64,000 nucleotides of DNA. It comes from Flagellimonas ochracea (lineage in GTDB: Bacteria > Bacteroidota > Bacteroidia > Flavobacteriales > Flavobacteriaceae). Below, piece by piece: positions 1 through 64,000 of the stretch (positions are counted from its first letter, which is position 1; each line of letters starts with the position of its first letter). The translations under genes were made by a program, and so were the position numbers. The notes under the pieces were generated by a model. The model was given only the letters and a program-made list of their open reading frames with translations, was not told the DNA's origin and did no database searches. Where the stretch lies: the NCBI RefSeq assembly GCF_009903685.1, contig NZ_JAAABI010000006.1, positions 1-64,000 of the forward strand, written 5' to 3'.

Positions 1-355
1 CTTGCATAACCGAACTTCATCTTAGGTGTAAAAAAGGGTATATAAGGTAAACTATTTAAGTGTACCGAAAAAGTAAACTCTTTAGAATCAGTGAACTCGT
101 TTTACAATGAAAGTTCAATAAAACGGTCCTATTTATATATGACGAACTTTACCATTATCTAAACTTACATTCATCATAAACTTTCTTTCCACCGGTAGAT
201 TATATTTAATTACCATTGAACTGAAAATATTTGATTACATTTATATTCAAATAAGTTCATTTTAAACCCAAGCGCAATCCTGTTGGCAATTAGGTGCGCA
301 CGGAGAAAAAATAAAATTATAACTTTTTGAATATCAAATAGATAAATTACAAGTT

Positions 356-374
356 GTGACCCTGCCGCGGTCAC
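356..374. repeat. Short hairpin upstream of the terminator-like stem
   Basis: GTGACC and GGTCAC are perfect 6-bp arms around a 7-nt loop. It sits 11 nt before a second, terminator-like hairpin. No adjacent gene explains it. Function unknown. Confidence 0.45.
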
Positions 375-385
375 TTAAAGCGTAG

Positions 386-418
386 ACCCTGTATGAAAAT
401 GCAGGGTTTTGTTTTTCT
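386..418 (+). terminator. Rho-independent terminator-like hairpin
   Basis: ACCCTG and CAGGGT form a 6-bp stem, extendable by a G-U and an A-U pair, followed by a T-rich run. It reads as a terminator on the plus strand. No plus-strand gene precedes it inside the window, so it may serve a transcript that starts outside, or a non-coding transcript. Confidence 0.5.
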
Positions 419-438
419 TTAACCATCCAACAGTCTGA

Positions 439-766
439 ATGTTTAGAATGAACAAAACTGACAACTTACTCGAAGCCAAAGAATTTATCATTTGGAACCT
501 TAACAAAAAGTTGTCACTCAAAATTATTGCTCGGGAAGCGGGGCTAAACGAATACACCCTTAAAACAAAGTTCAAGGAAATTTTTGGCCAAAGCGTTATT
601 GATTTTTTTATTGACCTAAAACTGAAAAGGGCATTTGGGGAGATTCAGGAGACCGATAAAAAAAATCACATCAATAGCATACGAAGCAGGGTATTCCAGT
701 GTGGGTAATTTCTCCAATGCTTTTTATAAGCGATACGGTTTTAGACCAAGTGACTTGCGAAAATAG
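439..766 (+). pseudogene. Truncated, frameshifted AraC-family DNA-binding domain
   Basis: This encodes the C-terminal double helix-turn-helix of an AraC/XylS regulator: a first helix pair in the opening 60 residues (LSLKIIAREAGLNEYTLK), then the second HTH and the family's hallmark ending (NAFYKRYGFRPSDLRK). The reading frame breaks in a run of eight A at about 653-660. Removing one A restores a continuous frame to the TAG at 764-766, about 108 residues. An in-frame TGA lies directly upstream of the ATG, so the usual N-terminal sensing domain is absent. I read it as a decayed gene. A homopolymer sequencing error, or slippage in the A-run, could account for the frameshift but not for the missing N-terminus. 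Confidence 0.75.
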
Positions 767-902
767 ACTTACTATTTAATACGTGTAACTGAAGACCTAC
801 TAACCAATAGCACTAGAAATTAACCAAAACGATATAACTCCCGATTGAGATTTACAAGACTTATATCTTCATTACCCTATCTTTACAATAAGACCTTTCG
901 CT

Positions 903-2018
903 ATGAATATTTGGGAAATACTATTGCTGTTTTTTGCCCTTCAAGGATTAATGACTTCCTTTTTTCTTTTAACAAAAAAAAGTGCTTCTAAATTCGCCAA
1001 TACCATATGGGGAATATTTTTATTGCTCTTTTCACTAAATATAGTCTACAACATACTGTTCTGGGCCTACAATGATTGGAGACTTACCGTTTCATTAAAT
1101 CTAGTGTACCTAATACCTTTTTCACTTTACGGTCCCTTGTTTTATTTATATATCAATGCCTTGGTCAAAAATGGGACAATTTCATGGAAAAAAATGTTGC
1201 CGCATTTTGTTCCTACACTCCTTATTATTGTGAACTTTTCATATTATTTCAGCTTGCCAGTGGAAACCAAAATTGTTTTGGAGGATGAGGGTGGTTTTGG
1301 CAATTCCTTTTTGGTTAACCCAAGGGCAGTATATGTTGTAGTATCCGTTATAATGTTAACCTATTCATTTTTGACATTTAAAACGGTAAAGGAAGCATTT
1401 AAACAGGATCCAGAGATGAAGTTATGGTTGACCATTACAACCGGAGTGTTTTTCTTGTTTGGTATTTCCTGGGTCGTATATTTTGTTTTACTCAGACTAG
1501 GCGTTCTGGAATTAAGCCATGATTACTTCATTGCGTTTTTTATGGTCTCCCAAATTGCAATTACCACGTATTTCGGTTTCAATTATTCCGAAGTATTCAA
1601 TGGCAAAGCCTTGAATAAAGTTTTTCCGTTGATTAAATATCAAAAATCGGGGCTGTCAAAAAGAGTGCTCCATGAATATAAAGAAAAACTACTGAGTATC
1701 ATGGAATCAAACACACTTTATTTGGATTCCGAATTGAAATTGACGGATTTAGCAGATGAGTTACATGTTTCAAGGCACCATGCCTCCCAAATTATAAACG
1801 AGTGTTTTGGAATGAGTTTTTACGAGTATATCAATAAGTACAGAATTGAAGAGGCGGAAAAACTCTTGACGGACGAAAAAGCTTCCGACCTCAATATTAC
1901 GGATATCGCTTTCAAGGCCGGTTTCAACAATCGCATGTCTTTCTATAATGCATTCAAGAAACATGTTGGGGTAACCCCTTCAGAATTCCGTAGCCAAAAA
2001 ATGATGAACGCTTCATAA
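903..2018 (+). CDS. Membrane-embedded AraC-family transcriptional regulator
   Basis: The 371-residue protein has about seven hydrophobic segments in its first 225 residues (near 4-22, 33-55, 66-86, 98-116, 140-160, 175-198 and 205-225), then a linker and an AraC-type double helix-turn-helix in roughly residues 270-365. The C-terminus carries the typical second helix (ITDIAFKAGFNNRMSFYNAF) and a GVTPSEFR ending. Such 7TM-HTH regulators are common in Bacteroidota and are thought to sense an envelope or membrane signal directly, with no separate histidine kinase. It is the nearest regulator to the SusC/SusD operon further right, though orientation and distance only allow a guess that it controls it. 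A TATCTTTA motif about 17 bp before the ATG resembles a -7 element. Confidence 0.85.
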   Translation: MNIWEILLLFFALQGLMTSFFLLTKKSASKFANTIWGIFLLLFSLNIVYNILFWAYNDWRLTVSLNLVYLIPFSLYGPLFYLYINALVKNGTISWKKMLPHFVPTLLIIVNFSYYFSLPVETKIVLEDEGGFGNSFLVNPRAVYVVVSVIMLTYSFLTFKTVKEAFKQDPEMKLWLTITTGVFFLFGISWVVYFVLLRLGVLELSHDYFIAFFMVSQIAITTYFGFNYSEVFNGKALNKVFPLIKYQKSGLSKRVLHEYKEKLLSIMESNTLYLDSELKLTDLADELHVSRHHASQIINECFGMSFYEYINKYRIEEAEKLLTDEKASDLNITDIAFKAGFNNRMSFYNAFKKHVGVTPSEFRSQKMMNAS

Positions 2019-2116
2019 AGAAAGTCACATTTATTTCATTCAATTATGATTTCTAATCCTTAACAATTAATAATTCGATTACTGACCTGTTATAAGTTAA
2101 TAATATTGTTTAGAGA

Positions 2117-2665
2117 TCAATCTGATATTTTAACTGCTTTTTCCCTTAAATGAAAATGCCAGACAGAATCTTTGGAAGTTTTAATATCAGTATCACGAAC
2201 AAAAAGGGCCTTGTATAATTTCATCCGCAAAGTAGATTGCACATATTCCGTAACAGTATCGGTAATTTGAAATTGGGCCTTGGAGGTATGTATTAGCTCT
2301 TCTTCCATAAAGTCAATATTACCTTGCATCAATACTTTGATGGGCCAAGCAGAGCTTATCCATAAACTTTCGTGCCTTCTATAAATGCCGTTGAAATTAA
2401 GATAGACGATATCCATCGCATTTGACTTGTTCGGTCTTTTAAAATTATAGGTGCATTTGACAAATTGTTCGTTTGCCGCATATTCGCATTTTAAAGTTCC
2501 TTTTAAATTTCTTGGATTTTCAGTTTTTGGTCCATAAATCCGTTCAACGTTCCACTCACCAATTAAAAAGGAAAAATCTTTAGTTGAACCTATTACACTG
2601 TCCTTTTGAGCATAGACGAAAGAAAGTGATAATAGAAACAACCAATAAAGTGCATATTTAATCAT
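2117..2665 (-). CDS. Secreted DUF1579-like protein of unknown function
   Basis: This 182-residue protein begins with a Sec signal peptide, with predicted cleavage after VYA near residue 19. The mature part opens with FLIGEWNVERIYG, the pattern of DUF1579-like and other lipocalin-fold proteins in which a loss or weight-of-effect barrel follows an IGxW motif. Many beta-strand-like alternations follow and no catalytic motif is visible. It is a single gene on the minus strand, separated from the next gene by a terminator. A periplasmic small-molecule-binding role is a guess from fold resemblance only. Confidence 0.6.
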   Translation of the reverse strand: MIKYALYWLFLLSLSFVYAQKDSVIGSTKDFSFLIGEWNVERIYGPKTENPRNLKGTLKCEYAANEQFVKCTYNFKRPNKSNAMDIVYLNFNGIYRRHESLWISSAWPIKVLMQGNIDFMEEELIHTSKAQFQITDTVTEYVQSTLRMKLYKALFVRDTDIKTSKDSVWHFHLREKAVKISD

Positions 2666-2756
2666 ATGATCAAAGAATAAAAAATAAAGTCCCTAATCTG
2701 TTATTCATCATACAGTCACAAAAAAGATTTATCGAATTTTTTTATCCACAGCATCG

Positions 2757-2789
2757 AAAAAAAGGCCCCAAATAAATAGGGCCTTTTTT
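2757..2789 (-). terminator. Terminator of the lipoprotein-SusD-SusC operon
   Basis: AAAGGCCC and GGGCCTTT arms around an A/T-rich loop, with A-runs on the left and T-runs on the right, so it can act in both directions. It lies about 20 nt past the stop of the last operon gene. Confidence 0.75.
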
Positions 2790-2809
2790 CATAATACGAT
2801 GTTTTCGTT

Positions 2810-3697
2810 TTACAGATTATCCAGGCAATAATCCAAAAGTTCAACACCAGCTGCCGGACTAGGCTCTAAATCAACAACTACATTTCCATTGGCGGAGGTA
2901 ACCTGTGCAGAAATCTCTTCGTCAAAAGAACCTGAATTGAAGATAACGGATATGACTTCTGTATCTACAGGAACATCAAAACTAAAACTAGCGCTTCCCC
3001 CAGTATTAAAAGTATAATTTGTTGTCTCGCCATCGATGGTTATGTCCAGGCTAGCTCCGTTCCAGCCATCACCAAATGAATCTTGCATTTCAATAGACCA
3101 TGTGCCGGGCGTTGGTACAGTAGGTGGACAAACAATAGTAGCCAAATAGTTGAATGGAGCTTGAAAAAAGGAGCCTCCAGATATATTTGCCGCTACATCG
3201 GTATTGGTAAAAGTTCTACCATCTGTAAGGTTGGCAACCAGCCTAACATTTATTTGGTCACCTCCAAAAATTGCGTTAGAATCATTGGGCACCCCAAGAG
3301 CATTCAAAACTTCTTGGTAGACTAAAGAAAAAGTTGCTCTCGGCAGACCAAAAGGGCCTGTGGAAAACTCGGATGCAGGTACAGTGGTAAACAACGTTTC
3401 CGTGCTGGTGGTATTTCCATTGAAATCGTTATTGTCCACAAAATTGATATATACGTCCACACTGGAAAGTAATCCGCCATTTTCATCATCCTGATATTCC
3501 ATAGTGAGTGTCCATGGGGAATTTGGATCAAATATGTTAAATGAATTGGGATTTATATTAACGGTTCTTATGATGGCCCCTCTTTCGACATTGGGCAACA
3601 AAATATCGATTGTTTTATCGTCATCGCTGCAAGCCAACACTAGGAAGGCGAAAGCATACATAAAATATTTCTTTAATTGTTTCATGAAAGTCTTCAT
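2810..3697 (-). CDS. Lipoprotein encoded downstream of SusD
   Basis: A 295-residue lipoprotein with a lipobox near residue 23 (LACSDDD), placing it in the outer membrane or periplasm. The acidic stretch after the cysteine resembles Bacteroidota lipoprotein export signals. The middle is an unrecognised beta-rich region; around residues 195-225 there is a GTWSIEMQDSFGDGWNG segment typical of a repeat-like module found in many secreted flavobacterial proteins. It is the third gene after SusC and SusD, with a 23-bp gap from the SusD stop, so it is probably co-transcribed. In similar loci such third genes are surface glycan-binding or accessory proteins. That role is inferred from position, not from a recognised binding domain. 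Confidence 0.7.
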   Translation of the reverse strand: MKTFMKQLKKYFMYAFAFLVLACSDDDKTIDILLPNVERGAIIRTVNINPNSFNIFDPNSPWTLTMEYQDDENGGLLSSVDVYINFVDNNDFNGNTTSTETLFTTVPASEFSTGPFGLPRATFSLVYQEVLNALGVPNDSNAIFGGDQINVRLVANLTDGRTFTNTDVAANISGGSFFQAPFNYLATIVCPPTVPTPGTWSIEMQDSFGDGWNGASLDITIDGETTNYTFNTGGSASFSFDVPVDTEVISVIFNSGSFDEEISAQVTSANGNVVVDLEPSPAAGVELLDYCLDNL

Positions 3698-3720
3698 TTT
3701 AATGTTATTGGAAATCTTGA

Positions 3721-5439
3721 TTAGTTAGCAGGTGGTCCACCTGTTGTATCCCAAAAAACTGGTTCCGCATTAGACGATTTCTGTGTAGAGTTGGAATTTG
3801 CATTTACAGATACCGCAGGGTAATACATGGATCGCATGAAATTTCCTGGGTTGGGGTCCTGATTAGGCTGAACTGTGGTTGGAGCACCTGTTCTGCGGTA
3901 GAAATTATATGGATCTACTCCGTTCCCATAAAACCCAATAAGCACCTGCTCACCAAGGATATCCCATTGGGTTGCATTGTCCACAACATCGAAATCATTT
4001 ATCACTCCGGTTATATAACTGGATACATCCACGTCAGATGGCTCAAAAGATCGGTCTGCAGATTGGTCCAAGCCACCAAAAGAGCGTACTTTTTCAATTT
4101 GGGCAGTAATAGCCTGATTCAATAAAATACTTGCTTCAGCAGAATTTCCTGCTACCAATGCCATTTCAGCCCTCCAAAAGTCTACCATAAAAGATGTCAT
4201 TATTGGGGTGATTCCCGCTCCATTAGCTCCAAAGGATGAAGGGTCTGACGGCTGAGCTATTGCAGTAAACGTGCTGTCATCAAAACGACCACCAACTGGG
4301 TAAACGCCCCATGTAGCGCGTAACAAACCGTCTGGTGGAATACCTTGTGAATCTCCATGGTCTCTCCCCCAATAACCATTGTCCAGCCAACAGAAGGTAA
4401 ATCCACCAGCCACATAGTGGGCAGGTGGTTGCTGTAAAGAACACCTCAAAGTTTCTTCATTGGGTTCAATTTCTGCTCCGGGTACAGCTGGAGTTTGTCG
4501 ATAGATATAATATCTTAATCTAGGATCATCGGTGGTATCCAATTGGTTCATAAGCCAGTTGGACATGTAGTCTGTTCCTCCACCCGCTGTATAATTGATA
4601 CCATACCGTGGGTGTCTAGCATCCGGATTGGTAGCGCTGGTTGCAGTCCAATTCCACTGAAAATCATCGACAGCATCCTGGATATAATCCCCAGATGCTA
4701 TAATGGCATTGAAATTGGCTGCCGCATTGCTGTCCACCAAACGTGTGTTCAAATAGAGCCTTAATTTTAAGGTGTTTGCCGCCTTAACCCATTTTCCGTA
4801 GTCATTTCCATAAAAGAAATCGTTGGTTGGGTCTGAAATGGGACTGCTATTGAAATTTGCTATAGCTTCGTCCAGCAAAGCGAAGGCTGCCTGATAGACA
4901 TTAGCACCAGGATCACGAACTGGGTTTTCGATTCCATCCGTTGCCAGTCTAGCAGCCTCGGTATAGGGGATATCCCCAAAGAAATCAACCAGTGAGGTTA
5001 TCAAATAGGCTTCGATAAACTGTGCTATTCCAATATGTCGGGTAAAACCTGCTTCCTCTGCCAATGGTGTCATAACGCGAATGTCTTGGATGATTCCTCT
5101 ATACGCATTAATCCATTCGTCATCAAAAACATTCCCTTGAAAACTACTTTGATAGTTGCTTGCGGTTGCATTGGTGAAAGAGGACATACGAGTCAGCTCC
5201 ATACCAATGATGTTCAGCCCATCGTCACCAGCAGTAAAATTATCCTCGGTAACCGCTGTTCCATCAAGGTGTCGCACGAAATCTTCTTGAATTGCGGTCA
5301 AGAAAAAGTTAACATCTGCTTGCTCGGGAACCAAAAAATTAGGGTCCTCCGTGATGTCCAACTCAACTGTTTCACACGAGGTAATCAGCAATATGCAGCT
5401 AGACAAGATTGTATATAAATATCTGTTCAATTTTTTCAT
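3721..5439 (-). CDS. SusD/RagB-family nutrient-binding outer membrane lipoprotein
   Basis: About 572 residues from the ATG; a TTG three codons upstream is an alternative. A type II signal with lipobox ITSC gives a cysteine near residue 22. The sequence matches the SusD-like family: helical TPR-type scaffold, FIEAYLITSLVDFFGDIPYTEA near residues 130-155, and the C-terminal RRTGAP region. SusD-type lipoproteins sit as lids on a SusC-type TonB-dependent transporter and capture oligosaccharides or peptides at the cell surface. It follows susC by about 18 bp, so the two are an obligate pair in one operon. The substrate cannot be read from the sequence, and no glycoside hydrolase is encoded nearby. 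I favour the SusD-like_2 branch, with moderate certainty. Confidence 0.93.
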   Translation of the reverse strand: MKKLNRYLYTILSSCILLITSCETVELDITEDPNFLVPEQADVNFFLTAIQEDFVRHLDGTAVTEDNFTAGDDGLNIIGMELTRMSSFTNATASNYQSSFQGNVFDDEWINAYRGIIQDIRVMTPLAEEAGFTRHIGIAQFIEAYLITSLVDFFGDIPYTEAARLATDGIENPVRDPGANVYQAAFALLDEAIANFNSSPISDPTNDFFYGNDYGKWVKAANTLKLRLYLNTRLVDSNAAANFNAIIASGDYIQDAVDDFQWNWTATSATNPDARHPRYGINYTAGGGTDYMSNWLMNQLDTTDDPRLRYYIYRQTPAVPGAEIEPNEETLRCSLQQPPAHYVAGGFTFCWLDNGYWGRDHGDSQGIPPDGLLRATWGVYPVGGRFDDSTFTAIAQPSDPSSFGANGAGITPIMTSFMVDFWRAEMALVAGNSAEASILLNQAITAQIEKVRSFGGLDQSADRSFEPSDVDVSSYITGVINDFDVVDNATQWDILGEQVLIGFYGNGVDPYNFYRRTGAPTTVQPNQDPNPGNFMRSMYYPAVSVNANSNSTQKSSNAEPVFWDTTGGPPAN

Positions 5440-5457
5440 CGTTGTCAATTTTATTTT

Positions 5458-8400
5458 TTAAAAAGTTGCTTTAATACTTAGCCCATATCTTCTTGAACTA
5501 GGCCCGTTGATAAAATCAAAACCTTGTCCATTCCCAACACCCAATCCTGCGGTATTGGGGTCAAAATTGGCTCCTTTGGGTGTATTAAAAGCTCGAAACC
5601 ATAGGTTCTGGCCAGAGATTGTAAACGTGAGTCCCCCAAAAGGTGTTTTGTCCAAAAACTTTTTGGGTAACGAATACGCCAAAGACGCCTCTTGCAAGCG
5701 AAGTGTTGTCGCGTCGTAAACCTGTAATTCACTAGGTCCAAAAAGTACATTTTGAAAAAAGAAATCCGAATTGTTTATCTGGAACCTATTTGGGTTTCCG
5801 TTCAAATCAACGCCTGGAATGACATAGGTGTTTTCTCTGTCATTGGTTTCAGGGATTAGGCCCCTTCCCAATAGTGTAGCAATTGTTGAAGAGTAAATAT
5901 CACCTCCTTGGGTATAATTCCATTGAAAGCCCAAAGTGAAATTTTTATAGGAAAGCGAGTTGATTATATTGGCGACCCAATCCGGGTTGGGGTCTCCGAT
6001 TATCCCATCTGTAGGATCTTGCACATACCACCCATTAGTTCCAATAACCGCATTTCCATCATCATCCCTAAGAATTCGAGTTCCGAAAAATGCACCCAAC
6101 GGCTCACCTTCTATTGCAGCGTTCCCCAAATTGGAAAAACCAGAATATACTACCAAATCAGTATCCAAACCGAGGTCCGTGACAGTGGTTTCATAAGCGG
6201 TAAAATTCAAATTTGTCTGCCAATTGAAGCCTCCTTCATCCTTGGCCCTGAACCAGTTCACTCCCAAATCAATCTCAACACCTTCCGATTCGATTTCTCC
6301 AATGTTTGTGGCAATCACTGTATTTCCAGTAGCTGGCTCCAAAGGTCTATCCAATATCAGGTCGGTGGTGAAACGTTTGTATACTGAACCTTCCAAGGTG
6401 ATACGGTTGTTCCAAAAACGGGATTCAATTCCCAATTCAATTTCATTCAGAACTTCTGGCTGTAAATCGGGATTTCCAAAGCGAGCAGGAGTCGAATTGG
6501 CCACAACGTTTTGTCCTGAACTATCTTGCGCCTCCCTTACATTAAGACTCAAAGTGTTGGCAATTGGGAACGGGGTAGACTCAAAATTTGCAGAGGAACC
6601 AAATCCAGCGCGAATCTTTAGATAATTCAAAACATTTTCTGATTTTAGCCCCTCAAAAACAGCTGTTGGAATAAAGGCAAGACTGGCACTTGGATAGAAT
6701 TGTGCTTGATTTGCTCGGGCGAAATTGGATACCCAATCATTCCTTGCCGCCAAGGTTAGATATAGGAAATTATCATAATCAAAATCAGCTTGGGCATAGA
6801 CTCCGACCAAATTCCTTTCCGTAGTCGCTTGAATTGGAAGGGAGTTCAAAAAATTGAAGTGCCTTAATACCCCAAAAGCTTGCTGATTATCACTGGCAAC
6901 TCCAGTCCTGTTAAAGATTTCTCTTCTAGAGGTAGCTCCAACATTAAAAGTAGACCCGATTTTCTCGGTGATATCGTAGTCTCCGTTGAGTACAAAGTTA
7001 TGATCCCAAATGGTGTTGGTGTTGTTCCATGTTTCGTAGAAACCACTTAACAATCTAACATCGTTACTGTTACTGTTTACACCTCCCTTATTTTGAAAAT
7101 TGACATTATTCTCGCTGTAAACATCAATACCAGCTCTATAAATCAAGTTCAAATTGTCATTGATATCATATTGTAGAGAAGCCTGTCCAAAGACTCGGTT
7201 CGTCTCTTGGGAGAATTCCGCATTGGCCACCGTCCATAAAGGATGTTGTATGGTATTGTCTTGCCGATAATAAACGCTTCCTCCAGTAACCGGATCTTCG
7301 AAAGGCAGACCCTGTATGTCAATGCTTCTGGGCGTAAACCAAAGATCACCAAAGACCGATGATCCCGTTCCAGTTGCCCCACTTCCATTACTTAGAGCTA
7401 CAGGAGGACTCACGAATTTGCTTCTAGAGAAGTTCAAGGTTCCACTTGCGGTAAACTTGTTGGACAACTTTGCGCTTCCTCCAATACCTAAGGAATTACG
7501 CGTTACAGAATTATTTGGTGTAAACCCGTTATCCTTAAGGTGACCATAGTTGATATTATAAGAAACCTTTCCGTCATCCGAAGCACCTCGAACATTGACA
7601 TTCAATGTTGCAACACCTCCTGTTCTAAAAAATTCACGTACACCATCGTATGGTCTCCATTCATAACGCACTCCTTGAAACTCCGGAAATGCAGCTTGAA
7701 TTGCTGCTGTAGAAGTGGAGTAAGGATGTGGCAAAGTGCCATTTTCATCTATGGCAGCTTGGTTTCCCCATCCAGCAACACCATCTCTTCTAAAACTAGG
7801 ACCCCAGTTACTGAAAAACCAACCAAAACTTTGGTCGAACCCGTTTCCGTATTCATTCTGATAATCGGGCAGTGATGCTATTTCATTAAAGAAGAAAGAG
7901 CTATTTACTGTTATCTCAGTTTTTTTAGGTCCCGTCCGGGAACTACCCCCTTTCGTAGTGATTAAGATAACCCCGTTTCTTCCCTGTGAACCATAGAGTG
8001 TAGCGGCAGCAAGACCTTTAAGTACATTGACGCTTTCGATACTGTTGGGATCTAAATCCAGAAAACGACTGGAGCCACTATTTCCATTAATAAAATCCTG
8101 ACGAGATCCACCAGGAGCTGCATTATCCGACCCTCCATTTCTACCAGAAGAGTTGGTGGCAGTGCTAAAAGGTACTCCGTCAACGATAAAAAGGGCTTGG
8201 TTGCCCGAACTAAAAGAGGAAAGTCCACGAATCACCACATTGGTTCCTGAACCCGAAAGCCCACTCTGATTGGTGATTTGAACCCCAGACGCTTTCCCCT
8301 GAAGCACTCTGGCAACATCCCCTTCAGGCCTCGATTCCAATTGCTCTTCATTAACTTCGGCTACGGCATAACCCAAGGCCTGCTTTTCCCTTTTAATACC

Positions 8401-8730
8401 CAAAGCGGTAACTACTACCTCCTCCAAGGCCTGAGTATCTTCTTGCATTTGAACATTAAGAACATTCTGGGCACCTATAGTTCTTTGCTCCTCTTTTTGA
8501 CCTATATATGTAAAAAGAAGGACTTGTCCTTCACTGGCTGTAATAGCATAGTTTCCGTCAAAATCCGATTGAGTTCCATTAGTGGTCCCTTCGACCACAA
8601 TATTTACCCCGGGCAGCGGAAGTCCAGTTTGGTCAGTGACCGTACCAGTGATTGTTTTTTCTTGGGACTGGGCAGATGCCAGACAAAACAGCATCAAAAT
8701 AAGTGCCCCAAACAGTTTCTTTACTTTCAT
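5458..8730 (-). CDS. SusC/RagA-family TonB-linked outer membrane transporter
   Basis: The 1090-residue protein has a signal peptide ending near LASAQ, then a carboxypeptidase-regulatory-like (beta-sandwich) domain at about residues 27-100 (ITGTVTDQTGLPLPGVNI), a TonB-box-like stretch (EEVVVTALG), a plug domain with RGLSSFSSGNQALFIVDGVP, and a long beta-barrel ending in an aromatic-terminated strand (YGLSIKATF). This is the SusC/RagA architecture. With the SusD partner downstream it imports a complex ligand across the outer membrane using TonB/ExbBD energy. The length is usual for the family. Upstream is a 466-bp non-coding stretch that presumably holds the promoter, though I could not find a convincing -7/-33 pair on this strand. 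Confidence 0.96.
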   Translation of the reverse strand: MKVKKLFGALILMLFCLASAQSQEKTITGTVTDQTGLPLPGVNIVVEGTTNGTQSDFDGNYAITASEGQVLLFTYIGQKEEQRTIGAQNVLNVQMQEDTQALEEVVVTALGIKREKQALGYAVAEVNEEQLESRPEGDVARVLQGKASGVQITNQSGLSGSGTNVVIRGLSSFSSGNQALFIVDGVPFSTATNSSGRNGGSDNAAPGGSRQDFINGNSGSSRFLDLDPNSIESVNVLKGLAAATLYGSQGRNGVILITTKGGSSRTGPKKTEITVNSSFFFNEIASLPDYQNEYGNGFDQSFGWFFSNWGPSFRRDGVAGWGNQAAIDENGTLPHPYSTSTAAIQAAFPEFQGVRYEWRPYDGVREFFRTGGVATLNVNVRGASDDGKVSYNINYGHLKDNGFTPNNSVTRNSLGIGGSAKLSNKFTASGTLNFSRSKFVSPPVALSNGSGATGTGSSVFGDLWFTPRSIDIQGLPFEDPVTGGSVYYRQDNTIQHPLWTVANAEFSQETNRVFGQASLQYDINDNLNLIYRAGIDVYSENNVNFQNKGGVNSNSNDVRLLSGFYETWNNTNTIWDHNFVLNGDYDITEKIGSTFNVGATSRREIFNRTGVASDNQQAFGVLRHFNFLNSLPIQATTERNLVGVYAQADFDYDNFLYLTLAARNDWVSNFARANQAQFYPSASLAFIPTAVFEGLKSENVLNYLKIRAGFGSSANFESTPFPIANTLSLNVREAQDSSGQNVVANSTPARFGNPDLQPEVLNEIELGIESRFWNNRITLEGSVYKRFTTDLILDRPLEPATGNTVIATNIGEIESEGVEIDLGVNWFRAKDEGGFNWQTNLNFTAYETTVTDLGLDTDLVVYSGFSNLGNAAIEGEPLGAFFGTRILRDDDGNAVIGTNGWYVQDPTDGIIGDPNPDWVANIINSLSYKNFTLGFQWNYTQGGDIYSSTIATLLGRGLIPETNDRENTYVIPGVDLNGNPNRFQINNSDFFFQNVLFGPSELQVYDATTLRLQEASLAYSLPKKFLDKTPFGGLTFTISGQNLWFRAFNTPKGANFDPNTAGLGVGNGQGFDFINGPSSRRYGLSIKATF

Positions 8731-9196
8731 AGAGTTAAAGTTTTGTTAGTATTTGAAAAATGAGTTAGGCAATTGAGAAAGGCGGGCGGAAGAAAAGGTT
8801 ATGATAGCTAATTCAAACAATACCTCTATAAAATGAGAACAAAACTCAATGGTTGTTCTGTAGAAGAAGTAAGGCCTCTCACCGCCCTACCTTTACAATT
8901 GCACCGTAAAACAATTGAAATAAACCATTTAGGGTGATTGAGCCGATTGGCATTGACATATTTCCCGACCCAGAATTACTTTTACAATTCAACCATTGGG
9001 TTAATCCATTAACATACAAGGCTTAAACCAAACTAGATAAGGAATCAAATAAGTGAGGAAATAGTTGATATGATGTTCTCAAACACCACGGTTGTTTGTC
9101 TGGTTATTTGGTGCAGACACTTCGGGCCGGTTTATAATTTTAAGATATCTTATGTATAGAAATTTTGTGGTCCAGTAAAGCTCAAAAAGTAAAAAT
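8731..9196. other. Non-coding leader region of the SusC operon
   Basis: About 466 bp with no credible ORF. It contains two copies of a TTTACAATT motif (near 8899 and 8979) and two copies of a GGTTGTT motif (near 8852 and 9091), which could be regulator sites. No perfect TAnnTTTG box was found on the minus strand. A long untranslated leader or a small RNA is possible but unproven. Confidence 0.4.
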
Positions 9197-9228
9197 CCCT
9201 GCCAATTAAATTGGCAGGGCTTGTTTTT
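9197..9228 (-). terminator. Strong terminator after the dehydrogenase operon
   Basis: Perfect 11-bp arms (CCCTGCCAATT and its complement) with a single central base, flanked by an A-run on the left and T-run on the right. It isolates the GMC operon from the SusC operon and can work in both directions. Confidence 0.85.
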
Positions 9229-9256
9229 GTTGTATCCGATATCACTACGTGATTGG

Positions 9257-9967
9257 CTAAGTAATCAAATTGCCTTCATCGTCCCATTTGGCAACAATGT
9301 TACGCTTACTTTGGTCGATACATTTCGCCAACCATTCTTCCTCATAGGCCACTCCGTGCTGTTTGAGCACATCTTCAGGTACACCATCCCACACATTGGG
9401 CATATTGCCTTTGTACCCCAATTCTTCGATTCCGATTTTTGAGGTGTAGAAACCAGTCAAGGTCAAATTTCGGAGCAAGGAAAAGAAATTTACCGCAGCA
9501 GGCCTTTCTTCTTCAGGGATATCAGGATCATAATAAGCTATTTCGTCTAGTATTTCATGCTGCTTTTCCTGTTCCAAAGAAATGAATTCAGCTCCAAATC
9601 GTGCATTGCATTGATGATCTAACCACATGAGTCCTCCTCTCAAATTGACCTGCATTTCTGGAATATCCTTTACCATAAATTCAATGAAGTTGGGAACTTC
9701 GGCATCCATTGCGCTTTTGTATTCTTCACTTCCGGGCAATATACAATCACATAAAATGGCCAAGGTGGCCATCTCATGAATATTGAAAAACTGTTCTTTT
9801 TGGAGTTCTGCGTCCAATTCTCTTTCCTCAGGCGTTCTTCCATAGAAAACCTCCGCCTGCTCTACCACCTGCTCCATCTGCTCATCCCCGGGTTTGCATC
9901 CGTGCAAGGCCAAACCACCAGCCACCGAACCCAAAACCAAGGATTTTATACTTTTTCTTCTATCCAT
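9257..9967 (-). CDS. Gluconate 2-dehydrogenase subunit 3-family protein
   Basis: This 236-residue protein has an N-terminal MDRRKSIKSLVLGS leader: two arginines followed by a hydrophobic stretch, like a Tat signal, and then LHGC, a possible lipobox. The rest matches the small-subunit family of membrane-associated flavin dehydrogenases, with FFNIHEMATLAILCDCILPG (near residues 60-80) as the usual entry to the domain. In such complexes this subunit is needed for export or maturation of the GMC flavoprotein, which here has no signal peptide of its own and would be carried along. The gene begins only 3 bp after the GMC stop, so the two are translationally close and surely form one complex. Confidence 0.85.
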   Translation of the reverse strand: MDRRKSIKSLVLGSVAGGLALHGCKPGDEQMEQVVEQAEVFYGRTPEERELDAELQKEQFFNIHEMATLAILCDCILPGSEEYKSAMDAEVPNFIEFMVKDIPEMQVNLRGGLMWLDHQCNARFGAEFISLEQEKQHEILDEIAYYDPDIPEEERPAAVNFFSLLRNLTLTGFYTSKIGIEELGYKGNMPNVWDGVPEDVLKQHGVAYEEEWLAKCIDQSKRNIVAKWDDEGNLIT

Positions 9968-9970
9968 TTT

Positions 9971-11692
9971 CTATAGATTTTGTTTTTTCAGTTGGTCTAC
10001 GATATAGTCAGAGGCCCTCCATGATAGTGCCAAAATGGTCCAGGTACAGTTTTTGTCAGCCTGTGAAACAAAGGGGCCGGCATCCACCACAAATACATTG
10101 TCCACATCGTGTAGTTGTTGAAATTTGTTGGTGACCGAAGTTTTCGGGTCATCTCCCATTCGGGTTGTTCCCACTTCATGTATGATTCTTCCCGGATTCT
10201 GCAATCCATAGTCCTGATCCCTGCCGGGCATATCACCCAAAGGGGTTCCTCCCATGTTTTGAATGATTTCAGCAAAGGTTTCCTGCATATGTTTGGCCTG
10301 GTTTCTTTCCAAATCGGACCATTTATAATGAAACCGAAGCACTGGTATTCCCCATTGATCGACTGTTGATGGGTCTATCTCGCAGTAATTCTCCTTTCGG
10401 GCAATCGATTCTCCCCTACCACTCAATCCCACCAAGGCTCCGTAGTATTTTTTAACATCACTCCGGAGGACATCGCCGTATCCACCCACTTTGGTGCCAA
10501 AAAACTTGTTGAATTCGTTCACATTGAATCCAAAACCGTAGTTCGGCATACCCATTCCTCCCCAAATTTCAATATGGTATCCCCTAGGGAAATTCAACTT
10601 GGAATTATCACCCCACCATGGAGAATACACATGCATTCCTCCAACCCCATCTTCGTTATAGGACACCTTGCGATTCATGAGGTCAGGAATAAATCCAACG
10701 CGGTCTCCACCTGTTGAGTCGTGCAGGTATTTTCCAACATGGTCACTACTGTTGCCCAATCCATTGGGGTGTTGTGAACTTTTGGAGTTCAACAGTATTC
10801 TTGCCGAACTACAGGCAGATGCACCCAATACCACCACCCTTCCCTTTAGTTTGTATTCCTTTCGGTCTTCCTTGTTGATGTAGGAAACACCCGTGGCCCT
10901 GCCTTCATTATCTGTAGTGACCTCTCGTACCACACAGTTGACAAACAAATCCACTTGTCCTCCACTCTTCTGGGCGGGAAATATTAAACAGGTGCCTGCT
11001 GAGAAATCGGCATACACCTGACAGGCCCTGCTACATTGTCCACAGTAAAAACAAACACCCCTTTCCTTATTTATACGCTTGGTCAACATGGACATTCGGG
11101 ATGGATAGACCGGGATTTTGCTTTTTCTGGCACCGCGTATGTAGAATAATTCATGCAAACGGGGTTTCGGAGGAGGTAAAAAGAATCCGTCAGGGTCATT
11201 CGGCAACCCTTCGTTTGTGCCAAAAACGCCAATAAGTTTGTCTACCTTGTCGTAGTAGGGTTTCACATCCTCATAACCTATGGGCCAGTTTTCCCCATAA
11301 CCATCAACATTTTTATGCTTAAAATCTTTTGGGCCAAAGCGCAATGAGATTCGTCCCCAGTGATTTGTTCTTCCACCAAGCATATGAGACCTGTACCAAT
11401 CAAACTTGGTCCCGTCTTTATGCGTATAGGGTTCTCCCTCAATTTCCCATCCGCCATAGGCGGCATCAAAGTCACCAAACGGGCGAACAGTGGGGGCTCC
11501 TCTTCTTGGACTTTCCCAAGGCCACTTTAACTGAGTTTGATGTTTTGGGTCTGCAGGATCAAAAAAGGGGCCTGCCTCTACAACGGCCACGCTTAGGCCA
11601 GCATCGGCCAAAACCTTAGTGGCCATACCTCCACCGGCTCCAGAACCTACAACAATTGCATCATAAACTTTAGCGTTTTCTATTATCTGCAT
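9971..11692 (-). CDS. GMC-family flavin dehydrogenase with four-cysteine cluster motif
   Basis: The 573-residue protein carries an N-terminal FAD-binding Rossmann motif (VVGSGAGGGMATK, residues 14-26), a C-terminal GMC domain (GTTRMGDD and NCTWTILALSWRAS) and no signal peptide. Residues 214-224 read CFYCGQCSRAC, a C-x2-C-x2-C-x3-C pattern that looks like an iron-sulfur cluster site. Such a cluster is known in bacterial FAD glucose dehydrogenases and glucoside 3-dehydrogenases, where it relays electrons from FAD. Together with the subunit 3-like partner, this suggests a periplasmic sugar or glycoside 3-dehydrogenase giving 3-keto sugars. The substrate is inferred. No cytochrome subunit gene is adjacent, so the electron acceptor is unknown. 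Confidence 0.88.
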   Translation of the reverse strand: MQIIENAKVYDAIVVGSGAGGGMATKVLADAGLSVAVVEAGPFFDPADPKHQTQLKWPWESPRRGAPTVRPFGDFDAAYGGWEIEGEPYTHKDGTKFDWYRSHMLGGRTNHWGRISLRFGPKDFKHKNVDGYGENWPIGYEDVKPYYDKVDKLIGVFGTNEGLPNDPDGFFLPPPKPRLHELFYIRGARKSKIPVYPSRMSMLTKRINKERGVCFYCGQCSRACQVYADFSAGTCLIFPAQKSGGQVDLFVNCVVREVTTDNEGRATGVSYINKEDRKEYKLKGRVVVLGASACSSARILLNSKSSQHPNGLGNSSDHVGKYLHDSTGGDRVGFIPDLMNRKVSYNEDGVGGMHVYSPWWGDNSKLNFPRGYHIEIWGGMGMPNYGFGFNVNEFNKFFGTKVGGYGDVLRSDVKKYYGALVGLSGRGESIARKENYCEIDPSTVDQWGIPVLRFHYKWSDLERNQAKHMQETFAEIIQNMGGTPLGDMPGRDQDYGLQNPGRIIHEVGTTRMGDDPKTSVTNKFQQLHDVDNVFVVDAGPFVSQADKNCTWTILALSWRASDYIVDQLKKQNL

Positions 11693-11872
11693 GGAAGATA
11701 TGTGTCCGTATTCAAAAAAATGATTCTTCCCATTAATTCAGATGTGTAAACTGCATACTCCAGACAATTATCTAATTTATCGGGGAAAAGCATCTTTTTA
11801 AAGGTATGGAAATTCTGCAAAACAGAAGTTGGATATCTTAACACTGCTACAAGAATAGAGCAAGAGAAAAGA

Positions 11873-12490
11873 CTATTGTTGGTTTCTTTCCAGCTTGAAA
11901 GAATCTAAGGTTGCCTGTTGTTGTTTCAGCCGTGCTTTCAGTTGTTGGTTTTCATCAAGATATTGCAACTGTAATTGCTCCATTTTGCGTTCAAAATCAT
12001 CTAAGGGAACATATTCTGGTTCCAAAAAAGTTGCCTTGAAAATACTAACGATGGTAAACAAAAAACTAATCCCGATGGCTACAATCAAAGTGATGAGCAG
12101 GTTCTTTTCTCGTTTCAAGCCTGCTGAGTTCTTTTTTAGCAGCTGTTTTTCATCTTTGGAAAGTTTACGATCATTGGATAACTGGTCTAAAAAAGTATCC
12201 CATTTTTCCTCTTCTTTTACGTACATTTCCATGAATCCGCCTTCATTCAAAAAACCTTGGGTGTACGAAGTGGATGCGAGCATGAATATTTCCTGCCCAT
12301 TTCCACTCATAATGTCCAAAAGTTCCGAATCGTATTCCTGAATTTCCTTAACGAGTTTTTCCACAAATTGAAGGTCATAATTGGGCCTTAAAAACTCGTC
12401 ATACAGTGTTTGTATTTCAAAATAATCCTTGCGCTCCAACGCATATTCTAAAAAACGATCTTTCAGTTCGGCTTTAAAGAATTCGCTCAT
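11873..12490 (-). CDS. Single-pass membrane protein with C-terminal coiled coil, unknown
   Basis: 205 residues. The first 125 are charged and probably helical. A hydrophobic segment follows near residues 130-155 (NLLITLIVAIGISFLFTIV), and the last 45 residues are a Glu/Gln/Lys-rich heptad-like region suggesting a coiled coil. The N-terminal part is likely cytoplasmic, because there is no signal peptide. I do not recognise the family. It stands alone between the GMC operon and clpS, all on the minus strand with gaps over 140 bp. Confidence 0.6.
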   Translation of the reverse strand: MSEFFKAELKDRFLEYALERKDYFEIQTLYDEFLRPNYDLQFVEKLVKEIQEYDSELLDIMSGNGQEIFMLASTSYTQGFLNEGGFMEMYVKEEEKWDTFLDQLSNDRKLSKDEKQLLKKNSAGLKREKNLLITLIVAIGISFLFTIVSIFKATFLEPEYVPLDDFERKMEQLQLQYLDENQQLKARLKQQQATLDSFKLERNQQ

Positions 12491-12636
12491 TACCGGAGAA
12501 AAGATTAGAAGTTAGATGTTGTTCCTTGCAATTGCCACAAAGTTATTTGAAATGTTTTAAGACAGGAGCATGTAACGAAGAAGAATTTATGATATAGATG
12601 TGGGAAAGCTATGTTTTTTTGAAGAAACTCAAAAAA

Positions 12637-12912
12637 TCATATGATTTCAGCGCTTAAACCTGCTTGCAGTAATTTGGAGCATCGGGGTTTTAAATAGGAA
12701 TATTCTCCTGTTTTCACCGTGCATTTTCCATTGTAATGCACAATTAGGGAGCACTGCTCCGCTTGTTCGGGTGTGTGGTCGCAAACATCGATCAAGGTGG
12801 AGATAACATGATCGAAAGTATTCACATCATCATTAAACAACACAATTTCGTTTTGCTTAACCGTTTCTTCTTCCAAAAGAAGTTCTTCCAGGCCTTTTTC
12901 CTTGATTCCCAT
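12637..12912 (-). CDS. clpS: ATP-dependent Clp protease adaptor ClpS
   Basis: The 91-residue protein shows the ClpS core: VLFNDDVNTFDHVI (near residues 24-37) followed by the small helical domain ending in HYNGKCTVKTGEY. ClpS delivers N-degron substrates to ClpAP-type proteases in the cytoplasm; the NDD segment forms part of the pocket for the substrate's N-terminal residue. It lies 19 bp downstream of prmA and is probably the last gene of the operon that starts with the DUF1599 gene. Length is normal for the family. Confidence 0.93.
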   Translation of the reverse strand: MGIKEKGLEELLLEEETVKQNEIVLFNDDVNTFDHVISTLIDVCDHTPEQAEQCSLIVHYNGKCTVKTGEYSYLKPRCSKLLQAGLSAEII

Positions 12913-12931
12913 AGTTCTGGAGTTTACTTTT

Positions 12932-13759
12932 CTAATTTACATATTTTGCGGAAACCCAATTATTCTTTTCCAACTTTTTTTCAAATTCCAAACCACGGTC
13001 CGCACATTTTGAGGAAATAGCATTTAAATCCTCCAAATAAAATCCACTTAAAAAAAGTATTCCTCCAGTATTTAGGCATTCGGCATAAGCAGGAATATCT
13101 TCAAGCAAGGTATTTCGGTTGATGTTTGCCAAAATTACGTCATACTTTTTACCGCATAACAGACTTTTGTCCCCCTGAAACACTTGAATATCCTCGCAAT
13201 CATTTCTTTCCACATTCTCTTTGGCGTTTAAATAACACCATTCATCCACATCAATGGCATCCACGGACACAGCTCCTTTCATTTTGGCTAGAATGGCCAA
13301 TACACCAGTGCCACAGCCCATATCCAACACTGCTTTACCTACAAAGTCGGTATCCAATATATGTTGTAGCATCATGTGGGTGGTTTCATGGTGACCCGTG
13401 CCAAAGCTCATTTTGGGTTCAATGACAATGTCATATTCCACCTGTTCGGGAGGATGAAAAGGTGCTCTGACCATACACTTTTCCCCAACTTTTATGGGTT
13501 GAAAGTTCTTCTCCCATTCGGCATTCCAATTTTGCTGCTGGATTTTTTTATGGGACCAATCAATTTTAAAGTTCGGATGGTACAAAGCGGAAACATCTTT
13601 TAAAATAGATGCTTTCCAATCGGTTTCTTGAATGTAGGCCAGAAGTCCGGTTTCGGTTTCCACAAAACTCTCAAAACCAACTTCGCCCAATTCAGCAATT
13701 AAAATATCAGTTGCTGGCTGAATGGGTTTTATTGTAAAACTGTACTCTAAGTAAATCAA
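12932..13759 (-). CDS. prmA: Ribosomal protein L11 methyltransferase
   Basis: The 275-residue protein has the PrmA layout: an N-terminal substrate-recognition part, then a Rossmann-fold SAM-binding domain with MSFGTGHHETT and DMGCGTGVLAILA near residues 125-155. It trimethylates lysines and the N-terminus of ribosomal protein L11. The only start that preserves the conserved N-terminal beginning (IYLEYSFTI) is a TTG, 11 bp after the tpiA stop. I kept it because no suitable ATG exists. It is part of the tpiA-prmA-clpS run. Confidence 0.93.
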   Translation of the reverse strand: MIYLEYSFTIKPIQPATDILIAELGEVGFESFVETETGLLAYIQETDWKASILKDVSALYHPNFKIDWSHKKIQQQNWNAEWEKNFQPIKVGEKCMVRAPFHPPEQVEYDIVIEPKMSFGTGHHETTHMMLQHILDTDFVGKAVLDMGCGTGVLAILAKMKGAVSVDAIDVDEWCYLNAKENVERNDCEDIQVFQGDKSLLCGKKYDVILANINRNTLLEDIPAYAECLNTGGILFLSGFYLEDLNAISSKCADRGLEFEKKLEKNNWVSAKYVN

Positions 13760-13770
13760 ACCAAAAACGG

Positions 13771-14520
13771 TTAAATAGCTTTTATAATAGCTACAAAATC
13801 ATCCGCTTTAAGCGATGCGCCACCAATGAGGCCACCGTCCACATCTGGCTTGGAAAAAATATCGGAGGCGTTGTTGGGCTTTACACTTCCACCATAGAGA
13901 ATGGAAACGGCATCAGCAACTGAATCATTGTATTTTTTGGCAATGGTATTGCGGATAAATGCATGCATTTCCTGTGCTTGCTCTGGACTCGCAGTCTCTC
14001 CAGTACCGATGGCCCAAACGGGCTCATAGGCCAATACAATATGTTTCCAGGCCTGTGCGTCCAAATGGAAAAGTCCGTTTTTCAACTGATTTTCCACCAC
14101 TGAAAAGTGGTTTCCAGATTTGCGTTCTTCGAGCTCTTCCCCAAAACAGAAAATTACCTTCATATGTTTATCGACCGCCGTTTTCACTTTTTTGGCCAAA
14201 AGTTCATCCGTCTCCCCAAAATAAGCACGTCTTTCCGAATGCCCCAAAATGACCGTGTCCACCCCAATATTCAATAGCATATCTGCAGAGATTTCCCCCG
14301 TATAGGCTCCATTTTCTGCAAAATGCATGTTTTGGGCCGCTACTTCGATGGTAGAGGATTCCAGAGCCCTCGTTGAGACTTCTAGATTAACAAAGGTTGG
14401 TGCCACGATGACCTGTGCATCCGTATCGGGCAATTTTGCCGAAAGTTCAGCAAGCAATGTCTCGGTTTCATCGCGGTTATTGTTCATTTTCCAGTTTCCG
14501 GCAACTATTTTCGTTCTCAT
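13771..14520 (-). CDS. tpiA: Triosephosphate isomerase
   Basis: A complete 249-residue TIM barrel interconverting dihydroxyacetone phosphate and glyceraldehyde 3-phosphate in glycolysis. Catalytic signatures are all present: NWKMN near residue 10 (Lys), GHSERR near 95 (His), YEPVWAIGTG near 165 (Glu) and the phosphate-binding YGGSV and GGASL loops near the C-terminus. It sits between the DoxX-like gene (24 bp upstream) and prmA (11 bp downstream) in a minus-strand operon. Confidence 0.97.
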   Translation of the reverse strand: MRTKIVAGNWKMNNNRDETETLLAELSAKLPDTDAQVIVAPTFVNLEVSTRALESSTIEVAAQNMHFAENGAYTGEISADMLLNIGVDTVILGHSERRAYFGETDELLAKKVKTAVDKHMKVIFCFGEELEERKSGNHFSVVENQLKNGLFHLDAQAWKHIVLAYEPVWAIGTGETASPEQAQEMHAFIRNTIAKKYNDSVADAVSILYGGSVKPNNASDIFSKPDVDGGLIGGASLKADDFVAIIKAI

Positions 14521-14544
14521 AGTGGTAGTGTTCTTATGTATCTA

Positions 14545-15639
14545 TTAAAATTTCAATTGGTCGAGGTCATTGTAGTGCACTTTTTGGCGAATGGTCCCTC
14601 GTTCTAAAACCAAGATGGCGGGATTGGAACGTACAATCGTCTTCAATGTGGTTTCATCCGTGAAGTAAAAATCAAATTCCAATCCATAGTTATTTATAAA
14701 AGTCTCCTTTAGTTCATCACTTGATGCGGACATGCCAATCACGGTATACCCTTTTTCGATGGCTTCTGATGTTACCTGTTCCACCTGATTAAAAACATCT
14801 TGATTGCTTTTGAAAAGGTCGTAGGCAACGACCATCACCAATTTATCTTCGTTCAAAAGTTCATTGGCATAATCTTGTCCCTCTTTTTCAATGGTAAAGT
14901 CGTGAATGGGGGGCTCGTATCCTTTTTGGATTTCGGTAGTTTCCACATCAATAAATTCTCCATCCACTGATGGATATTCTCCATTGGTAACCACAATCTT
15001 GTCCTTTCCTTCAACCTTAAACCTCCAGGCATATTCATAAATGGCCTGGGGTGCATCTTCAGGAACACTCATGCCCTCTTGTATGTTTGCCCCAATTTTA
15101 TATGGTCTAAAATCTACTGTTGGCAAATGGTTCAACACATGATTGGCGAAAAGGCCACACAACAACACTGCAATACCCCCTAAAATCCAGTTGGTCTTGG
15201 CCTTGAACAGGGGCGTAATAAACTTTCTGCCATAAAAAAGCACAAGAATCAAAATCAGTAGCACTACGTCTTTGGTAAACGATTCCCAAGGAGTGAGCTT
15301 TATGGCATCCCCAAAACACCCACAATCCGTCACCTTATTGAAATAGGCCGAATAAAAGGTGAGAAATGTAAAGAAGATAATCATGAGTAGAAGGCTCCAC
15401 ACGGTAAATTTGGGCTTGAAACCAATCAACAGCAAAATGCCCAAAATCACCTCAATAATGACAACGAAAATGGATATTCCCAAAGCCAGAGGCATCAAAA
15501 AAGGTAAATCAAGCACTCCTTGGCTAAAATATTCTTCCAGTTTAAAGGAAAAACCAACAGGGTCGTTCAATTTGATGAGGCCACTGATAATAAACAAGGC
15601 CCCAACCACTATTCTTGAAATCCAAACCACGTATCTCAT
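14545..15639 (-). CDS. BT_3928-type membrane protein: DoxX fused to thioredoxin-like domain
   Basis: 364 residues. Residues 1-165 hold about five hydrophobic segments with the DoxX opening RIVVGALFIISGLIKLNDP, and the long C-terminal part (residues 180-364) looks extracytoplasmic and ends in a thioredoxin-like fold (PAILVLERGTIRQKVHYNDL) lacking a CxxC pair. This layout matches the widespread Bacteroidota family first numbered BT_3928. A role in redox or quinone-linked membrane chemistry is suggested by DoxX relatives, but none is proven. Its start overlaps the DUF1599 stop by 4 bp, showing translational coupling in the operon leading to tpiA. Confidence 0.85.
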   Translation of the reverse strand: MRYVVWISRIVVGALFIISGLIKLNDPVGFSFKLEEYFSQGVLDLPFLMPLALGISIFVVIIEVILGILLLIGFKPKFTVWSLLLMIIFFTFLTFYSAYFNKVTDCGCFGDAIKLTPWESFTKDVVLLILILVLFYGRKFITPLFKAKTNWILGGIAVLLCGLFANHVLNHLPTVDFRPYKIGANIQEGMSVPEDAPQAIYEYAWRFKVEGKDKIVVTNGEYPSVDGEFIDVETTEIQKGYEPPIHDFTIEKEGQDYANELLNEDKLVMVVAYDLFKSNQDVFNQVEQVTSEAIEKGYTVIGMSASSDELKETFINNYGLEFDFYFTDETTLKTIVRSNPAILVLERGTIRQKVHYNDLDQLKF

Positions 15640-16178
15640 GCTTGTTCGCTTAAATGAATCATTGCAAAAACGGCATAGTTGACAATATCCTGATAGTTTG
15701 CATCTATACCTTCGCTCACCAAAGTTTCCCCCGCATTATCCTCTATCTGTTTTACGCGCAACAATTTTTGAAGAATTAAATCGGTCAGGGAGCTAACACG
15801 TATATCACGCCAGGCCTCACCGTAGTCATGGTTTTTGTCCTCCATCAATTTTTTGGTTTTGGCCACTTCTTCATCATAAAGGGCAACAGCTTCTTTGGCA
15901 CTTAAATCGGGCTGTTCCACCACTCCCTTTTTTAGTTGGATAAGTGCCATGATGGCGTAATTGATAATCCCAATAAACTCAGATTGTTCCCCTTCATCCA
16001 CTTTCCTGACCTCATTTTGCTGCAGGCTCCTAATCCGTTGGGCCTTGATGAATATTTGGTCGGTGAGGGAGGGTAATCTTAAAATGCGCCAAGCGGTTCC
16101 ATAATCTTGGGCCTTCTTCAAGAACAATTCCCTACAGGTGTGGATCACGGCATCATATTGTTGGGAGGTATGCTGCAT
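15636..16178 (-). CDS. DUF1599 protein with internal duplication
   Basis: A soluble 180-residue protein made of two similar halves, each carrying the pattern DYG-x-AWR-x2-R-x2-SLTD (near residues 22-37 and 118-133). This matches DUF1599, a Bacteroidota family related in pattern to nucleotide-modifying or phage-lysate-like small proteins; the biochemical function is unknown to me. It is the first gene of the run continuing to clpS and has a perfect TATCTTTG -7 box about 60 bp upstream. It is divergent from folP. Confidence 0.85.
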   Translation of the reverse strand: MQHTSQQYDAVIHTCRELFLKKAQDYGTAWRILRLPSLTDQIFIKAQRIRSLQQNEVRKVDEGEQSEFIGIINYAIMALIQLKKGVVEQPDLSAKEAVALYDEEVAKTKKLMEDKNHDYGEAWRDIRVSSLTDLILQKLLRVKQIEDNAGETLVSEGIDANYQDIVNYAVFAMIHLSEQA

Positions 16179-16237
16179 GTATTCTTACTAATTTGCGTAA
16201 ATTTCGTCAAAATGTGGGTGCCTAAAAAGCACTTTGC

Positions 16238-16245
16238 CAAAGATA
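16238..16245 (-). promoter_or_regulatory. -7 promoter element for the DUF1599-tpiA-prmA-clpS run
   Basis: Minus-strand TATCTTTG matches the Bacteroidota TAnnTTTG consensus exactly, about 60 bp before the DUF1599 start. No clean TTG was found at the usual -33 spacing. Confidence 0.45.
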
Positions 16246-16273
16246 AACAAACACAACAAAGCAGGTATTTTTT

Positions 16274-17107
16274 ATGACCTTAAACTGCAAAGGAGCGCTG
16301 ATAGACCTAAGCAGCCCTAAAGTAATGGGCATTCTTAACCTTACCCCTGATTCATTTTACGATGGTGGAAAATATAAGAACAGGGATGCCATATTATCCC
16401 GAACGGAACAGATGTTGGAAGATGGTGCTACCTTTATTGATATGGGCGCCTACAGTTCCCGTCCGGGTGCCGAACACGTCTCCGAAGATGTGGAAATGAA
16501 ACGGATGCTGCCCATTTTGGAACTAATCTTGAAAAACTTTCCAGATACCTTGGTCTCCATCGATACATTTCGAAGCAAAATGGCTGAGGCCTGTTTGGAA
16601 CGTGGTGCGGCCATGATCAACGATATTTCAGCAGGAAATCTGGACCCAAAAATGTTCCAGATTATTGCCCAAAATCAAGTTCCGTATGTAATGATGCATC
16701 TGAAAGGCACTCCCCAGTCCATGCAGAAGGAAGCTCAATATGATGATTTGATAAAGGATTTATTGTTCTATTTTTCCCAAAAAGTGCTCGAGGCTACATC
16801 AAAAAAAATAAATGATATTATTATTGACCCAGGTTTTGGATTTGCCAAGACAACTTCACAAAACTATACCCTGTTGAACCATTTGGACCTGTTCCATAGT
16901 TTGGGATGTCCCATTTTGATTGGTTTAAGCAGAAAGTCGATGATTTATAAAATTCTGGAATCCTCCCCCAAGGAAGCGCTCAATGGAACTACATGCCTGC
17001 ACACAATCGCCTTGTTAAAAGGAGCGAACATTTTACGCGTGCATGATGTAAAAGAGGCCATGGAATGCATTGCACTTGTGGAGGCTTTGAAGGCAAATGC
17101 CCTTTAA
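16274..17107 (+). CDS. folP: Dihydropteroate synthase
   Basis: The 277-residue TIM-barrel enzyme condenses p-aminobenzoate with hydroxymethyl-dihydropterin diphosphate in folate synthesis, the target of sulfonamides. Visible signatures: GILNLTPDSFYDGG (residues 19-32), SIDTFRS, NDISAGN, MMHLKGTPQSMQ, IDPGFGFAKT and GLSRKSM. Length and motif order are normal. It is divergently arranged from the DUF1599 gene and is followed by cdaA on the same strand. Confidence 0.97.
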   Translation: MTLNCKGALIDLSSPKVMGILNLTPDSFYDGGKYKNRDAILSRTEQMLEDGATFIDMGAYSSRPGAEHVSEDVEMKRMLPILELILKNFPDTLVSIDTFRSKMAEACLERGAAMINDISAGNLDPKMFQIIAQNQVPYVMMHLKGTPQSMQKEAQYDDLIKDLLFYFSQKVLEATSKKINDIIIDPGFGFAKTTSQNYTLLNHLDLFHSLGCPILIGLSRKSMIYKILESSPKEALNGTTCLHTIALLKGANILRVHDVKEAMECIALVEALKANAL

Positions 17108-17151
17108 TTTTTTGTTCTGCTATTTTTGCTAATTTTACAAAAACACCGCGG

Positions 17152-17937
17152 TTGGATTTTCTAAATTTTCTCGAATTCAAGATCACAGATGTAATTGACA
17201 TTGTTCTCGTGGCCGCACTCCTCTATTATATCTACAAACTGGTCAAGGGAACCGTGGCCATCAACATTTTTATTGGCATCGTAATTGTTTGGGCGCTTTG
17301 GAAACTTACCGAACTTATACAAATGAAAATGATAAGTAGTATGGTCGGTGGGTTCATGAACATTGGCTTGATTGCACTAATCATTGTTTTTCAACAGGAA
17401 ATCAGAAAGTTTTTGCTGATGGTCGGTTCCACGAATTTTGCCTCTAAACGAAATTTTATTCGGCATTTCAAGTTTTTAAAGCAAGAGGGCATGCCCACGG
17501 ATATGAATGTAGAAGCGGTTGTAGGTGCCTGTGAGCGAATGGGGGTGACCAAAACTGGTGCCCTTATCGTAATGGAGAGAACCAATTCCCTGGATTTTAT
17601 CAAATCTACCGGTGATTCCATGAACATTGAGATTACACAGCCCATTTTGGAGAGTATTTTCTTCAAGAACAGCCCATTGCATGATGGTGCCGCTATCATT
17701 CAAGATAATTACATCACTGCGACAAGGGTCATATTGCCTGTTTCAAATGACCGAAGCATTCCTCTTCGGTTTGGCCTAAGACACCGTGCCGCAGTGGGCA
17801 TCAGTGAAAAAACCGATGCGCTTTGTTTGGTGGTCAGTGAGGAAACCGGCGCAATCACTTACATTAAGAACGGAGATTTTGTTCCTTTTAAGAGTACTGA
17901 CGAACTAATCGCCATGATCAAAAAAGATTTGGAATAA
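17152..17937 (+). CDS. cdaA: Diadenylate cyclase CdaA
   Basis: Makes cyclic di-AMP from two ATP at the membrane. Three N-terminal hydrophobic segments cover about residues 8-80; the catalytic DisA_N domain follows, with the DGA motif (LHDGAAII) near 180 and the RHR motif (FGLRHRAAVG) near 210. I chose the TTG start at the first base, giving 261 residues beginning at the conserved DFLNFLEFKITD. An upstream ATG at 17065 would overlap folP by 43 bp and add a Cys-rich stretch unlike the family. It overlaps the next gene by one base (TAATG). Confidence 0.9.
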   Translation: MDFLNFLEFKITDVIDIVLVAALLYYIYKLVKGTVAINIFIGIVIVWALWKLTELIQMKMISSMVGGFMNIGLIALIIVFQQEIRKFLLMVGSTNFASKRNFIRHFKFLKQEGMPTDMNVEAVVGACERMGVTKTGALIVMERTNSLDFIKSTGDSMNIEITQPILESIFFKNSPLHDGAAIIQDNYITATRVILPVSNDRSIPLRFGLRHRAAVGISEKTDALCLVVSEETGAITYIKNGDFVPFKSTDELIAMIKKDLE

Positions 17938-18704
17938 TGGTATGCAAAAATTGTGATGCAGGCCTTCAATCCAATTTTGACTATTGTCCTTCTTGTGGCG
18001 CAAAAATTATCCGTAATAGACTGACCTTCAAAAATGTAATGAAAGATGTAAGTGTTCAACTTTTAAGCTTGGACAATACTTTCCTGAAGACGTTTAGGCA
18101 TATGTTCTTGCAGCCGCACGAAGTAATTGAAAGCTATGTTTCTGGAATCCGGAAAAAATACATGAATCCGATAAGCTATTTTGCTATAGCCATCACCCTT
18201 TCAGGTCTTCTTTTCTTTGTTTTAAGAAATGTATACAATGTTGATTTGACCCAGAACAGTTTTTCCGACGTGGAGACTTCTGAGATGGATTTCCTGTTTG
18301 ATTATCAAGGGGTTTTAGCCTATTTGATCATGCCCATTTATGCATTGATGACTTGGCTCTTTTTTTTGGATCGGAAGAAATTCAATTACACCGAACATCT
18401 TGTTGCCAATGCCTACATTATTGGTCAATTATCCTTTGTTCAAATACTGATATGCCTACCGTTGTTTGGTTTTTTTAGTATTCCGTATGATATTTTCAAC
18501 TGGATTTTTACCGTTATAACAGTTACCTTTCAATTTTTTGTGCTCAAAAAGATTCATCAGACCGGTGTTTGGTCAACTTTACTTCGTGGTCTAGGTTACC
18601 TTATTCTTTTAGTTGTTGTTATGTTGGCCATGGGAATGCTAATTGTGCTTGTTGGCTTACTAACGGGGATAATGAATATTGAAGATTTCAGGCCCCAGGT
18701 GTGA
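17937..18704 (+). CDS. DUF3667 membrane protein with zinc-ribbon N-terminus
   Basis: 255 residues. The N-terminus holds two CxxC pairs (CKNCDAG and CPSCGAK, residues 3-22), a zinc ribbon. It is followed by the DUF3667 core (KTFRHMFLQPHEVIESYVSG) and four to five hydrophobic segments in residues 75-245. The start overlaps the cdaA stop in TAATG, so it is translationally coupled with c-di-AMP synthase, which may hint at a role in cell-envelope or c-di-AMP physiology. The stop TGA directly abuts the stop of the convergent ABC transporter gene. Confidence 0.85.
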   Translation: MVCKNCDAGLQSNFDYCPSCGAKIIRNRLTFKNVMKDVSVQLLSLDNTFLKTFRHMFLQPHEVIESYVSGIRKKYMNPISYFAIAITLSGLLFFVLRNVYNVDLTQNSFSDVETSEMDFLFDYQGVLAYLIMPIYALMTWLFFLDRKKFNYTEHLVANAYIIGQLSFVQILICLPLFGFFSIPYDIFNWIFTVITVTFQFFVLKKIHQTGVWSTLLRGLGYLILLVVVMLAMGMLIVLVGLLTGIMNIEDFRPQV

Positions 18705-20477
18705 TCAGGCTACTTCCTCGGCCAAAAATTGCGCTTCGTATAAATCGTTGTAATATCCACCTTTGGCCAACAGTTCTTTGTGAGTACCCATTTCCACAAT
18801 TTTACCGGCGTCCATTACAATTATTTTATCTGCCTTTTGAATGGTTGCCAAGCGGTGGGCAATGATAATGGAAGTCCGGCCCTCTGTAATTTTATCGGTA
18901 GCCTGTTGAATTAATTGTTCTGAATACGTATCCACGGAAGAAGTAGCCTCATCCAGAATTAAAATACTTGGATTGCTAACATAGGCCCTCAAAAAGGCAA
19001 TAAGCTGTCGTTGTCCACTGGAGAGCATGCTCCCCCGTTCTTTTACATTGTATTGATATCCTTCGGGCAGACTGGAGATAAACTCGTGCACGCCAATTTG
19101 TTTTGCGGCCAGCTCAATTTCTTCCAGGGTCACGGATTCATCCCGAAGGGAAATATTGTTTGCAATCGAGTCTGCGAACAAGAATACATCTTGCAACACA
19201 ATGGCAATATGCGATCGAAGGGATTGAAGGGTATAATCGTCGATACGGTGTCCGTCGATCAAAATTTCTCCTGAATGAATTTCATAAAAGCGATTGAGCA
19301 AGTTGATTATGGTAGACTTGCCCGCCCCTGTAGCGCCAACAATGGCTATGGTTTCACCGGCCTTTACCTTGAACGAAATGCCGTGGAGCACTTCTTCATC
19401 CTCCACATAACCAAAACGGACATCCCTGAACTCGATATTCCCTTTTACATCTTCCTTGTCCAATTTTCCCGTATCGGCAATGTGGCTTTCAGTATCCAAA
19501 ATCTTGAAAACCCGATTTGCAGCTACCATTCCCATTTGTAGGGTATTGAACTTATCCGCAATTTGACGTAGCGGTCTAAAAAGCAGGTCCATCAAAAAGA
19601 AAAAGGCAAAGATGGCACCTGTATCGTTAAGACCTACATTCTCCATATTTTGAATGACTCCAAAGTATACCACCAAGCCAATTCCTATGGAATAGGATAT
19701 CTCGGCCACAGGAAAAAAGATGGAGTTGTACCACACTGTTCTCAACCAAGCATTTTGATGTTTTTCATTGATTACGCGAAACTTTTCTTTTTCAATCTCC
19801 TCCCTATTGAACAATTGAACAATCTTCATGCCTGCTATTCGTTCCTGCACAAAGGAGTTGAGGTTGGACACTTGGGCACGCACTTCAATAAAGGCCACCT
19901 TCATGGCCTGTTGAAATAATCGGGTGGCTATTAAGATTACAGGTAAAATGGCAAACACGATCAAAGCCAATTTCCAACTGGTGTAAAGCATTATTGCAGC
20001 TCCCAGAAGCATTTTCAGTACGTCTGCGATAATCATAAAAAAACCCTGACTGAATATTTCCCCTATACGTTGCATATCGGCTACGGCCCGGGTCACCAAC
20101 ACCCCAATGGAGGAATTGTCAAAATAGGTCATTTTAAAGCCCATCATTTTTTTGAAAAGTCGCACCCGGATATCCCTAATGACCGACTCTCCCAACAAGT
20201 TGGCAAAATAGTTGAAAGACAACTGTGTTATTACCTGACCCAACAATACCCCAAGCATCATCAAAATCAAGGTCAAAAGAACTTCACTATCTTTATTTTC
20301 AAGCGCTTGATTGATGATTCTTCGAACCAAAAGGGGAATTTCCACTGCGAAGGCCGCTGACAGTACTGCTGCGATGGCCACAATCCAAAAAATCGCCCGA
20401 TACGGTTTGGTATGGGCAAAAACCCTTTTGAAAAGGCCAAAATCAAATGCCTTGCCTATTTCATCTTTCTTGTTCAT
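18705..20477 (-). CDS. ABC transporter with fused permease and ATPase
   Basis: A 590-residue half-transporter that should work as a homodimer. Residues 20-310 contain six transmembrane helices of the ABC exporter type I fold; residues 345-590 are the ATPase, with Walker A GATGAGKST, a Q-loop, signature SSGQRQ and Walker B LILDEATSSVD, then an H-loop (AHRLATIQ). This MsbA/LmrA-like architecture exports lipids, drugs or peptides; the substrate is unknown. The N-terminus overlaps the truA stop by 17 bp, indicating co-transcription with truA. Confidence 0.93.
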   Translation of the reverse strand: MNKKDEIGKAFDFGLFKRVFAHTKPYRAIFWIVAIAAVLSAAFAVEIPLLVRRIINQALENKDSEVLLTLILMMLGVLLGQVITQLSFNYFANLLGESVIRDIRVRLFKKMMGFKMTYFDNSSIGVLVTRAVADMQRIGEIFSQGFFMIIADVLKMLLGAAIMLYTSWKLALIVFAILPVILIATRLFQQAMKVAFIEVRAQVSNLNSFVQERIAGMKIVQLFNREEIEKEKFRVINEKHQNAWLRTVWYNSIFFPVAEISYSIGIGLVVYFGVIQNMENVGLNDTGAIFAFFFLMDLLFRPLRQIADKFNTLQMGMVAANRVFKILDTESHIADTGKLDKEDVKGNIEFRDVRFGYVEDEEVLHGISFKVKAGETIAIVGATGAGKSTIINLLNRFYEIHSGEILIDGHRIDDYTLQSLRSHIAIVLQDVFLFADSIANNISLRDESVTLEEIELAAKQIGVHEFISSLPEGYQYNVKERGSMLSSGQRQLIAFLRAYVSNPSILILDEATSSVDTYSEQLIQQATDKITEGRTSIIIAHRLATIQKADKIIVMDAGKIVEMGTHKELLAKGGYYNDLYEAQFLAEEVA

Positions 20478-21216
20478 CTACAATTTCTTTGGGGTATATA
20501 ACCTTGGTCAAATATAATCCTTTTGCAGGGACAGAAACCCCTGCCTTACTTCGATTTTTGCTTTCAATTATCTGGTTTATCTGCTCTGGCTTCATCTTGC
20601 CTGTGCCAACATCCAATAAGGTTCCGACCACAGCTCGTACCATGTTTCTCAAAAATCTATCTGCAGTTATGGTAAAAATCAATTTGTCTTCCTGCTTCTG
20701 CCAAAACGCTTTTTTCACGTCACAAGTGAAGGTTTTAACGTCTGAATTAGATTTTGAAAAAGATTCAAAATCGGTATGTTCCAAAAGGAAGGATGCAGCC
20801 TTGTTCATGGCATCAATATTCAATAGATGTTTCACAAAATGGGCATAATCTGAATAAAACGGATTCTTACGTTGCACTAACCAGTATTCGTAGGTTCGTT
20901 CTACGGCATCAAAACGTGCATGAGCATCGGGTTTCACCTTAAAGATTTCCTGAACAGCAATGTCTTCTGGTAGAAAGGCATTCAGCCTATGCACCAAGTC
21001 CTGCACGTCTGCCAGTACTTCAACGTCGAAATGTGCAAACATTTCTTTGGCATGGACTCCGGCATCCGTCCTCCCTGCCCCGACAACCTCAATTGTGCTA
21101 CGAAGTAATGTGGACAACGCTTTTTCCAACGTTTCTTGTAACGTAATGGCATTGGGCTGGTTTTGCCAGCCATGATAGGCTTTGCCGAAATAGGAAAATC
21201 GGATAAAATATCTCAA
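20461..21216 (-). CDS. truA: tRNA pseudouridine(38-40) synthase TruA
   Basis: 251 residues. It modifies uridines 38-40 in the anticodon arm of tRNAs. The catalytic aspartate lies in GRTDAGVHA near residues 48-56 and the C-terminal half (FLRNMVRAVVGTL) is typical. The start is a TTG giving M-R-Y-F-I-R-F-S-Y, the family's usual opening, and no nearby ATG would keep it. It is upstream of and overlapping the ABC transporter gene. Confidence 0.95.
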   Translation of the reverse strand: MRYFIRFSYFGKAYHGWQNQPNAITLQETLEKALSTLLRSTIEVVGAGRTDAGVHAKEMFAHFDVEVLADVQDLVHRLNAFLPEDIAVQEIFKVKPDAHARFDAVERTYEYWLVQRKNPFYSDYAHFVKHLLNIDAMNKAASFLLEHTDFESFSKSNSDVKTFTCDVKKAFWQKQEDKLIFTITADRFLRNMVRAVVGTLLDVGTGKMKPEQINQIIESKNRSKAGVSVPAKGLYLTKVIYPKEIVDEQER

Positions 21217-21304
21217 AAGAATCCTTTACTTTTAAGGTCCTAAAGATAATTCAATCCAATCCATTTGATGTGGGACCCTCCTTTTTTAGCAAATTTTTAG
21301 CGTA

Positions 21305-21799
21305 ATGACGAAAATTTTGTTGCTGTCAGACACCCATGGCCATATGGATAAAACTATTTTGAAATACGCTGCCCAGGCAGACGAAATTTGGCATGCTGGG
21401 GACATTGGCAGCCTGACCGTTACGGATGAATTGAAAAGTGTGACTCCAGTACGTGCAGTATATGGCAACATAGACGATCATTTAGTGCAAAGAGAGTTTC
21501 CAGAGCACAACAGGTTTATGTGTGAAGATGTGGACGTATGGATCACACATATTGGTGGATATCCCGGTAGCTATAACATGAGGATAAGAGATGAAATCAA
21601 AAAAAATCCGCCCAAATTATTCATCTGCGGGCATTCGCATATTTTGAAAGTAATGAACGATAAGAAATTGAATTTGCTGCATATGAATCCTGGGGCTTGC
21701 GGAAAACATGGGTTTCATACCATCAGAACCATGCTACGATTTGTGATACATGGAGACAAAATATCCGATTTGGAAGTAATAGAATTGGGCAAAAGATAA
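21305..21799 (+). CDS. YfcE/MJ0936-type metallophosphoesterase
   Basis: The 164-residue protein has the calcineurin-like phosphoesterase signatures in order: SDTHGHMD (residues 7-14), AGDIGS, YGNIDDH and ICGHSHI, with metal ligands D, H, N and H all present. Family members hydrolyse phosphodiesters such as cyclic nucleotides or bis-p-nitrophenyl phosphate in vitro; the physiological substrate is unclear. It stands between divergent truA and the downstream PqqB-like lipoprotein gene, whose ATG starts two bases past its stop. Confidence 0.9.
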   Translation: MTKILLLSDTHGHMDKTILKYAAQADEIWHAGDIGSLTVTDELKSVTPVRAVYGNIDDHLVQREFPEHNRFMCEDVDVWITHIGGYPGSYNMRIRDEIKKNPPKLFICGHSHILKVMNDKKLNLLHMNPGACGKHGFHTIRTMLRFVIHGDKISDLEVIELGKR

Positions 21800-21800
21800 G

Positions 21801-22766
21801 ATGAAGTACCTTTTATTTTTTACGATGTTTTGTGTTGCGTCTTGTACTCAAGAGGTCAAGCAGGAAGAAACGATTGATTTTAACAACACGGAAAGACAAA
21901 AATCCCCAGTATCCCTGTATGTACTCGGCACCGTTCAGGATGGTGGAAGCCCTCATATTGGTTGCCAAAAAAAATGCTGTTCAACACTTTTTAAAAATCC
22001 CAATCCCAACAGAAAAGTTGTATCCCTTGGGGTGATTGACCACGAACACAATAAATCCTTTTTGTTCGAGGCCACTCCAGACATGACTTCGCAGTTACAA
22101 CTTTTATCCACCTTTTCGTCCGAAATTGGAATCATGCCCAACGGTATTTTTTTGACCCATGCCCATATTGGACACTATACGGGATTGATGTACCTAGGAA
22201 GAGAAGCCTTGGGTGCAAAGAGCGTCCCGGTGCATGCAATGCCCAGAATGAAGCAATTTTTGGAAACCAATGGTCCATGGAATCAGTTGGTCGCGCTTAA
22301 CAACATTACTATAAATCCTTTGGCAAATCAAAAAGCTATACGGATTACACCGAACATAAAAGTTGAACCGTTCACTGTGCCCCATCGGGATGAATACTCA
22401 GAGACTGTAGGTTACAAGATTTCCGGACCAAAAAAATCAGTTTTGTTCATTCCTGATATTGATAAGTGGTCTAAATGGGAAAAAGATATAATTCAAGAAA
22501 CCCAAAAGGTGGATGTGGCCTTTTTGGATGCTTCTTTTTATAACGGTGAAGAAATAAATGCACGCGATATCAATGAGATTCCTCACCCCTTCGTCGTGGA
22601 AAGCTTGAAGCTTTTTGGTGCACTTCCGGACCAGGAGAAAGCAAAAATCCATTTTATTCATTTTAATCATACCAATGCGTTGCTGAATCAAGACAGCGAA
22701 GCGTCTTCAACAGTAAGAAGACAGGGCTTTAAAATTGCAACCTTCCTTCAACATATTGACTTGTAA
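21801..22766 (+). CDS. PqqB-like metallo-beta-lactamase-fold lipoprotein
   Basis: A 321-residue lipoprotein with lipobox ASC near residue 15, so it is attached to a membrane outside the cytoplasm. The MBL-fold motif reads THAHIGHYTG (residues 119-128): the first two His of HxHxDH are kept but the Asp is Gly, as in PqqB. A GGSPHIGCQKKCC segment (49-60) also resembles PqqB's Cys-rich loop. No pqqA, C, D or E is in the window, so it is probably not a PQQ gene but a related hydrolase. The next gene begins 80 bp after its stop. Confidence 0.8.
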   Translation: MKYLLFFTMFCVASCTQEVKQEETIDFNNTERQKSPVSLYVLGTVQDGGSPHIGCQKKCCSTLFKNPNPNRKVVSLGVIDHEHNKSFLFEATPDMTSQLQLLSTFSSEIGIMPNGIFLTHAHIGHYTGLMYLGREALGAKSVPVHAMPRMKQFLETNGPWNQLVALNNITINPLANQKAIRITPNIKVEPFTVPHRDEYSETVGYKISGPKKSVLFIPDIDKWSKWEKDIIQETQKVDVAFLDASFYNGEEINARDINEIPHPFVVESLKLFGALPDQEKAKIHFIHFNHTNALLNQDSEASSTVRRQGFKIATFLQHIDL

Positions 22767-22845
22767 TGCCTTTTCCTCTTTTACGGATGAAGTAAGCAAT
22801 GTGGACCAAACACGTCTAAGACACCATAAAAACACTGAAAATATC

Positions 22846-23703
22846 ATGAAAACAATCAATTTATCACTTTTGACTGTCCTAAGCTTTGTCTTATTGTATT
22901 CTTGTGGAGAACGGGCTCAGAACAAGGAAACAGCCCCTGAACCTAAGGCAAAAATCGAATCAAAAGTACCAATATATGACACCAATGACCCAAAGACCAT
23001 TTTGGCATCCATTGAATATGCCCATGGCGGATGGGGAAATCTTTGGAAAAAACATGATGTGGAGTATGAATATAACTATAATTATCCCACCGAGGGCAAA
23101 TCAGATGTATCCATAGAACGTTATATTTTTGGTACGGAAGAGTCGTTCGCAAAATACTCCCGTCATGAAATCAACGTTATGCCCAATGCGGAAGGAGAGG
23201 TTATTCAATTCTTTGATGGTAACCAAACGGTTATTTACCACAACGGAAAGGAAATCCAAGATGCCACGCATTTGGACATGGCCGATTTTTTAAGAAGGAC
23301 GAACTATTATTGGTTTACAATGCCGTACAAACTGAACGACAAAGCGGCGAAGGCCAAGTATTTAGGCAAGGAAGAATATAATGGCATAGCGTATGACAAA
23401 GTTGAGGTTTCCTATGATGCTGCCATTACGGGAAAGGAACAGAATGATGTTTACATTATATTGGTCAATCCAAAGACCAAACTGATCGATCGTTTCTATT
23501 TTTCGATACCGTTCTTTGGTGTGGATGACCCGGTCATTGCCGCCAATTATGAATACGAAAAAATTGAGGGTCAACTTATTGCCACCAAGCGGTCCTATTT
23601 TTTGCCCAGTGAAGCAGGCTACCCGGAAGAACCCGGTACGGTGCAGACATTGACTAAAATAAAATTCAACAATGGCTTTACCGTTGACAATATTATGGAA
23701 TAA
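22846..23703 (+). CDS. Lipoprotein of the DUF6503 type, unknown function
   Basis: A 285-residue lipoprotein (lipobox LYSC near residue 19) whose mature part begins after a charged linker. AHGGWGNLW and the beta-rich remainder recall LolA/LolB-like or DUF6503 proteins; the family assignment is tentative. I chose the ATG that gives a clean type II signal. A non-ATG start 37 codons upstream would put a non-signal sequence in front. A terminator follows about 30 bp after the stop. Confidence 0.65.
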   Translation: MKTINLSLLTVLSFVLLYSCGERAQNKETAPEPKAKIESKVPIYDTNDPKTILASIEYAHGGWGNLWKKHDVEYEYNYNYPTEGKSDVSIERYIFGTEESFAKYSRHEINVMPNAEGEVIQFFDGNQTVIYHNGKEIQDATHLDMADFLRRTNYYWFTMPYKLNDKAAKAKYLGKEEYNGIAYDKVEVSYDAAITGKEQNDVYIILVNPKTKLIDRFYFSIPFFGVDDPVIAANYEYEKIEGQLIATKRSYFLPSEAGYPEEPGTVQTLTKIKFNNGFTVDNIME

Positions 23704-23730
23704 GACATTTTTTTAAAAACTCCGTAAACA

Positions 23731-23758
23731 AAAACCCCGGCGTAGGCCGGGGTTTTTT
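23731..23758 (+). terminator. GC-rich terminator between convergent genes
   Basis: CCCCGGC and GCCGGGG (7 bp) around GTAG, flanked by A-run and T-run. It serves the plus-strand lipoprotein and, in reverse, the convergent DUF4293 gene. Confidence 0.9.
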
Positions 23759-23785
23759 CGCACTAATACTACTAAGATGTTAGGT

Positions 23786-24196
23786 TCAACGTAAGCGATC
23801 AACAGATTTTACAAGATCTTCATCCTTTTTGATGGCCCTGTTCGCCAGGACCAGAAAAACGATAGAAAATACAGGAATCAGCATCCCAATACCCTTCTCA
23901 GAAATAACACTTTCTCCGGATAAGCTTAGCGATCGGTAAACGAAAAATCCTAGTAAAAAAAGATTCAATATGATGTTCAATCTGTTCATCACAAATTGAT
24001 TTTGTCTGTTTTTGTACAAAAAAATAGTAATAAGGGCCAATGCAGCCGATACGTAAAACGCTACACTGATGCCCAACTCACTCTCCGCAAATATTTTTGC
24101 TCCTTCAACATCAATCCAAATATACAATACGAACGGAAGCAGCCCTGCCAATAGGGCCACAATTACCAAAAAAAACGTTTGGATACGTTGAATCAT
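23786..24196 (-). CDS. DUF4293 small membrane protein
   Basis: 136 residues with four hydrophobic segments (near 7-30, 40-62, 75-95 and 105-125), consistent with the small DUF4293 membrane family in Bacteroidota. I chose the ATG that gives MIQRIQTFFL, the usual opening; the TTG six codons upstream is unlikely. It is divergent from rho and convergent with the preceding lipoprotein. A perfect TATTTTTG -7 box lies 23 bp upstream of the ATG. Function unknown. Confidence 0.75.
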   Translation of the reverse strand: MIQRIQTFFLVIVALLAGLLPFVLYIWIDVEGAKIFAESELGISVAFYVSAALALITIFLYKNRQNQFVMNRLNIILNLFLLGFFVYRSLSLSGESVISEKGIGMLIPVFSIVFLVLANRAIKKDEDLVKSVDRLR

Positions 24197-24218
24197 TGTA
24201 CTATTTGATTTCAAAATG

Positions 24219-24226
24219 CAAAAATA
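24219..24226 (-). promoter_or_regulatory. -7 promoter element of the DUF4293 gene
   Basis: Minus-strand TATTTTTG fits TAnnTTTG exactly and is 23 bp before the chosen ATG. The -33 partner is not evident. Confidence 0.4.
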
Positions 24227-24250
24227 GTCGTCTTTTTGATAAAACTACCC

Positions 24251-24279
24251 TTGTTCTTGAAAAATAATTTGTATACTTG
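24251..24279 (+). promoter_or_regulatory. Putative rho promoter
   Basis: TTG at 24251-24253, an 18-bp spacer and TATACTTG at 24272-24279, one mismatch from TAnnTTTG. This would leave a leader of about 100 nt before rho, in keeping with Rho autoregulation through its own leader in other bacteria. Confidence 0.5.
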
Positions 24280-24389
24280 TGGCGTTATTAGTTAAGCTCT
24301 TACCTAGGAAAATCTTTCCTCCAGTAGTTACCAAATAACGGTTTACTTCAATATCTAGTTTATACAAGTCTAACTTATTCCATTATTTA

Positions 24390-25958
24390 ATGTTCGAGAT
24401 TTCAGATCTAAAAGCTAAGAAGCTTCCTGAGTTGCAAGAAATTGCCAAAACCCTCAATGTTCCCAAATTCAAATCCTTAAAAAAATTGGACTTGGTCTAC
24501 CAAATACTTGATTTGCAGGCGTCGAATCCAAAAGCCGTCATCAAAGGGACTTCATCGGATTCCCAAGAGAATGGTTCACCAAAACCACAAAGGACTGGGA
24601 CCCCAACACCAACACCAACACCAAAAAAGGAAACTCCTGTCAACCAAGAAAAGTCTATGGACAAAGCTCCAGAAAACAAAAAGGAAAACACGGGTAATCC
24701 ACCCAGCAAGCGGGAACACAAGCCAAAAAATCAAAATACCCATAGAAGAAGCACCCAAAATCAAAAAAGCAACACTTATGACAAGAAAAGCAGCAATTTT
24801 GATAAGGATTTAAAAAATAGGTACAAGGAGCCTGAGTACGAGTTTGACAGCATTATAGAAAGTGAAGGAGTGTTGGATATCATGCAGGACGGCTATGGAT
24901 TTCTGCGTTCTTCGGACTATAATTACCTCTCATCTCCAGATGATATTTATGTATCACAATCACAGATCAGACTTTTTGGGCTAAAATCGGGCGATACCAT
25001 TTTAGGAAACATCAGGCCTCCTAAAGAAGGGGAAAAGTATTTTCCACTTATTAAAGTGAACAAAATTAACGGCTTGGACCCCCAAGTGGTAAGGGATAGG
25101 GTCGCCTTTGAGCACTTGACACCCTTGTTCCCAAAAGAAAAATTCAAATTGGCCGAAAGACAGAGCACCATTTCCACAAGAATCATAGACTTGTTCTCAC
25201 CAATAGGCAAAGGACAACGCGGTATGATTGTTTCCCAGCCCAAAACGGGTAAGACCATGCTCCTCAAGGACATCGCCAATGCCATTGCCGCAAACCATCC
25301 TGAGGTTTATCAAATTATACTTTTGATTGATGAGCGACCTGAAGAAGTTACCGATATGCAACGTAATGTGCGTGGTGAGGTGGTAGCTTCTACCTTTGAC
25401 AAGGAAGCAACAGAGCATGTAAGGGTGGCGAACATCGTCTTGGAAAAGGCCAAGCGTTTGGTAGAATGTGGCCATGACGTGGTAATTCTGTTGGATTCCA
25501 TTACCCGATTGGCAAGAGCCTACAATACGGTACAACCCGCTTCTGGTAAGGTTTTGAGTGGAGGTGTAGATGCCAATGCCCTACACAAGCCAAAACGTTT
25601 CTTCGGGGCGGCACGAAATATTGAAAATGGTGGGTCACTTTCGATCATTGCCACGGCTTTGACAGAAACAGGTTCCAAAATGGATGAGGTTATATTTGAG
25701 GAATTCAAAGGTACCGGAAACATGGAACTTCAGTTGGATCGTAGAATTTCCAACCGCAGAATTTTCCCTGCCATCGACCTTATTTCTTCCTCTACGCGAA
25801 GAGATGATTTATTATTGGATGAGAATACCATTCAACGTATGTGGATCATGCGCAAATATTTGGCAGACATGAACCCGATTGAAGCCATGGAATTCATGGA
25901 GCAGCGCATAAAACAGACCAAAAGCAACGAAGAATTCCTTATGACGATGAGTCAATGA
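24390..25958 (+). CDS. rho: Transcription termination factor Rho
   Basis: A hexameric RNA helicase that ends transcripts. Order: N-terminal helical Rho_N (residues 1-45), a disordered, Pro/Thr/Asn/Lys-rich insertion (about 48-150, with a TPTPTPTP run), the OB-fold RNA-binding domain ([14 protein letters not shown] near 160-173), then the ATPase with P-loop PKTGKTML (284-291) and Walker B region [14 protein letters not shown]. At 522 residues it is about 100 longer than the E. coli protein, all from the insertion. Similar insertions occur in other Bacteroidota, where one has been linked to condensate formation. A terminator follows. Confidence 0.96.
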
Positions 25959-25983
25959 TTTTTCTGGATATATACCATATTCA

Positions 25984-26016
25984 AAAACCCTTTGCAGCAT
26001 TGTAAAGGGTTTTTTA
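25984..26016 (+). terminator. rho terminator
   Basis: AACCCTTTGCA and TGTAAAGGGTT form an 11-bp stem with one G-U pair around GCAT, then a run of T. It lies 26 bp past the rho stop. Confidence 0.85.
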
Positions 26017-26088
26017 TTGAACCATTTTGAAGAAAAAACATATCTTTAAAATAGTTTCCCGAAATACAAACCTTAAAACACTTACAAA

Positions 26089-26763
26089 ATGAACAAAACC
26101 AGAACTTTAACGTCCATTTTAATTGGCGTTTTTTTACTTATGTTGGGAGCTTGCCAGCCCGCTCAAAAAAAAGAAGATTCTTCCGAAACTGAAGTTGAGG
26201 AAAAACAAGAAAGGGTGAAAGCTCCTGAGCAAATAATATCGCTAGAGGAATCCAAATCTCTTTATGACAATTACACCCGAAAAAGAGTGGACTTAATACA
26301 GGATTTTGAAACCCAACAAGATCCTGACAGCAAATTTGAAGCATCGCGATTTACTGCTTTTGATTATGCCACCATTAAACAATACATCGCCTTCATTGAG
26401 CAAGAAGCTGATTCCGCGGGTGTTGACATCTCATCCCTACGTTTTTATTTTGGCAATTATCCGAATAAAGAAAAATTTCCTGATGGAAAAAGAGTTGTTC
26501 ATCCCAGACAAAATTCCATTTTCATTGTACCCACCATTAATGTAGATGGGCAAGATTTTGGGTTTTATATTGGTAAAGATGGTAAGGCCCAACTCATCAA
26601 AGATGCTGTTGCCGAAAAAGGAATGGGCAGCACACAAAGCCAGGGGCAAAAATCGTATGCCAGTTTTGCTCCCAATTTTTCCACAGCTGCGACACAGACT
26701 GCCGGACAGAGTCTAAACCTAAACCGTGGAAGCTCAAGTCCACCGCCACCAGGTGATTTTTAA
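26089..26763 (+). CDS. Lipoprotein of unknown function
   Basis: 224 residues with a type II signal (LMLGAC, cysteine near 22), a charged Lys/Glu linker, a folded core around residues 50-180 and a Gly/Ser/Pro tail. No catalytic motif or domain that I recognise. The downstream membrane-protein gene starts 6 bp past its stop, so the two are probably one operon. A TATCTTTA motif about 40 bp upstream may be the -7 box. Confidence 0.6.
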   Translation: MNKTRTLTSILIGVFLLMLGACQPAQKKEDSSETEVEEKQERVKAPEQIISLEESKSLYDNYTRKRVDLIQDFETQQDPDSKFEASRFTAFDYATIKQYIAFIEQEADSAGVDISSLRFYFGNYPNKEKFPDGKRVVHPRQNSIFIVPTINVDGQDFGFYIGKDGKAQLIKDAVAEKGMGSTQSQGQKSYASFAPNFSTAATQTAGQSLNLNRGSSSPPPPGDF

Positions 26764-26769
26764 TAACCG

Positions 26770-27459
26770 ATGGACGCAGAAATCTTTACCATACTAAGGG
26801 AGCATTATTTTATACCCTTTTATCTTTTAGCTTGGATTGTATCGGTAGTGACCTATCGGAAATTTTTTGATACCGTTTTAAAGTATTTTCCGGTTTTCAT
26901 CGCCTACACCTTTTTTACGGAATTATTGGGATATTTTATCAAATATCACGAAGAGTTTCAGTTCTTTTCAGATGAGCGGTATTCATGGCGCAACATTATT
27001 ATTTATAATATCTATCAGCTGATCACTTTTCTTTTTTTCTATTGGGTGTATTGGAAAACACTTAAGTCGAAAAAACACAAAAAATGGTTGAAATATGGAG
27101 TTGGTGCTGTACTGGTGAGCTATGTGATAAGTCTGTTCTTTCAAAATCCCTTTTATATTAGCCTTTATTATGCTGATATAGTGGGTGCCTTGGTTTTAAT
27201 TATGTGTATTCTTTTCTATTTTAAAGAAAAGAAAGAAGAAAAAAATCCGTACCCGCAGAGTTATAACCTTTTATATTGGGTAAGTATCGCAACTTTTATC
27301 TTTTATTTATTGGCTCCTTATGTTTTGCTGATTGGATTCGTTAGATATGATATTTGGACCATGTATGATTTACATTCCGTTTTGGTTGCGCTCATATTGC
27401 TTATGTATACACTTTTCATAATAGGAATGTTCATGGGAAAAAGAAAGGCCTTTCGATAA
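26770..27459 (+). CDS. Polytopic membrane protein of unknown function
   Basis: 229 residues with about seven hydrophobic segments (near 15-32, 38-55, 75-95, 110-125, 133-150, 170-192 and 205-225), charged Lys-rich loops and no signal peptide or enzymatic motif. I do not recognise the family. It is coupled to the upstream lipoprotein gene and followed by a terminator shared with the convergent rpsT. Confidence 0.6.
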   Translation: MDAEIFTILREHYFIPFYLLAWIVSVVTYRKFFDTVLKYFPVFIAYTFFTELLGYFIKYHEEFQFFSDERYSWRNIIIYNIYQLITFLFFYWVYWKTLKSKKHKKWLKYGVGAVLVSYVISLFFQNPFYISLYYADIVGALVLIMCILFYFKEKKEEKNPYPQSYNLLYWVSIATFIFYLLAPYVLLIGFVRYDIWTMYDLHSVLVALILLMYTLFIIGMFMGKRKAFR

Positions 27460-27478
27460 ATAATCCACAAGCATAATA

Positions 27479-27511
27479 TAAAAGCGCCCCAAAAATTGGG
27501 GCGCTTTTATA
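27479..27511. terminator. Bidirectional terminator between membrane gene and rpsT
   Basis: AAAGCGCCCC and GGGGCGCTTT arms around a short A/T loop, A-run on the left and T-run on the right. It sits between two convergent genes and can terminate both. Confidence 0.9.
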
Positions 27512-27530
27512 TTGTATTGTTACGGCCAGA

Positions 27531-27782
27531 TCACATAGCTGCAACCTTGCTCATCAATTTGCTCTTTAAATTGGCAGCTTTGTTATTATGGATGATATTC
27601 TTTTTGGCCAATTTATCAATCATGCCAACAACAGTGGGCAACAAAGCTTCAGCAGCTTTTTTATCCTCTTCGTTTCGCAATTTTTTGATGGCATTACGAA
27701 CGGTTTTGTGTTGGTATCTATTACGCAAACGTACCGCTTCGTTTCTTCTAATTCTTTTTAATGCTGACTTATGATTTGCCAT
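27531..27782 (-). CDS. rpsT: 30S ribosomal protein S20
   Basis: A small 83-residue, very basic helical protein beginning [20 protein letters not shown], the standard S20 opening. It binds 16S rRNA in the body of the small subunit. It is encoded just downstream of the two tRNA-Glu genes on the same strand, 30 bp beyond the first, so it may share their transcription or have its own promoter. Confidence 0.97.
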
Positions 27783-27812
27783 TACCTTAGTTTAACTTTC
27801 TAACTTAATTTG

Positions 27813-27884
27813 TAGCCCGTAGGGGAATCGAACCCCTGTTACCAGGATGAAAACCTGGCGTCCTAACCCCTAGACGAACGGGCC
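27813..27884 (-). tRNA. tRNA-Glu (anticodon TTC), copy nearest rpsT
   Basis: Reads GGCCCGTTCGTCTAGG at the 5' end on the minus strand, with anticodon loop TTTTCAT (anticodon TTC) and a normal T-arm (GGTTCGATTCC). The 72-nt gene has no encoded CCA. Identical in sequence to the second copy about 54 bp away. Confidence 0.95.
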
Positions 27885-27907
27885 GTTATTTCAAAATAAC
27901 AATCAAA

Positions 27908-27924
27908 AAGCCAAAAATTGGCTT
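27908..27924 (-). terminator. Hairpin between the two tRNA-Glu genes
   Basis: AAGCCAA and TTGGCTT arms with a 3-nt loop; on the minus strand a T-run follows. It could end or process the transcript of the upstream tRNA copy. Confidence 0.55.
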
Positions 27925-27938
27925 CTTGGTTGGACTTG

Positions 27939-28010
27939 TAGCCCGTAGGGGAATCGAACCCCTGTTACCAGGATGAAAACCTGGCGTCCTAACCCCTAGA
28001 CGAACGGGCC
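27939..28010 (-). tRNA. tRNA-Glu (anticodon TTC), upstream copy
   Basis: 72 nt and identical to the other copy: 5' GGCCCGTTCG, anticodon TTC in the loop TTTTCAT, T-arm GGTTCGATTCC, no encoded CCA. The tandem duplicate is ordinary for a heavily used amino acid. Confidence 0.95.
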
Positions 28011-28089
28011 ATAAGGCTGCACAATTGCGGATGCAAAAATACAACTATTTTTAAGTCTTGCAACAGTAAATTTTATTTTTTGAACCTGT

Positions 28090-29565
28090 TTAGTAGGCCT
28101 TTGCAAACAATACCCTTTGGCTCGACTGTTTTCCAGTGACCATACACTTTCCTGCTTCTTTTTCAACATTTAAAGGAATACAACGTATAGTGGCTTTGGT
28201 CTCTTCCTTAATCTTATCCTCAGTTTCCTTAGTGCCATCCCAATGGGCGGAAACAAATCCTCCCTTTTCATCTATGATTCGCTTGAATTCATCATAACTA
28301 TCCACCTCGGTGATATGGTCATTTCTAAAATCCAAGGCTTTTTTATAAATATTCTCCTGAATCTCTTCAAGCAAACCCTTTATCTTGTCCAGTACCTCTT
28401 CAGCAGGCACCAATTCCTTCTGCAACGTATCCCTTCGTGCCACTTCGTAGGTACCGTTTTCAAGATCACGTTGACCAACAGCTATGCGAACAGGCACACC
28501 TTTTAACTCATATTCGTTGAATTTAAATCCTGGTTTGTGGGTATCCCGCTTATCATATTTTACCGATATTCCTTTAGTCCGCAATGCCTTCACCAGTGGC
28601 TCGACCTTTTCACTTATTTTATCCAACTGTTCCAGTCCTTTATAAATAGGAACTATGACCACTTGAATGGGGGCCAGATTTGGTGGAAGCACCAATCCAT
28701 TATCATCACTATGGGTCATTACCAAGGCGCCCATTAACCTTGTTGACACGCCCCAGGATGTTGCCCAAACATACTCCTGCTTTCCTTCCTTATTGGCAAA
28801 CTTGACGTCAAAAGCTTTGGCAAAGTTCTGGCCCAAAAAGTGTGAAGTCCCAGCTTGCAGGGCTTTTCCATCTTGCATTAAAGCCTCTATACAATAGGTT
28901 TCCTCAGCCCCTGCAAAACGCTCACTTTCGGTTTTGGTCCCCTTAATAACAGGTACTCCCATATAGTCTTCAGCAAATTCAGCATATACATGCATCATTT
29001 GTTCCGCCTCTTCCAAAGCTTCTTGCCTTGTGGCATGGGCCGTATGGCCTTCTTGCCACAAAAACTCGGTTGTCCGCAAGAACAAGCGTGTACGCATTTC
29101 CCAACGCACCACGTTGGCCCATTGATTGATCATAATGGGAAGATCTCGATACGATTGTACCCATTTTCTGTAGGTATCCCATATAATGGTCTCAGAGGTG
29201 GGTCTAACAATAAGTTCTTCTTCCAATTTTGCATCCTCATCAACCACAATGCCGCTACCATCCTCAGCACTTTTTAATCTATAATGGGTAACAACGGCAC
29301 ATTCTTTTGCAAAACCTTCAACATGACTGGCCTCTTTGCTCAAATAGGATTTTGGAATGAACAACGGGAAGTAGGCATTCTCATGACCTGTTTCCTTGAA
29401 CATTTTGTCCAACTGGGCCTGCATCTTTTCCCAAATGGCAAATCCATAAGGTTTGATGACCATACAGCCTCTAACACCCGAGTTTTCGGCTAAATCCGAC
29501 TTTACAACAAGTTCATTATACCATTTGGAATAATCCTCGCTTCGACTTGTCAATTTTTTACCCAT
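28090..29565 (-). CDS. proS: Prolyl-tRNA synthetase
   Basis: The 491-residue class II synthetase attaches proline to tRNA-Pro. Visible: the N-terminal motif [19 protein letters not shown], motif 2 ([19 protein letters not shown]), the anticodon-binding alpha/beta domain ([12 protein letters not shown] onward) and the extra C-terminal domain ending in RVLFAKAY. The length and N-terminus fit the archaeal/eukaryal-type (short, no editing insertion) form common in Bacteroidota. It stands alone, divergent from the gene to its right. Confidence 0.95.
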
Positions 29566-29635
29566 CTACTATAGTTTGGCACAAAACTTGTGACTTTGTT
29601 AGGAAAATAATTGGGTAAAACTAATTATTTTTAAT

Positions 29636-30973
29636 ATGTCCAACAATAAAAATTGCGTGATGATAAAGTCTGTACCCCGCCCAAAATTTCTAACCACATG
29701 CACTATATCGATTGTTGCCTTGTTATTGGCTTCATGCGGTTCGTACCAACAAGCATCTTATTATGATGATGATGATGGCATTTATTCCAGTCGTGAACCT
29801 GTTGCCCGTGTAGAGAAAAAATCTGCGGAGGCCTTAAGGATTCAAGAAAGGGAAAGTGACCTCTATGGTGATTATTTTGGTCAAAAGGCTGAAGAATACG
29901 GTGAAATTTTAGATGAAGAAATATTTACAGATATAGACAGTTATTCCAGTAATGTTGAAAATGACAGCATTCCATTGGGTGAACAGACAGATTACTTCGC
30001 CAATAACAACACCTATTTAGGAAATCCAGGTTGGGGTGACAATCCCACCAACCTAACCATCAATGTTTATGACAACTGGGGCTGGGGAGGTCTCGGTTGG
30101 GGATGGAACGACCCATGGTTATGGAACGGCTGGGGCTGGGGAGGTCTCGGTTGGGGATGGGGTTGGAACAATTGGGGCTGGGGAGGCCTTGGTTGGGGCT
30201 GGGGTTGGAACAACCCATGGAGATGGAACCGCTGGGGCTGGGGAGGCCTTGGTTGGGGATGGGGTTGGAATAATTGGGGCTGGGCCGGATACCGTGGCTG
30301 GGGAGGCTACTACGGAGGACGTTATGGCTTCAATAGAGGTCGAAGAGGTTATGCAGGCAACATCATACCGGGAACAGCTTTAAGAGGACGTTCCAATCTT
30401 GCCTCAAGGACCAGTAGATACTCATCGCGATATGCAACCAACAGAGGACGTTCCAACCTGGGCAGAAGCACCGCAACGGGAAGAAGTTCCAGAACATATA
30501 GAAGTGGAACCACCGCAAGAAGGTCTGTAAGTGCAGATGCCATTGAAAGAAACAGAAATTACAGAACAAGCAGAAGTAATCGTGTTTCTCCATATTCAAG
30601 TAGATCAAGAAATTATCGTTCCTATGGCACAACGCCCTCATCCAGAAACAGGGGAACATACCGCAGTGGTAGAAGCGGCACCTATCAGAGAAACGGGAAT
30701 ATAAATAGAGGTTCCTCTTCTAGATATAACTCATCTGGAAGAAGCACCAGAAGCTACCGGTCTTCCGGACAATCTGCTCCAAGTAGAGGCAATTACAGTC
30801 GATCCTCTCGTAGTTCAAGAAGCTCAGGGAGTTACAGAGGTAGCTCTAGAAGTTCAAGGAGCAGTGGATATCGCAGTTCTGGTGGTTCGCGAAGCATGAG
30901 AAGCTCTGGTGGTTCCAGGTCATCGGGTGGACGATCTTCAGGTAGAGGTGGCAGAAGTGGTGGAAGACGCTAA
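29636..30973 (+). CDS. Low-complexity lipoprotein: acidic head, Gly/Trp repeats, Arg/Ser tail
   Basis: 445 residues from the first ATG; the start at residue 9 (MIKSVPRPKF) is equally likely. A type II signal (LLASCGS, Cys near 34) makes it a lipoprotein. After an acidic region (residues 45-125), residues 140-235 are Gly/Trp repeats built on GWGGLGWGW, and residues 235-445 are rich in Arg, Ser, Gly and Tyr. No domain is recognised. The repeat DNA is itself tandemly repeated. It is 37 bp ahead of a FadL-like porin gene, so both are likely envelope proteins of one operon. The sequence suggests a sticky or structural surface protein, but function is unknown. Confidence 0.7.
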   Translation: MSNNKNCVMIKSVPRPKFLTTCTISIVALLLASCGSYQQASYYDDDDGIYSSREPVARVEKKSAEALRIQERESDLYGDYFGQKAEEYGEILDEEIFTDIDSYSSNVENDSIPLGEQTDYFANNNTYLGNPGWGDNPTNLTINVYDNWGWGGLGWGWNDPWLWNGWGWGGLGWGWGWNNWGWGGLGWGWGWNNPWRWNRWGWGGLGWGWGWNNWGWAGYRGWGGYYGGRYGFNRGRRGYAGNIIPGTALRGRSNLASRTSRYSSRYATNRGRSNLGRSTATGRSSRTYRSGTTARRSVSADAIERNRNYRTSRSNRVSPYSSRSRNYRSYGTTPSSRNRGTYRSGRSGTYQRNGNINRGSSSRYNSSGRSTRSYRSSGQSAPSRGNYSRSSRSSRSSGSYRGSSRSSRSSGYRSSGGSRSMRSSGGSRSSGGRSSGRGGRSGGRR

Positions 30974-31010
30974 ATCCTAAAATAACATAGTTCATACAAA
31001 ATCAAACAAA

Positions 31011-32510
31011 ATGAAAAGAATCTCAACTTTCATAATGATATTGGCATGTGTTTATGCAAGTGCCCAGACTATTGACGACGTTTTGCGATACAGCTCCGAA
31101 AATATTTTAGGAACGGCAAGATATCAGGCTATGGGAGGCGCTTTCGGGGCTTTAGGCGGCGATTTGTCTTCCCTTAACGTTAATCCAGCAGGTTCTGCAG
31201 TGTTCAATTTCAGCGAATTGACCATCTCCGGTTCCAACTACAACAGGAACAATGATGCCTTATTTGGAAATACGCTACGAAATACGGAAATAAATTCGGT
31301 AGAACTGAACCAAGTAGGTGGGGTACTGATATTCAAATCGAACGATAGCGATTGGAAAAAAATTGCCTTAGCGTTCAACTACGATATGGTGCAAAATTTT
31401 GACAACGAATTTTTCGCTGCCGGAAATACATCACAAGGTATTGACAACTACTTTCTAAACTTTGCCCAAGGGCAGCAATTGGGTCCGCTTAGGGTTCAAC
31501 AAGGTGAATTTATAGAAGATGCCTATTTGGATATTGGTGCTTCCCTAGGTTTTGGTGCCCAACAGGCCTTTTTGGGCTTTCAATCCGGCATTATTGAGCC
31601 AACAGAAGATGACGATGCCAATACCTCCTACTTCAGCAATGCAGAGTATGGCAATGTAAACCAAGAATACCTACAAAGCACCTCGGGCTACAACAACAGA
31701 TTTACATTGAATTTTGCCGGACAATACCAAGAAAACCTTTATCTGGGTGCTTCACTGAATTTCCACAATGTGTTTTATGATAGAATAACACTGTTCGACG
31801 AAAACGGATACAATCAAGATTCACCCGTCCAATTCACAACTTTCGACAATTTTTTGCGAACAGATGGCTATGGATTTTCATTCAGTTTGGGAGCTATTGC
31901 CAAGTTGAACGACAATATTCGAGTGGGAGGAAGTTATCAATCGCCCACTTGGTATGAACTTACCGATGACACTTCACAAAGAATCAATTCTTCTTTGGCA
32001 GTTTCCGATATCAATTTCATCGACTTTGGGGTGGTAAACCTTTTTGAAGAATATCGTATTAAGACCCCTGCCAAACTCACCGGGAGTGTTGCTGTTATTT
32101 TCGGAAAGGATGGCCTATTGAGTTTTGACTATGGCTACCAAGACATGTCTCAGGCCGAACTGCGCCCTACCGCAGACCCTAGTTTTGCTAATGAAAATGA
32201 GTTCATAGCCAATCAATTGGGTGCCGTTAATACTTTTAGGGTTGGTGGAGAAATCCGATTTGATGAAGTAAGTCTTCGTGGAGGTTACCGATATGAGGAA
32301 AGTCCTTATGAAAGTGGAGACATCATTGGAGACCTCAATGGTTTTTCGGGTGGAGTTGGATATAGTTTTGGGGGTAGCCGATTGGATTTGGCCTTTAGCA
32401 GGACCGAACAAGATGTTAATTCCTTTTTCTTTGATTCAGGAATAGACAACTCAGCCTTGGTTAATCAAATCAATACCCAGATAACTTTGGGATACACCAT
32501 AAAGTTTTAA
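31011..32510 (+). CDS. FadL/OmpP1-like outer membrane transport protein
   Basis: The 499-residue protein has a signal peptide ending near residue 19 (ASAQT) and the N-terminal hatch of OmpP1/FadL/TodX-type porins (LGTARYQAMGGAFGALGGD, residues 32-50), then a beta-barrel ending in an aromatic strand (ITLGYTIKF). These porins let hydrophobic compounds such as fatty acids or aromatics cross the outer membrane. It is probably co-transcribed with the Gly/Trp-rich lipoprotein upstream, and a terminator follows. The ligand is unknown. Confidence 0.88.
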   Translation: MKRISTFIMILACVYASAQTIDDVLRYSSENILGTARYQAMGGAFGALGGDLSSLNVNPAGSAVFNFSELTISGSNYNRNNDALFGNTLRNTEINSVELNQVGGVLIFKSNDSDWKKIALAFNYDMVQNFDNEFFAAGNTSQGIDNYFLNFAQGQQLGPLRVQQGEFIEDAYLDIGASLGFGAQQAFLGFQSGIIEPTEDDDANTSYFSNAEYGNVNQEYLQSTSGYNNRFTLNFAGQYQENLYLGASLNFHNVFYDRITLFDENGYNQDSPVQFTTFDNFLRTDGYGFSFSLGAIAKLNDNIRVGGSYQSPTWYELTDDTSQRINSSLAVSDINFIDFGVVNLFEEYRIKTPAKLTGSVAVIFGKDGLLSFDYGYQDMSQAELRPTADPSFANENEFIANQLGAVNTFRVGGEIRFDEVSLRGGYRYEESPYESGDIIGDLNGFSGGVGYSFGGSRLDLAFSRTEQDVNSFFFDSGIDNSALVNQINTQITLGYTIKF

Positions 32511-32534
32511 ACAAAAAGAAATAGATAAGGAGAG

Positions 32535-32560
32535 AGGTCGGAATGTTTCCGGCCTTTTTT
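32535..32560 (+). terminator. Terminator after the FadL-like gene
   Basis: AGGTCGGAA and TTCCGGCCT form a 9-bp stem with one G-U pair and a 3-nt loop, followed by T-run. It runs into the stop of the convergent type IX cargo gene. Confidence 0.8.
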
Positions 32561-34004
32561 ATCGAACCAACGAAAAATGTCTTCGTACCGAACGTGCTAC
32601 CAAAACGCCTTGGTCATCCCGTTCATAATCCAAACGAAACCAATAATCGGATGAAGGCAATTCTCTGCCATTGAACGTTCCATCCCAACCAGAAGCATCG
32701 TCCAACTGTTTTAACAACTTCCCAAACCGATCAAAAATGAACACAACGGGATTATCGAGCGTTTCAATGCCCAACACATTCCAGTTGTCGTGGATTCCAT
32801 CCCCATTCGGGGTAAAAAATTTTGGATAGCCAACCACCAAAAACTCGATAGGTTCGGTGGTACCACAACCGTTTTTGTCATTAATTATAACCGTATTGAT
32901 TCCAGGGGGCACATCAAGGAACACAGGGTCGTCTTGAAACTCTCCGCCATTAATGGCATATTCCAAGTCCCCATCACCTAAAGGTACAATCTCAATATTA
33001 TAAGGATCAGTTTGATCACTGTTGGCCAAATCATCTATAATGCGTACCTCATCCAACTCAGGCACCCCATAAAAAGTAATCAGAATATCATCGGTTATTG
33101 TATTTCCAAATGTAGATTCGATGGTTACTCGATAGCGTCCCGAATTTGGACTGGTAACGGTCAATTCGGTCTGGCCTGCTCCAGTTGCCAAAACAGTTTC
33201 ATACGTTCCATCATCATCAGCATCCAACTCCCAGGTAATATTTGCAATATTAGGACCAACCGGTGAATTGAGTGCACTCAATACGATATCGGGATCTCCC
33301 TCACAGGCAATAATGTCCAAGCCCAAAAATTCGTCCCGCAAAGTACAGTCCAAAGCATTGTCTTGATCTTCTTCCACGGAATTTCCTGTAAAAGTTAGTA
33401 TAAAGGATTCTGGGTCACCATCAAAATTGGTGTTATAGTTGTTGATGAATAAGTAGTAGATTTCTCCAGCGATAACATCCAACCATTCGTCATACGTGTT
33501 TTGGCTCCCAACAACAAAAGGTGCTCCTTCTCTCCCATCCACAGGATTTATCCCTATTCCAGTAAAATTGGTATCGTTCACTTCATAGTTGCACCGAATC
33601 GGTTGGGCGGTGCCATCACCTACAATACCGCAGAAATTTTGTCCCGAGGTTTGGTCAAAAGGCCCATACAGGGCAAAGTCCCATTCCGAAGTAACTATGC
33701 CTCCAGGAACAATGGGAAGAGCCTCAATATCAAATCCTATTTGACCATCGGTTCCTGCCCGGAATACGTACCAAGCAGAATTGTTTTCCAAATTGGCAGA
33801 GCTAACACTGCCTTTTTCCAAACAACCTGATTCTGTGATTACCTCTGGGTCGAAATCATCGATATCTCCACCTCCATCGGTAGTACCCAATATGGGCGCA
33901 TCGGCACAAACGGGAATCGCCGTCCTACAATCTGGCGAGTTTTGGGCTTTCAGTTCAGTAAAAAACAGGAAAACAAAGCAGATTGCGCAACATAGGGCTC
34001 TCAT
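32559..34004 (-). CDS. Type IX secretion cargo, type B sorting domain (shorter paralog)
   Basis: A 481-residue secreted protein: signal peptide (FFTELKAQ), a beta-rich region with Cys-rich opening (DCRTAIPVCADAPI), then the type B / gliding-motility-associated C-terminal domain beginning near KFFTPNGDGIHDNWN and ending YWFRLDY...RRHFSLVR. That C-terminal domain directs export through the type IX system and anchoring or release at the surface. The N-terminal part has no recognised catalytic motif. The gene lies 116 bp downstream of a longer homologue of the same architecture. Whether the two are co-transcribed is unclear. Confidence 0.88.
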   Translation of the reverse strand: MRALCCAICFVFLFFTELKAQNSPDCRTAIPVCADAPILGTTDGGGDIDDFDPEVITESGCLEKGSVSSANLENNSAWYVFRAGTDGQIGFDIEALPIVPGGIVTSEWDFALYGPFDQTSGQNFCGIVGDGTAQPIRCNYEVNDTNFTGIGINPVDGREGAPFVVGSQNTYDEWLDVIAGEIYYLFINNYNTNFDGDPESFILTFTGNSVEEDQDNALDCTLRDEFLGLDIIACEGDPDIVLSALNSPVGPNIANITWELDADDDGTYETVLATGAGQTELTVTSPNSGRYRVTIESTFGNTITDDILITFYGVPELDEVRIIDDLANSDQTDPYNIEIVPLGDGDLEYAINGGEFQDDPVFLDVPPGINTVIINDKNGCGTTEPIEFLVVGYPKFFTPNGDGIHDNWNVLGIETLDNPVVFIFDRFGKLLKQLDDASGWDGTFNGRELPSSDYWFRLDYERDDQGVLVARSVRRHFSLVR

Positions 34005-34120
34005 GAGGTTTTGGGGCTAAGGGTTATGCAATAATCTAACTCATATAACTCTTCAAAATCCCTTTTTAGTATGCTTCATCGGAAAAAACATGCCACTAAT
34101 CGATAAAATGCATTTTTATA

Positions 34121-35968
34121 TCATCGACGCAGTGAAAAATGGCTCTGCAAATATTTGGCAAATACCCTATTGCCGTCATTGTCCAAATAGGAAAGCTTAA
34201 ACCAATAATCGGTGGAAGGTAAGGGCTGACCATTGAAATTTCCGTCCCAACCCAAGTTGAATTCGGTCATTTGGGCAATCAGTTTTCCATACCGATCATA
34301 AATCGTGACAACAGGTGAATTCAGTGCAGAAAGTCCTTCTATATGCCAGCTTTCGTTAAGCACATCCCCATTGGGCGAAAATATTGCCGGAAATCCAACA
34401 ACTACAATTTCTTCAACGATTTCGCCACAACCGTTGGAATCACGGATGGTCAAGGTATGTACACCAGCAGGCACATCTTCTAAAACATTACTTGACTGAA
34501 AAGCTCCATCATTTAATTGATATTCATAGTCTCCCTCCTCAACGGTCTGTACGGTTATGGTATTACTGGGTTTGAAGTCGTCGATGATTATTTCTGAAAT
34601 GGCCGGAAGCCTGGATGTATTGACCGTGATTGTCCTACTGGCCTCACATAAAATGCCTTGTGAGGCATTGCTCACGGTCAATGTATATTCACCTTCTTGT
34701 GAAACCGTTATAGTTGGCGTATTCTCTCCTGTATTCCAGCTATAACTAAAATTGGTATTGGGTAAGGTCTCCCCTATCACCACTCCTCCAGAACCTTCGC
34801 AATAGGTTACCTCATCCTCAAAACTAAGCACTGGTGTTTCAATTGCGGTCAGGAGAAAGCTTTGTGAGGCATCGTAACAATTCGGATTTGCCAATGATGT
34901 GGTCCTAACATAAATCGTTTCTTGACCCGTGTTCTTTACATATTGCTTTGGTAACGGATCATTTCCCAATGAGGCATCAGTTTGTGAGGCATGATAACTT
35001 ATGATGAGCTCTTGCGGATTTTGAGCACCAAGCGCTTCCCAATCCTTCGTTCCCAGATCAAAAAGTTGTCCAGGGTTATGACAAAAATTCTCGTCGGACA
35101 CTGTGGCGGTTATCGGCGTTGTATTGAATCCCACTTGAACATCACTGATGATGTTTCCTGTGGCCGTGGTCACCAATACACGGTACAACCCTGAATTCGA
35201 TACGTTCAATGTCGGACTGATTTCTCCAGAAATATTTTGAAAACCACTTCCATTGTCCAAATACCATTCATAAGCCATCGCCCCTGCAATTGAAGCATCC
35301 AATACCACGATGTCATTTTCACAAGCGGCAATAGGAGGCCCTAAAAGGTTGTTCACTATGGAGCAATCCAATGCGCTATTGGGATTCATGGTCCAAATAT
35401 CTCCCGTAAACTGAATGGAAAAGCCAGAATTAGCACTACTAAAATTGTTGATGAACAGCACATAATCTTCTCCTGCACTTACCTGCAGCCAGTCCTCATA
35501 GTGCACGGAATTCAAGTCCCCTGTGGGGTCCTCACCTACCCCGATGAAGCTTTTTCCTTCACTGTTATCAAAAAAGTTACATCGAATGGGGTCACCCAAA
35601 TTATTACAATCGCTGGTTCGATATAAAGCAAAATCCCAGTCTTCTGAACTATCGTGGCCAATATTGAATCCCAATTGACCCGATGCTGCTGTTCTAAACT
35701 GATACCATGCTGAATTGGACTCAATGCTTCCCGAAGTGGTCTGTTCCAGGCATCCGCTGGACGAAACACCGTTAAAATCATCACTCCCGAAGCCCGTAGA
35801 CCCGCCATTGATAGGGGTATTGCTACAAATAGGGACAGCATTACCACAATCAAAGGTAACCTGCGAATACACCGCCGGACAAAACAAGAAAACCAGCAAG
35901 GATTTGACCAAGAATTTCACGGTATGAGATTGATAAATTTTGGGTAAGGTAAAAATACCGTATGCCAT
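34121..35968 (-). CDS. Type IX secretion cargo, type B sorting domain (longer paralog)
   Basis: 615 residues. It shares with its neighbour the opening (FDCGNAVPICSNTPINGG) and the C-terminal sorting domain (IFSPNGDVLNESWHIEGL to LQSHFSLRR). The middle differs: Ig/PKD-like repeats such as WNTGENTPTITVSQEGEYTLTV near residues 410-430 are present here only. The protein is exported by the Sec pathway (signal ends near residue 35), then by the type IX system. An alternative GTG start at residue 17 would shorten the leader. The role may be surface adhesion or polymer binding. No enzyme motif is visible. Confidence 0.87.
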   Translation of the reverse strand: MAYGIFTLPKIYQSHTVKFLVKSLLVFLFCPAVYSQVTFDCGNAVPICSNTPINGGSTGFGSDDFNGVSSSGCLEQTTSGSIESNSAWYQFRTAASGQLGFNIGHDSSEDWDFALYRTSDCNNLGDPIRCNFFDNSEGKSFIGVGEDPTGDLNSVHYEDWLQVSAGEDYVLFINNFSSANSGFSIQFTGDIWTMNPNSALDCSIVNNLLGPPIAACENDIVVLDASIAGAMAYEWYLDNGSGFQNISGEISPTLNVSNSGLYRVLVTTATGNIISDVQVGFNTTPITATVSDENFCHNPGQLFDLGTKDWEALGAQNPQELIISYHASQTDASLGNDPLPKQYVKNTGQETIYVRTTSLANPNCYDASQSFLLTAIETPVLSFEDEVTYCEGSGGVVIGETLPNTNFSYSWNTGENTPTITVSQEGEYTLTVSNASQGILCEASRTITVNTSRLPAISEIIIDDFKPSNTITVQTVEEGDYEYQLNDGAFQSSNVLEDVPAGVHTLTIRDSNGCGEIVEEIVVVGFPAIFSPNGDVLNESWHIEGLSALNSPVVTIYDRYGKLIAQMTEFNLGWDGNFNGQPLPSTDYWFKLSYLDNDGNRVFAKYLQSHFSLRR

Positions 35969-36031
35969 GCCTTAACAATAATTTATGTTGTCAAACAACG
36001 CCTGGAAGATGTTAAATAGGGCATTAATGTA

Positions 36032-36039
36032 TATCTTTG
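36032..36039 (+). promoter_or_regulatory. -7 promoter element of folE
   Basis: TATCTTTG matches the TAnnTTTG consensus exactly, 19 bp before the folE ATG. The leader would be very short. Confidence 0.5.
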
Positions 36040-36058
36040 CGTTCTTGAAGCAAAAGCA

Positions 36059-36739
36059 ATGAAACTAGAACGGGCATTGGAAGAACAGCAAGAAGAAAGG
36101 GGAAACGATCATGTTGGGTCGTCAACAGAAACCCCTTTGCGAAAAGATGCATTTGTACTGAGCGACGAAGAGAAAATTGAGCGAATTCAAAATAGTGTTC
36201 GGGAAATAATGCTTACCCTTGGCCTTGACTTGGATGATGACAGTCTTGGAGGAACACCAAAACGGGTCGCGAAAATGTACGTAGAGGAAATATTTGGAGG
36301 ATTACACCCAAAAAGAAGACCCAAACCATCCACTTTTGAGAACAAGTACAAATATGGCGAAATGTTGGTGGAGAAAAACATTGTGGTCTACTCCACTTGC
36401 GAGCACCATTTGCTTCCAATAGTTGGCCGTGCCCATATCGCCTATATATCCAATGGAACCGTAGTAGGGCTTTCAAAAATGAACCGTATAGTCGATTACT
36501 TTGCCAAGCGCCCACAGGTTCAGGAAAGAATGAACATTCAAATCGTAAAAGAACTGCAACAGGTGCTGGGCACCGAAGATGTTGCGTGTGTTATCGATGC
36601 AAAACATCTCTGCGTAAATTCAAGGGGAATACGCGATATTGAAAGTAGTACGGTCACCGCGGAATATGGTGGCAAGTTCAAAAATGAGGCCACCAGAAGA
36701 GAGTTTTTGGACTACATCAATCTTGATACCGAGTTTTAA
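36059..36739 (+). CDS. folE: GTP cyclohydrolase I
   Basis: The 226-residue enzyme converts GTP to dihydroneopterin triphosphate, the first step of folate and pterin synthesis. Signatures: the zinc-binding STCEHHLLPIVG (near residues 115-126), the second Cys in DAKHLCVNSRG and the C-terminal EATRREF. The N-terminal 40 residues are variable, as usual. It is the first of a plus-strand run: cysS starts 12 bp after the stop. Confidence 0.96.
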   Translation: MKLERALEEQQEERGNDHVGSSTETPLRKDAFVLSDEEKIERIQNSVREIMLTLGLDLDDDSLGGTPKRVAKMYVEEIFGGLHPKRRPKPSTFENKYKYGEMLVEKNIVVYSTCEHHLLPIVGRAHIAYISNGTVVGLSKMNRIVDYFAKRPQVQERMNIQIVKELQQVLGTEDVACVIDAKHLCVNSRGIRDIESSTVTAEYGGKFKNEATRREFLDYINLDTEF

Positions 36740-36751
36740 TCGAGTTTTTTC

Positions 36752-38233
36752 ATGCAATTGTACAAGAACCAAAACCTTAGAGTACACAATTCACTTTCAG
36801 GAAAAAAAGAGGTTTTTGAGCCCATTAATGAAGGCTATGTAGGCATGTATGTCTGCGGACCCACGGTATACAGCAATGTACATTTAGGGAACTGTCGCAC
36901 CTTCATGTCCTTTGATATGATATTTCGATACCTCAAGCATTTGGGTTATAAGGTTCGCTACGTGCGAAACATCACCGATGCGGGACACTTGGAGAATGAT
37001 GCCGACGAGGGCGAGGACAAAATCGCCAAAAAGGCAAAGCTGGAGAAAATAGAACCCATGGAAGTGGTACAACGCTATACCGTGGATTTTCACAATACCC
37101 TCCAGAAGTTCAACCTGCAGCCTCCAAGTATCGAACCTACAGCAACGGGCCATATTATTGAGCAAATAGGAATCATCAAAGAAATTCTTGACAAGGGATA
37201 CGCCTATGAGGCCAACGGCTCTGTTTATTTTGACGTGGTCAAGTTCAACGAACAGAACGAATACGGCAAACTGAGCGGCAGAAAATTGGAAGACATGATC
37301 GCCAATACCCGAGAACTCACCGCCCAAGACGAAAAAAAGAATCCACAAGACTTCGCCCTTTGGAAAAGAGCTGAGCCCCAACATATCATGCGATGGCCAT
37401 CGCCCTGGGGTGACGGTTTTCCAGGATGGCATTTGGAATGCACGGCCATGAGCACCAAATACCTAGGGGAACATTTTGATATTCATGGAGGAGGAATGGA
37501 CCTAAAGTTCCCCCATCATGAATGTGAGATTGCCCAGGCCGAAGCCAGCACAGGAAAAACGCCTGTCAAATACTGGTTGCATGCCAACATGCTGACATTG
37601 AACGGAAAAAAAATGTCCAAGTCCACTGGAAACAACATTTATCCGGCAGAAATCATTAGTGGCGACAATGACATCCTAAGCAAAGCCTATGCACCTTCAG
37701 TGGTTCGATTTTTTATGATGCAGGCACACTATACGAGCATACTTGACCTTAGTGATGACGCCCTGCAAGCCTCTGAAAAAGGATACCAACGCCTGATGGA
37801 AGCCATGGGAAATTTGGATAGCCTCAAGACAACGGACAAATCAGATTTTGATGTCGATACTTGGCAACAAAACTGTTATGATGCGATGAACGATGATTTC
37901 AACACCCCTGTCCTTATCGCCCATCTTTTTGACGCCGTGAAACACATCAACCTCATCAAGGAAGACAAGGAAAAGATTACCAAGGAGGACAAGGCCCTAT
38001 TGCAAAACACGTTGGAATCTTTTGTTTATTATGTGCTGGGCCTTGAAGACCAATCAGCTGGAAAAGACGATTCCAAAATTCTTACTGGCGTTATGGAGTT
38101 ATTGATAAGCTTGCGTAATCAAGCTCGGGCCAACAAAGATTTTGACACCTCCGACAAAATACGGGATGAACTGAATGCCTTAGGCGTGCAAATCAAGGAT
38201 GGCAAGGATGGAACCACATTCACGATAAATTAA
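36752..38233 (+). CDS. cysS: Cysteinyl-tRNA synthetase
   Basis: The 493-residue class I synthetase has the HIGH-like signature ([13 protein letters not shown], near residues 31-43), zinc ligands (C31, C212 region and the HHECE motif near 245) and KMSKSTGN (near 285-292). The C-terminal helical anticodon-binding part ends in a short DGTTFTIN. It follows folE closely and precedes yidD by 4 bp, so it is mid-operon. Confidence 0.97.
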
Positions 38234-38237
38234 AACC

Positions 38238-38492
38238 ATGAAAAATGGGGATCAAACTGGCTCCTCCGGGTTTAGAAAAATTCTTATTGCTCCCTTCGTC
38301 TTTTTGGTAAGGGTCTATCAACTCCTTATCTCACCCTACACCCCATCAACCTGTAGGTACTCCCCGACCTGTTCCACATACACCTTGGAAGCACTAAAAA
38401 AACACGGCCTTTTTAAAGGGGGTTGGTTGTCCATCAAACGAATCTTTAGCTGTAATCCTTGGGGTGGCAGCGGATATGACCCTGTTCCTTAG
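38238..38492 (+). CDS. yidD: Membrane protein insertion efficiency factor YidD
   Basis: A small 84-residue protein with the YidD pattern: an amphipathic N-terminus, [19 protein letters not shown] (residues 31-49) with conserved Cys, and [14 protein letters not shown] at the C-terminus. It sits at the inner membrane and assists YidC-dependent insertion. It is closely spaced after cysS. A 188-bp low-complexity spacer separates it from lgt. Confidence 0.95.
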
Positions 38493-38564
38493 AAAGTTCA
38501 AAATCAAAGATCAAAAATCAAGTATAACCCAAACTCGAGGTCAAGGTTTAAGTATTTCCAACCA

Positions 38565-38660
38565 TATACCAACTCGTACCTTCATGCCCTTTCATCCTTC
38601 ACCTTTCACCTTTCACCCCTAACTATTAACTTCCCAACTCCTAACATCTAAATAATTATC
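38565..38660. repeat. Pyrimidine/A-rich, nearly G-free spacer with short repeats
   Basis: The plus strand here has few G and runs such as CACCTTTCACCTTTCAC (short tandem heptamers), preceded at 38500-38525 by an A-rich stretch (ATCAAAGATCAAAAATCAAG). It has the look of a low-complexity intergenic element. No ORF covers it and no stem or terminator is obvious. Confidence 0.5.
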
Positions 38661-38680
38661 TTAGTCCAAAATTTTACCGA

Positions 38681-39643
38681 ATGTATTTTCTTGGCTTTGA
38701 TTGGAACCCAGAAGGAACACTGTTCAAATTGGGGTTTATACAGATAAAGTACTACAACTTGCTATGGATAGCGGCCTTTGTTTTTGGTTGGTTCATTATG
38801 AAACGAATCTTCCTGAACGAAAAAAAATCCATGGATAAATTGGATTCCTTGTTTATTTATGCCGTAGTTTCCATTATGTTGGGAGCACGTCTCGGTCATG
38901 TGTTCTTCTATGATTGGGACTATTACCAAAACCATTTGCTGGAAATTTTGCTTCCCATTCGTGAAAGTCAGGGTGGCAATCTGTTCGGAATTATTAACGG
39001 ATATGAGTTTACAGGTTTTACAGGGTTGGCGAGCCATGGGGCCACCATTGCCGCTATTATTGGGGTTTGGCTCTACTGTCGAAAATGGGAAGATATTAAC
39101 ATGTTGTGGATATTGGACCGCACGGTAGTCCCTACAGCGATAGGTGCGGCTCTTGTGCGTTTAGGAAATTTTTTTAACTCCGAAATCAATGGCAAAGTGG
39201 TGGACAAGTCCTATTTTTTGGCCACTCGATTCATCCGTGATTCGGACGACATGCCTGCCTACAAAGCTATGGCGTTGACCAAAGAAAATACAGAGAACGC
39301 CGCTTATAAAGCCATTCAGCACAATCCTGAATTCGCCAATATTTTAGAATCCATCCCCTATAGGCATCCCGCACAGTTGTATGAGGCCATTTGCTATGTT
39401 TTTGTCTTCGCAGCTTTGTATCTACTGTATTGGAAGACGGGTAAAAAAGACAAAACCGGATATCTCTTTGGGCTTTTTATGGTTCTGTTGTTCACGGTTC
39501 GCTTTTTCGTGGAGTTCTTTAAGAAGAGCCAAGGTGGATTTGAGGAGTCACTCGGTCTGCTTTCAACGGGACAATGGTTGAGCCTTCCTATGATTGCAAT
39601 AGGGCTTTATTTTATGTTCAGGCCTCAAACCCAAAAAGCTTGA
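38681..39643 (+). CDS. lgt: Prolipoprotein diacylglyceryl transferase
   Basis: The 320-residue multi-span enzyme attaches diacylglycerol to the cysteine of prolipoproteins at the inner membrane, consistent with the many lipoproteins in this genome. Visible: seven or so hydrophobic segments, an Arg-rich catalytic region (VPTAIGAALVRLGNFFNSE, near residues 150-168) and the HPAQLYEA motif near 228-235. It is followed within 5 bp by the DUF192 lipoprotein gene. Confidence 0.95.
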   Translation: MYFLGFDWNPEGTLFKLGFIQIKYYNLLWIAAFVFGWFIMKRIFLNEKKSMDKLDSLFIYAVVSIMLGARLGHVFFYDWDYYQNHLLEILLPIRESQGGNLFGIINGYEFTGFTGLASHGATIAAIIGVWLYCRKWEDINMLWILDRTVVPTAIGAALVRLGNFFNSEINGKVVDKSYFLATRFIRDSDDMPAYKAMALTKENTENAAYKAIQHNPEFANILESIPYRHPAQLYEAICYVFVFAALYLLYWKTGKKDKTGYLFGLFMVLLFTVRFFVEFFKKSQGGFEESLGLLSTGQWLSLPMIAIGLYFMFRPQTQKA

Positions 39644-39647
39644 TTTT

Positions 39648-40133
39648 ATGAAAAGGTTGATGACACTGTTTGTCTTTCTATTTGTTTTGATGTTGGCTTC
39701 ATGCAAAACAGAGAACAAGAAAGAAATTAAGACAGAGACCATTTCCTTCACCAAAGAGGGTGATTTGACCATCTTTCAGTCTGAAACAGATTCCATCATC
39801 ACCAAGTTTGACATTGAAGTCGCTGAATCGGAATACGAAACCCAAACTGGGTTGATGTATCGCCAATCCATGGACCAGAACCAAGCCATGTTGTTTATTT
39901 TTCCCGATGTTGAAGTGCATTCGTTCTACATGAAAAACACCGAGTTCCCTTTGGACATCATATACATTGACGAAAACCTCCGCATTGCCAGCTTTCAAAA
40001 AAATGCCCAACCTTTTGATGAAACTGGACTTTCTTCCCAAGTTCCCGTAAAATATGTGTTGGAAATCAATGCTGGACTTTCAGATAGCATAGGATTACAA
40101 GTAGGGGACAGCATAGCATTCACTAAAAAATAA
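39648..40133 (+). CDS. DUF192 lipoprotein
   Basis: 161 residues with a lipobox (LMLASC, cysteine near residue 19) and the DUF192 core: TGLMYRQSMDQNQAMLF then SFYMKNTEFPLDIIYID (residues 65-110). Its DUF192 fold is a small beta-barrel-like domain with unclear biochemical role, found widely in bacteria and archaea. It follows lgt and overlaps the GNAT gene by one base (TAATG), so all three belong to one operon. Confidence 0.88.
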   Translation: MKRLMTLFVFLFVLMLASCKTENKKEIKTETISFTKEGDLTIFQSETDSIITKFDIEVAESEYETQTGLMYRQSMDQNQAMLFIFPDVEVHSFYMKNTEFPLDIIYIDENLRIASFQKNAQPFDETGLSSQVPVKYVLEINAGLSDSIGLQVGDSIAFTKK

Positions 40134-40657
40134 TGTCCAAATATCTTCTTCGCAACGAAACCTCGGAACGGTTGCTTTTTCGAAAATTGGAAACTACTGA
40201 CTTTGATGAGTGGTTGCCCTTTTACCATGACCCAAAATCCACCCAATTCTGGGAGGGGTTGCCAAAAGATCCAGAACAAGCATGCCAAGAACAATTTGAC
40301 CGCATTTTTGAACGCTATAAAAAAGACCTCGGAGGTATGAATGCACTAATCTCCAAAGAGTCAAAAAAAATGGTCGGAATCTGTGGCTTGTTGGTACAGG
40401 AAGTGGATGGATTGGAAGAACTGGAAATAGGCTATTCCATCCTATCCCAATATCGGTTGCAAGGATTTGCCTTGGAGGCTGCGGCAAAATGTAAGCAATA
40501 CGCTTTTGGCAACGGTTTTGCCCCTTCGTTGATCTCCATAATCCATGTGGACAATGTTCCTTCTCAAAAAGTGGCCATCAGAAATGGGATGCATCTGGAT
40601 AAAATAACAACTTACAAGGATAATCCAGTTCACATTTTTAGGGTAAATGCAAGATAA
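40133..40657 (+). CDS. GNAT-family N-acetyltransferase
   Basis: 174 residues with the RimJ/RimL-like opening SERLLFRKLETTDFDEW and the acetyl-CoA-binding region near residues 95-125 (ELEIGYSILSQYRLQGFALEA). The Q/RxxGxG/A loop is present as QYRLQGFA, slightly changed. The likely role is acetylation of a small molecule or a protein N-terminus; the target is unknown. It is translationally coupled with the DUF192 gene. Confidence 0.88.
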   Translation: MSKYLLRNETSERLLFRKLETTDFDEWLPFYHDPKSTQFWEGLPKDPEQACQEQFDRIFERYKKDLGGMNALISKESKKMVGICGLLVQEVDGLEELEIGYSILSQYRLQGFALEAAAKCKQYAFGNGFAPSLISIIHVDNVPSQKVAIRNGMHLDKITTYKDNPVHIFRVNAR

Positions 40658-40693
40658 TCTGTATTTTCCGTAAGCACGTACATATTCCAAAGC

Positions 40694-41953
40694 ATGGCCA
40701 AAATCAAGCACATTGCCATCCTGATCAACAATACCTCAAAGACCCAAAAGTTGGTGCAGCAGTTCTTGAAAAACCACCCTGTGCCAGGTTGTGAAACGCT
40801 ATACCATAAGAAAGGAATGCTATTTGCCCGATCTGAAATAGAGCGGTTTATGGATGAGGAGGAAAGGCATGACATTAAGATTTTGACCCAACATATGCGA
40901 CAACCGCTCAAAACCATGAGCAGTGGCGAACAAAAAAAAGCCTTGCTAAAGTATCTCATGCGACAGGACCCAAATTTTTTGGTACTCATCAATCCATTTG
41001 ACAATCTCGATGCAGAATCACAATCCAGCTTTCGGAGAGAACTGAACAACATTTCCAAATCGAAGACTCTGGTGCAAGTGGTTAGCCGGTTAGATGATAT
41101 ATTGCCCATGACCACAGATTTCTTTAAACTAGATGGTTCTGATCTAATTTCCTATCCTTCTCCCGAATCTTTTTGGAAAGAAAATAGGCACGATTCCATT
41201 GCATTTTCAGGAAGCATTCCGCCGCCTATGAAAAGGGCCAACCCAACTCAACCTGAATTGGTCTCCTTTAACAATGTGTCGGTAAGTTTTGACGGTCGGA
41301 AAGTCTTGGATGGCATTACTTGGACCATTAAGCAAGGGGAGTTTTGGCAATTGATGGGACCCAATGGGAGTGGTAAAACCACCCTGCTATCCATGATTAC
41401 TGGGGATAGTCATAAAGGTTACGGACAGGATTTGACCTTGTTTGGAAGAAAAAAAGGAAGTGGCGAAAGTGTATGGGACCTCAAGGAAAAAATTGGCTAC
41501 TTTACCCCAGCCATGATGGACAAGTTTAGAGGCTACCACACCCTCGAAAACATGATCATTTCTGGATTGCACGACTCCATTGGGCTTTACATTCAACCCA
41601 CGGATGTTGAAAAAAAACTGGCCCGGCAATGGCTGAATCTCTTACAGCTAACGAACAGAAAAGATGATCTGTTCAAAAGTTTGACCTCTGGAGAAAAAAG
41701 GTTGGTGATGACGGCAAGAGCTATGATCAAACATCCGCCTTTACTTATTTTGGACGAACCCACAGCCGGTCTGGACGATACGAGTGCTACTTTTTTTATA
41801 GCTCTGGTCAATAAAATTGCCAATGAAAGCGATACGGCGATTGTTTATGTTTCGCATAGAAATGAGACTGGGCTAAATCCCCAATACAATTACATATTGG
41901 ATATGAAAGAAACGGGCTCAGCTGGAAAAGTGGAAATTTTAGAAAACTGCTGA
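40694..41953 (+). CDS. Two-domain ABC ATPase with degenerate N-terminal half
   Basis: 419 residues, resembling ModF-type cytoplasmic ABC proteins with two NBDs in one chain. The C-terminal half is complete: Walker A GPNGSGKT (222-229), signature LTSGEK (330-335), Walker B LLILDEPTAG and a His-loop (VSHRNE). The N-terminal half (1-165) has a signature-like MSSGEQKKALL (75-85) and a Walker B remnant NFLVLINPFD, but no Walker A and no Asp-Glu pair, so it should not hydrolyse ATP. There are no membrane segments or nearby permease. A regulatory or translation-associated role is possible. Confidence 0.85.
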   Translation: MAKIKHIAILINNTSKTQKLVQQFLKNHPVPGCETLYHKKGMLFARSEIERFMDEEERHDIKILTQHMRQPLKTMSSGEQKKALLKYLMRQDPNFLVLINPFDNLDAESQSSFRRELNNISKSKTLVQVVSRLDDILPMTTDFFKLDGSDLISYPSPESFWKENRHDSIAFSGSIPPPMKRANPTQPELVSFNNVSVSFDGRKVLDGITWTIKQGEFWQLMGPNGSGKTTLLSMITGDSHKGYGQDLTLFGRKKGSGESVWDLKEKIGYFTPAMMDKFRGYHTLENMIISGLHDSIGLYIQPTDVEKKLARQWLNLLQLTNRKDDLFKSLTSGEKRLVMTARAMIKHPPLLILDEPTAGLDDTSATFFIALVNKIANESDTAIVYVSHRNETGLNPQYNYILDMKETGSAGKVEILENC

Positions 41954-42053
41954 AGCCTAATCTGCCAAAGTGCATGAATTAAGGTTTTCTTAATCTGTGT
42001 GGTCCTTCGTTTTTTGTTATCTTCAAGCAATCCGTAAAAAAAGCCGTTCAACC

Positions 42054-43514
42054 ATGCAAAAAATCAATGTAAAACCGGGAGCCAAAATAGAAGATTATAA
42101 AGCCTATGGATCCCTTTACTCCTCCGTTCTGGATTTTCTGGAACAATCAAAAAATTCTGTCGAAGCAATTAAGGGTCGAACCGTTTGGATGATCAACTCA
42201 ACAGCCATTGGAGGCGGGGTTGCCGAAATGCTTCCCAGCCAAATGCGGATTCTTCGCGAGCTAGGAGTATCCATAGAATGGTTGGTCATTGAAGCCAAGG
42301 AAAATGCCTTTTTTGACTTGACCAAACGCATCCACAATGCAATTCATGGAAGTGGTAACGGGGTTTTTACGGACGAAGACCGTCAAGTGTATGAGGCAGT
42401 GAATCAACAAAACCTTTCAAAAGCACTGGAGTTGATCAATGATGATGACATTGTGGTGGTGCACGATCCCCAGCCCATGCCCCTGGCAGCAATGATCAAA
42501 AAGGAAAAAGACGTTTCTATAATTTGGCGATGCCATATAGGTTTGGAGGAAGATACCGAGGTTACCGATGCGGTTTGGAAATTCTTGAGTCCATATTCTG
42601 ATGATTATGATCATTTTGTGTTCAGTTTACCCGCTTACGTTCCAAAATCCTTAAGAAAGAAGGCATCCATAATTCCGCCGGCTATAGATCCACTTAGTCA
42701 TAAAAACAGGGCGCTGCAAATACATAAGTGCATTGGCATCTTGTATCAGTCGGGAATTATGAAAGACCACAAAGCCATCTTGTATCATAGATATAAGCAT
42801 TTGGTACGGAGAGTGCTACCGAATGGTGATTTTGGAAATGTCAATGAACAAAAGGATTTGGATTTTCTCTACCGTCCTGTGGTGACGGAAATTTCCCGTT
42901 GGGACCGCCTTAAAGGTTTTAAGGAGTTGATGCAGGCCTTTATTAAGATGAAACTGGACAACCAAAAAAATGGCGACCCCAACAGTTTAGAGTACAAGCG
43001 TATTGAAATGACGCTTTTAGTGATGGCCGGACCAGATCCTGCCTTTGTTTCTGACGACCCTGAGGGAGATGAGGTTCTGAAAGAACTCACCGAAGCCTAT
43101 CAAAAAGTGGACAGCGCCCTACAAAACGATATTGCCATTTTATTGTTGCCTTTGGACAATCCTAAAGAAAACGCCTTAATCGTGAATGCAATCCAAAGAT
43201 CATCCAGTATCATCGTCCAAAATTCCATTCAAGAAGGGTTTGGTTTAACTGCCACCGAAGCCATGTGGAAGAGAAAGCCTATCTTGGTGTCCGGTGCAGC
43301 AGGATTGAAGTACCAAGTGAAACATAACAAATCAGGAATAATCAATGAAGATCCAAAAGACATCGATAGTTTATCGAAAACGTTGGCTTTTATGCTCAAT
43401 AATCCCAAAGAGCGTGATAAATGGAGTTTTAATGGCCAAATTAGGGTCATACAAAACTTTACCCTGTTCAGTCAATTGATTTTATGGCTGGAAGTATTGG
43501 CCAAAAACAAATAG
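42054..43514 (+). CDS. Trehalose-synthase-like (TreT-type) glycosyltransferase
   Basis: 486 residues from the ATG. The N-terminal domain has WMINSTAIGGGVAEMLPSQ (near 43-61), the hallmark of TreT-type and trehalose-phosphorylase-like GT4 enzymes. The C-terminal Rossmann domain includes an E-x7-E-type motif in NSIQEGFGLTATEAMWKRKP near 405-424. Such enzymes make trehalose from NDP-glucose and glucose, or work in reverse. No other trehalose gene is nearby. The gene starts about 100 bp after the ABC gene and is followed 5 bp later by the TfoX-like gene. A non-ATG start 19 codons upstream adds no recognised domain. Confidence 0.82.
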   Translation: MQKINVKPGAKIEDYKAYGSLYSSVLDFLEQSKNSVEAIKGRTVWMINSTAIGGGVAEMLPSQMRILRELGVSIEWLVIEAKENAFFDLTKRIHNAIHGSGNGVFTDEDRQVYEAVNQQNLSKALELINDDDIVVVHDPQPMPLAAMIKKEKDVSIIWRCHIGLEEDTEVTDAVWKFLSPYSDDYDHFVFSLPAYVPKSLRKKASIIPPAIDPLSHKNRALQIHKCIGILYQSGIMKDHKAILYHRYKHLVRRVLPNGDFGNVNEQKDLDFLYRPVVTEISRWDRLKGFKELMQAFIKMKLDNQKNGDPNSLEYKRIEMTLLVMAGPDPAFVSDDPEGDEVLKELTEAYQKVDSALQNDIAILLLPLDNPKENALIVNAIQRSSSIIVQNSIQEGFGLTATEAMWKRKPILVSGAAGLKYQVKHNKSGIINEDPKDIDSLSKTLAFMLNNPKERDKWSFNGQIRVIQNFTLFSQLILWLEVLAKNK

Positions 43515-43519
43515 AACTG

Positions 43520-43846
43520 ATGAAGCGAGAGGAAGTTTTGGAACTTTATCGAAACGTGATTGCCAAAAATTCCAATTTTGAGCTTAAGGGTAAGTCCATG
43601 CCCTATACCTCGGCCAACGGACACATGTTTTCGCAACTCAATAAGGATGGCGAACTGGGAATACGACTCTCCAAAACCGATACTTCGGCTTTCGATACCA
43701 AATACGGGGCAAAGCCTTTTACTTCATATGGCGCGGTTATGAAAGAATATGTGTTGGTTCCTGAGGTTTTGTTTACTGAACCTGATACCCTCGGATTTTA
43801 TCTCCAAAAGGGATACGAGTATGTAATGTCACTACCACCAAAATAA
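43520..43846 (+). CDS. Small TfoX/YjbR-like protein
   Basis: 108 residues, with the pattern GKSMPYTSANGHMFSQL and GLGF-like ...DTLGFYLQKGYEYVMSLPPK near the end, which recall TfoX N-terminal or YjbR/MmcQ-like folds. No catalytic residues. The start that avoids overlapping the glycosyltransferase was chosen; an ATG 36 bp upstream would overlap it. It forms a pair with the glycosyltransferase gene. Function unknown. Confidence 0.6.
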   Translation: MKREEVLELYRNVIAKNSNFELKGKSMPYTSANGHMFSQLNKDGELGIRLSKTDTSAFDTKYGAKPFTSYGAVMKEYVLVPEVLFTEPDTLGFYLQKGYEYVMSLPPK

Positions 43847-43847
43847 A

Positions 43848-43885
43848 ATGACTGCCCAAGGACAGCCATTTACTTTATTTTCAAA
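43848..43885. terminator. Bidirectional terminator between TfoX-like gene and secDF
   Basis: GACTGCCC and GGACAGCC-type arms (about 7 bp with two G-U pairs), with T-rich stretches on the right and A-rich on the left. It sits in a 47-bp gap between convergent genes. Confidence 0.7.
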
Positions 43886-43893
43886 ACTTGTTG

Positions 43894-46860
43894 TTACGCC
43901 GTAACAGCAGCTGTTATCTTCTTCTTTAAGCTATCGAACATAATTGGAGTAGCGATAAATACCGAAGAATACGTACCCACCAAAACTCCCACAATCATAG
44001 CGAACATAAACCCTCTTAAACTTTCTCCGCCAAAGGTGAAGATGGCCAAGAGTACAATCAAAGTGGTCAGGGAAGTATTCAACGTACGGCTAAGGGTACT
44101 GTTCAATGCCAAGTTGATATTTTCTCCAGCTTTCCACCCCTTTAAACCCACAATTTCCCGAATACGGTCGAATACAACCACCGTATCATTAAGGGAATAA
44201 CCGATTACCGTCAATATAGCTGCAATAAATGCTTGGTCAATCTCCATATTGAAAGGCATGATCTTTCCGGTTAGGGAAAAGATACCCAATACAATCATTA
44301 CATCGTGGAACACAGCTACCACAGCCCCCAAAGAGAACTGCCATCTTCTAAATCGCAATAAAATATATAGGAAAACGACGGCCAAGGAACCGATAATGGC
44401 CAAAAAGGCGTTGTTTTTGATATCATCCGCAATAGTTGGTCCTACTTTTACAGATTGAAGGATACCAATGGACTTTTCTGATGCACCTACCGTGAAATCT
44501 TCAAAAGAAGTTCCGTCTGGTAAGTATTTTTGAAGTGACGTGTATAGTTTATTTTGAATTTCATTATCCACCTCAATACCTTCCACTTCCACTTTATATG
44601 GAGTGGTCACTTTTATTTGGTTTGCATCCCCAAAAGTCTTCACATTGGTTCCACTTCCAAAAACAGTGTTCAATTCGGAAGCAATCTCAGAAGGGCTTAC
44701 CGCATTCTCAAACCGTATTTGATAGGAACGTCCACCGACAAAATCAACGCCTTGTTGAAGCCCCGTAGTGAACAATGAAAATATGCCCACGCCTACCAAA
44801 ATGGCAGAGATTACGTAGGCAATTTTTCTTTTCCCCAAGAAATTGATATTCAAATTCTTGAAAAGGTTTTTCGTAATCGAAGTTGAAAAATCCAAGCTTC
44901 TACCCTTCTTGCTCAAGTAGGTATCCACCATAAGTCGAGTCACAAAAATAGCAGTGAACAAGGAGGTGACGATACCAATCAATAAAGTAGTGGCAAATCC
45001 TTTAATTGGACCCGAACCAAAAATGAATAGGATAATCGCAGTAAGTCCTGTTGTGATATTGGCATCCAAAATGGAAGATAATGCATTGCTGAAACCATCG
45101 GCCACAGCTTGTGCTTTACCCTTACCCCGTACCAGTTCTTCTTTAATTCGTTCGAAAATAAGCACGTTGGCATCCACCGACATACCTATGGTCAATACTA
45201 TACCTGCAATACCGGGCAGGGTCAATACCGCACCCAAACTTGTCAGAACGCCAAAAATTAAAAGGATGTTGAACACCAAAGCGATGTCTGCAAAGATTCC
45301 CGCTTTTCCATAATAGAAAATCATCCACAGCAATACAAAGGCCATTGCAATCAAGAAAGACATAAAGCCACTATCAATGGCCTCCTGACCCAAGGAAGGG
45401 CCAACTACTTCTGACTGAATAATTTCTGCAGATGCAGGCAATTTACCTGCACGTAAAACATTGGCGATATCTTTGGTTTCGTTTATGGTAAAAGTCCCAG
45501 TAATTTCAGAACGGCCACCAGAAATAGGTCCCGAGGAAACGCCAGGAGCGGTGTACACTTTGTTATCCAAAACAATGGCAATACCTGTTTGATTGGTATA
45601 GGCATCCCCTGTAAGCTTTTCCCATTCTTTGGCCCCACGTGTATTCATGGTCATGCTTACGGCAGGCTTGTTGAACTGATCAAATGTATCTTGGGCATCG
45701 GAGACCACATCGCCACTTATACGGGGCTCTCCTTCCCTATTTGATTTTAAGGCATACAATTCAGCCACTTCTGAATCTTTGGCTGGTCTTTCCCAAAGAA
45801 ATTTGGTGAATTGTACATCGTTGGAAAGTAATCTTCGAATTTCCGGCATACGCAAGTAGCCGCCAATCTCTGCGGTATCAGTTACCAAGGCCCTTGCAAT
45901 GGCATGACTGCCAGGGTTTGCCGGTATCAGTTTGCCCAACAATGGATTTGTTTCCGTTGCCACGTCCAAAGAATCTTGGGCCACATCGGAAAGCAGGGAG
46001 TCTATTTCGGATTCCGGCTTTGTTACTTCTTCCTCTTCTTCAACCGGTTCCAAAATCTCTTTCAATCTTTCATTGGCATTGACCATGAAAGCACCCAAAT
46101 TTTGATTGCTTTGCGGATAGGTTTCCCAAAACTCCAATTGCGCTGTGCTTGATAGTAATTCCTGTGCTCTGGCAATATCCCTAGCGCCAGGTAACTCCAC
46201 CAAAATACGTCCTGAATTTCCCTCTCTCTGGATGTTGGGCTGTGTTACACCAAAACCGTCGATACGCTCTCGAAGTACTTCAAATGCAGAAACAATCGAT
46301 TCATCAATCTTTCTTCTGATGATGGGCTTAACCTCATCATCGGTCATTTGAAAGTTAATATCGTCGCTCAATCCCTTATTCGCAAAAATATCTGGAGAGG
46401 CCAACTTCGTTTCCCCCTTTATGTTGTCAAAAGCATCGAAGAAAAGCTCCAAATAGGTTTCATCACTATTCTTTGAAGCATTATCTGCATCGGCCAATGC
46501 TCTGTTGAAAACTGGGTTTTTGGTATTGTTCGCCAGACCCTTCAAAATATCCTTAACGGAAATCTGTAGGGTTACGTTGATTCCACCCTTAAGGTCAAGA
46601 CCCTTGTTCAACTCTTTTGTTTTGGCATCTTCATAGCTAGTGAAGCCCAGCACAGGATTGTCTGCAATGGAATCCAAGTACGATGCCTCTAAAGCCTCGC
46701 GCTTTGCCACATAATCTTCCTCTGCTTCCGAAATTTGGTTGACGGCGTATACTTCAGCATCTTTTTCCAACTTACTTGTTATGAAAGTATAGGATAGTTG
46801 GTAGATACTTACCAAACCAAAAAGGAGCGCAAAAAGCCTTATAAGTCCTTTATTTTGCAT
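43894..46860 (-). CDS. secDF: Fused SecD/SecF protein-export subunit
   Basis: The 988-residue protein joins SecD (N-terminal ~ 640 residues) and SecF (C-terminal) in one chain, as is usual in Bacteroidota. Twelve membrane segments are expected. SecD features: KGLDLKGGINVTLQI near 88-102, the periplasmic P1 region, and VLTIGMSVDANVLIFERIKEE near 555-575. SecF: GVDFVGGRSYQIRF and a second SLNDTVVVFDRIRE motif. It assists SecYEG by pulling translocated proteins using proton flow. A promoter-like pair is seen upstream on the minus strand. Confidence 0.96.
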   Translation of the reverse strand: MQNKGLIRLFALLFGLVSIYQLSYTFITSKLEKDAEVYAVNQISEAEEDYVAKREALEASYLDSIADNPVLGFTSYEDAKTKELNKGLDLKGGINVTLQISVKDILKGLANNTKNPVFNRALADADNASKNSDETYLELFFDAFDNIKGETKLASPDIFANKGLSDDINFQMTDDEVKPIIRRKIDESIVSAFEVLRERIDGFGVTQPNIQREGNSGRILVELPGARDIARAQELLSSTAQLEFWETYPQSNQNLGAFMVNANERLKEILEPVEEEEEVTKPESEIDSLLSDVAQDSLDVATETNPLLGKLIPANPGSHAIARALVTDTAEIGGYLRMPEIRRLLSNDVQFTKFLWERPAKDSEVAELYALKSNREGEPRISGDVVSDAQDTFDQFNKPAVSMTMNTRGAKEWEKLTGDAYTNQTGIAIVLDNKVYTAPGVSSGPISGGRSEITGTFTINETKDIANVLRAGKLPASAEIIQSEVVGPSLGQEAIDSGFMSFLIAMAFVLLWMIFYYGKAGIFADIALVFNILLIFGVLTSLGAVLTLPGIAGIVLTIGMSVDANVLIFERIKEELVRGKGKAQAVADGFSNALSSILDANITTGLTAIILFIFGSGPIKGFATTLLIGIVTSLFTAIFVTRLMVDTYLSKKGRSLDFSTSITKNLFKNLNINFLGKRKIAYVISAILVGVGIFSLFTTGLQQGVDFVGGRSYQIRFENAVSPSEIASELNTVFGSGTNVKTFGDANQIKVTTPYKVEVEGIEVDNEIQNKLYTSLQKYLPDGTSFEDFTVGASEKSIGILQSVKVGPTIADDIKNNAFLAIIGSLAVVFLYILLRFRRWQFSLGAVVAVFHDVMIVLGIFSLTGKIMPFNMEIDQAFIAAILTVIGYSLNDTVVVFDRIREIVGLKGWKAGENINLALNSTLSRTLNTSLTTLIVLLAIFTFGGESLRGFMFAMIVGVLVGTYSSVFIATPIMFDSLKKKITAAVTA

Positions 46861-46898
46861 TGATTATTAAATTTTTAGAAGTTTTCTTAAACAGCGTG

Positions 46899-46929
46899 CA
46901 AATATATCATTTCCGATAAGATTTGCCAA
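46899..46929 (-). promoter_or_regulatory. Putative secDF promoter
   Basis: On the minus strand TTG at 46929-46927, a 20-bp spacer and TATATTTG at 46906-46899: both the -33 and -7 boxes of Bacteroidota promoters match. Confidence 0.6.
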
Positions 46930-46982
46930 TAGAAATTGATGGAATTGCAAGGTCTGCGATTCTTGGGGAGTGTTAAAACAAA

Positions 46983-47052
46983 ATTGTCATTTCGAATTCA
47001 AAGAATCGGAAATCTTTATTATGGGATTTCTCGCTTTGCTCGAAATGACAAT
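46983..47052. repeat. Imperfect palindromic element with 13-bp perfect arms
   Basis: ATTGTCATTTCGA and TCGAAATGACAAT are perfect inverted arms bounding 70 bp. Inner sequence includes further partly complementary runs (GAAATC.. and GATTTC). It resembles REP-like or small palindromic repeats in flavobacterial intergenic regions. It lies between mdh and secDF, downstream of mdh on the minus strand. Confidence 0.7.
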
Positions 47053-47071
47053 TGGTAACTGTTTTCCGGTA

Positions 47072-47998
47072 TTATAGCTGAAGTAGTCCGTTGGTGTTTT
47101 TAACCCCTTTGGCACTTTCTTTCATTTTGGTTTTTTCGGCATCGCTAAGTTCGATTTCAACCACTTTTTCAATACCATTTTTACCCAAAATGACCGGCAC
47201 GCCTATGCAAATGTCGTCCAATCCAAATTCTCCCTCTAACAAGGTGGAGCACGGGAACATCTTCTTCTGGTCACAGGCAATGGCCTGAACCAATCCGGAA
47301 ACTGCGGCTCCTGGAGCATACCAAGCACTGGTACCCAACAATTTGGTCAATGTGGCACCGCCTACCTTGGTTTCCTCTACCACCCATTTCATTTTATCCT
47401 CTGGAAGAAATTCAGAAACTTTCACACTATTCCTGGTAGCATGCCTAATCAATGGAACCATACCAGTATCGCTGTGTCCACCTATCACCATACCGTCAAC
47501 GTCAGAAATGGGTGCTCCCAAGGCTTCAGCCAGTCGGTATTTGAACCGGGCACTGTCCAAAGCACCTCCCATACCAATAATTCTATGTTTTGGGATATCT
47601 GTGGTTTTATGAACCAAGTAAGTCATAGTATCCATAGGGTTACTTACCACAATGATAATGGCATTCGGGGAATGCTTCAACAAATTGGAAGAAACATCTT
47701 TAACTATTCCTGCATTGATTCCTATAAGTTCCTCCCGGGTCATCCCTGGTTTCCTGGGAATTCCTGAGGTGATTACCGCAATATCGCTATTGGCTGTTTT
47801 CGAATAATCGCTGGTACTTCCGGTAATTTTGGTGTCGAAGCCATTGAGTGATGCCGTTTGCATCAAATCCATGGCCTTACCTTCAGCATATCCTTCTTTT
47901 ATATCCAGTAAAACAACTTCGGAAGCAAAATTTTTCATTGCTATGTACTCGGCACAGCTTGCTCCAACTGCACCTGCTCCTACTACGGTGACTTTCAT
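47072..47998 (-). CDS. mdh: Malate dehydrogenase
   Basis: Reversibly oxidises malate to oxaloacetate with NAD in the TCA cycle. From the ATG at KVTVVGAGAVGASCAEY the protein has 308 residues, the length of the lactate-type malate dehydrogenase family. Motifs: N-terminal Rossmann GAGAVG, Asp34 region for NAD preference (VVLLDIKEG), the substrate Arg in ITSGIPRKPGMTR, and the catalytic His in GGHSDTGMVPL near 175-185. A longer start 52 codons upstream would add an odd Cys-rich leader. I reject that. Confidence 0.96.
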   Translation of the reverse strand: MKVTVVGAGAVGASCAEYIAMKNFASEVVLLDIKEGYAEGKAMDLMQTASLNGFDTKITGSTSDYSKTANSDIAVITSGIPRKPGMTREELIGINAGIVKDVSSNLLKHSPNAIIIVVSNPMDTMTYLVHKTTDIPKHRIIGMGGALDSARFKYRLAEALGAPISDVDGMVIGGHSDTGMVPLIRHATRNSVKVSEFLPEDKMKWVVEETKVGGATLTKLLGTSAWYAPGAAVSGLVQAIACDQKKMFPCSTLLEGEFGLDDICIGVPVILGKNGIEKVVEIELSDAEKTKMKESAKGVKNTNGLLQL

Positions 47999-48024
47999 TT
48001 TTATGGGTTTTAATTTTAGTGGAT

Positions 48025-48032
48025 CAAAAATA
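48025..48032 (-). promoter_or_regulatory. -7 promoter element of mdh
   Basis: Minus-strand TATTTTTG matches TAnnTTTG exactly, 27 bp before the mdh ATG. The -33 box is not evident. Confidence 0.4.
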
Positions 48033-48232
48033 AGGCATTTGGGGCAGAAAAAACCTGACATTTGGCATTTTAGGGCATTCAATTTGAAAGAAAATGTCGG
48101 TAAATTGGGACATTTCAATACTCCACGGGATATCCAATGCAAAATCAGGTACAATACATCAAAACATGTGCAATAAACAACTACTTATTGCCGTTATAAT
48201 AGTCCCAAATACTGTTTTTAACCTACTTAAAC

Positions 48233-48604
48233 ATGAAAAAGCTCTTTTCATTGTTGTGTATCATTTCCATTGTGGCAATAAGCAACTGTACCAGCGTTCC
48301 TGAAAACAATGATCCCATCTTGGGCATCTGGGTCAGGAGCAATGTCTCCACCGATACCGACAAAAGCACAAACAATACACGCGAAGAATGGATTTTCAAT
48401 GATGTTTACCTGGGTAGATATCAAAGTTATTCCAACTCCAAATTAGAATTCTACACTGATTTTAAGTGGTCCGAAGAAAATGGGGTTTATACCATAATTT
48501 ATGGTGATCCTCAAGTAACGGATGTAAAGGTCAGCTTGGAACAAAACAACAATCCTGAACGATTGACCCTGGACAATGGTTCTGTCTTCGCCACCAGGGA
48601 GTAA
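48233..48604 (+). CDS. Small lipocalin-like lipoprotein, unknown
   Basis: 123 residues with lipobox (ISNC, cysteine near residue 19) and IGIW-like start of the mature part (ILGIWVRSN), then a beta-rich stretch with no known catalytic site. This resembles small lipocalin-like lipoproteins common in flavobacteria. It is divergent from mdh and followed by a terminator. Confidence 0.65.
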   Translation: MKKLFSLLCIISIVAISNCTSVPENNDPILGIWVRSNVSTDTDKSTNNTREEWIFNDVYLGRYQSYSNSKLEFYTDFKWSEENGVYTIIYGDPQVTDVKVSLEQNNNPERLTLDNGSVFATRE

Positions 48605-48628
48605 TGTGAAGGCACACTTATGAAAATA

Positions 48629-48660
48629 GAAGGCCCCACATATGTGGGGCCTTCTTTATT
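48629..48660 (+). terminator. Strong terminator after the small lipoprotein
   Basis: GAAGGCCCCACA and TGTGGGGCCTTC are perfect 12-bp arms with a 2-nt centre, followed by T-rich DNA. It can also serve the convergent gene to the right. Confidence 0.9.
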
Positions 48661-48691
48661 TAAGGTTGGTCAGTGGTTATTATAGTTTTTA

Positions 48692-49699
48692 TTATCTAAA
48701 TCCGAAGTTAATACCAAAGGTAAAGGTGCTAAATTCGGCGATATTGTATTCTGCATTCAATCGGAAAAAACCCAATTTTAATTTGGTCCCGACATTGGCG
48801 GCAACCCCACTGGCATCGGTTGATACTGTAAATGGATCCGTGACCGTAGTGGTAAAGAAAGGACCTCTTGCCTCATATGTCCCCAAAAGGTCCATATCAG
48901 AATTTCCAGTAATATAGCCAAGACCGCCGTAAAAATTGATAACAGGTAATTTGGTGGAAACCACGGCGCTAATATTCCAAGTTCGAAAGGAAGCTTCAAC
49001 TCGTTGGTCACTACCATCAATGACCCCTGTATCTGTGAAATCATACTCTCCATTTAAATTAGTATACCCAATAACCGCGGAAAGCGCTACAGGCCAAATT
49101 TTATCAGCTGGGAGCAATTTTGTGAACTCATATTGGATTCCAGCTCCAAATAAACCTATTTCCGCATCATCATCAAACTTGATCTTTGGTAAGAATCTAG
49201 CTTTTACTTCGAGACCTTTTACCAAACCCACACTGCCTTGAATATATCCTGAAGGGATAAAATTGAAGTCCTCGGCCGCTAATCCGGTCGGTAGTTCAAA
49301 CTCTTCCCTGAACAGTCCACTTTCGTCCTCAACGAATACAACAACCCCCTCAATATCACCCAAGGCAGTTGAAACAGCTCTAGCCTGGCCCGGGTTGTTG
49401 ACAAAGTCTAGATTTTCATAATCGTTGGGATCTAGAACAAAAGACTTTTTATCATCCTTATTCTTAAATCCTGTGATATTCCCAACAATTGATATTTCAA
49501 ACCCTCCTAAAGGCTTTGCGGCCCCAGAATTGTACCATCCATTAGAAATACTATAAATCCCTGCTTCGGAAACAGGAGCCAGATAGGCATTGGCAAATCG
49601 CTCGGCATCGTTGACACCAGAGACGAATAGGTCGTTCAAATCTTGGGCCCTACCAACGGTTATCGAAAACAAGGCTAACAAAAGCATTACTCTTTTCAT
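48692..49699 (-). CDS. Outer-membrane-like protein of the DUF6588 type
   Basis: 335 residues with a signal peptide (ITVGRAQ, cleavage near 19), then RFANAYLAPVSEAGIYSISNGWY (near residues 35-58), and a beta-barrel-like remainder ending with an aromatic strand (FTFGINFGFR). The pattern matches a flavobacterial family, DUF6588 by memory, of outer-membrane beta-barrel proteins with no established role. It is downstream of gyrB on the same strand with a terminator in between, so it is probably an independent transcript. Confidence 0.65.
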   Translation of the reverse strand: MKRVMLLLALFSITVGRAQDLNDLFVSGVNDAERFANAYLAPVSEAGIYSISNGWYNSGAAKPLGGFEISIVGNITGFKNKDDKKSFVLDPNDYENLDFVNNPGQARAVSTALGDIEGVVVFVEDESGLFREEFELPTGLAAEDFNFIPSGYIQGSVGLVKGLEVKARFLPKIKFDDDAEIGLFGAGIQYEFTKLLPADKIWPVALSAVIGYTNLNGEYDFTDTGVIDGSDQRVEASFRTWNISAVVSTKLPVINFYGGLGYITGNSDMDLLGTYEARGPFFTTTVTDPFTVSTDASGVAANVGTKLKLGFFRLNAEYNIAEFSTFTFGINFGFR

Positions 49700-49724
49700 C
49701 TTGTAAAATTTTTCCTAAAACTAA

Positions 49725-49755
49725 AAAACTCGCCCCTTTGGAGCGAGTTTTTGTT
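49725..49755 (-). terminator. gyrB terminator
   Basis: AAAACTCGC and GCGAGTTTT arms around a short loop, T-run on both sides. It lies 17-47 bp past the gyrB stop. Confidence 0.8.
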
Positions 49756-49771
49756 GTGAAACAGCCATTAT

Positions 49772-51712
49772 TTATGCATCTATGTTGGCATAAACGGCAT
49801 TTTTCTCTATAAACTCGCGTCTCGGAGGAACCTCATCTCCCATAAGCATGGAGAAGATTCGGTCCGATTCTGTGGCATTATCAATACTTACCTTCCGAAG
49901 TGTTCTGAATTCGGGATTCATGGTAGTGTCCCATAATTGTTCGGCATTCATTTCACCCAAACCTTTATAACGCTGAATACTTGCCCCTCCGTTCATCGAT
50001 TCTACAATCTCATCACGCTCCTTGTCATTCCAAGCATAGCGCCTTTTTGAACCCTTCTTGACAAGGTAAAGGGGTGGTGTGGCAATGTAAACATGTCCGT
50101 TTTCAATCAATTCCCTCATGTATCTAAAGAAGAAGGTAAGAATCAAGGTTTCAATATGGCTACCGTCAACATCAGCATCACACATGATAATGACTTTATG
50201 ATACCGCAATTTTTCCAAATTCAACGCTTTGCTGTCCTCCTCGGTTCCGATGGTCACACCCAAAGCGGTGTACATATTTTTGATTTCCTCATTTTCAAAG
50301 ACCTTGTGCTGCATGGCTTTTTCCACATTCAAAATTTTGCCCCGCAGTGGTAAAATGGCTTGAAAGTTTCGGTCACGGCCCATTTTTGCCGTACCGCCGG
50401 CCGAGTCTCCCTCAACTAGGAAAATCTCACAGTTTTCAGGGTTTTGATCAGCACAATCAGATAGTTTTCCCGGGAGTCCTCCCCCGCCCATAGGGTTTTT
50501 TCTTTGGACCATTTCCCGGGCCTTGGCGGCAGCGTGCCTAGCTTGGGCCGCCAATTTCACTTTTTCAACAATCTGCTTAGCGTCTTCAGGGTGTTCCTCA
50601 AGATAATCGGTCAACATTTCAGAAACCGATTGGCTAACGGCACTGGTCACCTCACGGTTTCCAAGCTTGGTTTTGGTCTGACCTTCAAACTGGGGTTCGG
50701 CTACCTTGACAGAAACAATGGCGGTCAATCCTTCACGAAAATCATCACCGGATATTTCGAACTTCAATTTATCAAGCATCCCAGAGTTATCTGCATACTT
50801 TTTTAAGGTAGTGGTCAACCCTCTCCTGAATCCAGAAAGGTGGGTTCCACCTTCATGGGTATTGATGTTGTTTACATACGAATGCAGGTTTTCAGTATAA
50901 CCATTGTTATATACCATAGCCACTTCTACCGGGATTCCATTTTTCTCCCCTTCCATGGAGATAACATTCTGGATGAGCGATTCACGATTGCCATCAAGAA
51001 AACGAATAAATTCCTTGAGACCTTCTTCCGAGAAAAAGGTTTCTGAAACAAACTCACCTTTTTCATCCTTATTACGACGGTCGGTCAAGGTAATTGTAAC
51101 TCCTTTGTTCAAATAAGACAACTCGCGCATCCTGTTCGCCAGGGTATCGTAGTTGTATTCCGTAGTTTGGGTGAAAATGGTATTGTCAGGCATAAAAGTG
51201 ACAATCGTACCTGTTTCTTTACTATCACCAACACTTTTGACAGGATACAGCGTTTTTCCCCTCTCATATTCTTGTTCCCATATCTTCCCTTCTCTATGTA
51301 CCGTGGCTTTTAGGTGGCTGGACAAGGCATTTACACAAGAAACACCTACACCATGAAGTCCTCCGGAAACTTTATAGGAATCTTTATCAAACTTTCCACC
51401 TGCACCAATTTTGGTCATGACCACTTCCAAAGCGGAGACACCCTCTTTTTTGTGCAATCCTACGGGGATACCCCTACCATTGTCTTTAGTGGTAATGGAG
51501 TTGTCCTCGTTGATAATCACTTCAATGGAATCGCAGTGCCCTCCCATGGCTTCATCGATGGAGTTATCCACTACTTCGTATACCAAATGATGCAAACCTC
51601 TAAGGCCCACATCCCCAATATACATGGAAGGTCGCATGCGTACGTGCTCCATACCTTCCAAGGCTTGGATGCTATCCGCCGAATATTGATGTTTTTTAGC
51701 TTCTTCGCTCAT
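49772..51712 (-). CDS. gyrB: DNA gyrase subunit B
   Basis: The 646-residue ATPase subunit of DNA gyrase. GHKL ATPase motifs are clear: VYEVVDNSIDEAMGG (near 45-59), DNGRGIPVG and GGLHGVGVSCVNALS; the transducer follows, then the Toprim domain with VEGDSAGGTA (near 440-450) and DADVDGSHI, and the C-terminal YKGLGEMNAEQL. With GyrA it introduces negative supercoils. It is divergent from the small beta-barrel gene to the right, and upstream DNA holds a perfect -7 box. Confidence 0.97.
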   Translation of the reverse strand: MSEEAKKHQYSADSIQALEGMEHVRMRPSMYIGDVGLRGLHHLVYEVVDNSIDEAMGGHCDSIEVIINEDNSITTKDNGRGIPVGLHKKEGVSALEVVMTKIGAGGKFDKDSYKVSGGLHGVGVSCVNALSSHLKATVHREGKIWEQEYERGKTLYPVKSVGDSKETGTIVTFMPDNTIFTQTTEYNYDTLANRMRELSYLNKGVTITLTDRRNKDEKGEFVSETFFSEEGLKEFIRFLDGNRESLIQNVISMEGEKNGIPVEVAMVYNNGYTENLHSYVNNINTHEGGTHLSGFRRGLTTTLKKYADNSGMLDKLKFEISGDDFREGLTAIVSVKVAEPQFEGQTKTKLGNREVTSAVSQSVSEMLTDYLEEHPEDAKQIVEKVKLAAQARHAAAKAREMVQRKNPMGGGGLPGKLSDCADQNPENCEIFLVEGDSAGGTAKMGRDRNFQAILPLRGKILNVEKAMQHKVFENEEIKNMYTALGVTIGTEEDSKALNLEKLRYHKVIIMCDADVDGSHIETLILTFFFRYMRELIENGHVYIATPPLYLVKKGSKRRYAWNDKERDEIVESMNGGASIQRYKGLGEMNAEQLWDTTMNPEFRTLRKVSIDNATESDRIFSMLMGDEVPPRREFIEKNAVYANIDA

Positions 51713-51750
51713 ATTATCTACAGTATTTGCCTTGAATTTTTCAAATCCTA

Positions 51751-51758
51751 CAAATATA
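51751..51758 (-). promoter_or_regulatory. -7 promoter element of gyrB
   Basis: Minus-strand TATATTTG matches TAnnTTTG exactly, 38 bp before the gyrB ATG. No clear TTG at the -33 position. Confidence 0.5.
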
Positions 51759-51979
51759 AGGAATCCCCTTTGAAATTAGGTGGTTGAGGCCTTTTAAACA
51801 CCTTAAGTTATCAACATGATTTTGTGGAAAACGCAGTGGAAAGTTAAGTGGTTAAAATCAAGCAGATATATCGTAAAAGAGTCTGGTTAAATCCTACCTC
51901 TAGGATTCAAATAAACAGTTAAATGTGTTTCAAAGCCTATTGAGCATAACCCAAAAGATTTAAGTTATTCTCCAAAAAC

Positions 51980-52009
51980 TTGGGTTTTGTGTGGAAAATC
52001 CTACTTTTA
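51980..52009 (+). promoter_or_regulatory. Putative promoter of the small beta-barrel gene
   Basis: TTG at 51980-51982, a 19-bp spacer and TACTTTTA at 52002-52009 (one mismatch from TAnnTTTG). Confidence 0.45.
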
Positions 52010-52036
52010 CACGCATTAAAACTCAAATTTCATATC

Positions 52037-52567
52037 ATGAAGAAAATTTTAACTACGTTTTTGGCTACGATTGGATTTGTAGCTGCTACAATCGCACAAG
52101 ATGGAAATCAAACGGACAAAGGAAGTTGGCTCATTGAAGCAAACACCGGTTTTGGTGGGGAGGGCCTCACAGCACATTCGGCCAACACTGGTTTTTCACT
52201 TATTTCAACCGATAATGCCACCATTTGGGGTATCGGTGGAGAGGGTGGTTACTTTGTTGCGGATGATTTAGCCCTAAAAGCAGGATTGGGTTACTCAGAT
52301 TTTGATGGATTAACCGTTTTCACATATAAAGTTGGTGCAAAATACTATGTAATCAGTAGCATTCCCTTTCAAATAGATATCACTGGTGCCAGTATCCAAG
52401 ATGTTACGGAAAATCCCCTTTGGCTGGGTTTACAGGGAGGGTACGCCTTCTTTCTTTCTGACCATATAAGTGTAGAGCCTGGTTTGCGCTATAATCTAAG
52501 TCTCAACGAGGATTTTACCGATGAAGGCATATTTGAATTTCGAATAGGGTTTGCCCTTTACTTCTAA
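52037..52567 (+). CDS. Small outer-membrane beta-barrel protein
   Basis: 176 residues from the ATG. It has a signal peptide ending TIAQD and a beta-barrel-like remainder (GLGYSDFDGLTVFTYKVGAKYYV) ending in a terminal aromatic strand (RIGFALYF). It resembles OmpW/OprF-like small barrels. A further start 19 codons upstream adds a non-conserved leader. It is a single-gene transcript on the plus strand with a terminator close behind. Function unknown. Confidence 0.75.
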   Translation: MKKILTTFLATIGFVAATIAQDGNQTDKGSWLIEANTGFGGEGLTAHSANTGFSLISTDNATIWGIGGEGGYFVADDLALKAGLGYSDFDGLTVFTYKVGAKYYVISSIPFQIDITGASIQDVTENPLWLGLQGGYAFFLSDHISVEPGLRYNLSLNEDFTDEGIFEFRIGFALYF

Positions 52568-52578
52568 GAAAAAAGTCG

Positions 52579-52606
52579 AAGCTCCCTTGATCCAAGGGAG
52601 CTTTTT
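52579..52606 (+). terminator. Terminator after the small beta-barrel gene
   Basis: AAGCTCCCTTG and CAAGGGAGCTT are perfect 11-bp arms around ATC, followed by T-run. It also faces the convergent asnB end. Confidence 0.9.
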
Positions 52607-52651
52607 CCTTTGCCGTTCAAAGTCCAACCGGGCTAACACGTTCCAACATCT

Positions 52652-54340
52652 CTAGAGTTTGACCAATGAACTTTTTTGATAAGCATCTTCATGCACATTG
52701 GCAACGGCCCGACCTGATGGGTCATTCATATTTTTAAAAGCTTCATCCCATTCCAAAGCAATTTTGGTGCTACACGCCACCGATGGTTCCTGCGGAACAC
52801 TAAGGGCAGCAGCGTCGGAAGGGAAATGCTCCTCAAAGATGGAACGATAATAGTATTCCTCCTTGGTAGTCGGTGTTTGGATGGGAAATTTAAAGTGGGC
52901 ATTTTCCAATTGTTCATCACTTATCTGTTCTTCCACCAAAGCTTTCAAAGTATCAATCCAACTGTATCCCACACCGTCGGAGAATTGTTCCTTTTGTCGC
53001 CACGCCACACTTTCGGGTAAATAGGCCTCAAAAGCTTTTCGCACCACCCACTTTTCCATTCGCTCACTATTGATCATTTTGTCCTTTGGGTTAATGCGCA
53101 TGGCAACATCCATAAATTCCTTGTCCAAAAAGGGCACTCGACCCTCAATACCCCATGCCGCTAAGGATTTGTTGGCCCGTAAACAATCGTACATATGAAG
53201 TTTATCCAGTTTTCGTACGGTCTCCTCATGAAACTCTTTGGCATTTGGAGCCTTATGAAAATATAGGTATCCACCGAAAAGCTCATCTGCCCCCTCTCCG
53301 GAAAGGACCATTTTAATACCCATGGATTTAATGACACGGGCCATTAAATACATAGGTGTGGAAGCCCTTATGGTAGTGATATCGTAAGTTTCCAGATTGT
53401 AGATTACATCTCTAATAGCATCCAACCCTTCTTGAATGGTAAATTTTATCTCATGGTGAATGGTACCGATATGGTCGGCCACTTTCCGGGCCGCTGCTAA
53501 ATCGGGAGACCCTTCCAGACCTACCGAGAAAGAATGCAGTTGTGGCCACCAGGCATCTTTGGTGTCCCCAGATTCAATACGTTTTTGGGAATATTTTTTC
53601 GCAATTGCCGAAGTTACCGAGGAATCCAGACCGCCTGATAATAAAACCCCATAGGGAACATCGGACATCAATTGTCTGTGAACTGCAGCTTCGAGCGCGT
53701 CCTTAATCTCTTGGATACTGGTCTCGTTTTCTTTCACGGTGTCATATTCCATCCAATCTCTTTTGTACCATCTTTGGAACTCACCATCTGCACTATATAG
53801 ATAATGTCCTGGAGGAAAGAGTTCGATTTTGGAACATGTACCTTCCAATGCTTTGAGTTCGGAGGCTACGTAAAAGGTCCCATTTTTGTCCCAACCGATA
53901 TAAAGCGGAATGATACCCATATGGTCCCGAGCGATAAAATACTGGTCTTTTTCACTATCATAAATTGCAAATCCGAAGATTCCGTTTAAATCGTCCAGAA
54001 AATCCGCTCCTTTTTCTTGGTACAGGGCCAGTATCACTTCACAATCCGATTGGGTCCTGAACTTATATTTACCCTCGAAAGGTTTTCTGAGTTCCTGATG
54101 GTTATATATTTCTCCATTGGCTGCTAAAACCAATTTACCATCGTCGCTCAACAAGGGCTGTTTACCCGATGCTGGATCTACGATAGCCAATCTTTCATGG
54201 GCCAAAATGGCTTTGTCATCAGCGTAAATACCACTCCAATCTGGTCCCCGATGCCGTACTTTTTTGGACATTTCCAGCAATTGGGGTCTTAGTACTTCGA
54301 TACTTTCCTTAACATCAAACGCACATACTATTCCGCACAT
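52652..54340 (-). CDS. asnB: Asparagine synthase B, glutamine-hydrolysing
   Basis: 562 residues. Cys2 after the initiator Met (MCGIVCAF) is the nucleophile of the N-terminal glutaminase domain (residues 1-200); the synthetase domain follows with the ATP pyrophosphatase-loop SGGLDSSV near 235-242 and the aspartate-binding region (SGEGADELFGGY). It amidates aspartate with ATP and glutamine. The gene is single on the minus strand; a long AT-rich region lies before it. Confidence 0.96.
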   Translation of the reverse strand: MCGIVCAFDVKESIEVLRPQLLEMSKKVRHRGPDWSGIYADDKAILAHERLAIVDPASGKQPLLSDDGKLVLAANGEIYNHQELRKPFEGKYKFRTQSDCEVILALYQEKGADFLDDLNGIFGFAIYDSEKDQYFIARDHMGIIPLYIGWDKNGTFYVASELKALEGTCSKIELFPPGHYLYSADGEFQRWYKRDWMEYDTVKENETSIQEIKDALEAAVHRQLMSDVPYGVLLSGGLDSSVTSAIAKKYSQKRIESGDTKDAWWPQLHSFSVGLEGSPDLAAARKVADHIGTIHHEIKFTIQEGLDAIRDVIYNLETYDITTIRASTPMYLMARVIKSMGIKMVLSGEGADELFGGYLYFHKAPNAKEFHEETVRKLDKLHMYDCLRANKSLAAWGIEGRVPFLDKEFMDVAMRINPKDKMINSERMEKWVVRKAFEAYLPESVAWRQKEQFSDGVGYSWIDTLKALVEEQISDEQLENAHFKFPIQTPTTKEEYYYRSIFEEHFPSDAAALSVPQEPSVACSTKIALEWDEAFKNMNDPSGRAVANVHEDAYQKSSLVKL

Positions 54341-54582
54341 ATTTTATCATTTTAATAACAGTATGATTCAAAAATCAACTAAATAATTATAAAATAAAAT
54401 AAAAAAGTACTTATAGATTACAATAATATATTAGTACAATCTATTTTAATGTATAATTGAAATTGTTTGACGTGTCCAAAGGCAAATTTTGTACGGTCTG
54501 TAAGGTTTTTAAATTTTAACGTCTCTTTATAAATACTTCATTTAATTACATCCTAGTTTTGGAAACAACTAAAATCACAATC

Positions 54583-55113
54583 ATGAAAAATGTATTCTTG
54601 TTTACTTTTTTAACCATTGCGCTGGCATTTTCAACAGAAGCAACTGCCCAAAAATTCAGTGGGTTGGATAAAAGTCCGGCTGATATAGCTTCTTATCCTG
54701 CAAGTTATAGGGTCGCCGATAAAGCAGTTCGGGTAATTTATAGCCGACCCCAATTAAAGGGCCGAACGCTTTCTGAGCTTGCTCCTGCTGGTAAGGTTTG
54801 GAGAACTGGGGCCAACGAATCTGCAGAAATCACTTTTTACAAAGATGCCACTGTAGGTGGAGAGCAGGTCAAAGCTGGCACCTATTCGCTATTCACCATT
54901 CCAGGAGAGGATGAGTGGACCGTGATTTTGAACAGCAACTTAAATCAATGGGGCGCTTATTCGTATGATAGTAATGCGGATGTTGCCCGAGTATCTGCTG
55001 AAGCAAGCACGAATGGAGATTCTCTAGAGGCATTTTCCATTGCCTTTGATGATGACGGTAATATGATTATGGGATGGGACAAAACCCGGGTTACATTGCC
55101 TATTAGCATGTAG
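54583..55113 (+). CDS. DUF2911 secreted protein
   Basis: 176 residues from the ATG, with a signal peptide (FSTEATAQ, near residue 23). The mature part has the DUF2911 pattern KAVRVIYSRPQLKGR and APAGKVWRTGANESAEI (near residues 45-80), a common family in Bacteroidota secreted or periplasmic proteins with unknown role. It is a single-gene transcript, with a terminator right after. The start used gives a clean signal; a start 8 codons earlier is possible. Confidence 0.88.
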   Translation: MKNVFLFTFLTIALAFSTEATAQKFSGLDKSPADIASYPASYRVADKAVRVIYSRPQLKGRTLSELAPAGKVWRTGANESAEITFYKDATVGGEQVKAGTYSLFTIPGEDEWTVILNSNLNQWGAYSYDSNADVARVSAEASTNGDSLEAFSIAFDDDGNMIMGWDKTRVTLPISM

Positions 55114-55133
55114 CAACGATATGGTTTGAATAT

Positions 55134-55163
55134 GAAAAAAGGCGGGTTGTTGCCCGCTTTTTT
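55134..55163. terminator. Bidirectional terminator between DUF2911 gene and amidohydrolase
   Basis: GCGGG and CCCGC arms with a 6-nt loop, extended by A/T pairs and flanked by A-run and T-run. It ends the plus-strand gene and overlaps the stop of the convergent amidohydrolase gene. Confidence 0.85.
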
Positions 55164-56784
55164 ATTTTTTCTGAACTCCTCCCAGAAAAACTTTTTCTGC
55201 CTCAAGATTGGGCACACTATCAATGGGCATAGACATGATGTCGTCGCTCAAAATCAAAAAGTCAGCAAACTTCCCAACTTCGATACTTCCTTTCTCATTT
55301 TCATCAAAATTGGAATAGGCGGCCCAAATAGTCATTCCTCTTAATGTTTCTTCACGGGAAAGGGCATCTTTCATCTGAAATCCCCCTTCTGGATAATTTT
55401 CAAGGTCTTGACGGTCCACCGCGGCATAAAAGGTTAAAAACGGACTCACTCTTTCCACTGGGAAATCAGTGCCAAGCGCAACAATTCCAGCTTTGTCCAA
55501 CAACGTTTTAAAAGCATAGGCTCCCTTGACCCGTTCTGACCCCAAACGGTCTTCGGCCCAATACATGTCGCTGGTGGCATGTGTAGGTTGTACCGATGGA
55601 ATGATACCATTTTCAAAATAATTGAAATCAGGTGTGGAGACCACCTGTGCATGTTCCACTTTCCATCGCCTATCGTCCCGACCTTCCAAGGCTTTTTGAT
55701 AGGCTTTCAATACGACCACATTGGCAGAATCTCCAATGGCATGGGTGTTCATTTGATAATCAGATTCGGCAATTCGTTGTGCAAGGGCCTCAATTTCATC
55801 AACAGGTGTTACCATCGCACCATAGTGGCCTTCTTGATCCGAATATGGTTCTTTGAGAGCTGCTCCCCGGGAACCCAGAGCCCCGTCGCCATAAACTTTC
55901 ACCGAACGAACATTGAGTTTATCCGTTTTAAGGATTCCCTTATTGAGGTAATAATCCAGGTTTTCTTTGGAATTGCCCACCATGGCATATATCCTAATTG
56001 ATAAATCCCCTGTCTGGTGTAGACTATCTATCAATTCGATGGTAGACCTGCCCAAACCGGCATCGTTTACCGTGGTAAGGCCATAATCCAAGCATAAGCG
56101 TTCGGCATCTTTTAAGGCCTGTATTTGGGTTTGGCGATTTGGTCTGGGCATCACTGCATCTATCATGGCCATGGGTGAATCGACAAGTACCCCGGTGATC
56201 TTTCCATCTTTTTTTACGATTTCTCCTCCTTCTATTTCAGTTTTATCGGTTATTCCCGCCAAATCCAATGCTTTTTGGTTGACCAAATAGGCATGTCCGT
56301 CCACACGTTCCAAAGCCACTGGGGTGGCAGGAAACATTTCATCCAGTTTGTCCTTTGTTGGAAACTCCTTGTTCTCCCAATCATTTTGATCCCATCCCCT
56401 TCCTTGAATGAAATTAGTAGGATTCTCCTTTTGAAATAGGGCTACTCGCTCCAAGATTTCTTCAAAACTGGATGTTCCCACCAAATCGACCACTTGTTGA
56501 TTCAAACCCAATCCATAAAAATGACAATGGGCATCAATTAAACCGGGAACGATGGTCTTCCCTTCAGCGTCCAACTGCTGTTCAGCCTCATATTTTTGAT
56601 GGATCTCGGAGGTCTCGCCAACAGCCAAGAATTTTCCATCTTTGACAGCTACAGCCGATGCTTTGGAAAAGGAATCATCAACCGTATAAATGTTCGCATT
56701 GTAAACAATTAAATCTACCGCCTCTTTTGGGTTGCATGCGACAAAAAAAAGAAGGGATATACAATAGATGACGCCGTATCTCAT
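55162..56784 (-). CDS. Amidohydrolase-family (YtcJ-like) lipoprotein
   Basis: 540 residues. N-terminal signal with lipobox (FFVACN, Cys near 17) suggests membrane anchoring outside the cytoplasm. Amidohydrolase motifs: VPGLIDAHCHFYGLG (near residues 80-94, metal-binding HxH), metal-ligand region KVYGDGALGSRGA and the late THAIGDSAN and GTDFPVE pairs. YtcJ-like enzymes hydrolyse amide or imino bonds; substrate unknown. It is followed closely by the convergent terminator. Confidence 0.88.
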   Translation of the reverse strand: MRYGVIYCISLLFFVACNPKEAVDLIVYNANIYTVDDSFSKASAVAVKDGKFLAVGETSEIHQKYEAEQQLDAEGKTIVPGLIDAHCHFYGLGLNQQVVDLVGTSSFEEILERVALFQKENPTNFIQGRGWDQNDWENKEFPTKDKLDEMFPATPVALERVDGHAYLVNQKALDLAGITDKTEIEGGEIVKKDGKITGVLVDSPMAMIDAVMPRPNRQTQIQALKDAERLCLDYGLTTVNDAGLGRSTIELIDSLHQTGDLSIRIYAMVGNSKENLDYYLNKGILKTDKLNVRSVKVYGDGALGSRGAALKEPYSDQEGHYGAMVTPVDEIEALAQRIAESDYQMNTHAIGDSANVVVLKAYQKALEGRDDRRWKVEHAQVVSTPDFNYFENGIIPSVQPTHATSDMYWAEDRLGSERVKGAYAFKTLLDKAGIVALGTDFPVERVSPFLTFYAAVDRQDLENYPEGGFQMKDALSREETLRGMTIWAAYSNFDENEKGSIEVGKFADFLILSDDIMSMPIDSVPNLEAEKVFLGGVQKK

Positions 56785-56838
56785 TTTTATAGGGTTTGGT
56801 TTGTATCAAAAATAGAAAATACAGCTGTAATAGTGAGG

Positions 56839-57924
56839 TTACTCGTCTACAAACTCTGTCATTACAAATTCTACCCGTCTGTTTTTTCTACGGGCCTTTT
56901 CTGAAAGCGTAGTGTCCAGGGGCACTTTATTGCCATACCCTTTTGCGGTTATTCGATTTTTTTCCAGTCCCAAAGCCATCAGGTAACGCGCCACGCTTTT
57001 GGCCCGTTGCCGAGATAGCACATCATTGTAATCTTCAGATCCCAAATCATCCGTATGGCCGCTAATGGAGACTTTTAGATTGGGATGCTTTTTCAAGTAC
57101 ACGAAGACATCTTTAAGACTCTGTTTAGCCTTAGGTTGTAAGTCAAAGCGATCAAAATTGAAATTGACATGGTCAAGCACATAGACTTCATTGGGTTTGT
57201 ATTCAGGGCCCAAGTATGTCAGCGAGACGTCGTCCACATAATAGTAGGAATAACCCTCAGCGCTGGGTGATTCATCGTTGAAATCTATATATTCAGTGCT
57301 TCTGTTACTTTTGAAGTTTCCTAGAATGAGGTTGTTCTCGAATCCTTTGCCAACAATTTCGAGGCTCAACTGCATCCATTTTTTCTTATTATCCAAAAAG
57401 CCGTTGACCAAAAATTGTTTTGCGTGGGTAGTTTGTACCTCCTTGTTCGCCAAATTGCTATTAGACAAATATCTTTTGGTATGTATCGAGAGGGGTTTCT
57501 CGGCAAAAAGTGCCCCAATATCCTTTACTGCACCATCTGATTTTTCAGAAAGGCTCAATGAAATCTGTACCACATATCGATGCCCTTTTTGAAGTGTTTC
57601 TTTGAGCAATACCTGAATATATTCCCGATAATCCTTCGGTGCAAATAGATATAGGCCCGCATAGGCATTTCCCTCAAATGCCTCCTGTTTTCCTTTAAAG
57701 TTCAGCGGAATGCCCAGCTTGGTCTTGCTACACTTGTTAAAATAGTCTGTGGTGCCCAGTGTAGGAGCGTTCCAGAACTCCGCATCTCTATTTAGGTTGC
57801 TCATTTTTACAGGGCAAGTGGCGAAATCTTCAAAACCTCCATTATGTACGAGATTTTGGGAGCGGGTTGTTCCAGAGCACAGAAAAACCGTTATGGACAC
57901 TATGTGAATGAATCGCAATGACAT
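56839..57924 (-). CDS. OmpA-family outer membrane protein
   Basis: 361 residues from the ATG. Signal peptide (SITVFLCSGTTRSQ) then an N-terminal LVHNGGFEDFATCP region common in Bacteroidota OmpA-type proteins. The last 110 residues form an OmpA-like peptidoglycan-binding domain: FNFDRFDLQPKAKQSLKDV, ISGHTDDLGSEDYN and RAKSVARYLMALG (near residues 265-330). It probably links the outer membrane to peptidoglycan. An upstream non-ATG start 11 codons earlier is unlikely. Confidence 0.9.
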   Translation of the reverse strand: MSLRFIHIVSITVFLCSGTTRSQNLVHNGGFEDFATCPVKMSNLNRDAEFWNAPTLGTTDYFNKCSKTKLGIPLNFKGKQEAFEGNAYAGLYLFAPKDYREYIQVLLKETLQKGHRYVVQISLSLSEKSDGAVKDIGALFAEKPLSIHTKRYLSNSNLANKEVQTTHAKQFLVNGFLDNKKKWMQLSLEIVGKGFENNLILGNFKSNRSTEYIDFNDESPSAEGYSYYYVDDVSLTYLGPEYKPNEVYVLDHVNFNFDRFDLQPKAKQSLKDVFVYLKKHPNLKVSISGHTDDLGSEDYNDVLSRQRAKSVARYLMALGLEKNRITAKGYGNKVPLDTTLSEKARRKNRRVEFVMTEFVDE

Positions 57925-58046
57925 GAGTTCCAATAATTTTGGAACGCCCAATCGCAATTTAGGTTGATTGACTGGCGTACGTACTATAACGCCATTTTTC
58001 AGAATTTATTTCGTTAATACCTAATAATCAGTCATTTGAAAAAAAA

Positions 58047-59441
58047 TCAATTAACGGCATGCATCCAATCAATAACTTCTTTGGCAATTTCTGGATGGTA
58101 ATTTTCCCTTATATAGTTCCTATACCTCCCTTGAAGGGACAACCTTGCACCTTCTTCCTTGGATTTTGTTCTTGCAAACACATGATCAGCTTCCTGAATT
58201 TCCAAAAAGGTACCATGACCCGGATTTTCTTCATTAATCAAGGACACAATATCCTTAGCAGCTTCATTGCTTAGCGCTTGAAGGTCCGAAGTTCCATAAA
58301 TGGCCAGCACTTTTGATTTTACTTTGGACCATGATTCGGCATTACTGATAGCGTTCATTGTGGAGAAAAAACTAAAATGCCTGCCAAAAAAGTAATCACC
58401 GTCATTGTAGTTAAAAGCATTCATCTCTTCAACCAAGTATTTTTTATTTTTTGGATCGTCCCGTATTTCCTGAGGCGATTTTCCCTCTATTAACCATTGG
58501 TGCATCAATGAAATGGAGTTTCTTGCCATTTCGTCCATTTGCTTCCGGGTTTCCACTCCGTAATAGACAGGTTGTTCCCGAAAATTATCGAGAAAATATT
58601 CAAACCATGTCTTGTAAATTGGTGCATAAACAACAACTCCTTTGGGTTGATACACTTCTGCCAAAATTGGTGCTGTAACACTTCCCATGGAATGGCCAAA
58701 GAGAAACAATTGCGATTGATCCACATAAGGCAATGTCCTAAACTGTTCGTAAGCCGCCCTATATATATCCAGTTCTTCTTTGTAATCAATATCTCTACAG
58801 TGTTTGGTTCCTCCACTATCTCCAATACCTGGTCGTTCAACTCTGTAAACAGTATATCCCGCATTTACAAAATCATCAATTAAACGTTTGGCAGGTTCTG
58901 TTGGGTTCGCCCAAAAATCTTGAGAACCACAATAAATACCTTGTAGAAAGAAAATTGCAGGGGATTTATCCTTCTTTTTTGATCTATGGACAATGGTGCG
59001 CAAAGTCCCAAGTTTTGTTTGAAGTGCACCATAGATTGCCTCGCCATCGTCTACAGGAGTTTCTTTTGGTCTCCCCAATGCTTTTCCATGGATTTTTTTT
59101 AACCTTCCCCGTCTATTAAGATGAACAATTAAATCGTCATCCTGCCTCAAATTGGCAGAAATTCTAAAAACCTGCGATCTGTCCGTTATACGTTGACCAT
59201 TAATTTGTAAGATTACATCTCCCTCTTCCAGCCCTAGGACATCAGCGGTAGTTTCAGGGATACGTCTTGTTATTAGGATTCCTTCATTGGTTTTTAAATT
59301 GTGAACTTTGGCCAACGAATCATTTACGTTAGCCATTCCTATGCCCAAAGAAGCTTTTCGCTGTAATTTCTGGGCAGGTGCTACTGAACAAAACAAAAAA
59401 CTAGCCATAAATGCCAATATCATTTGATTTCTTATATCCAT
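58047..59441 (-). CDS. PDZ-alpha/beta-hydrolase fusion
   Basis: 464 residues. Signal peptide (FLFCSVAPAQ) puts it outside the cytoplasm. Residues 40-115 form a PDZ domain (TTADVLGLEEGDVILQINGQ); residues 130-464 are an alpha/beta-hydrolase with nucleophile elbow GHSMGS (Ser251), acid YGTSDLQ (Asp386) and EADHVF (His420). A full catalytic triad means an active esterase or peptidase is likely, with the PDZ recognising a partner or substrate end. The ATG overlaps the upstream hydrolase's stop region; an ATG 15 bp further upstream is also possible. It is the last gene of the run from the AraC gene. Confidence 0.8.
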   Translation of the reverse strand: MDIRNQMILAFMASFLFCSVAPAQKLQRKASLGIGMANVNDSLAKVHNLKTNEGILITRRIPETTADVLGLEEGDVILQINGQRITDRSQVFRISANLRQDDDLIVHLNRRGRLKKIHGKALGRPKETPVDDGEAIYGALQTKLGTLRTIVHRSKKKDKSPAIFFLQGIYCGSQDFWANPTEPAKRLIDDFVNAGYTVYRVERPGIGDSGGTKHCRDIDYKEELDIYRAAYEQFRTLPYVDQSQLFLFGHSMGSVTAPILAEVYQPKGVVVYAPIYKTWFEYFLDNFREQPVYYGVETRKQMDEMARNSISLMHQWLIEGKSPQEIRDDPKNKKYLVEEMNAFNYNDGDYFFGRHFSFFSTMNAISNAESWSKVKSKVLAIYGTSDLQALSNEAAKDIVSLINEENPGHGTFLEIQEADHVFARTKSKEEGARLSLQGRYRNYIRENYHPEIAKEVIDWMHAVN

Positions 59442-59448
59442 AGCATGG

Positions 59449-61221
59449 TTATCCATTTTTTTTGAAAAAATCATCAATCGCTTTAAAATATTCACCTGGA
59501 GCATCCAACCATCCATAATGGGCACAATTTTTCAGGAGTTCAAAAGTTGAATTCGGAAATATAGCGTGCATAAAAACTGCATGTTTTGGATCTACAATAT
59601 CATTTTCTCCGTGAATGATCAGAACCGGTTTTGTGAATTGTTTCATCGTATCGACCACATCATAGTTTGTTTCCCTCAAATCCGCCCATAATAGCTGATT
59701 TATTCTGGGGTGGTATCTGGAATTGAAAGCCAAACCTCTAAAAACCTTATCCTTATTTTTTTTGTAGAAAAGATATCCTCCTGCCAGGGCCTTGGATTGC
59801 TTCATGGAACGTAAATCTGGATTTTGTACCTCATCCAATTCAGCCAAAGCAATCCTATCGGTCTCTTCCAAGTTGCTCGTCAATCTTTTATCCACAGTGT
59901 TCAGAAAATCCATGTTCATACCACCGGAATGCGACAAAATCATGCCCTTTACATGTTCTGGGTACTTTGCGGCATAGCTCATTGCATAAATCCCCCCAAA
60001 AGATTGCCCAAATAAGGTGATTTCCCGCAGTCCCAAATGTCTTCGTATCGCCTCCATATCCTCAACCATTGCACTCATGGTAACATTGTCTTCATTCGGT
60101 TCAGCTAATTTTGAGAAACCGGTGCCCCGCTGGTCAAACAGCACTACCAAATGGTTCTTGGAAAATTTTTGGGCCAAGGAGACAAAATTATGACTGGAAA
60201 AACCTGGTCCCCCATTAAGGATAAACAATGGCTCGCCTTGTCCAAATATTTTATAGGCCAAGTTTATATCCTTCATCTCCAAATAGGAATAATCCGCTTG
60301 GTTCTTTTGAATATAGTCCACTATGAGACTTCGATATTTGGAGTTCTTAGGTTTTGCTAAATCGCGAAGCAATTGTCCATGGTTCATGTCTTTAGCGTGA
60401 TAAAAATCCATGGTTTTGTAATTGGCTTGGCTGGCAGCGTGTTCTAGCAATTGGGTATAACCGTAGGTGTCCTTTTCCGAGATGACCAACATTGGAATCC
60501 ATTGATTCTCGATGTAAAAAGTGGGCGAGGCGTTTTTAAACTGCTTTGGTGTATTTCCAAAAACAGCTTGCACATGTTTTTCGGCCATATCCCTGCCATT
60601 ATACCTCAAATGGCTTTCATGATAAGCAGCTATGTCATAAGCTCCAGCTATGGGAATTGCTCCCTTAATCTCTCTAACAGATCTTCGAACTTCGGACAGA
60701 TAGCTAGGGTCCATGGCCAATAGAGCGGACAAATGACCTCCCGCGGAATAACCACTCACGAAAATTGAATTTTGATCGTAGTCAAAAGATTTTGCGTTCT
60801 TATACACCCAAGAAAAAGCACGAGCCACATCCTTAATATGTTCAGGATGCTGAACGCCTTCATCAAATTTCGGATTCTTCCAAGTACCAGGACTCAATCT
60901 GTAGCTTATCGCAGCTACTGCAATACCATCACTTGCAAACGCTCGAGCCAAATCTGTTTCAAACTTCCTTCCTCCAAAAGCCCAAGCACCACCATGAATC
61001 CAAATCAGTATCGGTGGATTTTCAACATCTTCCGGAAGAAACAGGTTAAGCTTATGCTTTACGGAATCCGCATCTTTCCCTTCATAATAGACCAAATCGT
61101 GGTGCTCGCGAATATTTTCGACCTGCACCTTGTTTTGGAAACCTGAACATCCCCAAGTGCAGACAAGACATAAAAGGCAAATCAATGTTACAACGAGGGG
61201 CTTTTTTCTAATTTCGTTCAT
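59449..61221 (-). CDS. Lipoprotein with two complete alpha/beta-hydrolase domains
   Basis: 590 residues. A lipobox (TWGCS, Cys25) anchors it. The first hydrolase (residues 45-305) has HGGAW (76-80), GYSAGG (Ser159), SEKDTY (Asp251) and MNHGQ (His281), like esterases of the carbohydrate-esterase or BD-FAE-like group. The second (315-590) has NGGPGF (336-341), DQRGTGFS, GQSFGG (Ser407), GENDIVD (Asp541) and CAHYGW (His568), like proline iminopeptidases. Both triads look intact, giving a double enzyme outside the cytoplasm. It starts 9 bp after the VCBS gene and abuts the PDZ-hydrolase gene. Confidence 0.85.
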   Translation of the reverse strand: MNEIRKKPLVVTLICLLCLVCTWGCSGFQNKVQVENIREHHDLVYYEGKDADSVKHKLNLFLPEDVENPPILIWIHGGAWAFGGRKFETDLARAFASDGIAVAAISYRLSPGTWKNPKFDEGVQHPEHIKDVARAFSWVYKNAKSFDYDQNSIFVSGYSAGGHLSALLAMDPSYLSEVRRSVREIKGAIPIAGAYDIAAYHESHLRYNGRDMAEKHVQAVFGNTPKQFKNASPTFYIENQWIPMLVISEKDTYGYTQLLEHAASQANYKTMDFYHAKDMNHGQLLRDLAKPKNSKYRSLIVDYIQKNQADYSYLEMKDINLAYKIFGQGEPLFILNGGPGFSSHNFVSLAQKFSKNHLVVLFDQRGTGFSKLAEPNEDNVTMSAMVEDMEAIRRHLGLREITLFGQSFGGIYAMSYAAKYPEHVKGMILSHSGGMNMDFLNTVDKRLTSNLEETDRIALAELDEVQNPDLRSMKQSKALAGGYLFYKKNKDKVFRGLAFNSRYHPRINQLLWADLRETNYDVVDTMKQFTKPVLIIHGENDIVDPKHAVFMHAIFPNSTFELLKNCAHYGWLDAPGEYFKAIDDFFKKNG

Positions 61222-61230
61222 TCTATAGCT

Positions 61231-62469
61231 CTATTTATTTCTTTTGAGCAAGAGGTCTTGACCTCTAAAATTGCACAAATACATATCTGCGAGACCGTCT
61301 CTGTTGAAATCGCCAAAAACAAAATCAAAGGTGTAGCATTCTATTTCTGGAAAGAAATCGGACGTTTGATCTTTGAAGGTGGCATCTCCCTGATTAATCA
61401 AGACCATCATTTGTCGTCCGTTGAATCGATTTCCGTTGATCAAATCCAAAAATCCATCATTATTGATGTCAAAGAATGATGCCCCCACGGTTCTAAAGTT
61501 GTTTTTGGGCAATGATTGCTGAGTGATTTCCGTGAAAATTCCGTGTCCGTCATTCATCAAAAGTCGATTTTGGGGATTGCCAACTCCACCAAAGTCGACG
61601 TTGGCGAAAAAAATATCCAAATCACCATCATTGTCAACATCTCCCAGTTCAACCTCACGGGTTTGATCATTTACCGTTGGCAATCGCTCACCGGTCTCAT
61701 CTCTAAAATGGCCCTTGCCATAATTGATCATAATTCGGTTTTGGGTTTCGTTGGCTTCCACAAAATCCAAATCCCCGTCGCCATCCAAATCGCCTAGTTC
61801 AATATCTTGCGTTGTTGATGAATCCGACGGTAATCTCAGTTGGGTCTCATCAGTAAATACTCCATTTTTGTCATTGATCAACAAAAAATTCTGTCCTTGA
61901 TTTCCTATGATCAAGTCTCTAAATCCATCTTCATTAAAATCGGCAGTTTCCACGACGTTGGATATCCCTTTTACTGGTAGTCCCTTTGGATGATCCTCAA
62001 AAAAACCAGGGCCTTTATTGAGATAGTATTCATTTGTTTGATCATCCTCACTAACAAATATCAAATCCACATCACCGTCCTTGTCAAAGTCTCCCATAGC
62101 GATGTCCTCAGAATCATGAGTGTTCTTTGGAAACCTATTTCCGCTTTCATCCACTAAAGAACCCTTTCCATTATTGATGAGAATAACATTTCTTCCAAAT
62201 TCAATGGCCAGAACCACATCCTCATAACCATCGCCGTTAAAGTCAAAAGCCTTTCCAGCCATGGAGTTTTGGTCTAAGTTCTTGCTTTTTAAGGCATTGG
62301 AATCAATATTGTAAATTGTTTCGGATGTACTTTTCTGTTCAACCCAAACAGTGCTTAACATAGACTCCTTCAAGAACAGAAATCCCATGAACAAAACAGA
62401 AATAAATAATACAATGAAAAACAATAGAGCAGACCCTTCGCGTCCCACTATCAATCGATTCAATAACAT
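61231..62469 (-). CDS. FG-GAP/VCBS-repeat protein with N-terminal anchor
   Basis: 412 residues. An uncleaved-looking anchor (hydrophobic 16-34) follows a short positive N-terminus. About seven calcium-binding DxDxDG-like repeats then follow, at roughly 45-50-residue spacing: DFNGDGYED, DFDKDGDVD, DFNEDGFRD, DLDGDGDLD, DVDNDGDLD, DINNDGFLD and DFNRDGLAD. The repeats predict a seven-bladed beta-propeller. Such propellers bind ligands or partner proteins. It lies in the same run as the AraC gene before it and the two hydrolase genes after. Propeller without a recognised enzymatic site. Confidence 0.85.
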   Translation of the reverse strand: MLLNRLIVGREGSALLFFIVLFISVLFMGFLFLKESMLSTVWVEQKSTSETIYNIDSNALKSKNLDQNSMAGKAFDFNGDGYEDVVLAIEFGRNVILINNGKGSLVDESGNRFPKNTHDSEDIAMGDFDKDGDVDLIFVSEDDQTNEYYLNKGPGFFEDHPKGLPVKGISNVVETADFNEDGFRDLIIGNQGQNFLLINDKNGVFTDETQLRLPSDSSTTQDIELGDLDGDGDLDFVEANETQNRIMINYGKGHFRDETGERLPTVNDQTREVELGDVDNDGDLDIFFANVDFGGVGNPQNRLLMNDGHGIFTEITQQSLPKNNFRTVGASFFDINNDGFLDLINGNRFNGRQMMVLINQGDATFKDQTSDFFPEIECYTFDFVFGDFNRDGLADMYLCNFRGQDLLLKRNK

Positions 62470-62521
62470 GTGAACAATTTAGTGCTTGCCCGAATAGGGT
62501 CGAGGTAAAATCTTGCGAATT

Positions 62522-63328
62522 TTATTCGATGGATCTTTTCTTTAAGCACTTTTTTAGATAATGCGCATCACTGAAGCCACAATGAAGAGCAGTATAAGTA
62601 GCATCATGTCCATTTAGAAGCATTTGCTCAGCATGCTGCATTCTAACTTTGGTCAAGTACTTACTGGGAGATTGCCCATAAAAACTCTTAAATTTCTTTT
62701 GAAAATGAAATGGGGATAAGCAGGCTGCCTTGGCGATTTGCTCAAGACTTAATTTTGAATTGTAGTTTTTTTCAATAAACATTCTCCCCTTTTCCATCTT
62801 TTCCCATAAATGACATTGGGTTTCTTTTTTTTTCGCATCAAGCTGAGGCAGTTTACTGGAAGAATGTGTAAGGTATGGGATCAGTCTACCAAAGACGTTT
62901 TCAAGAAAAACATCTGGGTCGCTCCACTGCATCTTGTTAGAGGGGCAAGAAAAAACGTCGGGGACGGCCAAATATGAGGTAGAAATTGGAAAAATTGGAA
63001 CTATGGGAAATTCTGTTTGATACCTGTCCAGTTGCTCTTCAAAAGCCTCCTTCGAAAAATAAGCGCAAACCCCCTTTACCGATTCGTTTGCTTTGATTCT
63101 GGTTTCCAATTCCTGACCGGGTGGCACCAGCAAAAACTGATTTTGACCCACAGTTTTCTTTTGCCCATTGACGATGTACTGTTCGGCTCCATGGAAAACC
63201 AACTTTAAGGAATAGTTTTCGGTTAAGGAATGCGCCCTAAACTCTGTTAGATTGGAAAAAAGGACTTTTCCATCAACCTTCTTTCCCGTAAAGCTGTTGA
63301 TCTCACCCTTTTTAATTTCTACCTCCAT
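62522..63328 (-). CDS. AraC-family transcriptional regulator, soluble
   Basis: 268 residues. An N-terminal cupin-like sensing domain (RAHSLTENYSLKLVFHGAEQYIVNG, near residues 31-55, and FLLVPPGQELE near 65-75) is followed by the double helix-turn-helix in residues 175-265 (LSLEQIAKAACLSPFHFQK and ATYTALHCGFSDAHYLKK). It is the first gene of a minus-strand run (AraC, VCBS, double hydrolase, PDZ-hydrolase) with a 52-bp gap to the next gene, so it likely controls that run. Confidence 0.88.
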   Translation of the reverse strand: MEVEIKKGEINSFTGKKVDGKVLFSNLTEFRAHSLTENYSLKLVFHGAEQYIVNGQKKTVGQNQFLLVPPGQELETRIKANESVKGVCAYFSKEAFEEQLDRYQTEFPIVPIFPISTSYLAVPDVFSCPSNKMQWSDPDVFLENVFGRLIPYLTHSSSKLPQLDAKKKETQCHLWEKMEKGRMFIEKNYNSKLSLEQIAKAACLSPFHFQKKFKSFYGQSPSKYLTKVRMQHAEQMLLNGHDATYTALHCGFSDAHYLKKCLKKRSIE

Positions 63329-63408
63329 GGTTCGGCCTTTGAACTAATATAAAGACTTTCCAACGTTTGGTCGAAATCTTTTTTGATAATTTACAGTGTG
63401 GTGCAATG

Positions 63409-64000
63409 CTACAGATCAAACTTATAGGAAACTCCAGCCAACGCCTGAAAACTTTGAACTCTAAAATTGGCCCATCGCTGATAATCATTATTGGCAATAT
63501 TGGATGCCTTGATGAATATGGACAATTGCTCATTGAACCGATATCCAAAATGCGCATTGACATCAAAAAAACCATCCAAGGTCAATATCGTGGCTGGAAA
63601 CTCGGAAGGCTGAACATTTTCTACTACCAATGAAGTTAAATCCTCTCTCTCGCCAATATAAAAAAGATTGGCCCCAAGATACCATTGATCATTGATTTGA
63701 TAGTCCATAAACAAAGAACCTTTTACCGAAGGTAAATTCCATGCAGGGTTATCGGTCTCAGTATCATAATCATTAAATTCCGCATTGATTCCCAACATAA
63801 AATTCCTGTTTACATCCACATTTAGTTCTGCGAAAATGCCCAAGGTTTTGACATCATCATAGAAGACTTGGAAAGAGTTGCCATAAGTGTAGCCTTTTTC
63901 ATCATTTCTGAACAGGTTTTGTGGATTCAACAAAAACAAGGGTTTTCTGTTTTCTGCAGTATAGGAACCCTTTACATTGTAGCCCACATTGGATGTTAAC
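63409..64000 (-). CDS. TonB-dependent receptor, C-terminal part (runs off window)
   Basis: The visible ~197 residues form the end of a large outer-membrane beta-barrel: alternating strands (NVDVNRNFMLGINAEFNDYD, NAHFGYRFNEQLSIFIKAS) and a C-terminal aromatic strand (LAGVSYKFDL). This fits TonB-dependent receptors, in particular those that end with a DVNAHFGYRFNEQLS-type strand. The reading frame continues past the right edge, so the plug and N-terminal domains are not seen. The AraC gene lies 80 bp downstream of the stop on the same strand and could be expressed from the same promoter or its own. Confidence 0.8.
   Translation of the reverse strand, partial: LTSNVGYNVKGSYTAENRKPLFLLNPQNLFRNDEKGYTYGNSFQVFYDDVKTLGIFAELNVDVNRNFMLGINAEFNDYDTETDNPAWNLPSVKGSLFMDYQINDQWYLGANLFYIGEREDLTSLVVENVQPSEFPATILTLDGFFDVNAHFGYRFNEQLSIFIKASNIANNDYQRWANFRVQSFQALAGVSYKFDL

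Follow-up and report, generated by a model that had tools for sequence, protein, structure and literature searches.

Chains that unite two different esterase domains are known from Bacteroidetes, namely the CE6-CE1 double esterases, described for Bacteroides ovatus and Flavobacterium johnsoniae. According to the excerpted text of the study on these systems, both domains are active; of two such enzymes on two biomasses, the B. ovatus enzyme outperformed its separated domains on corn cob, and no gain from the fusion was seen on beechwood (PMC7110780). Single domains with relevance to the present work have been described as well. BD-FAE (PF20434; 6TKX, 6XYC) is a bifunctional acetyl-xylan/feruloyl esterase with the triad Ser128-Asp237-His269 (PMC8165983, in excerpt), and factor F1 is a proline iminopeptidase of MEROPS family S33 (1MTZ). 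In CE15 glucuronoyl esterases, the catalytic acid sits away from its canonical place, at the end of strand 6 (PMC8933493, in excerpt); these enzymes form a different family and serve here as precedent only for a shifted acid in an alpha/beta hydrolase.

Here, we describe a chain that joins a relative of BD-FAE to a relative of factor F1. Its gene lies in a window of 64,000 nucleotides from Flagellimonas ochracea—the whole stretch of DNA that was analysed—and has the following features and neighbours:

59449 to 61221, minus strand: gene P0001, encoding the fused double alpha/beta hydrolase (590 aa) in an uninterrupted open frame of 590 codons
61147 to 61221, minus strand: signal peptide region with a weak lipobox (residues 1–25, Cys25), from the model helix 8–25 and seven chain starts compared by eye
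60298 to 61122, minus strand: domain 1 (D1), a BD-FAE-like esterase domain, residues 34–308, from PF20434, fold and conservation
59452 to 60294, minus strand: domain 2 (D2), a proline-iminopeptidase-like domain, residues 310–590, from PF00561, TIGR01250 below its cut-off, the 1mtz fold and the triad
58047 to 59441, minus strand: downstream gene P0002, PDZ plus alpha/beta hydrolase, 464 aa, start chosen at ATG, from Pfam
61231 to 62469, minus strand: upstream gene P0003, FG-GAP repeat protein, 412 aa, PF13517 at 3.1e-51
62522 to 63328, minus strand: AraC-family regulator P0004, 268 aa, PF00165/PF12833

P0001 consists of known parts in an uncommon, new domain combination, and it is a real, rare gene fusion with two probably active sites. 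A preliminary description of this DNA had seen two hydrolase domains in one 590-residue chain, which is borne out by the single open frame, the whole-chain model and two separate, nonoverlapping Pfam matches: D1 matches BD-FAE (PF20434) at residues 58–248 (E 2.9e-32; 112.4 bits, cut-off 26.8), while D2 matches Abhydrolase_1 (PF00561) at residues 331–574 (E 9.9e-34; 117.5 bits, cut-off 25.8). The oxyanion-type motifs HGGAW (residues 76–80) and NGGPG (336–340) are located where that description had placed them; the motifs GYSAGG and GQSFGG occupy residues 157–162 and 405–410. The AlphaFold model, for which 43 proteins from the window and the loci were used, reaches a mean pLDDT of 93.4 and a pTM of 0.87 for the whole chain, and in it the last helix of D1 stops at residue 307 and the first strand of D2 starts at 312, that is, the linker is close to zero. 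The combination had also been suspected to be unusual, and D1 and D2 in one protein were indeed not found among the papers listed from the open-access PMC literature. The CE6-CE1 enzymes, which likewise bear two different esterase domains per Bacteroidetes chain, differ in that they use other esterase families, belong to xylan loci and have no iminopeptidase-like half, as far as the excerpted report goes. We tentatively read the fused chain as an exported two-site hydrolase that would act sequentially on an acylated peptide or another ester or amide, a reading to which we grant a real but less than even chance.

Pfam, NCBIfam and fold matches agree on a carbohydrate-esterase-like first half and a proline-iminopeptidase-like second half, as had been proposed. 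For D1, the nearest folds by VIA-align include BD-FAE (6xyc with Z 30.1, rmsd 2.3 and 251 aligned residues; 6tkx with Z 29.9, rmsd 2.5 and 256 aligned residues), in a tie with lipase 6nkf (Z 30.1, rmsd 6.2) and feruloyl esterase 4zrs (Z 29.9). D1 shares the fold and the triad Ser and His with BD-FAE, but is about 22% identical to it, has a variable Asp column and is joined to a second hydrolase; unlike for BD-FAE, no xylan setting was recognised at the fusion. D2 shows an alpha/beta core, a helical cap and a complete Ser-Asp-His triad, and shares the cap fold, the GGPG motif and the triad with factor F1. Its best sequence matches are iminopeptidases, with factor F1 as the best PDB sequence match, and factor F1 is also its top Foldseek match (1xrm, E 3.5e-18). 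By VIA-align, the nearest folds of D2 are the esterases 8v16 (Z 29.4) and 6eb3 (Z 29.3), and the factor F1 structure 1mtz scores Z 28.2 with an rmsd of 3.5 over 268 aligned residues.

The catalytic residues of D2—S407, D541, and H568—are invariant in all seven fused chains that we found. Among 38 stand-alone D2 rows, two of which are duplicates, Ser and His are invariant as well, and D541 is kept in 36, with an E in L048 and an S in L096 at its position. D2 probably works like an S33-type serine hydrolase. Judged by its sequence, the label "proline iminopeptidase" is nevertheless unjustified: D2 is 25% identical to factor F1 and stays below the NCBIfam cut-off of TIGR01250 (130.8 bits with the whole chain and 133.7 with the half alone, against 167.65), a model that all 31 rows of set A5 match at 1e-15 or better. 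Factor F1 furthermore has two glutamates, E213 and E245, which we take to bind the free amino end of the substrate. The column of E245 holds an Ile in D2 (I542); that of E213 falls in a poorly aligned stretch, where three of four displayed profile alignments place it on D514 and a single-sequence alignment places it on W512. The Serratia equivalents of these amine-binding glutamates are Glu204 and Glu232 (PMC9147577, in excerpt).

On their shared minus strand, the genes of the window are closely spaced, with gaps of 52 bases between the AraC and FG-GAP genes, nine between the FG-GAP gene and the fusion, and seven between the fusion and the PDZ-hydrolase gene. The composition of this unit varies: the AraC gene stands beside it in five of the seven fused loci (missing in G009 and G218), the FG-GAP gene adjoins the fusion in five (missing in G498 and G385) and the PDZ-hydrolase gene in four (G000, G056, G009, and G500). 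The FG-GAP and PDZ-hydrolase genes are regarded as optional because G498 carries the AraC gene and the fusion without both, at the same chromosomal place—as far as the eye can tell, its unit is flanked by the same two genes, one for an outer-membrane protein and one of OmpA type. Homologues of the PDZ hydrolase within the genus comprise the four cassette copies, at least 59% identical, nine other genomes at 34–39% and two at 30–31%.

The FG-GAP partner gene in five of seven loci could point to a double esterase for carbohydrates, in which D1 and D2 would take two types of acyl groups off a polysaccharide in the manner of CE6-CE1. The presence of BD-FAE among the nearest folds of D1 and the slightly higher Z of D2 against plain esterases than against 1mtz fit with this. 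However, the top sequence and Foldseek matches of D2 are iminopeptidases, and no glycoside hydrolase or SusC/SusD pair was recognised by eye among the printed protein starts near the fused loci, so that we consider this alternative unlikely.

A possible link of the sequential reading to peptides comes from the surroundings of stand-alone D1 genes. A DUF885 gene is the same-strand neighbour of stand-alone D1 in L040, L046, and L093, and a gamma-glutamyltranspeptidase gene in L044 and L045; neither was recognised within about 1.5 kb of the other eight of the 13 stand-alone D1 genes, where candidates were chosen by eye and part of them scanned with Pfam. Other neighbours are FG-GAP (L041), AraC (L046, a distant relative with 25% identity), DUF2891 (L038), and DUF5694 (L085) genes. 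The peptide link drawn from these neighbours is suggestive and no more. A D2 relative is found in the flanks of about 1.5 kb in none of the 13 stand-alone D1 loci, and a BD-FAE-type neighbour in one of 36 distinct stand-alone D2 loci: in genome G252 (L054/L067), a BD-FAE gene of another clade lies 10 bases upstream of the D2 relative on the same strand. Outside the fusion, gene order hardly couples D1 and D2.

The preliminary description had assigned one catalytic set to each half, S159/D251/H281 and S407/D541/H568. Five of these six residues—S159, H281, S407, D541, and H568—are the same in all seven fused chains, but D251 varies. Position 251 reads D, D, E, Q, D, G, and E across the fused chains and is acidic in one of the 13 stand-alone relatives, in all of which S159 and H281 are invariant. 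Since it is conserved neither in fused nor in stand-alone D1, D251 is unlikely to serve D1 as its general catalytic acid, and this part of the earlier assignment does not hold. In the one profile alignment that reaches that far, column 251 lines up with the SEFD Asp of 4zrs, presumably the catalytic acid of that enzyme. The acids that are conserved stand elsewhere: position 249 is E in all seven fused and D or E in all 13 stand-alone rows, and D196 is D in all 20. In the model, E249 forms the very end of strand 244–249 and D196 follows shortly after strand 185–191. From this conservation, E249 or D196 is more likely than D251 to serve as the acid, with the restriction that D196 may be structural because 4zrs and 6nkf have an Asp at the same place in a profile alignment. 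All 13 stand-alone D1 relatives (L038–L046, L085, and L093–L095) read GGGAW where the fused chains have HGGAW, and they are without a conserved acid at the usual place. This clade is a possible unrecognised BD-FAE-like subfamily.

Loss of catalytic residues from one half, which had been named as a reason to doubt two working sites, thus applies to D1 in part: a conserved acid at 251 is missing, but Ser and His are kept. A degenerate or weak D1, retained to bind the substrate or to keep D2 at the envelope while D2 does the chemistry, would be in line with the free variation at position 251 in fused and stand-alone proteins alike and with the GGGAW motif of the stand-alone relatives. We regard it as quite unlikely, as an inactive site should have lost its Ser or His in some of the proteins, whereas both residues are invariant and all 20 rows have acids at positions 249 and 196. 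Moreover, when the window chain is compared with the other six fused chains, D1 is each time the more conserved half, being 63–79% identical against 51–69% for D2. The corresponding dN values are 0.13–0.30 for D1 and 0.21–0.43 for D2, and dS amounts to 2.6–2.7 in two of 12 comparisons and is saturated, hence not computable, in the other 10. Because amino-acid change is slow against this saturated or nearly saturated silent change, both halves appear to be under selection, which is tighter on D1.

D2 weakly matches macrolide esterases and D1 weakly matches a chloramphenicol hydrolase; together with a nearby AraC gene and a patchy distribution, this might suggest detoxification, with two broad hydrolases joined to open a toxin or drug of ester, lactone, or amide type. 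Alpha/beta hydrolases often give weak matches to such models, though, and the scores of 53.5 and 46.3 bits stay far under the respective curated cut-offs of 420 and 500 bits, making this alternative improbable.

The fused chain is present in at least seven genomes of Flavobacteriaceae, namely five of the 71 genomes of the window's genus—the window itself, G056 (Flagellimonas meishanensis), G009, G500, and G498—and two from other genera of the family (G385 and G218). The search for the same two-domain chain elsewhere, proposed at the outset, hereby yields six other genomes that carry it end to end, at 54–72% identity to the window chain. With the best three or four candidates per genome scored, the family sample has the fusion in three of 397 genomes, the window's own counted, and the samples drawn from the order (395 genomes), the phylum (395), and the class (295) have it in the window's own genome only; these samples overlap one another and the genus sample. 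Among the candidates scored, no sampled genome outside Flavobacteriaceae carries the fused chain. The named genome collection, in which the scan detects close relatives only, holds one fused locus, L031, which is the same assembly as G056. A tblastn search of 72,556 plasmid records for spread on plasmids returned two partial matches, both to D2.

The two halves also occur separately. At 1e-40, the family sample has a D1-only match in nine genomes and a D2-only match in 21, and the stand-alone relatives that were fetched comprise 13 D1-only and at least 36 distinct D2-only proteins. Of the 38 stand-alone D2 rows, L078 and L081 represent the same places as L054 and L004, leaving 36 distinct ones; the D2 matches of G250 and G341 lie outside the fetched set. 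The D1-like gene of L067, one of 14 stand-alone rows, falls outside the D1 clade in the tree and is omitted from the counts of 13. Of the 36 distinct D2-only rows, the sets A3 and A5 take in 24 each, and L041, a near copy of L038, is omitted from sets A3 and A4. By eye, stand-alone D1 proteins finish near the end of D1 in the fused chains, and ten stand-alone D2 proteins have a signal-peptide-like start followed by the region that opens D2 in the fusion. These ends and starts match the junction, and hence the chain reads as a mature D1 joined to a mature D2.

In the D2 tree, the seven fused rows form one group with a support of 100/99, the D2 bootstrap being unsettled; in the D1 tree they form one group with 83/85 at an open fork, recovered in 80% of 200 bootstrap trees. 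Long outgroup branches are flagged as well. The branching is compatible between the two: the chains from other genera are basal, followed by L003 and then by the pairs window plus L002 and L072 plus L073, the latter pair being weakly supported (80/28 and 94/39). The simplest reading of these trees is a single fusion event, so that the fusion probably arose once. If so, it would predate the split of the window's genus from the two other genera. Recent tandem duplication of one domain was rejected as an origin: blastp shows no significant similarity between D1 and D2 (best E 0.87), and their best Pfam models differ. That a frameshift, a chimeric contig, or a miscalled read-through joined two genes, as the preliminary description had cautioned, is rejected, with next to no chance left to it. 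Separate genes for the two halves do exist in relatives, but the frame runs without a stop and the junction is shared by seven genomes, one of which is also the named assembly L031. Six assemblies besides that of the window thus contain the fusion, and its rows form a group in the trees of both halves, which speaks against an assembly join.

Residues 8–25 of the window chain form a helix in the model and are hydrophobic by eye, and Cys25 is preceded by T-W-G, which makes for a weak lipobox. A Cys near residue 25 is found in six of the seven fused chains in differing contexts; L036 is without one, and its start still appears signal-like by eye. Export of the fused chain is thus likely from these starts—probably to the periplasm or the outer membrane—and lipid anchoring is uncertain. 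Of the lipobox noted earlier, the T-W-G-C25 stretch is present and export looks general, but the motif is poor and its Cys is absent in L036.

Taken together, two exported serine hydrolases, a BD-FAE-like esterase or amidase and a proline-iminopeptidase-like hydrolase, would have been fused, probably once, with both sites active. D1 would strip an acyl group or a similar ester or amide group, and D2 would then cut the amide or ester newly freed by D1. In this way, one molecule might dismantle a blocked small peptide or an acyl-amino-acid-like compound. In the presence of this compound, the fusion gene would be activated by the AraC-type regulator encoded next to most copies, with the genes for the FG-GAP protein and the PDZ hydrolase as possible optional helpers. 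We favour this succession of two steps because of the architecture and fold, the Ser, His, and D541 set kept in all seven fused chains, the selection on both halves and the grouping of the fused rows in both trees. It is further favoured by the possibly peptide-related same-strand neighbour of five of the 13 stand-alone D1 genes, by the pairing of the BD-FAE gene L067 with a D2 relative in G252, and by the AraC genes beside five of seven fused genes and one stand-alone D1; the CE6-CE1 double esterases provide a precedent for fusion being of benefit. It is weakened by partner-type neighbours in none of 13 D1 and one of 36 D2 loci, by DUF885 being formally of unknown function and by the varying canonical acid column of D1. 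The TIGR01250 score of D2 below the cut-off and the replacement of the F1 residue E245 by I542 weaken it as well, as does the incomplete set of neighbours: among the seven loci, the AraC and FG-GAP genes are each missing from two and the PDZ gene from three.

A more specific version, rather unlikely, has an exported esterase unblocking a peptide-like compound with the help of a relocated acid, which would be either E249, where strand 7 ends, or D196, which follows strand 6. An S33-type domain other than a plain proline iminopeptidase, attached by the four-residue junction, would cleave the product, and the GGGAW clade would be an unrecognised esterase subfamily. If both halves act on one compound, the stand-alone Bacteroidota relatives of each gain a testable substrate hypothesis, and the variable acid column offers a ready test of an esterase working without the usual acid.

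Two further observations concern the surroundings. In G009, the fused cassette is directly followed by a DUF5694 gene (L033:13083-13922), and a DUF5694 gene also stands beside the stand-alone D1 of G878 (L085:666-1610). Within the window, two tandem tRNA-Glu (ttc) genes are found at 27812-28010 on the minus strand.
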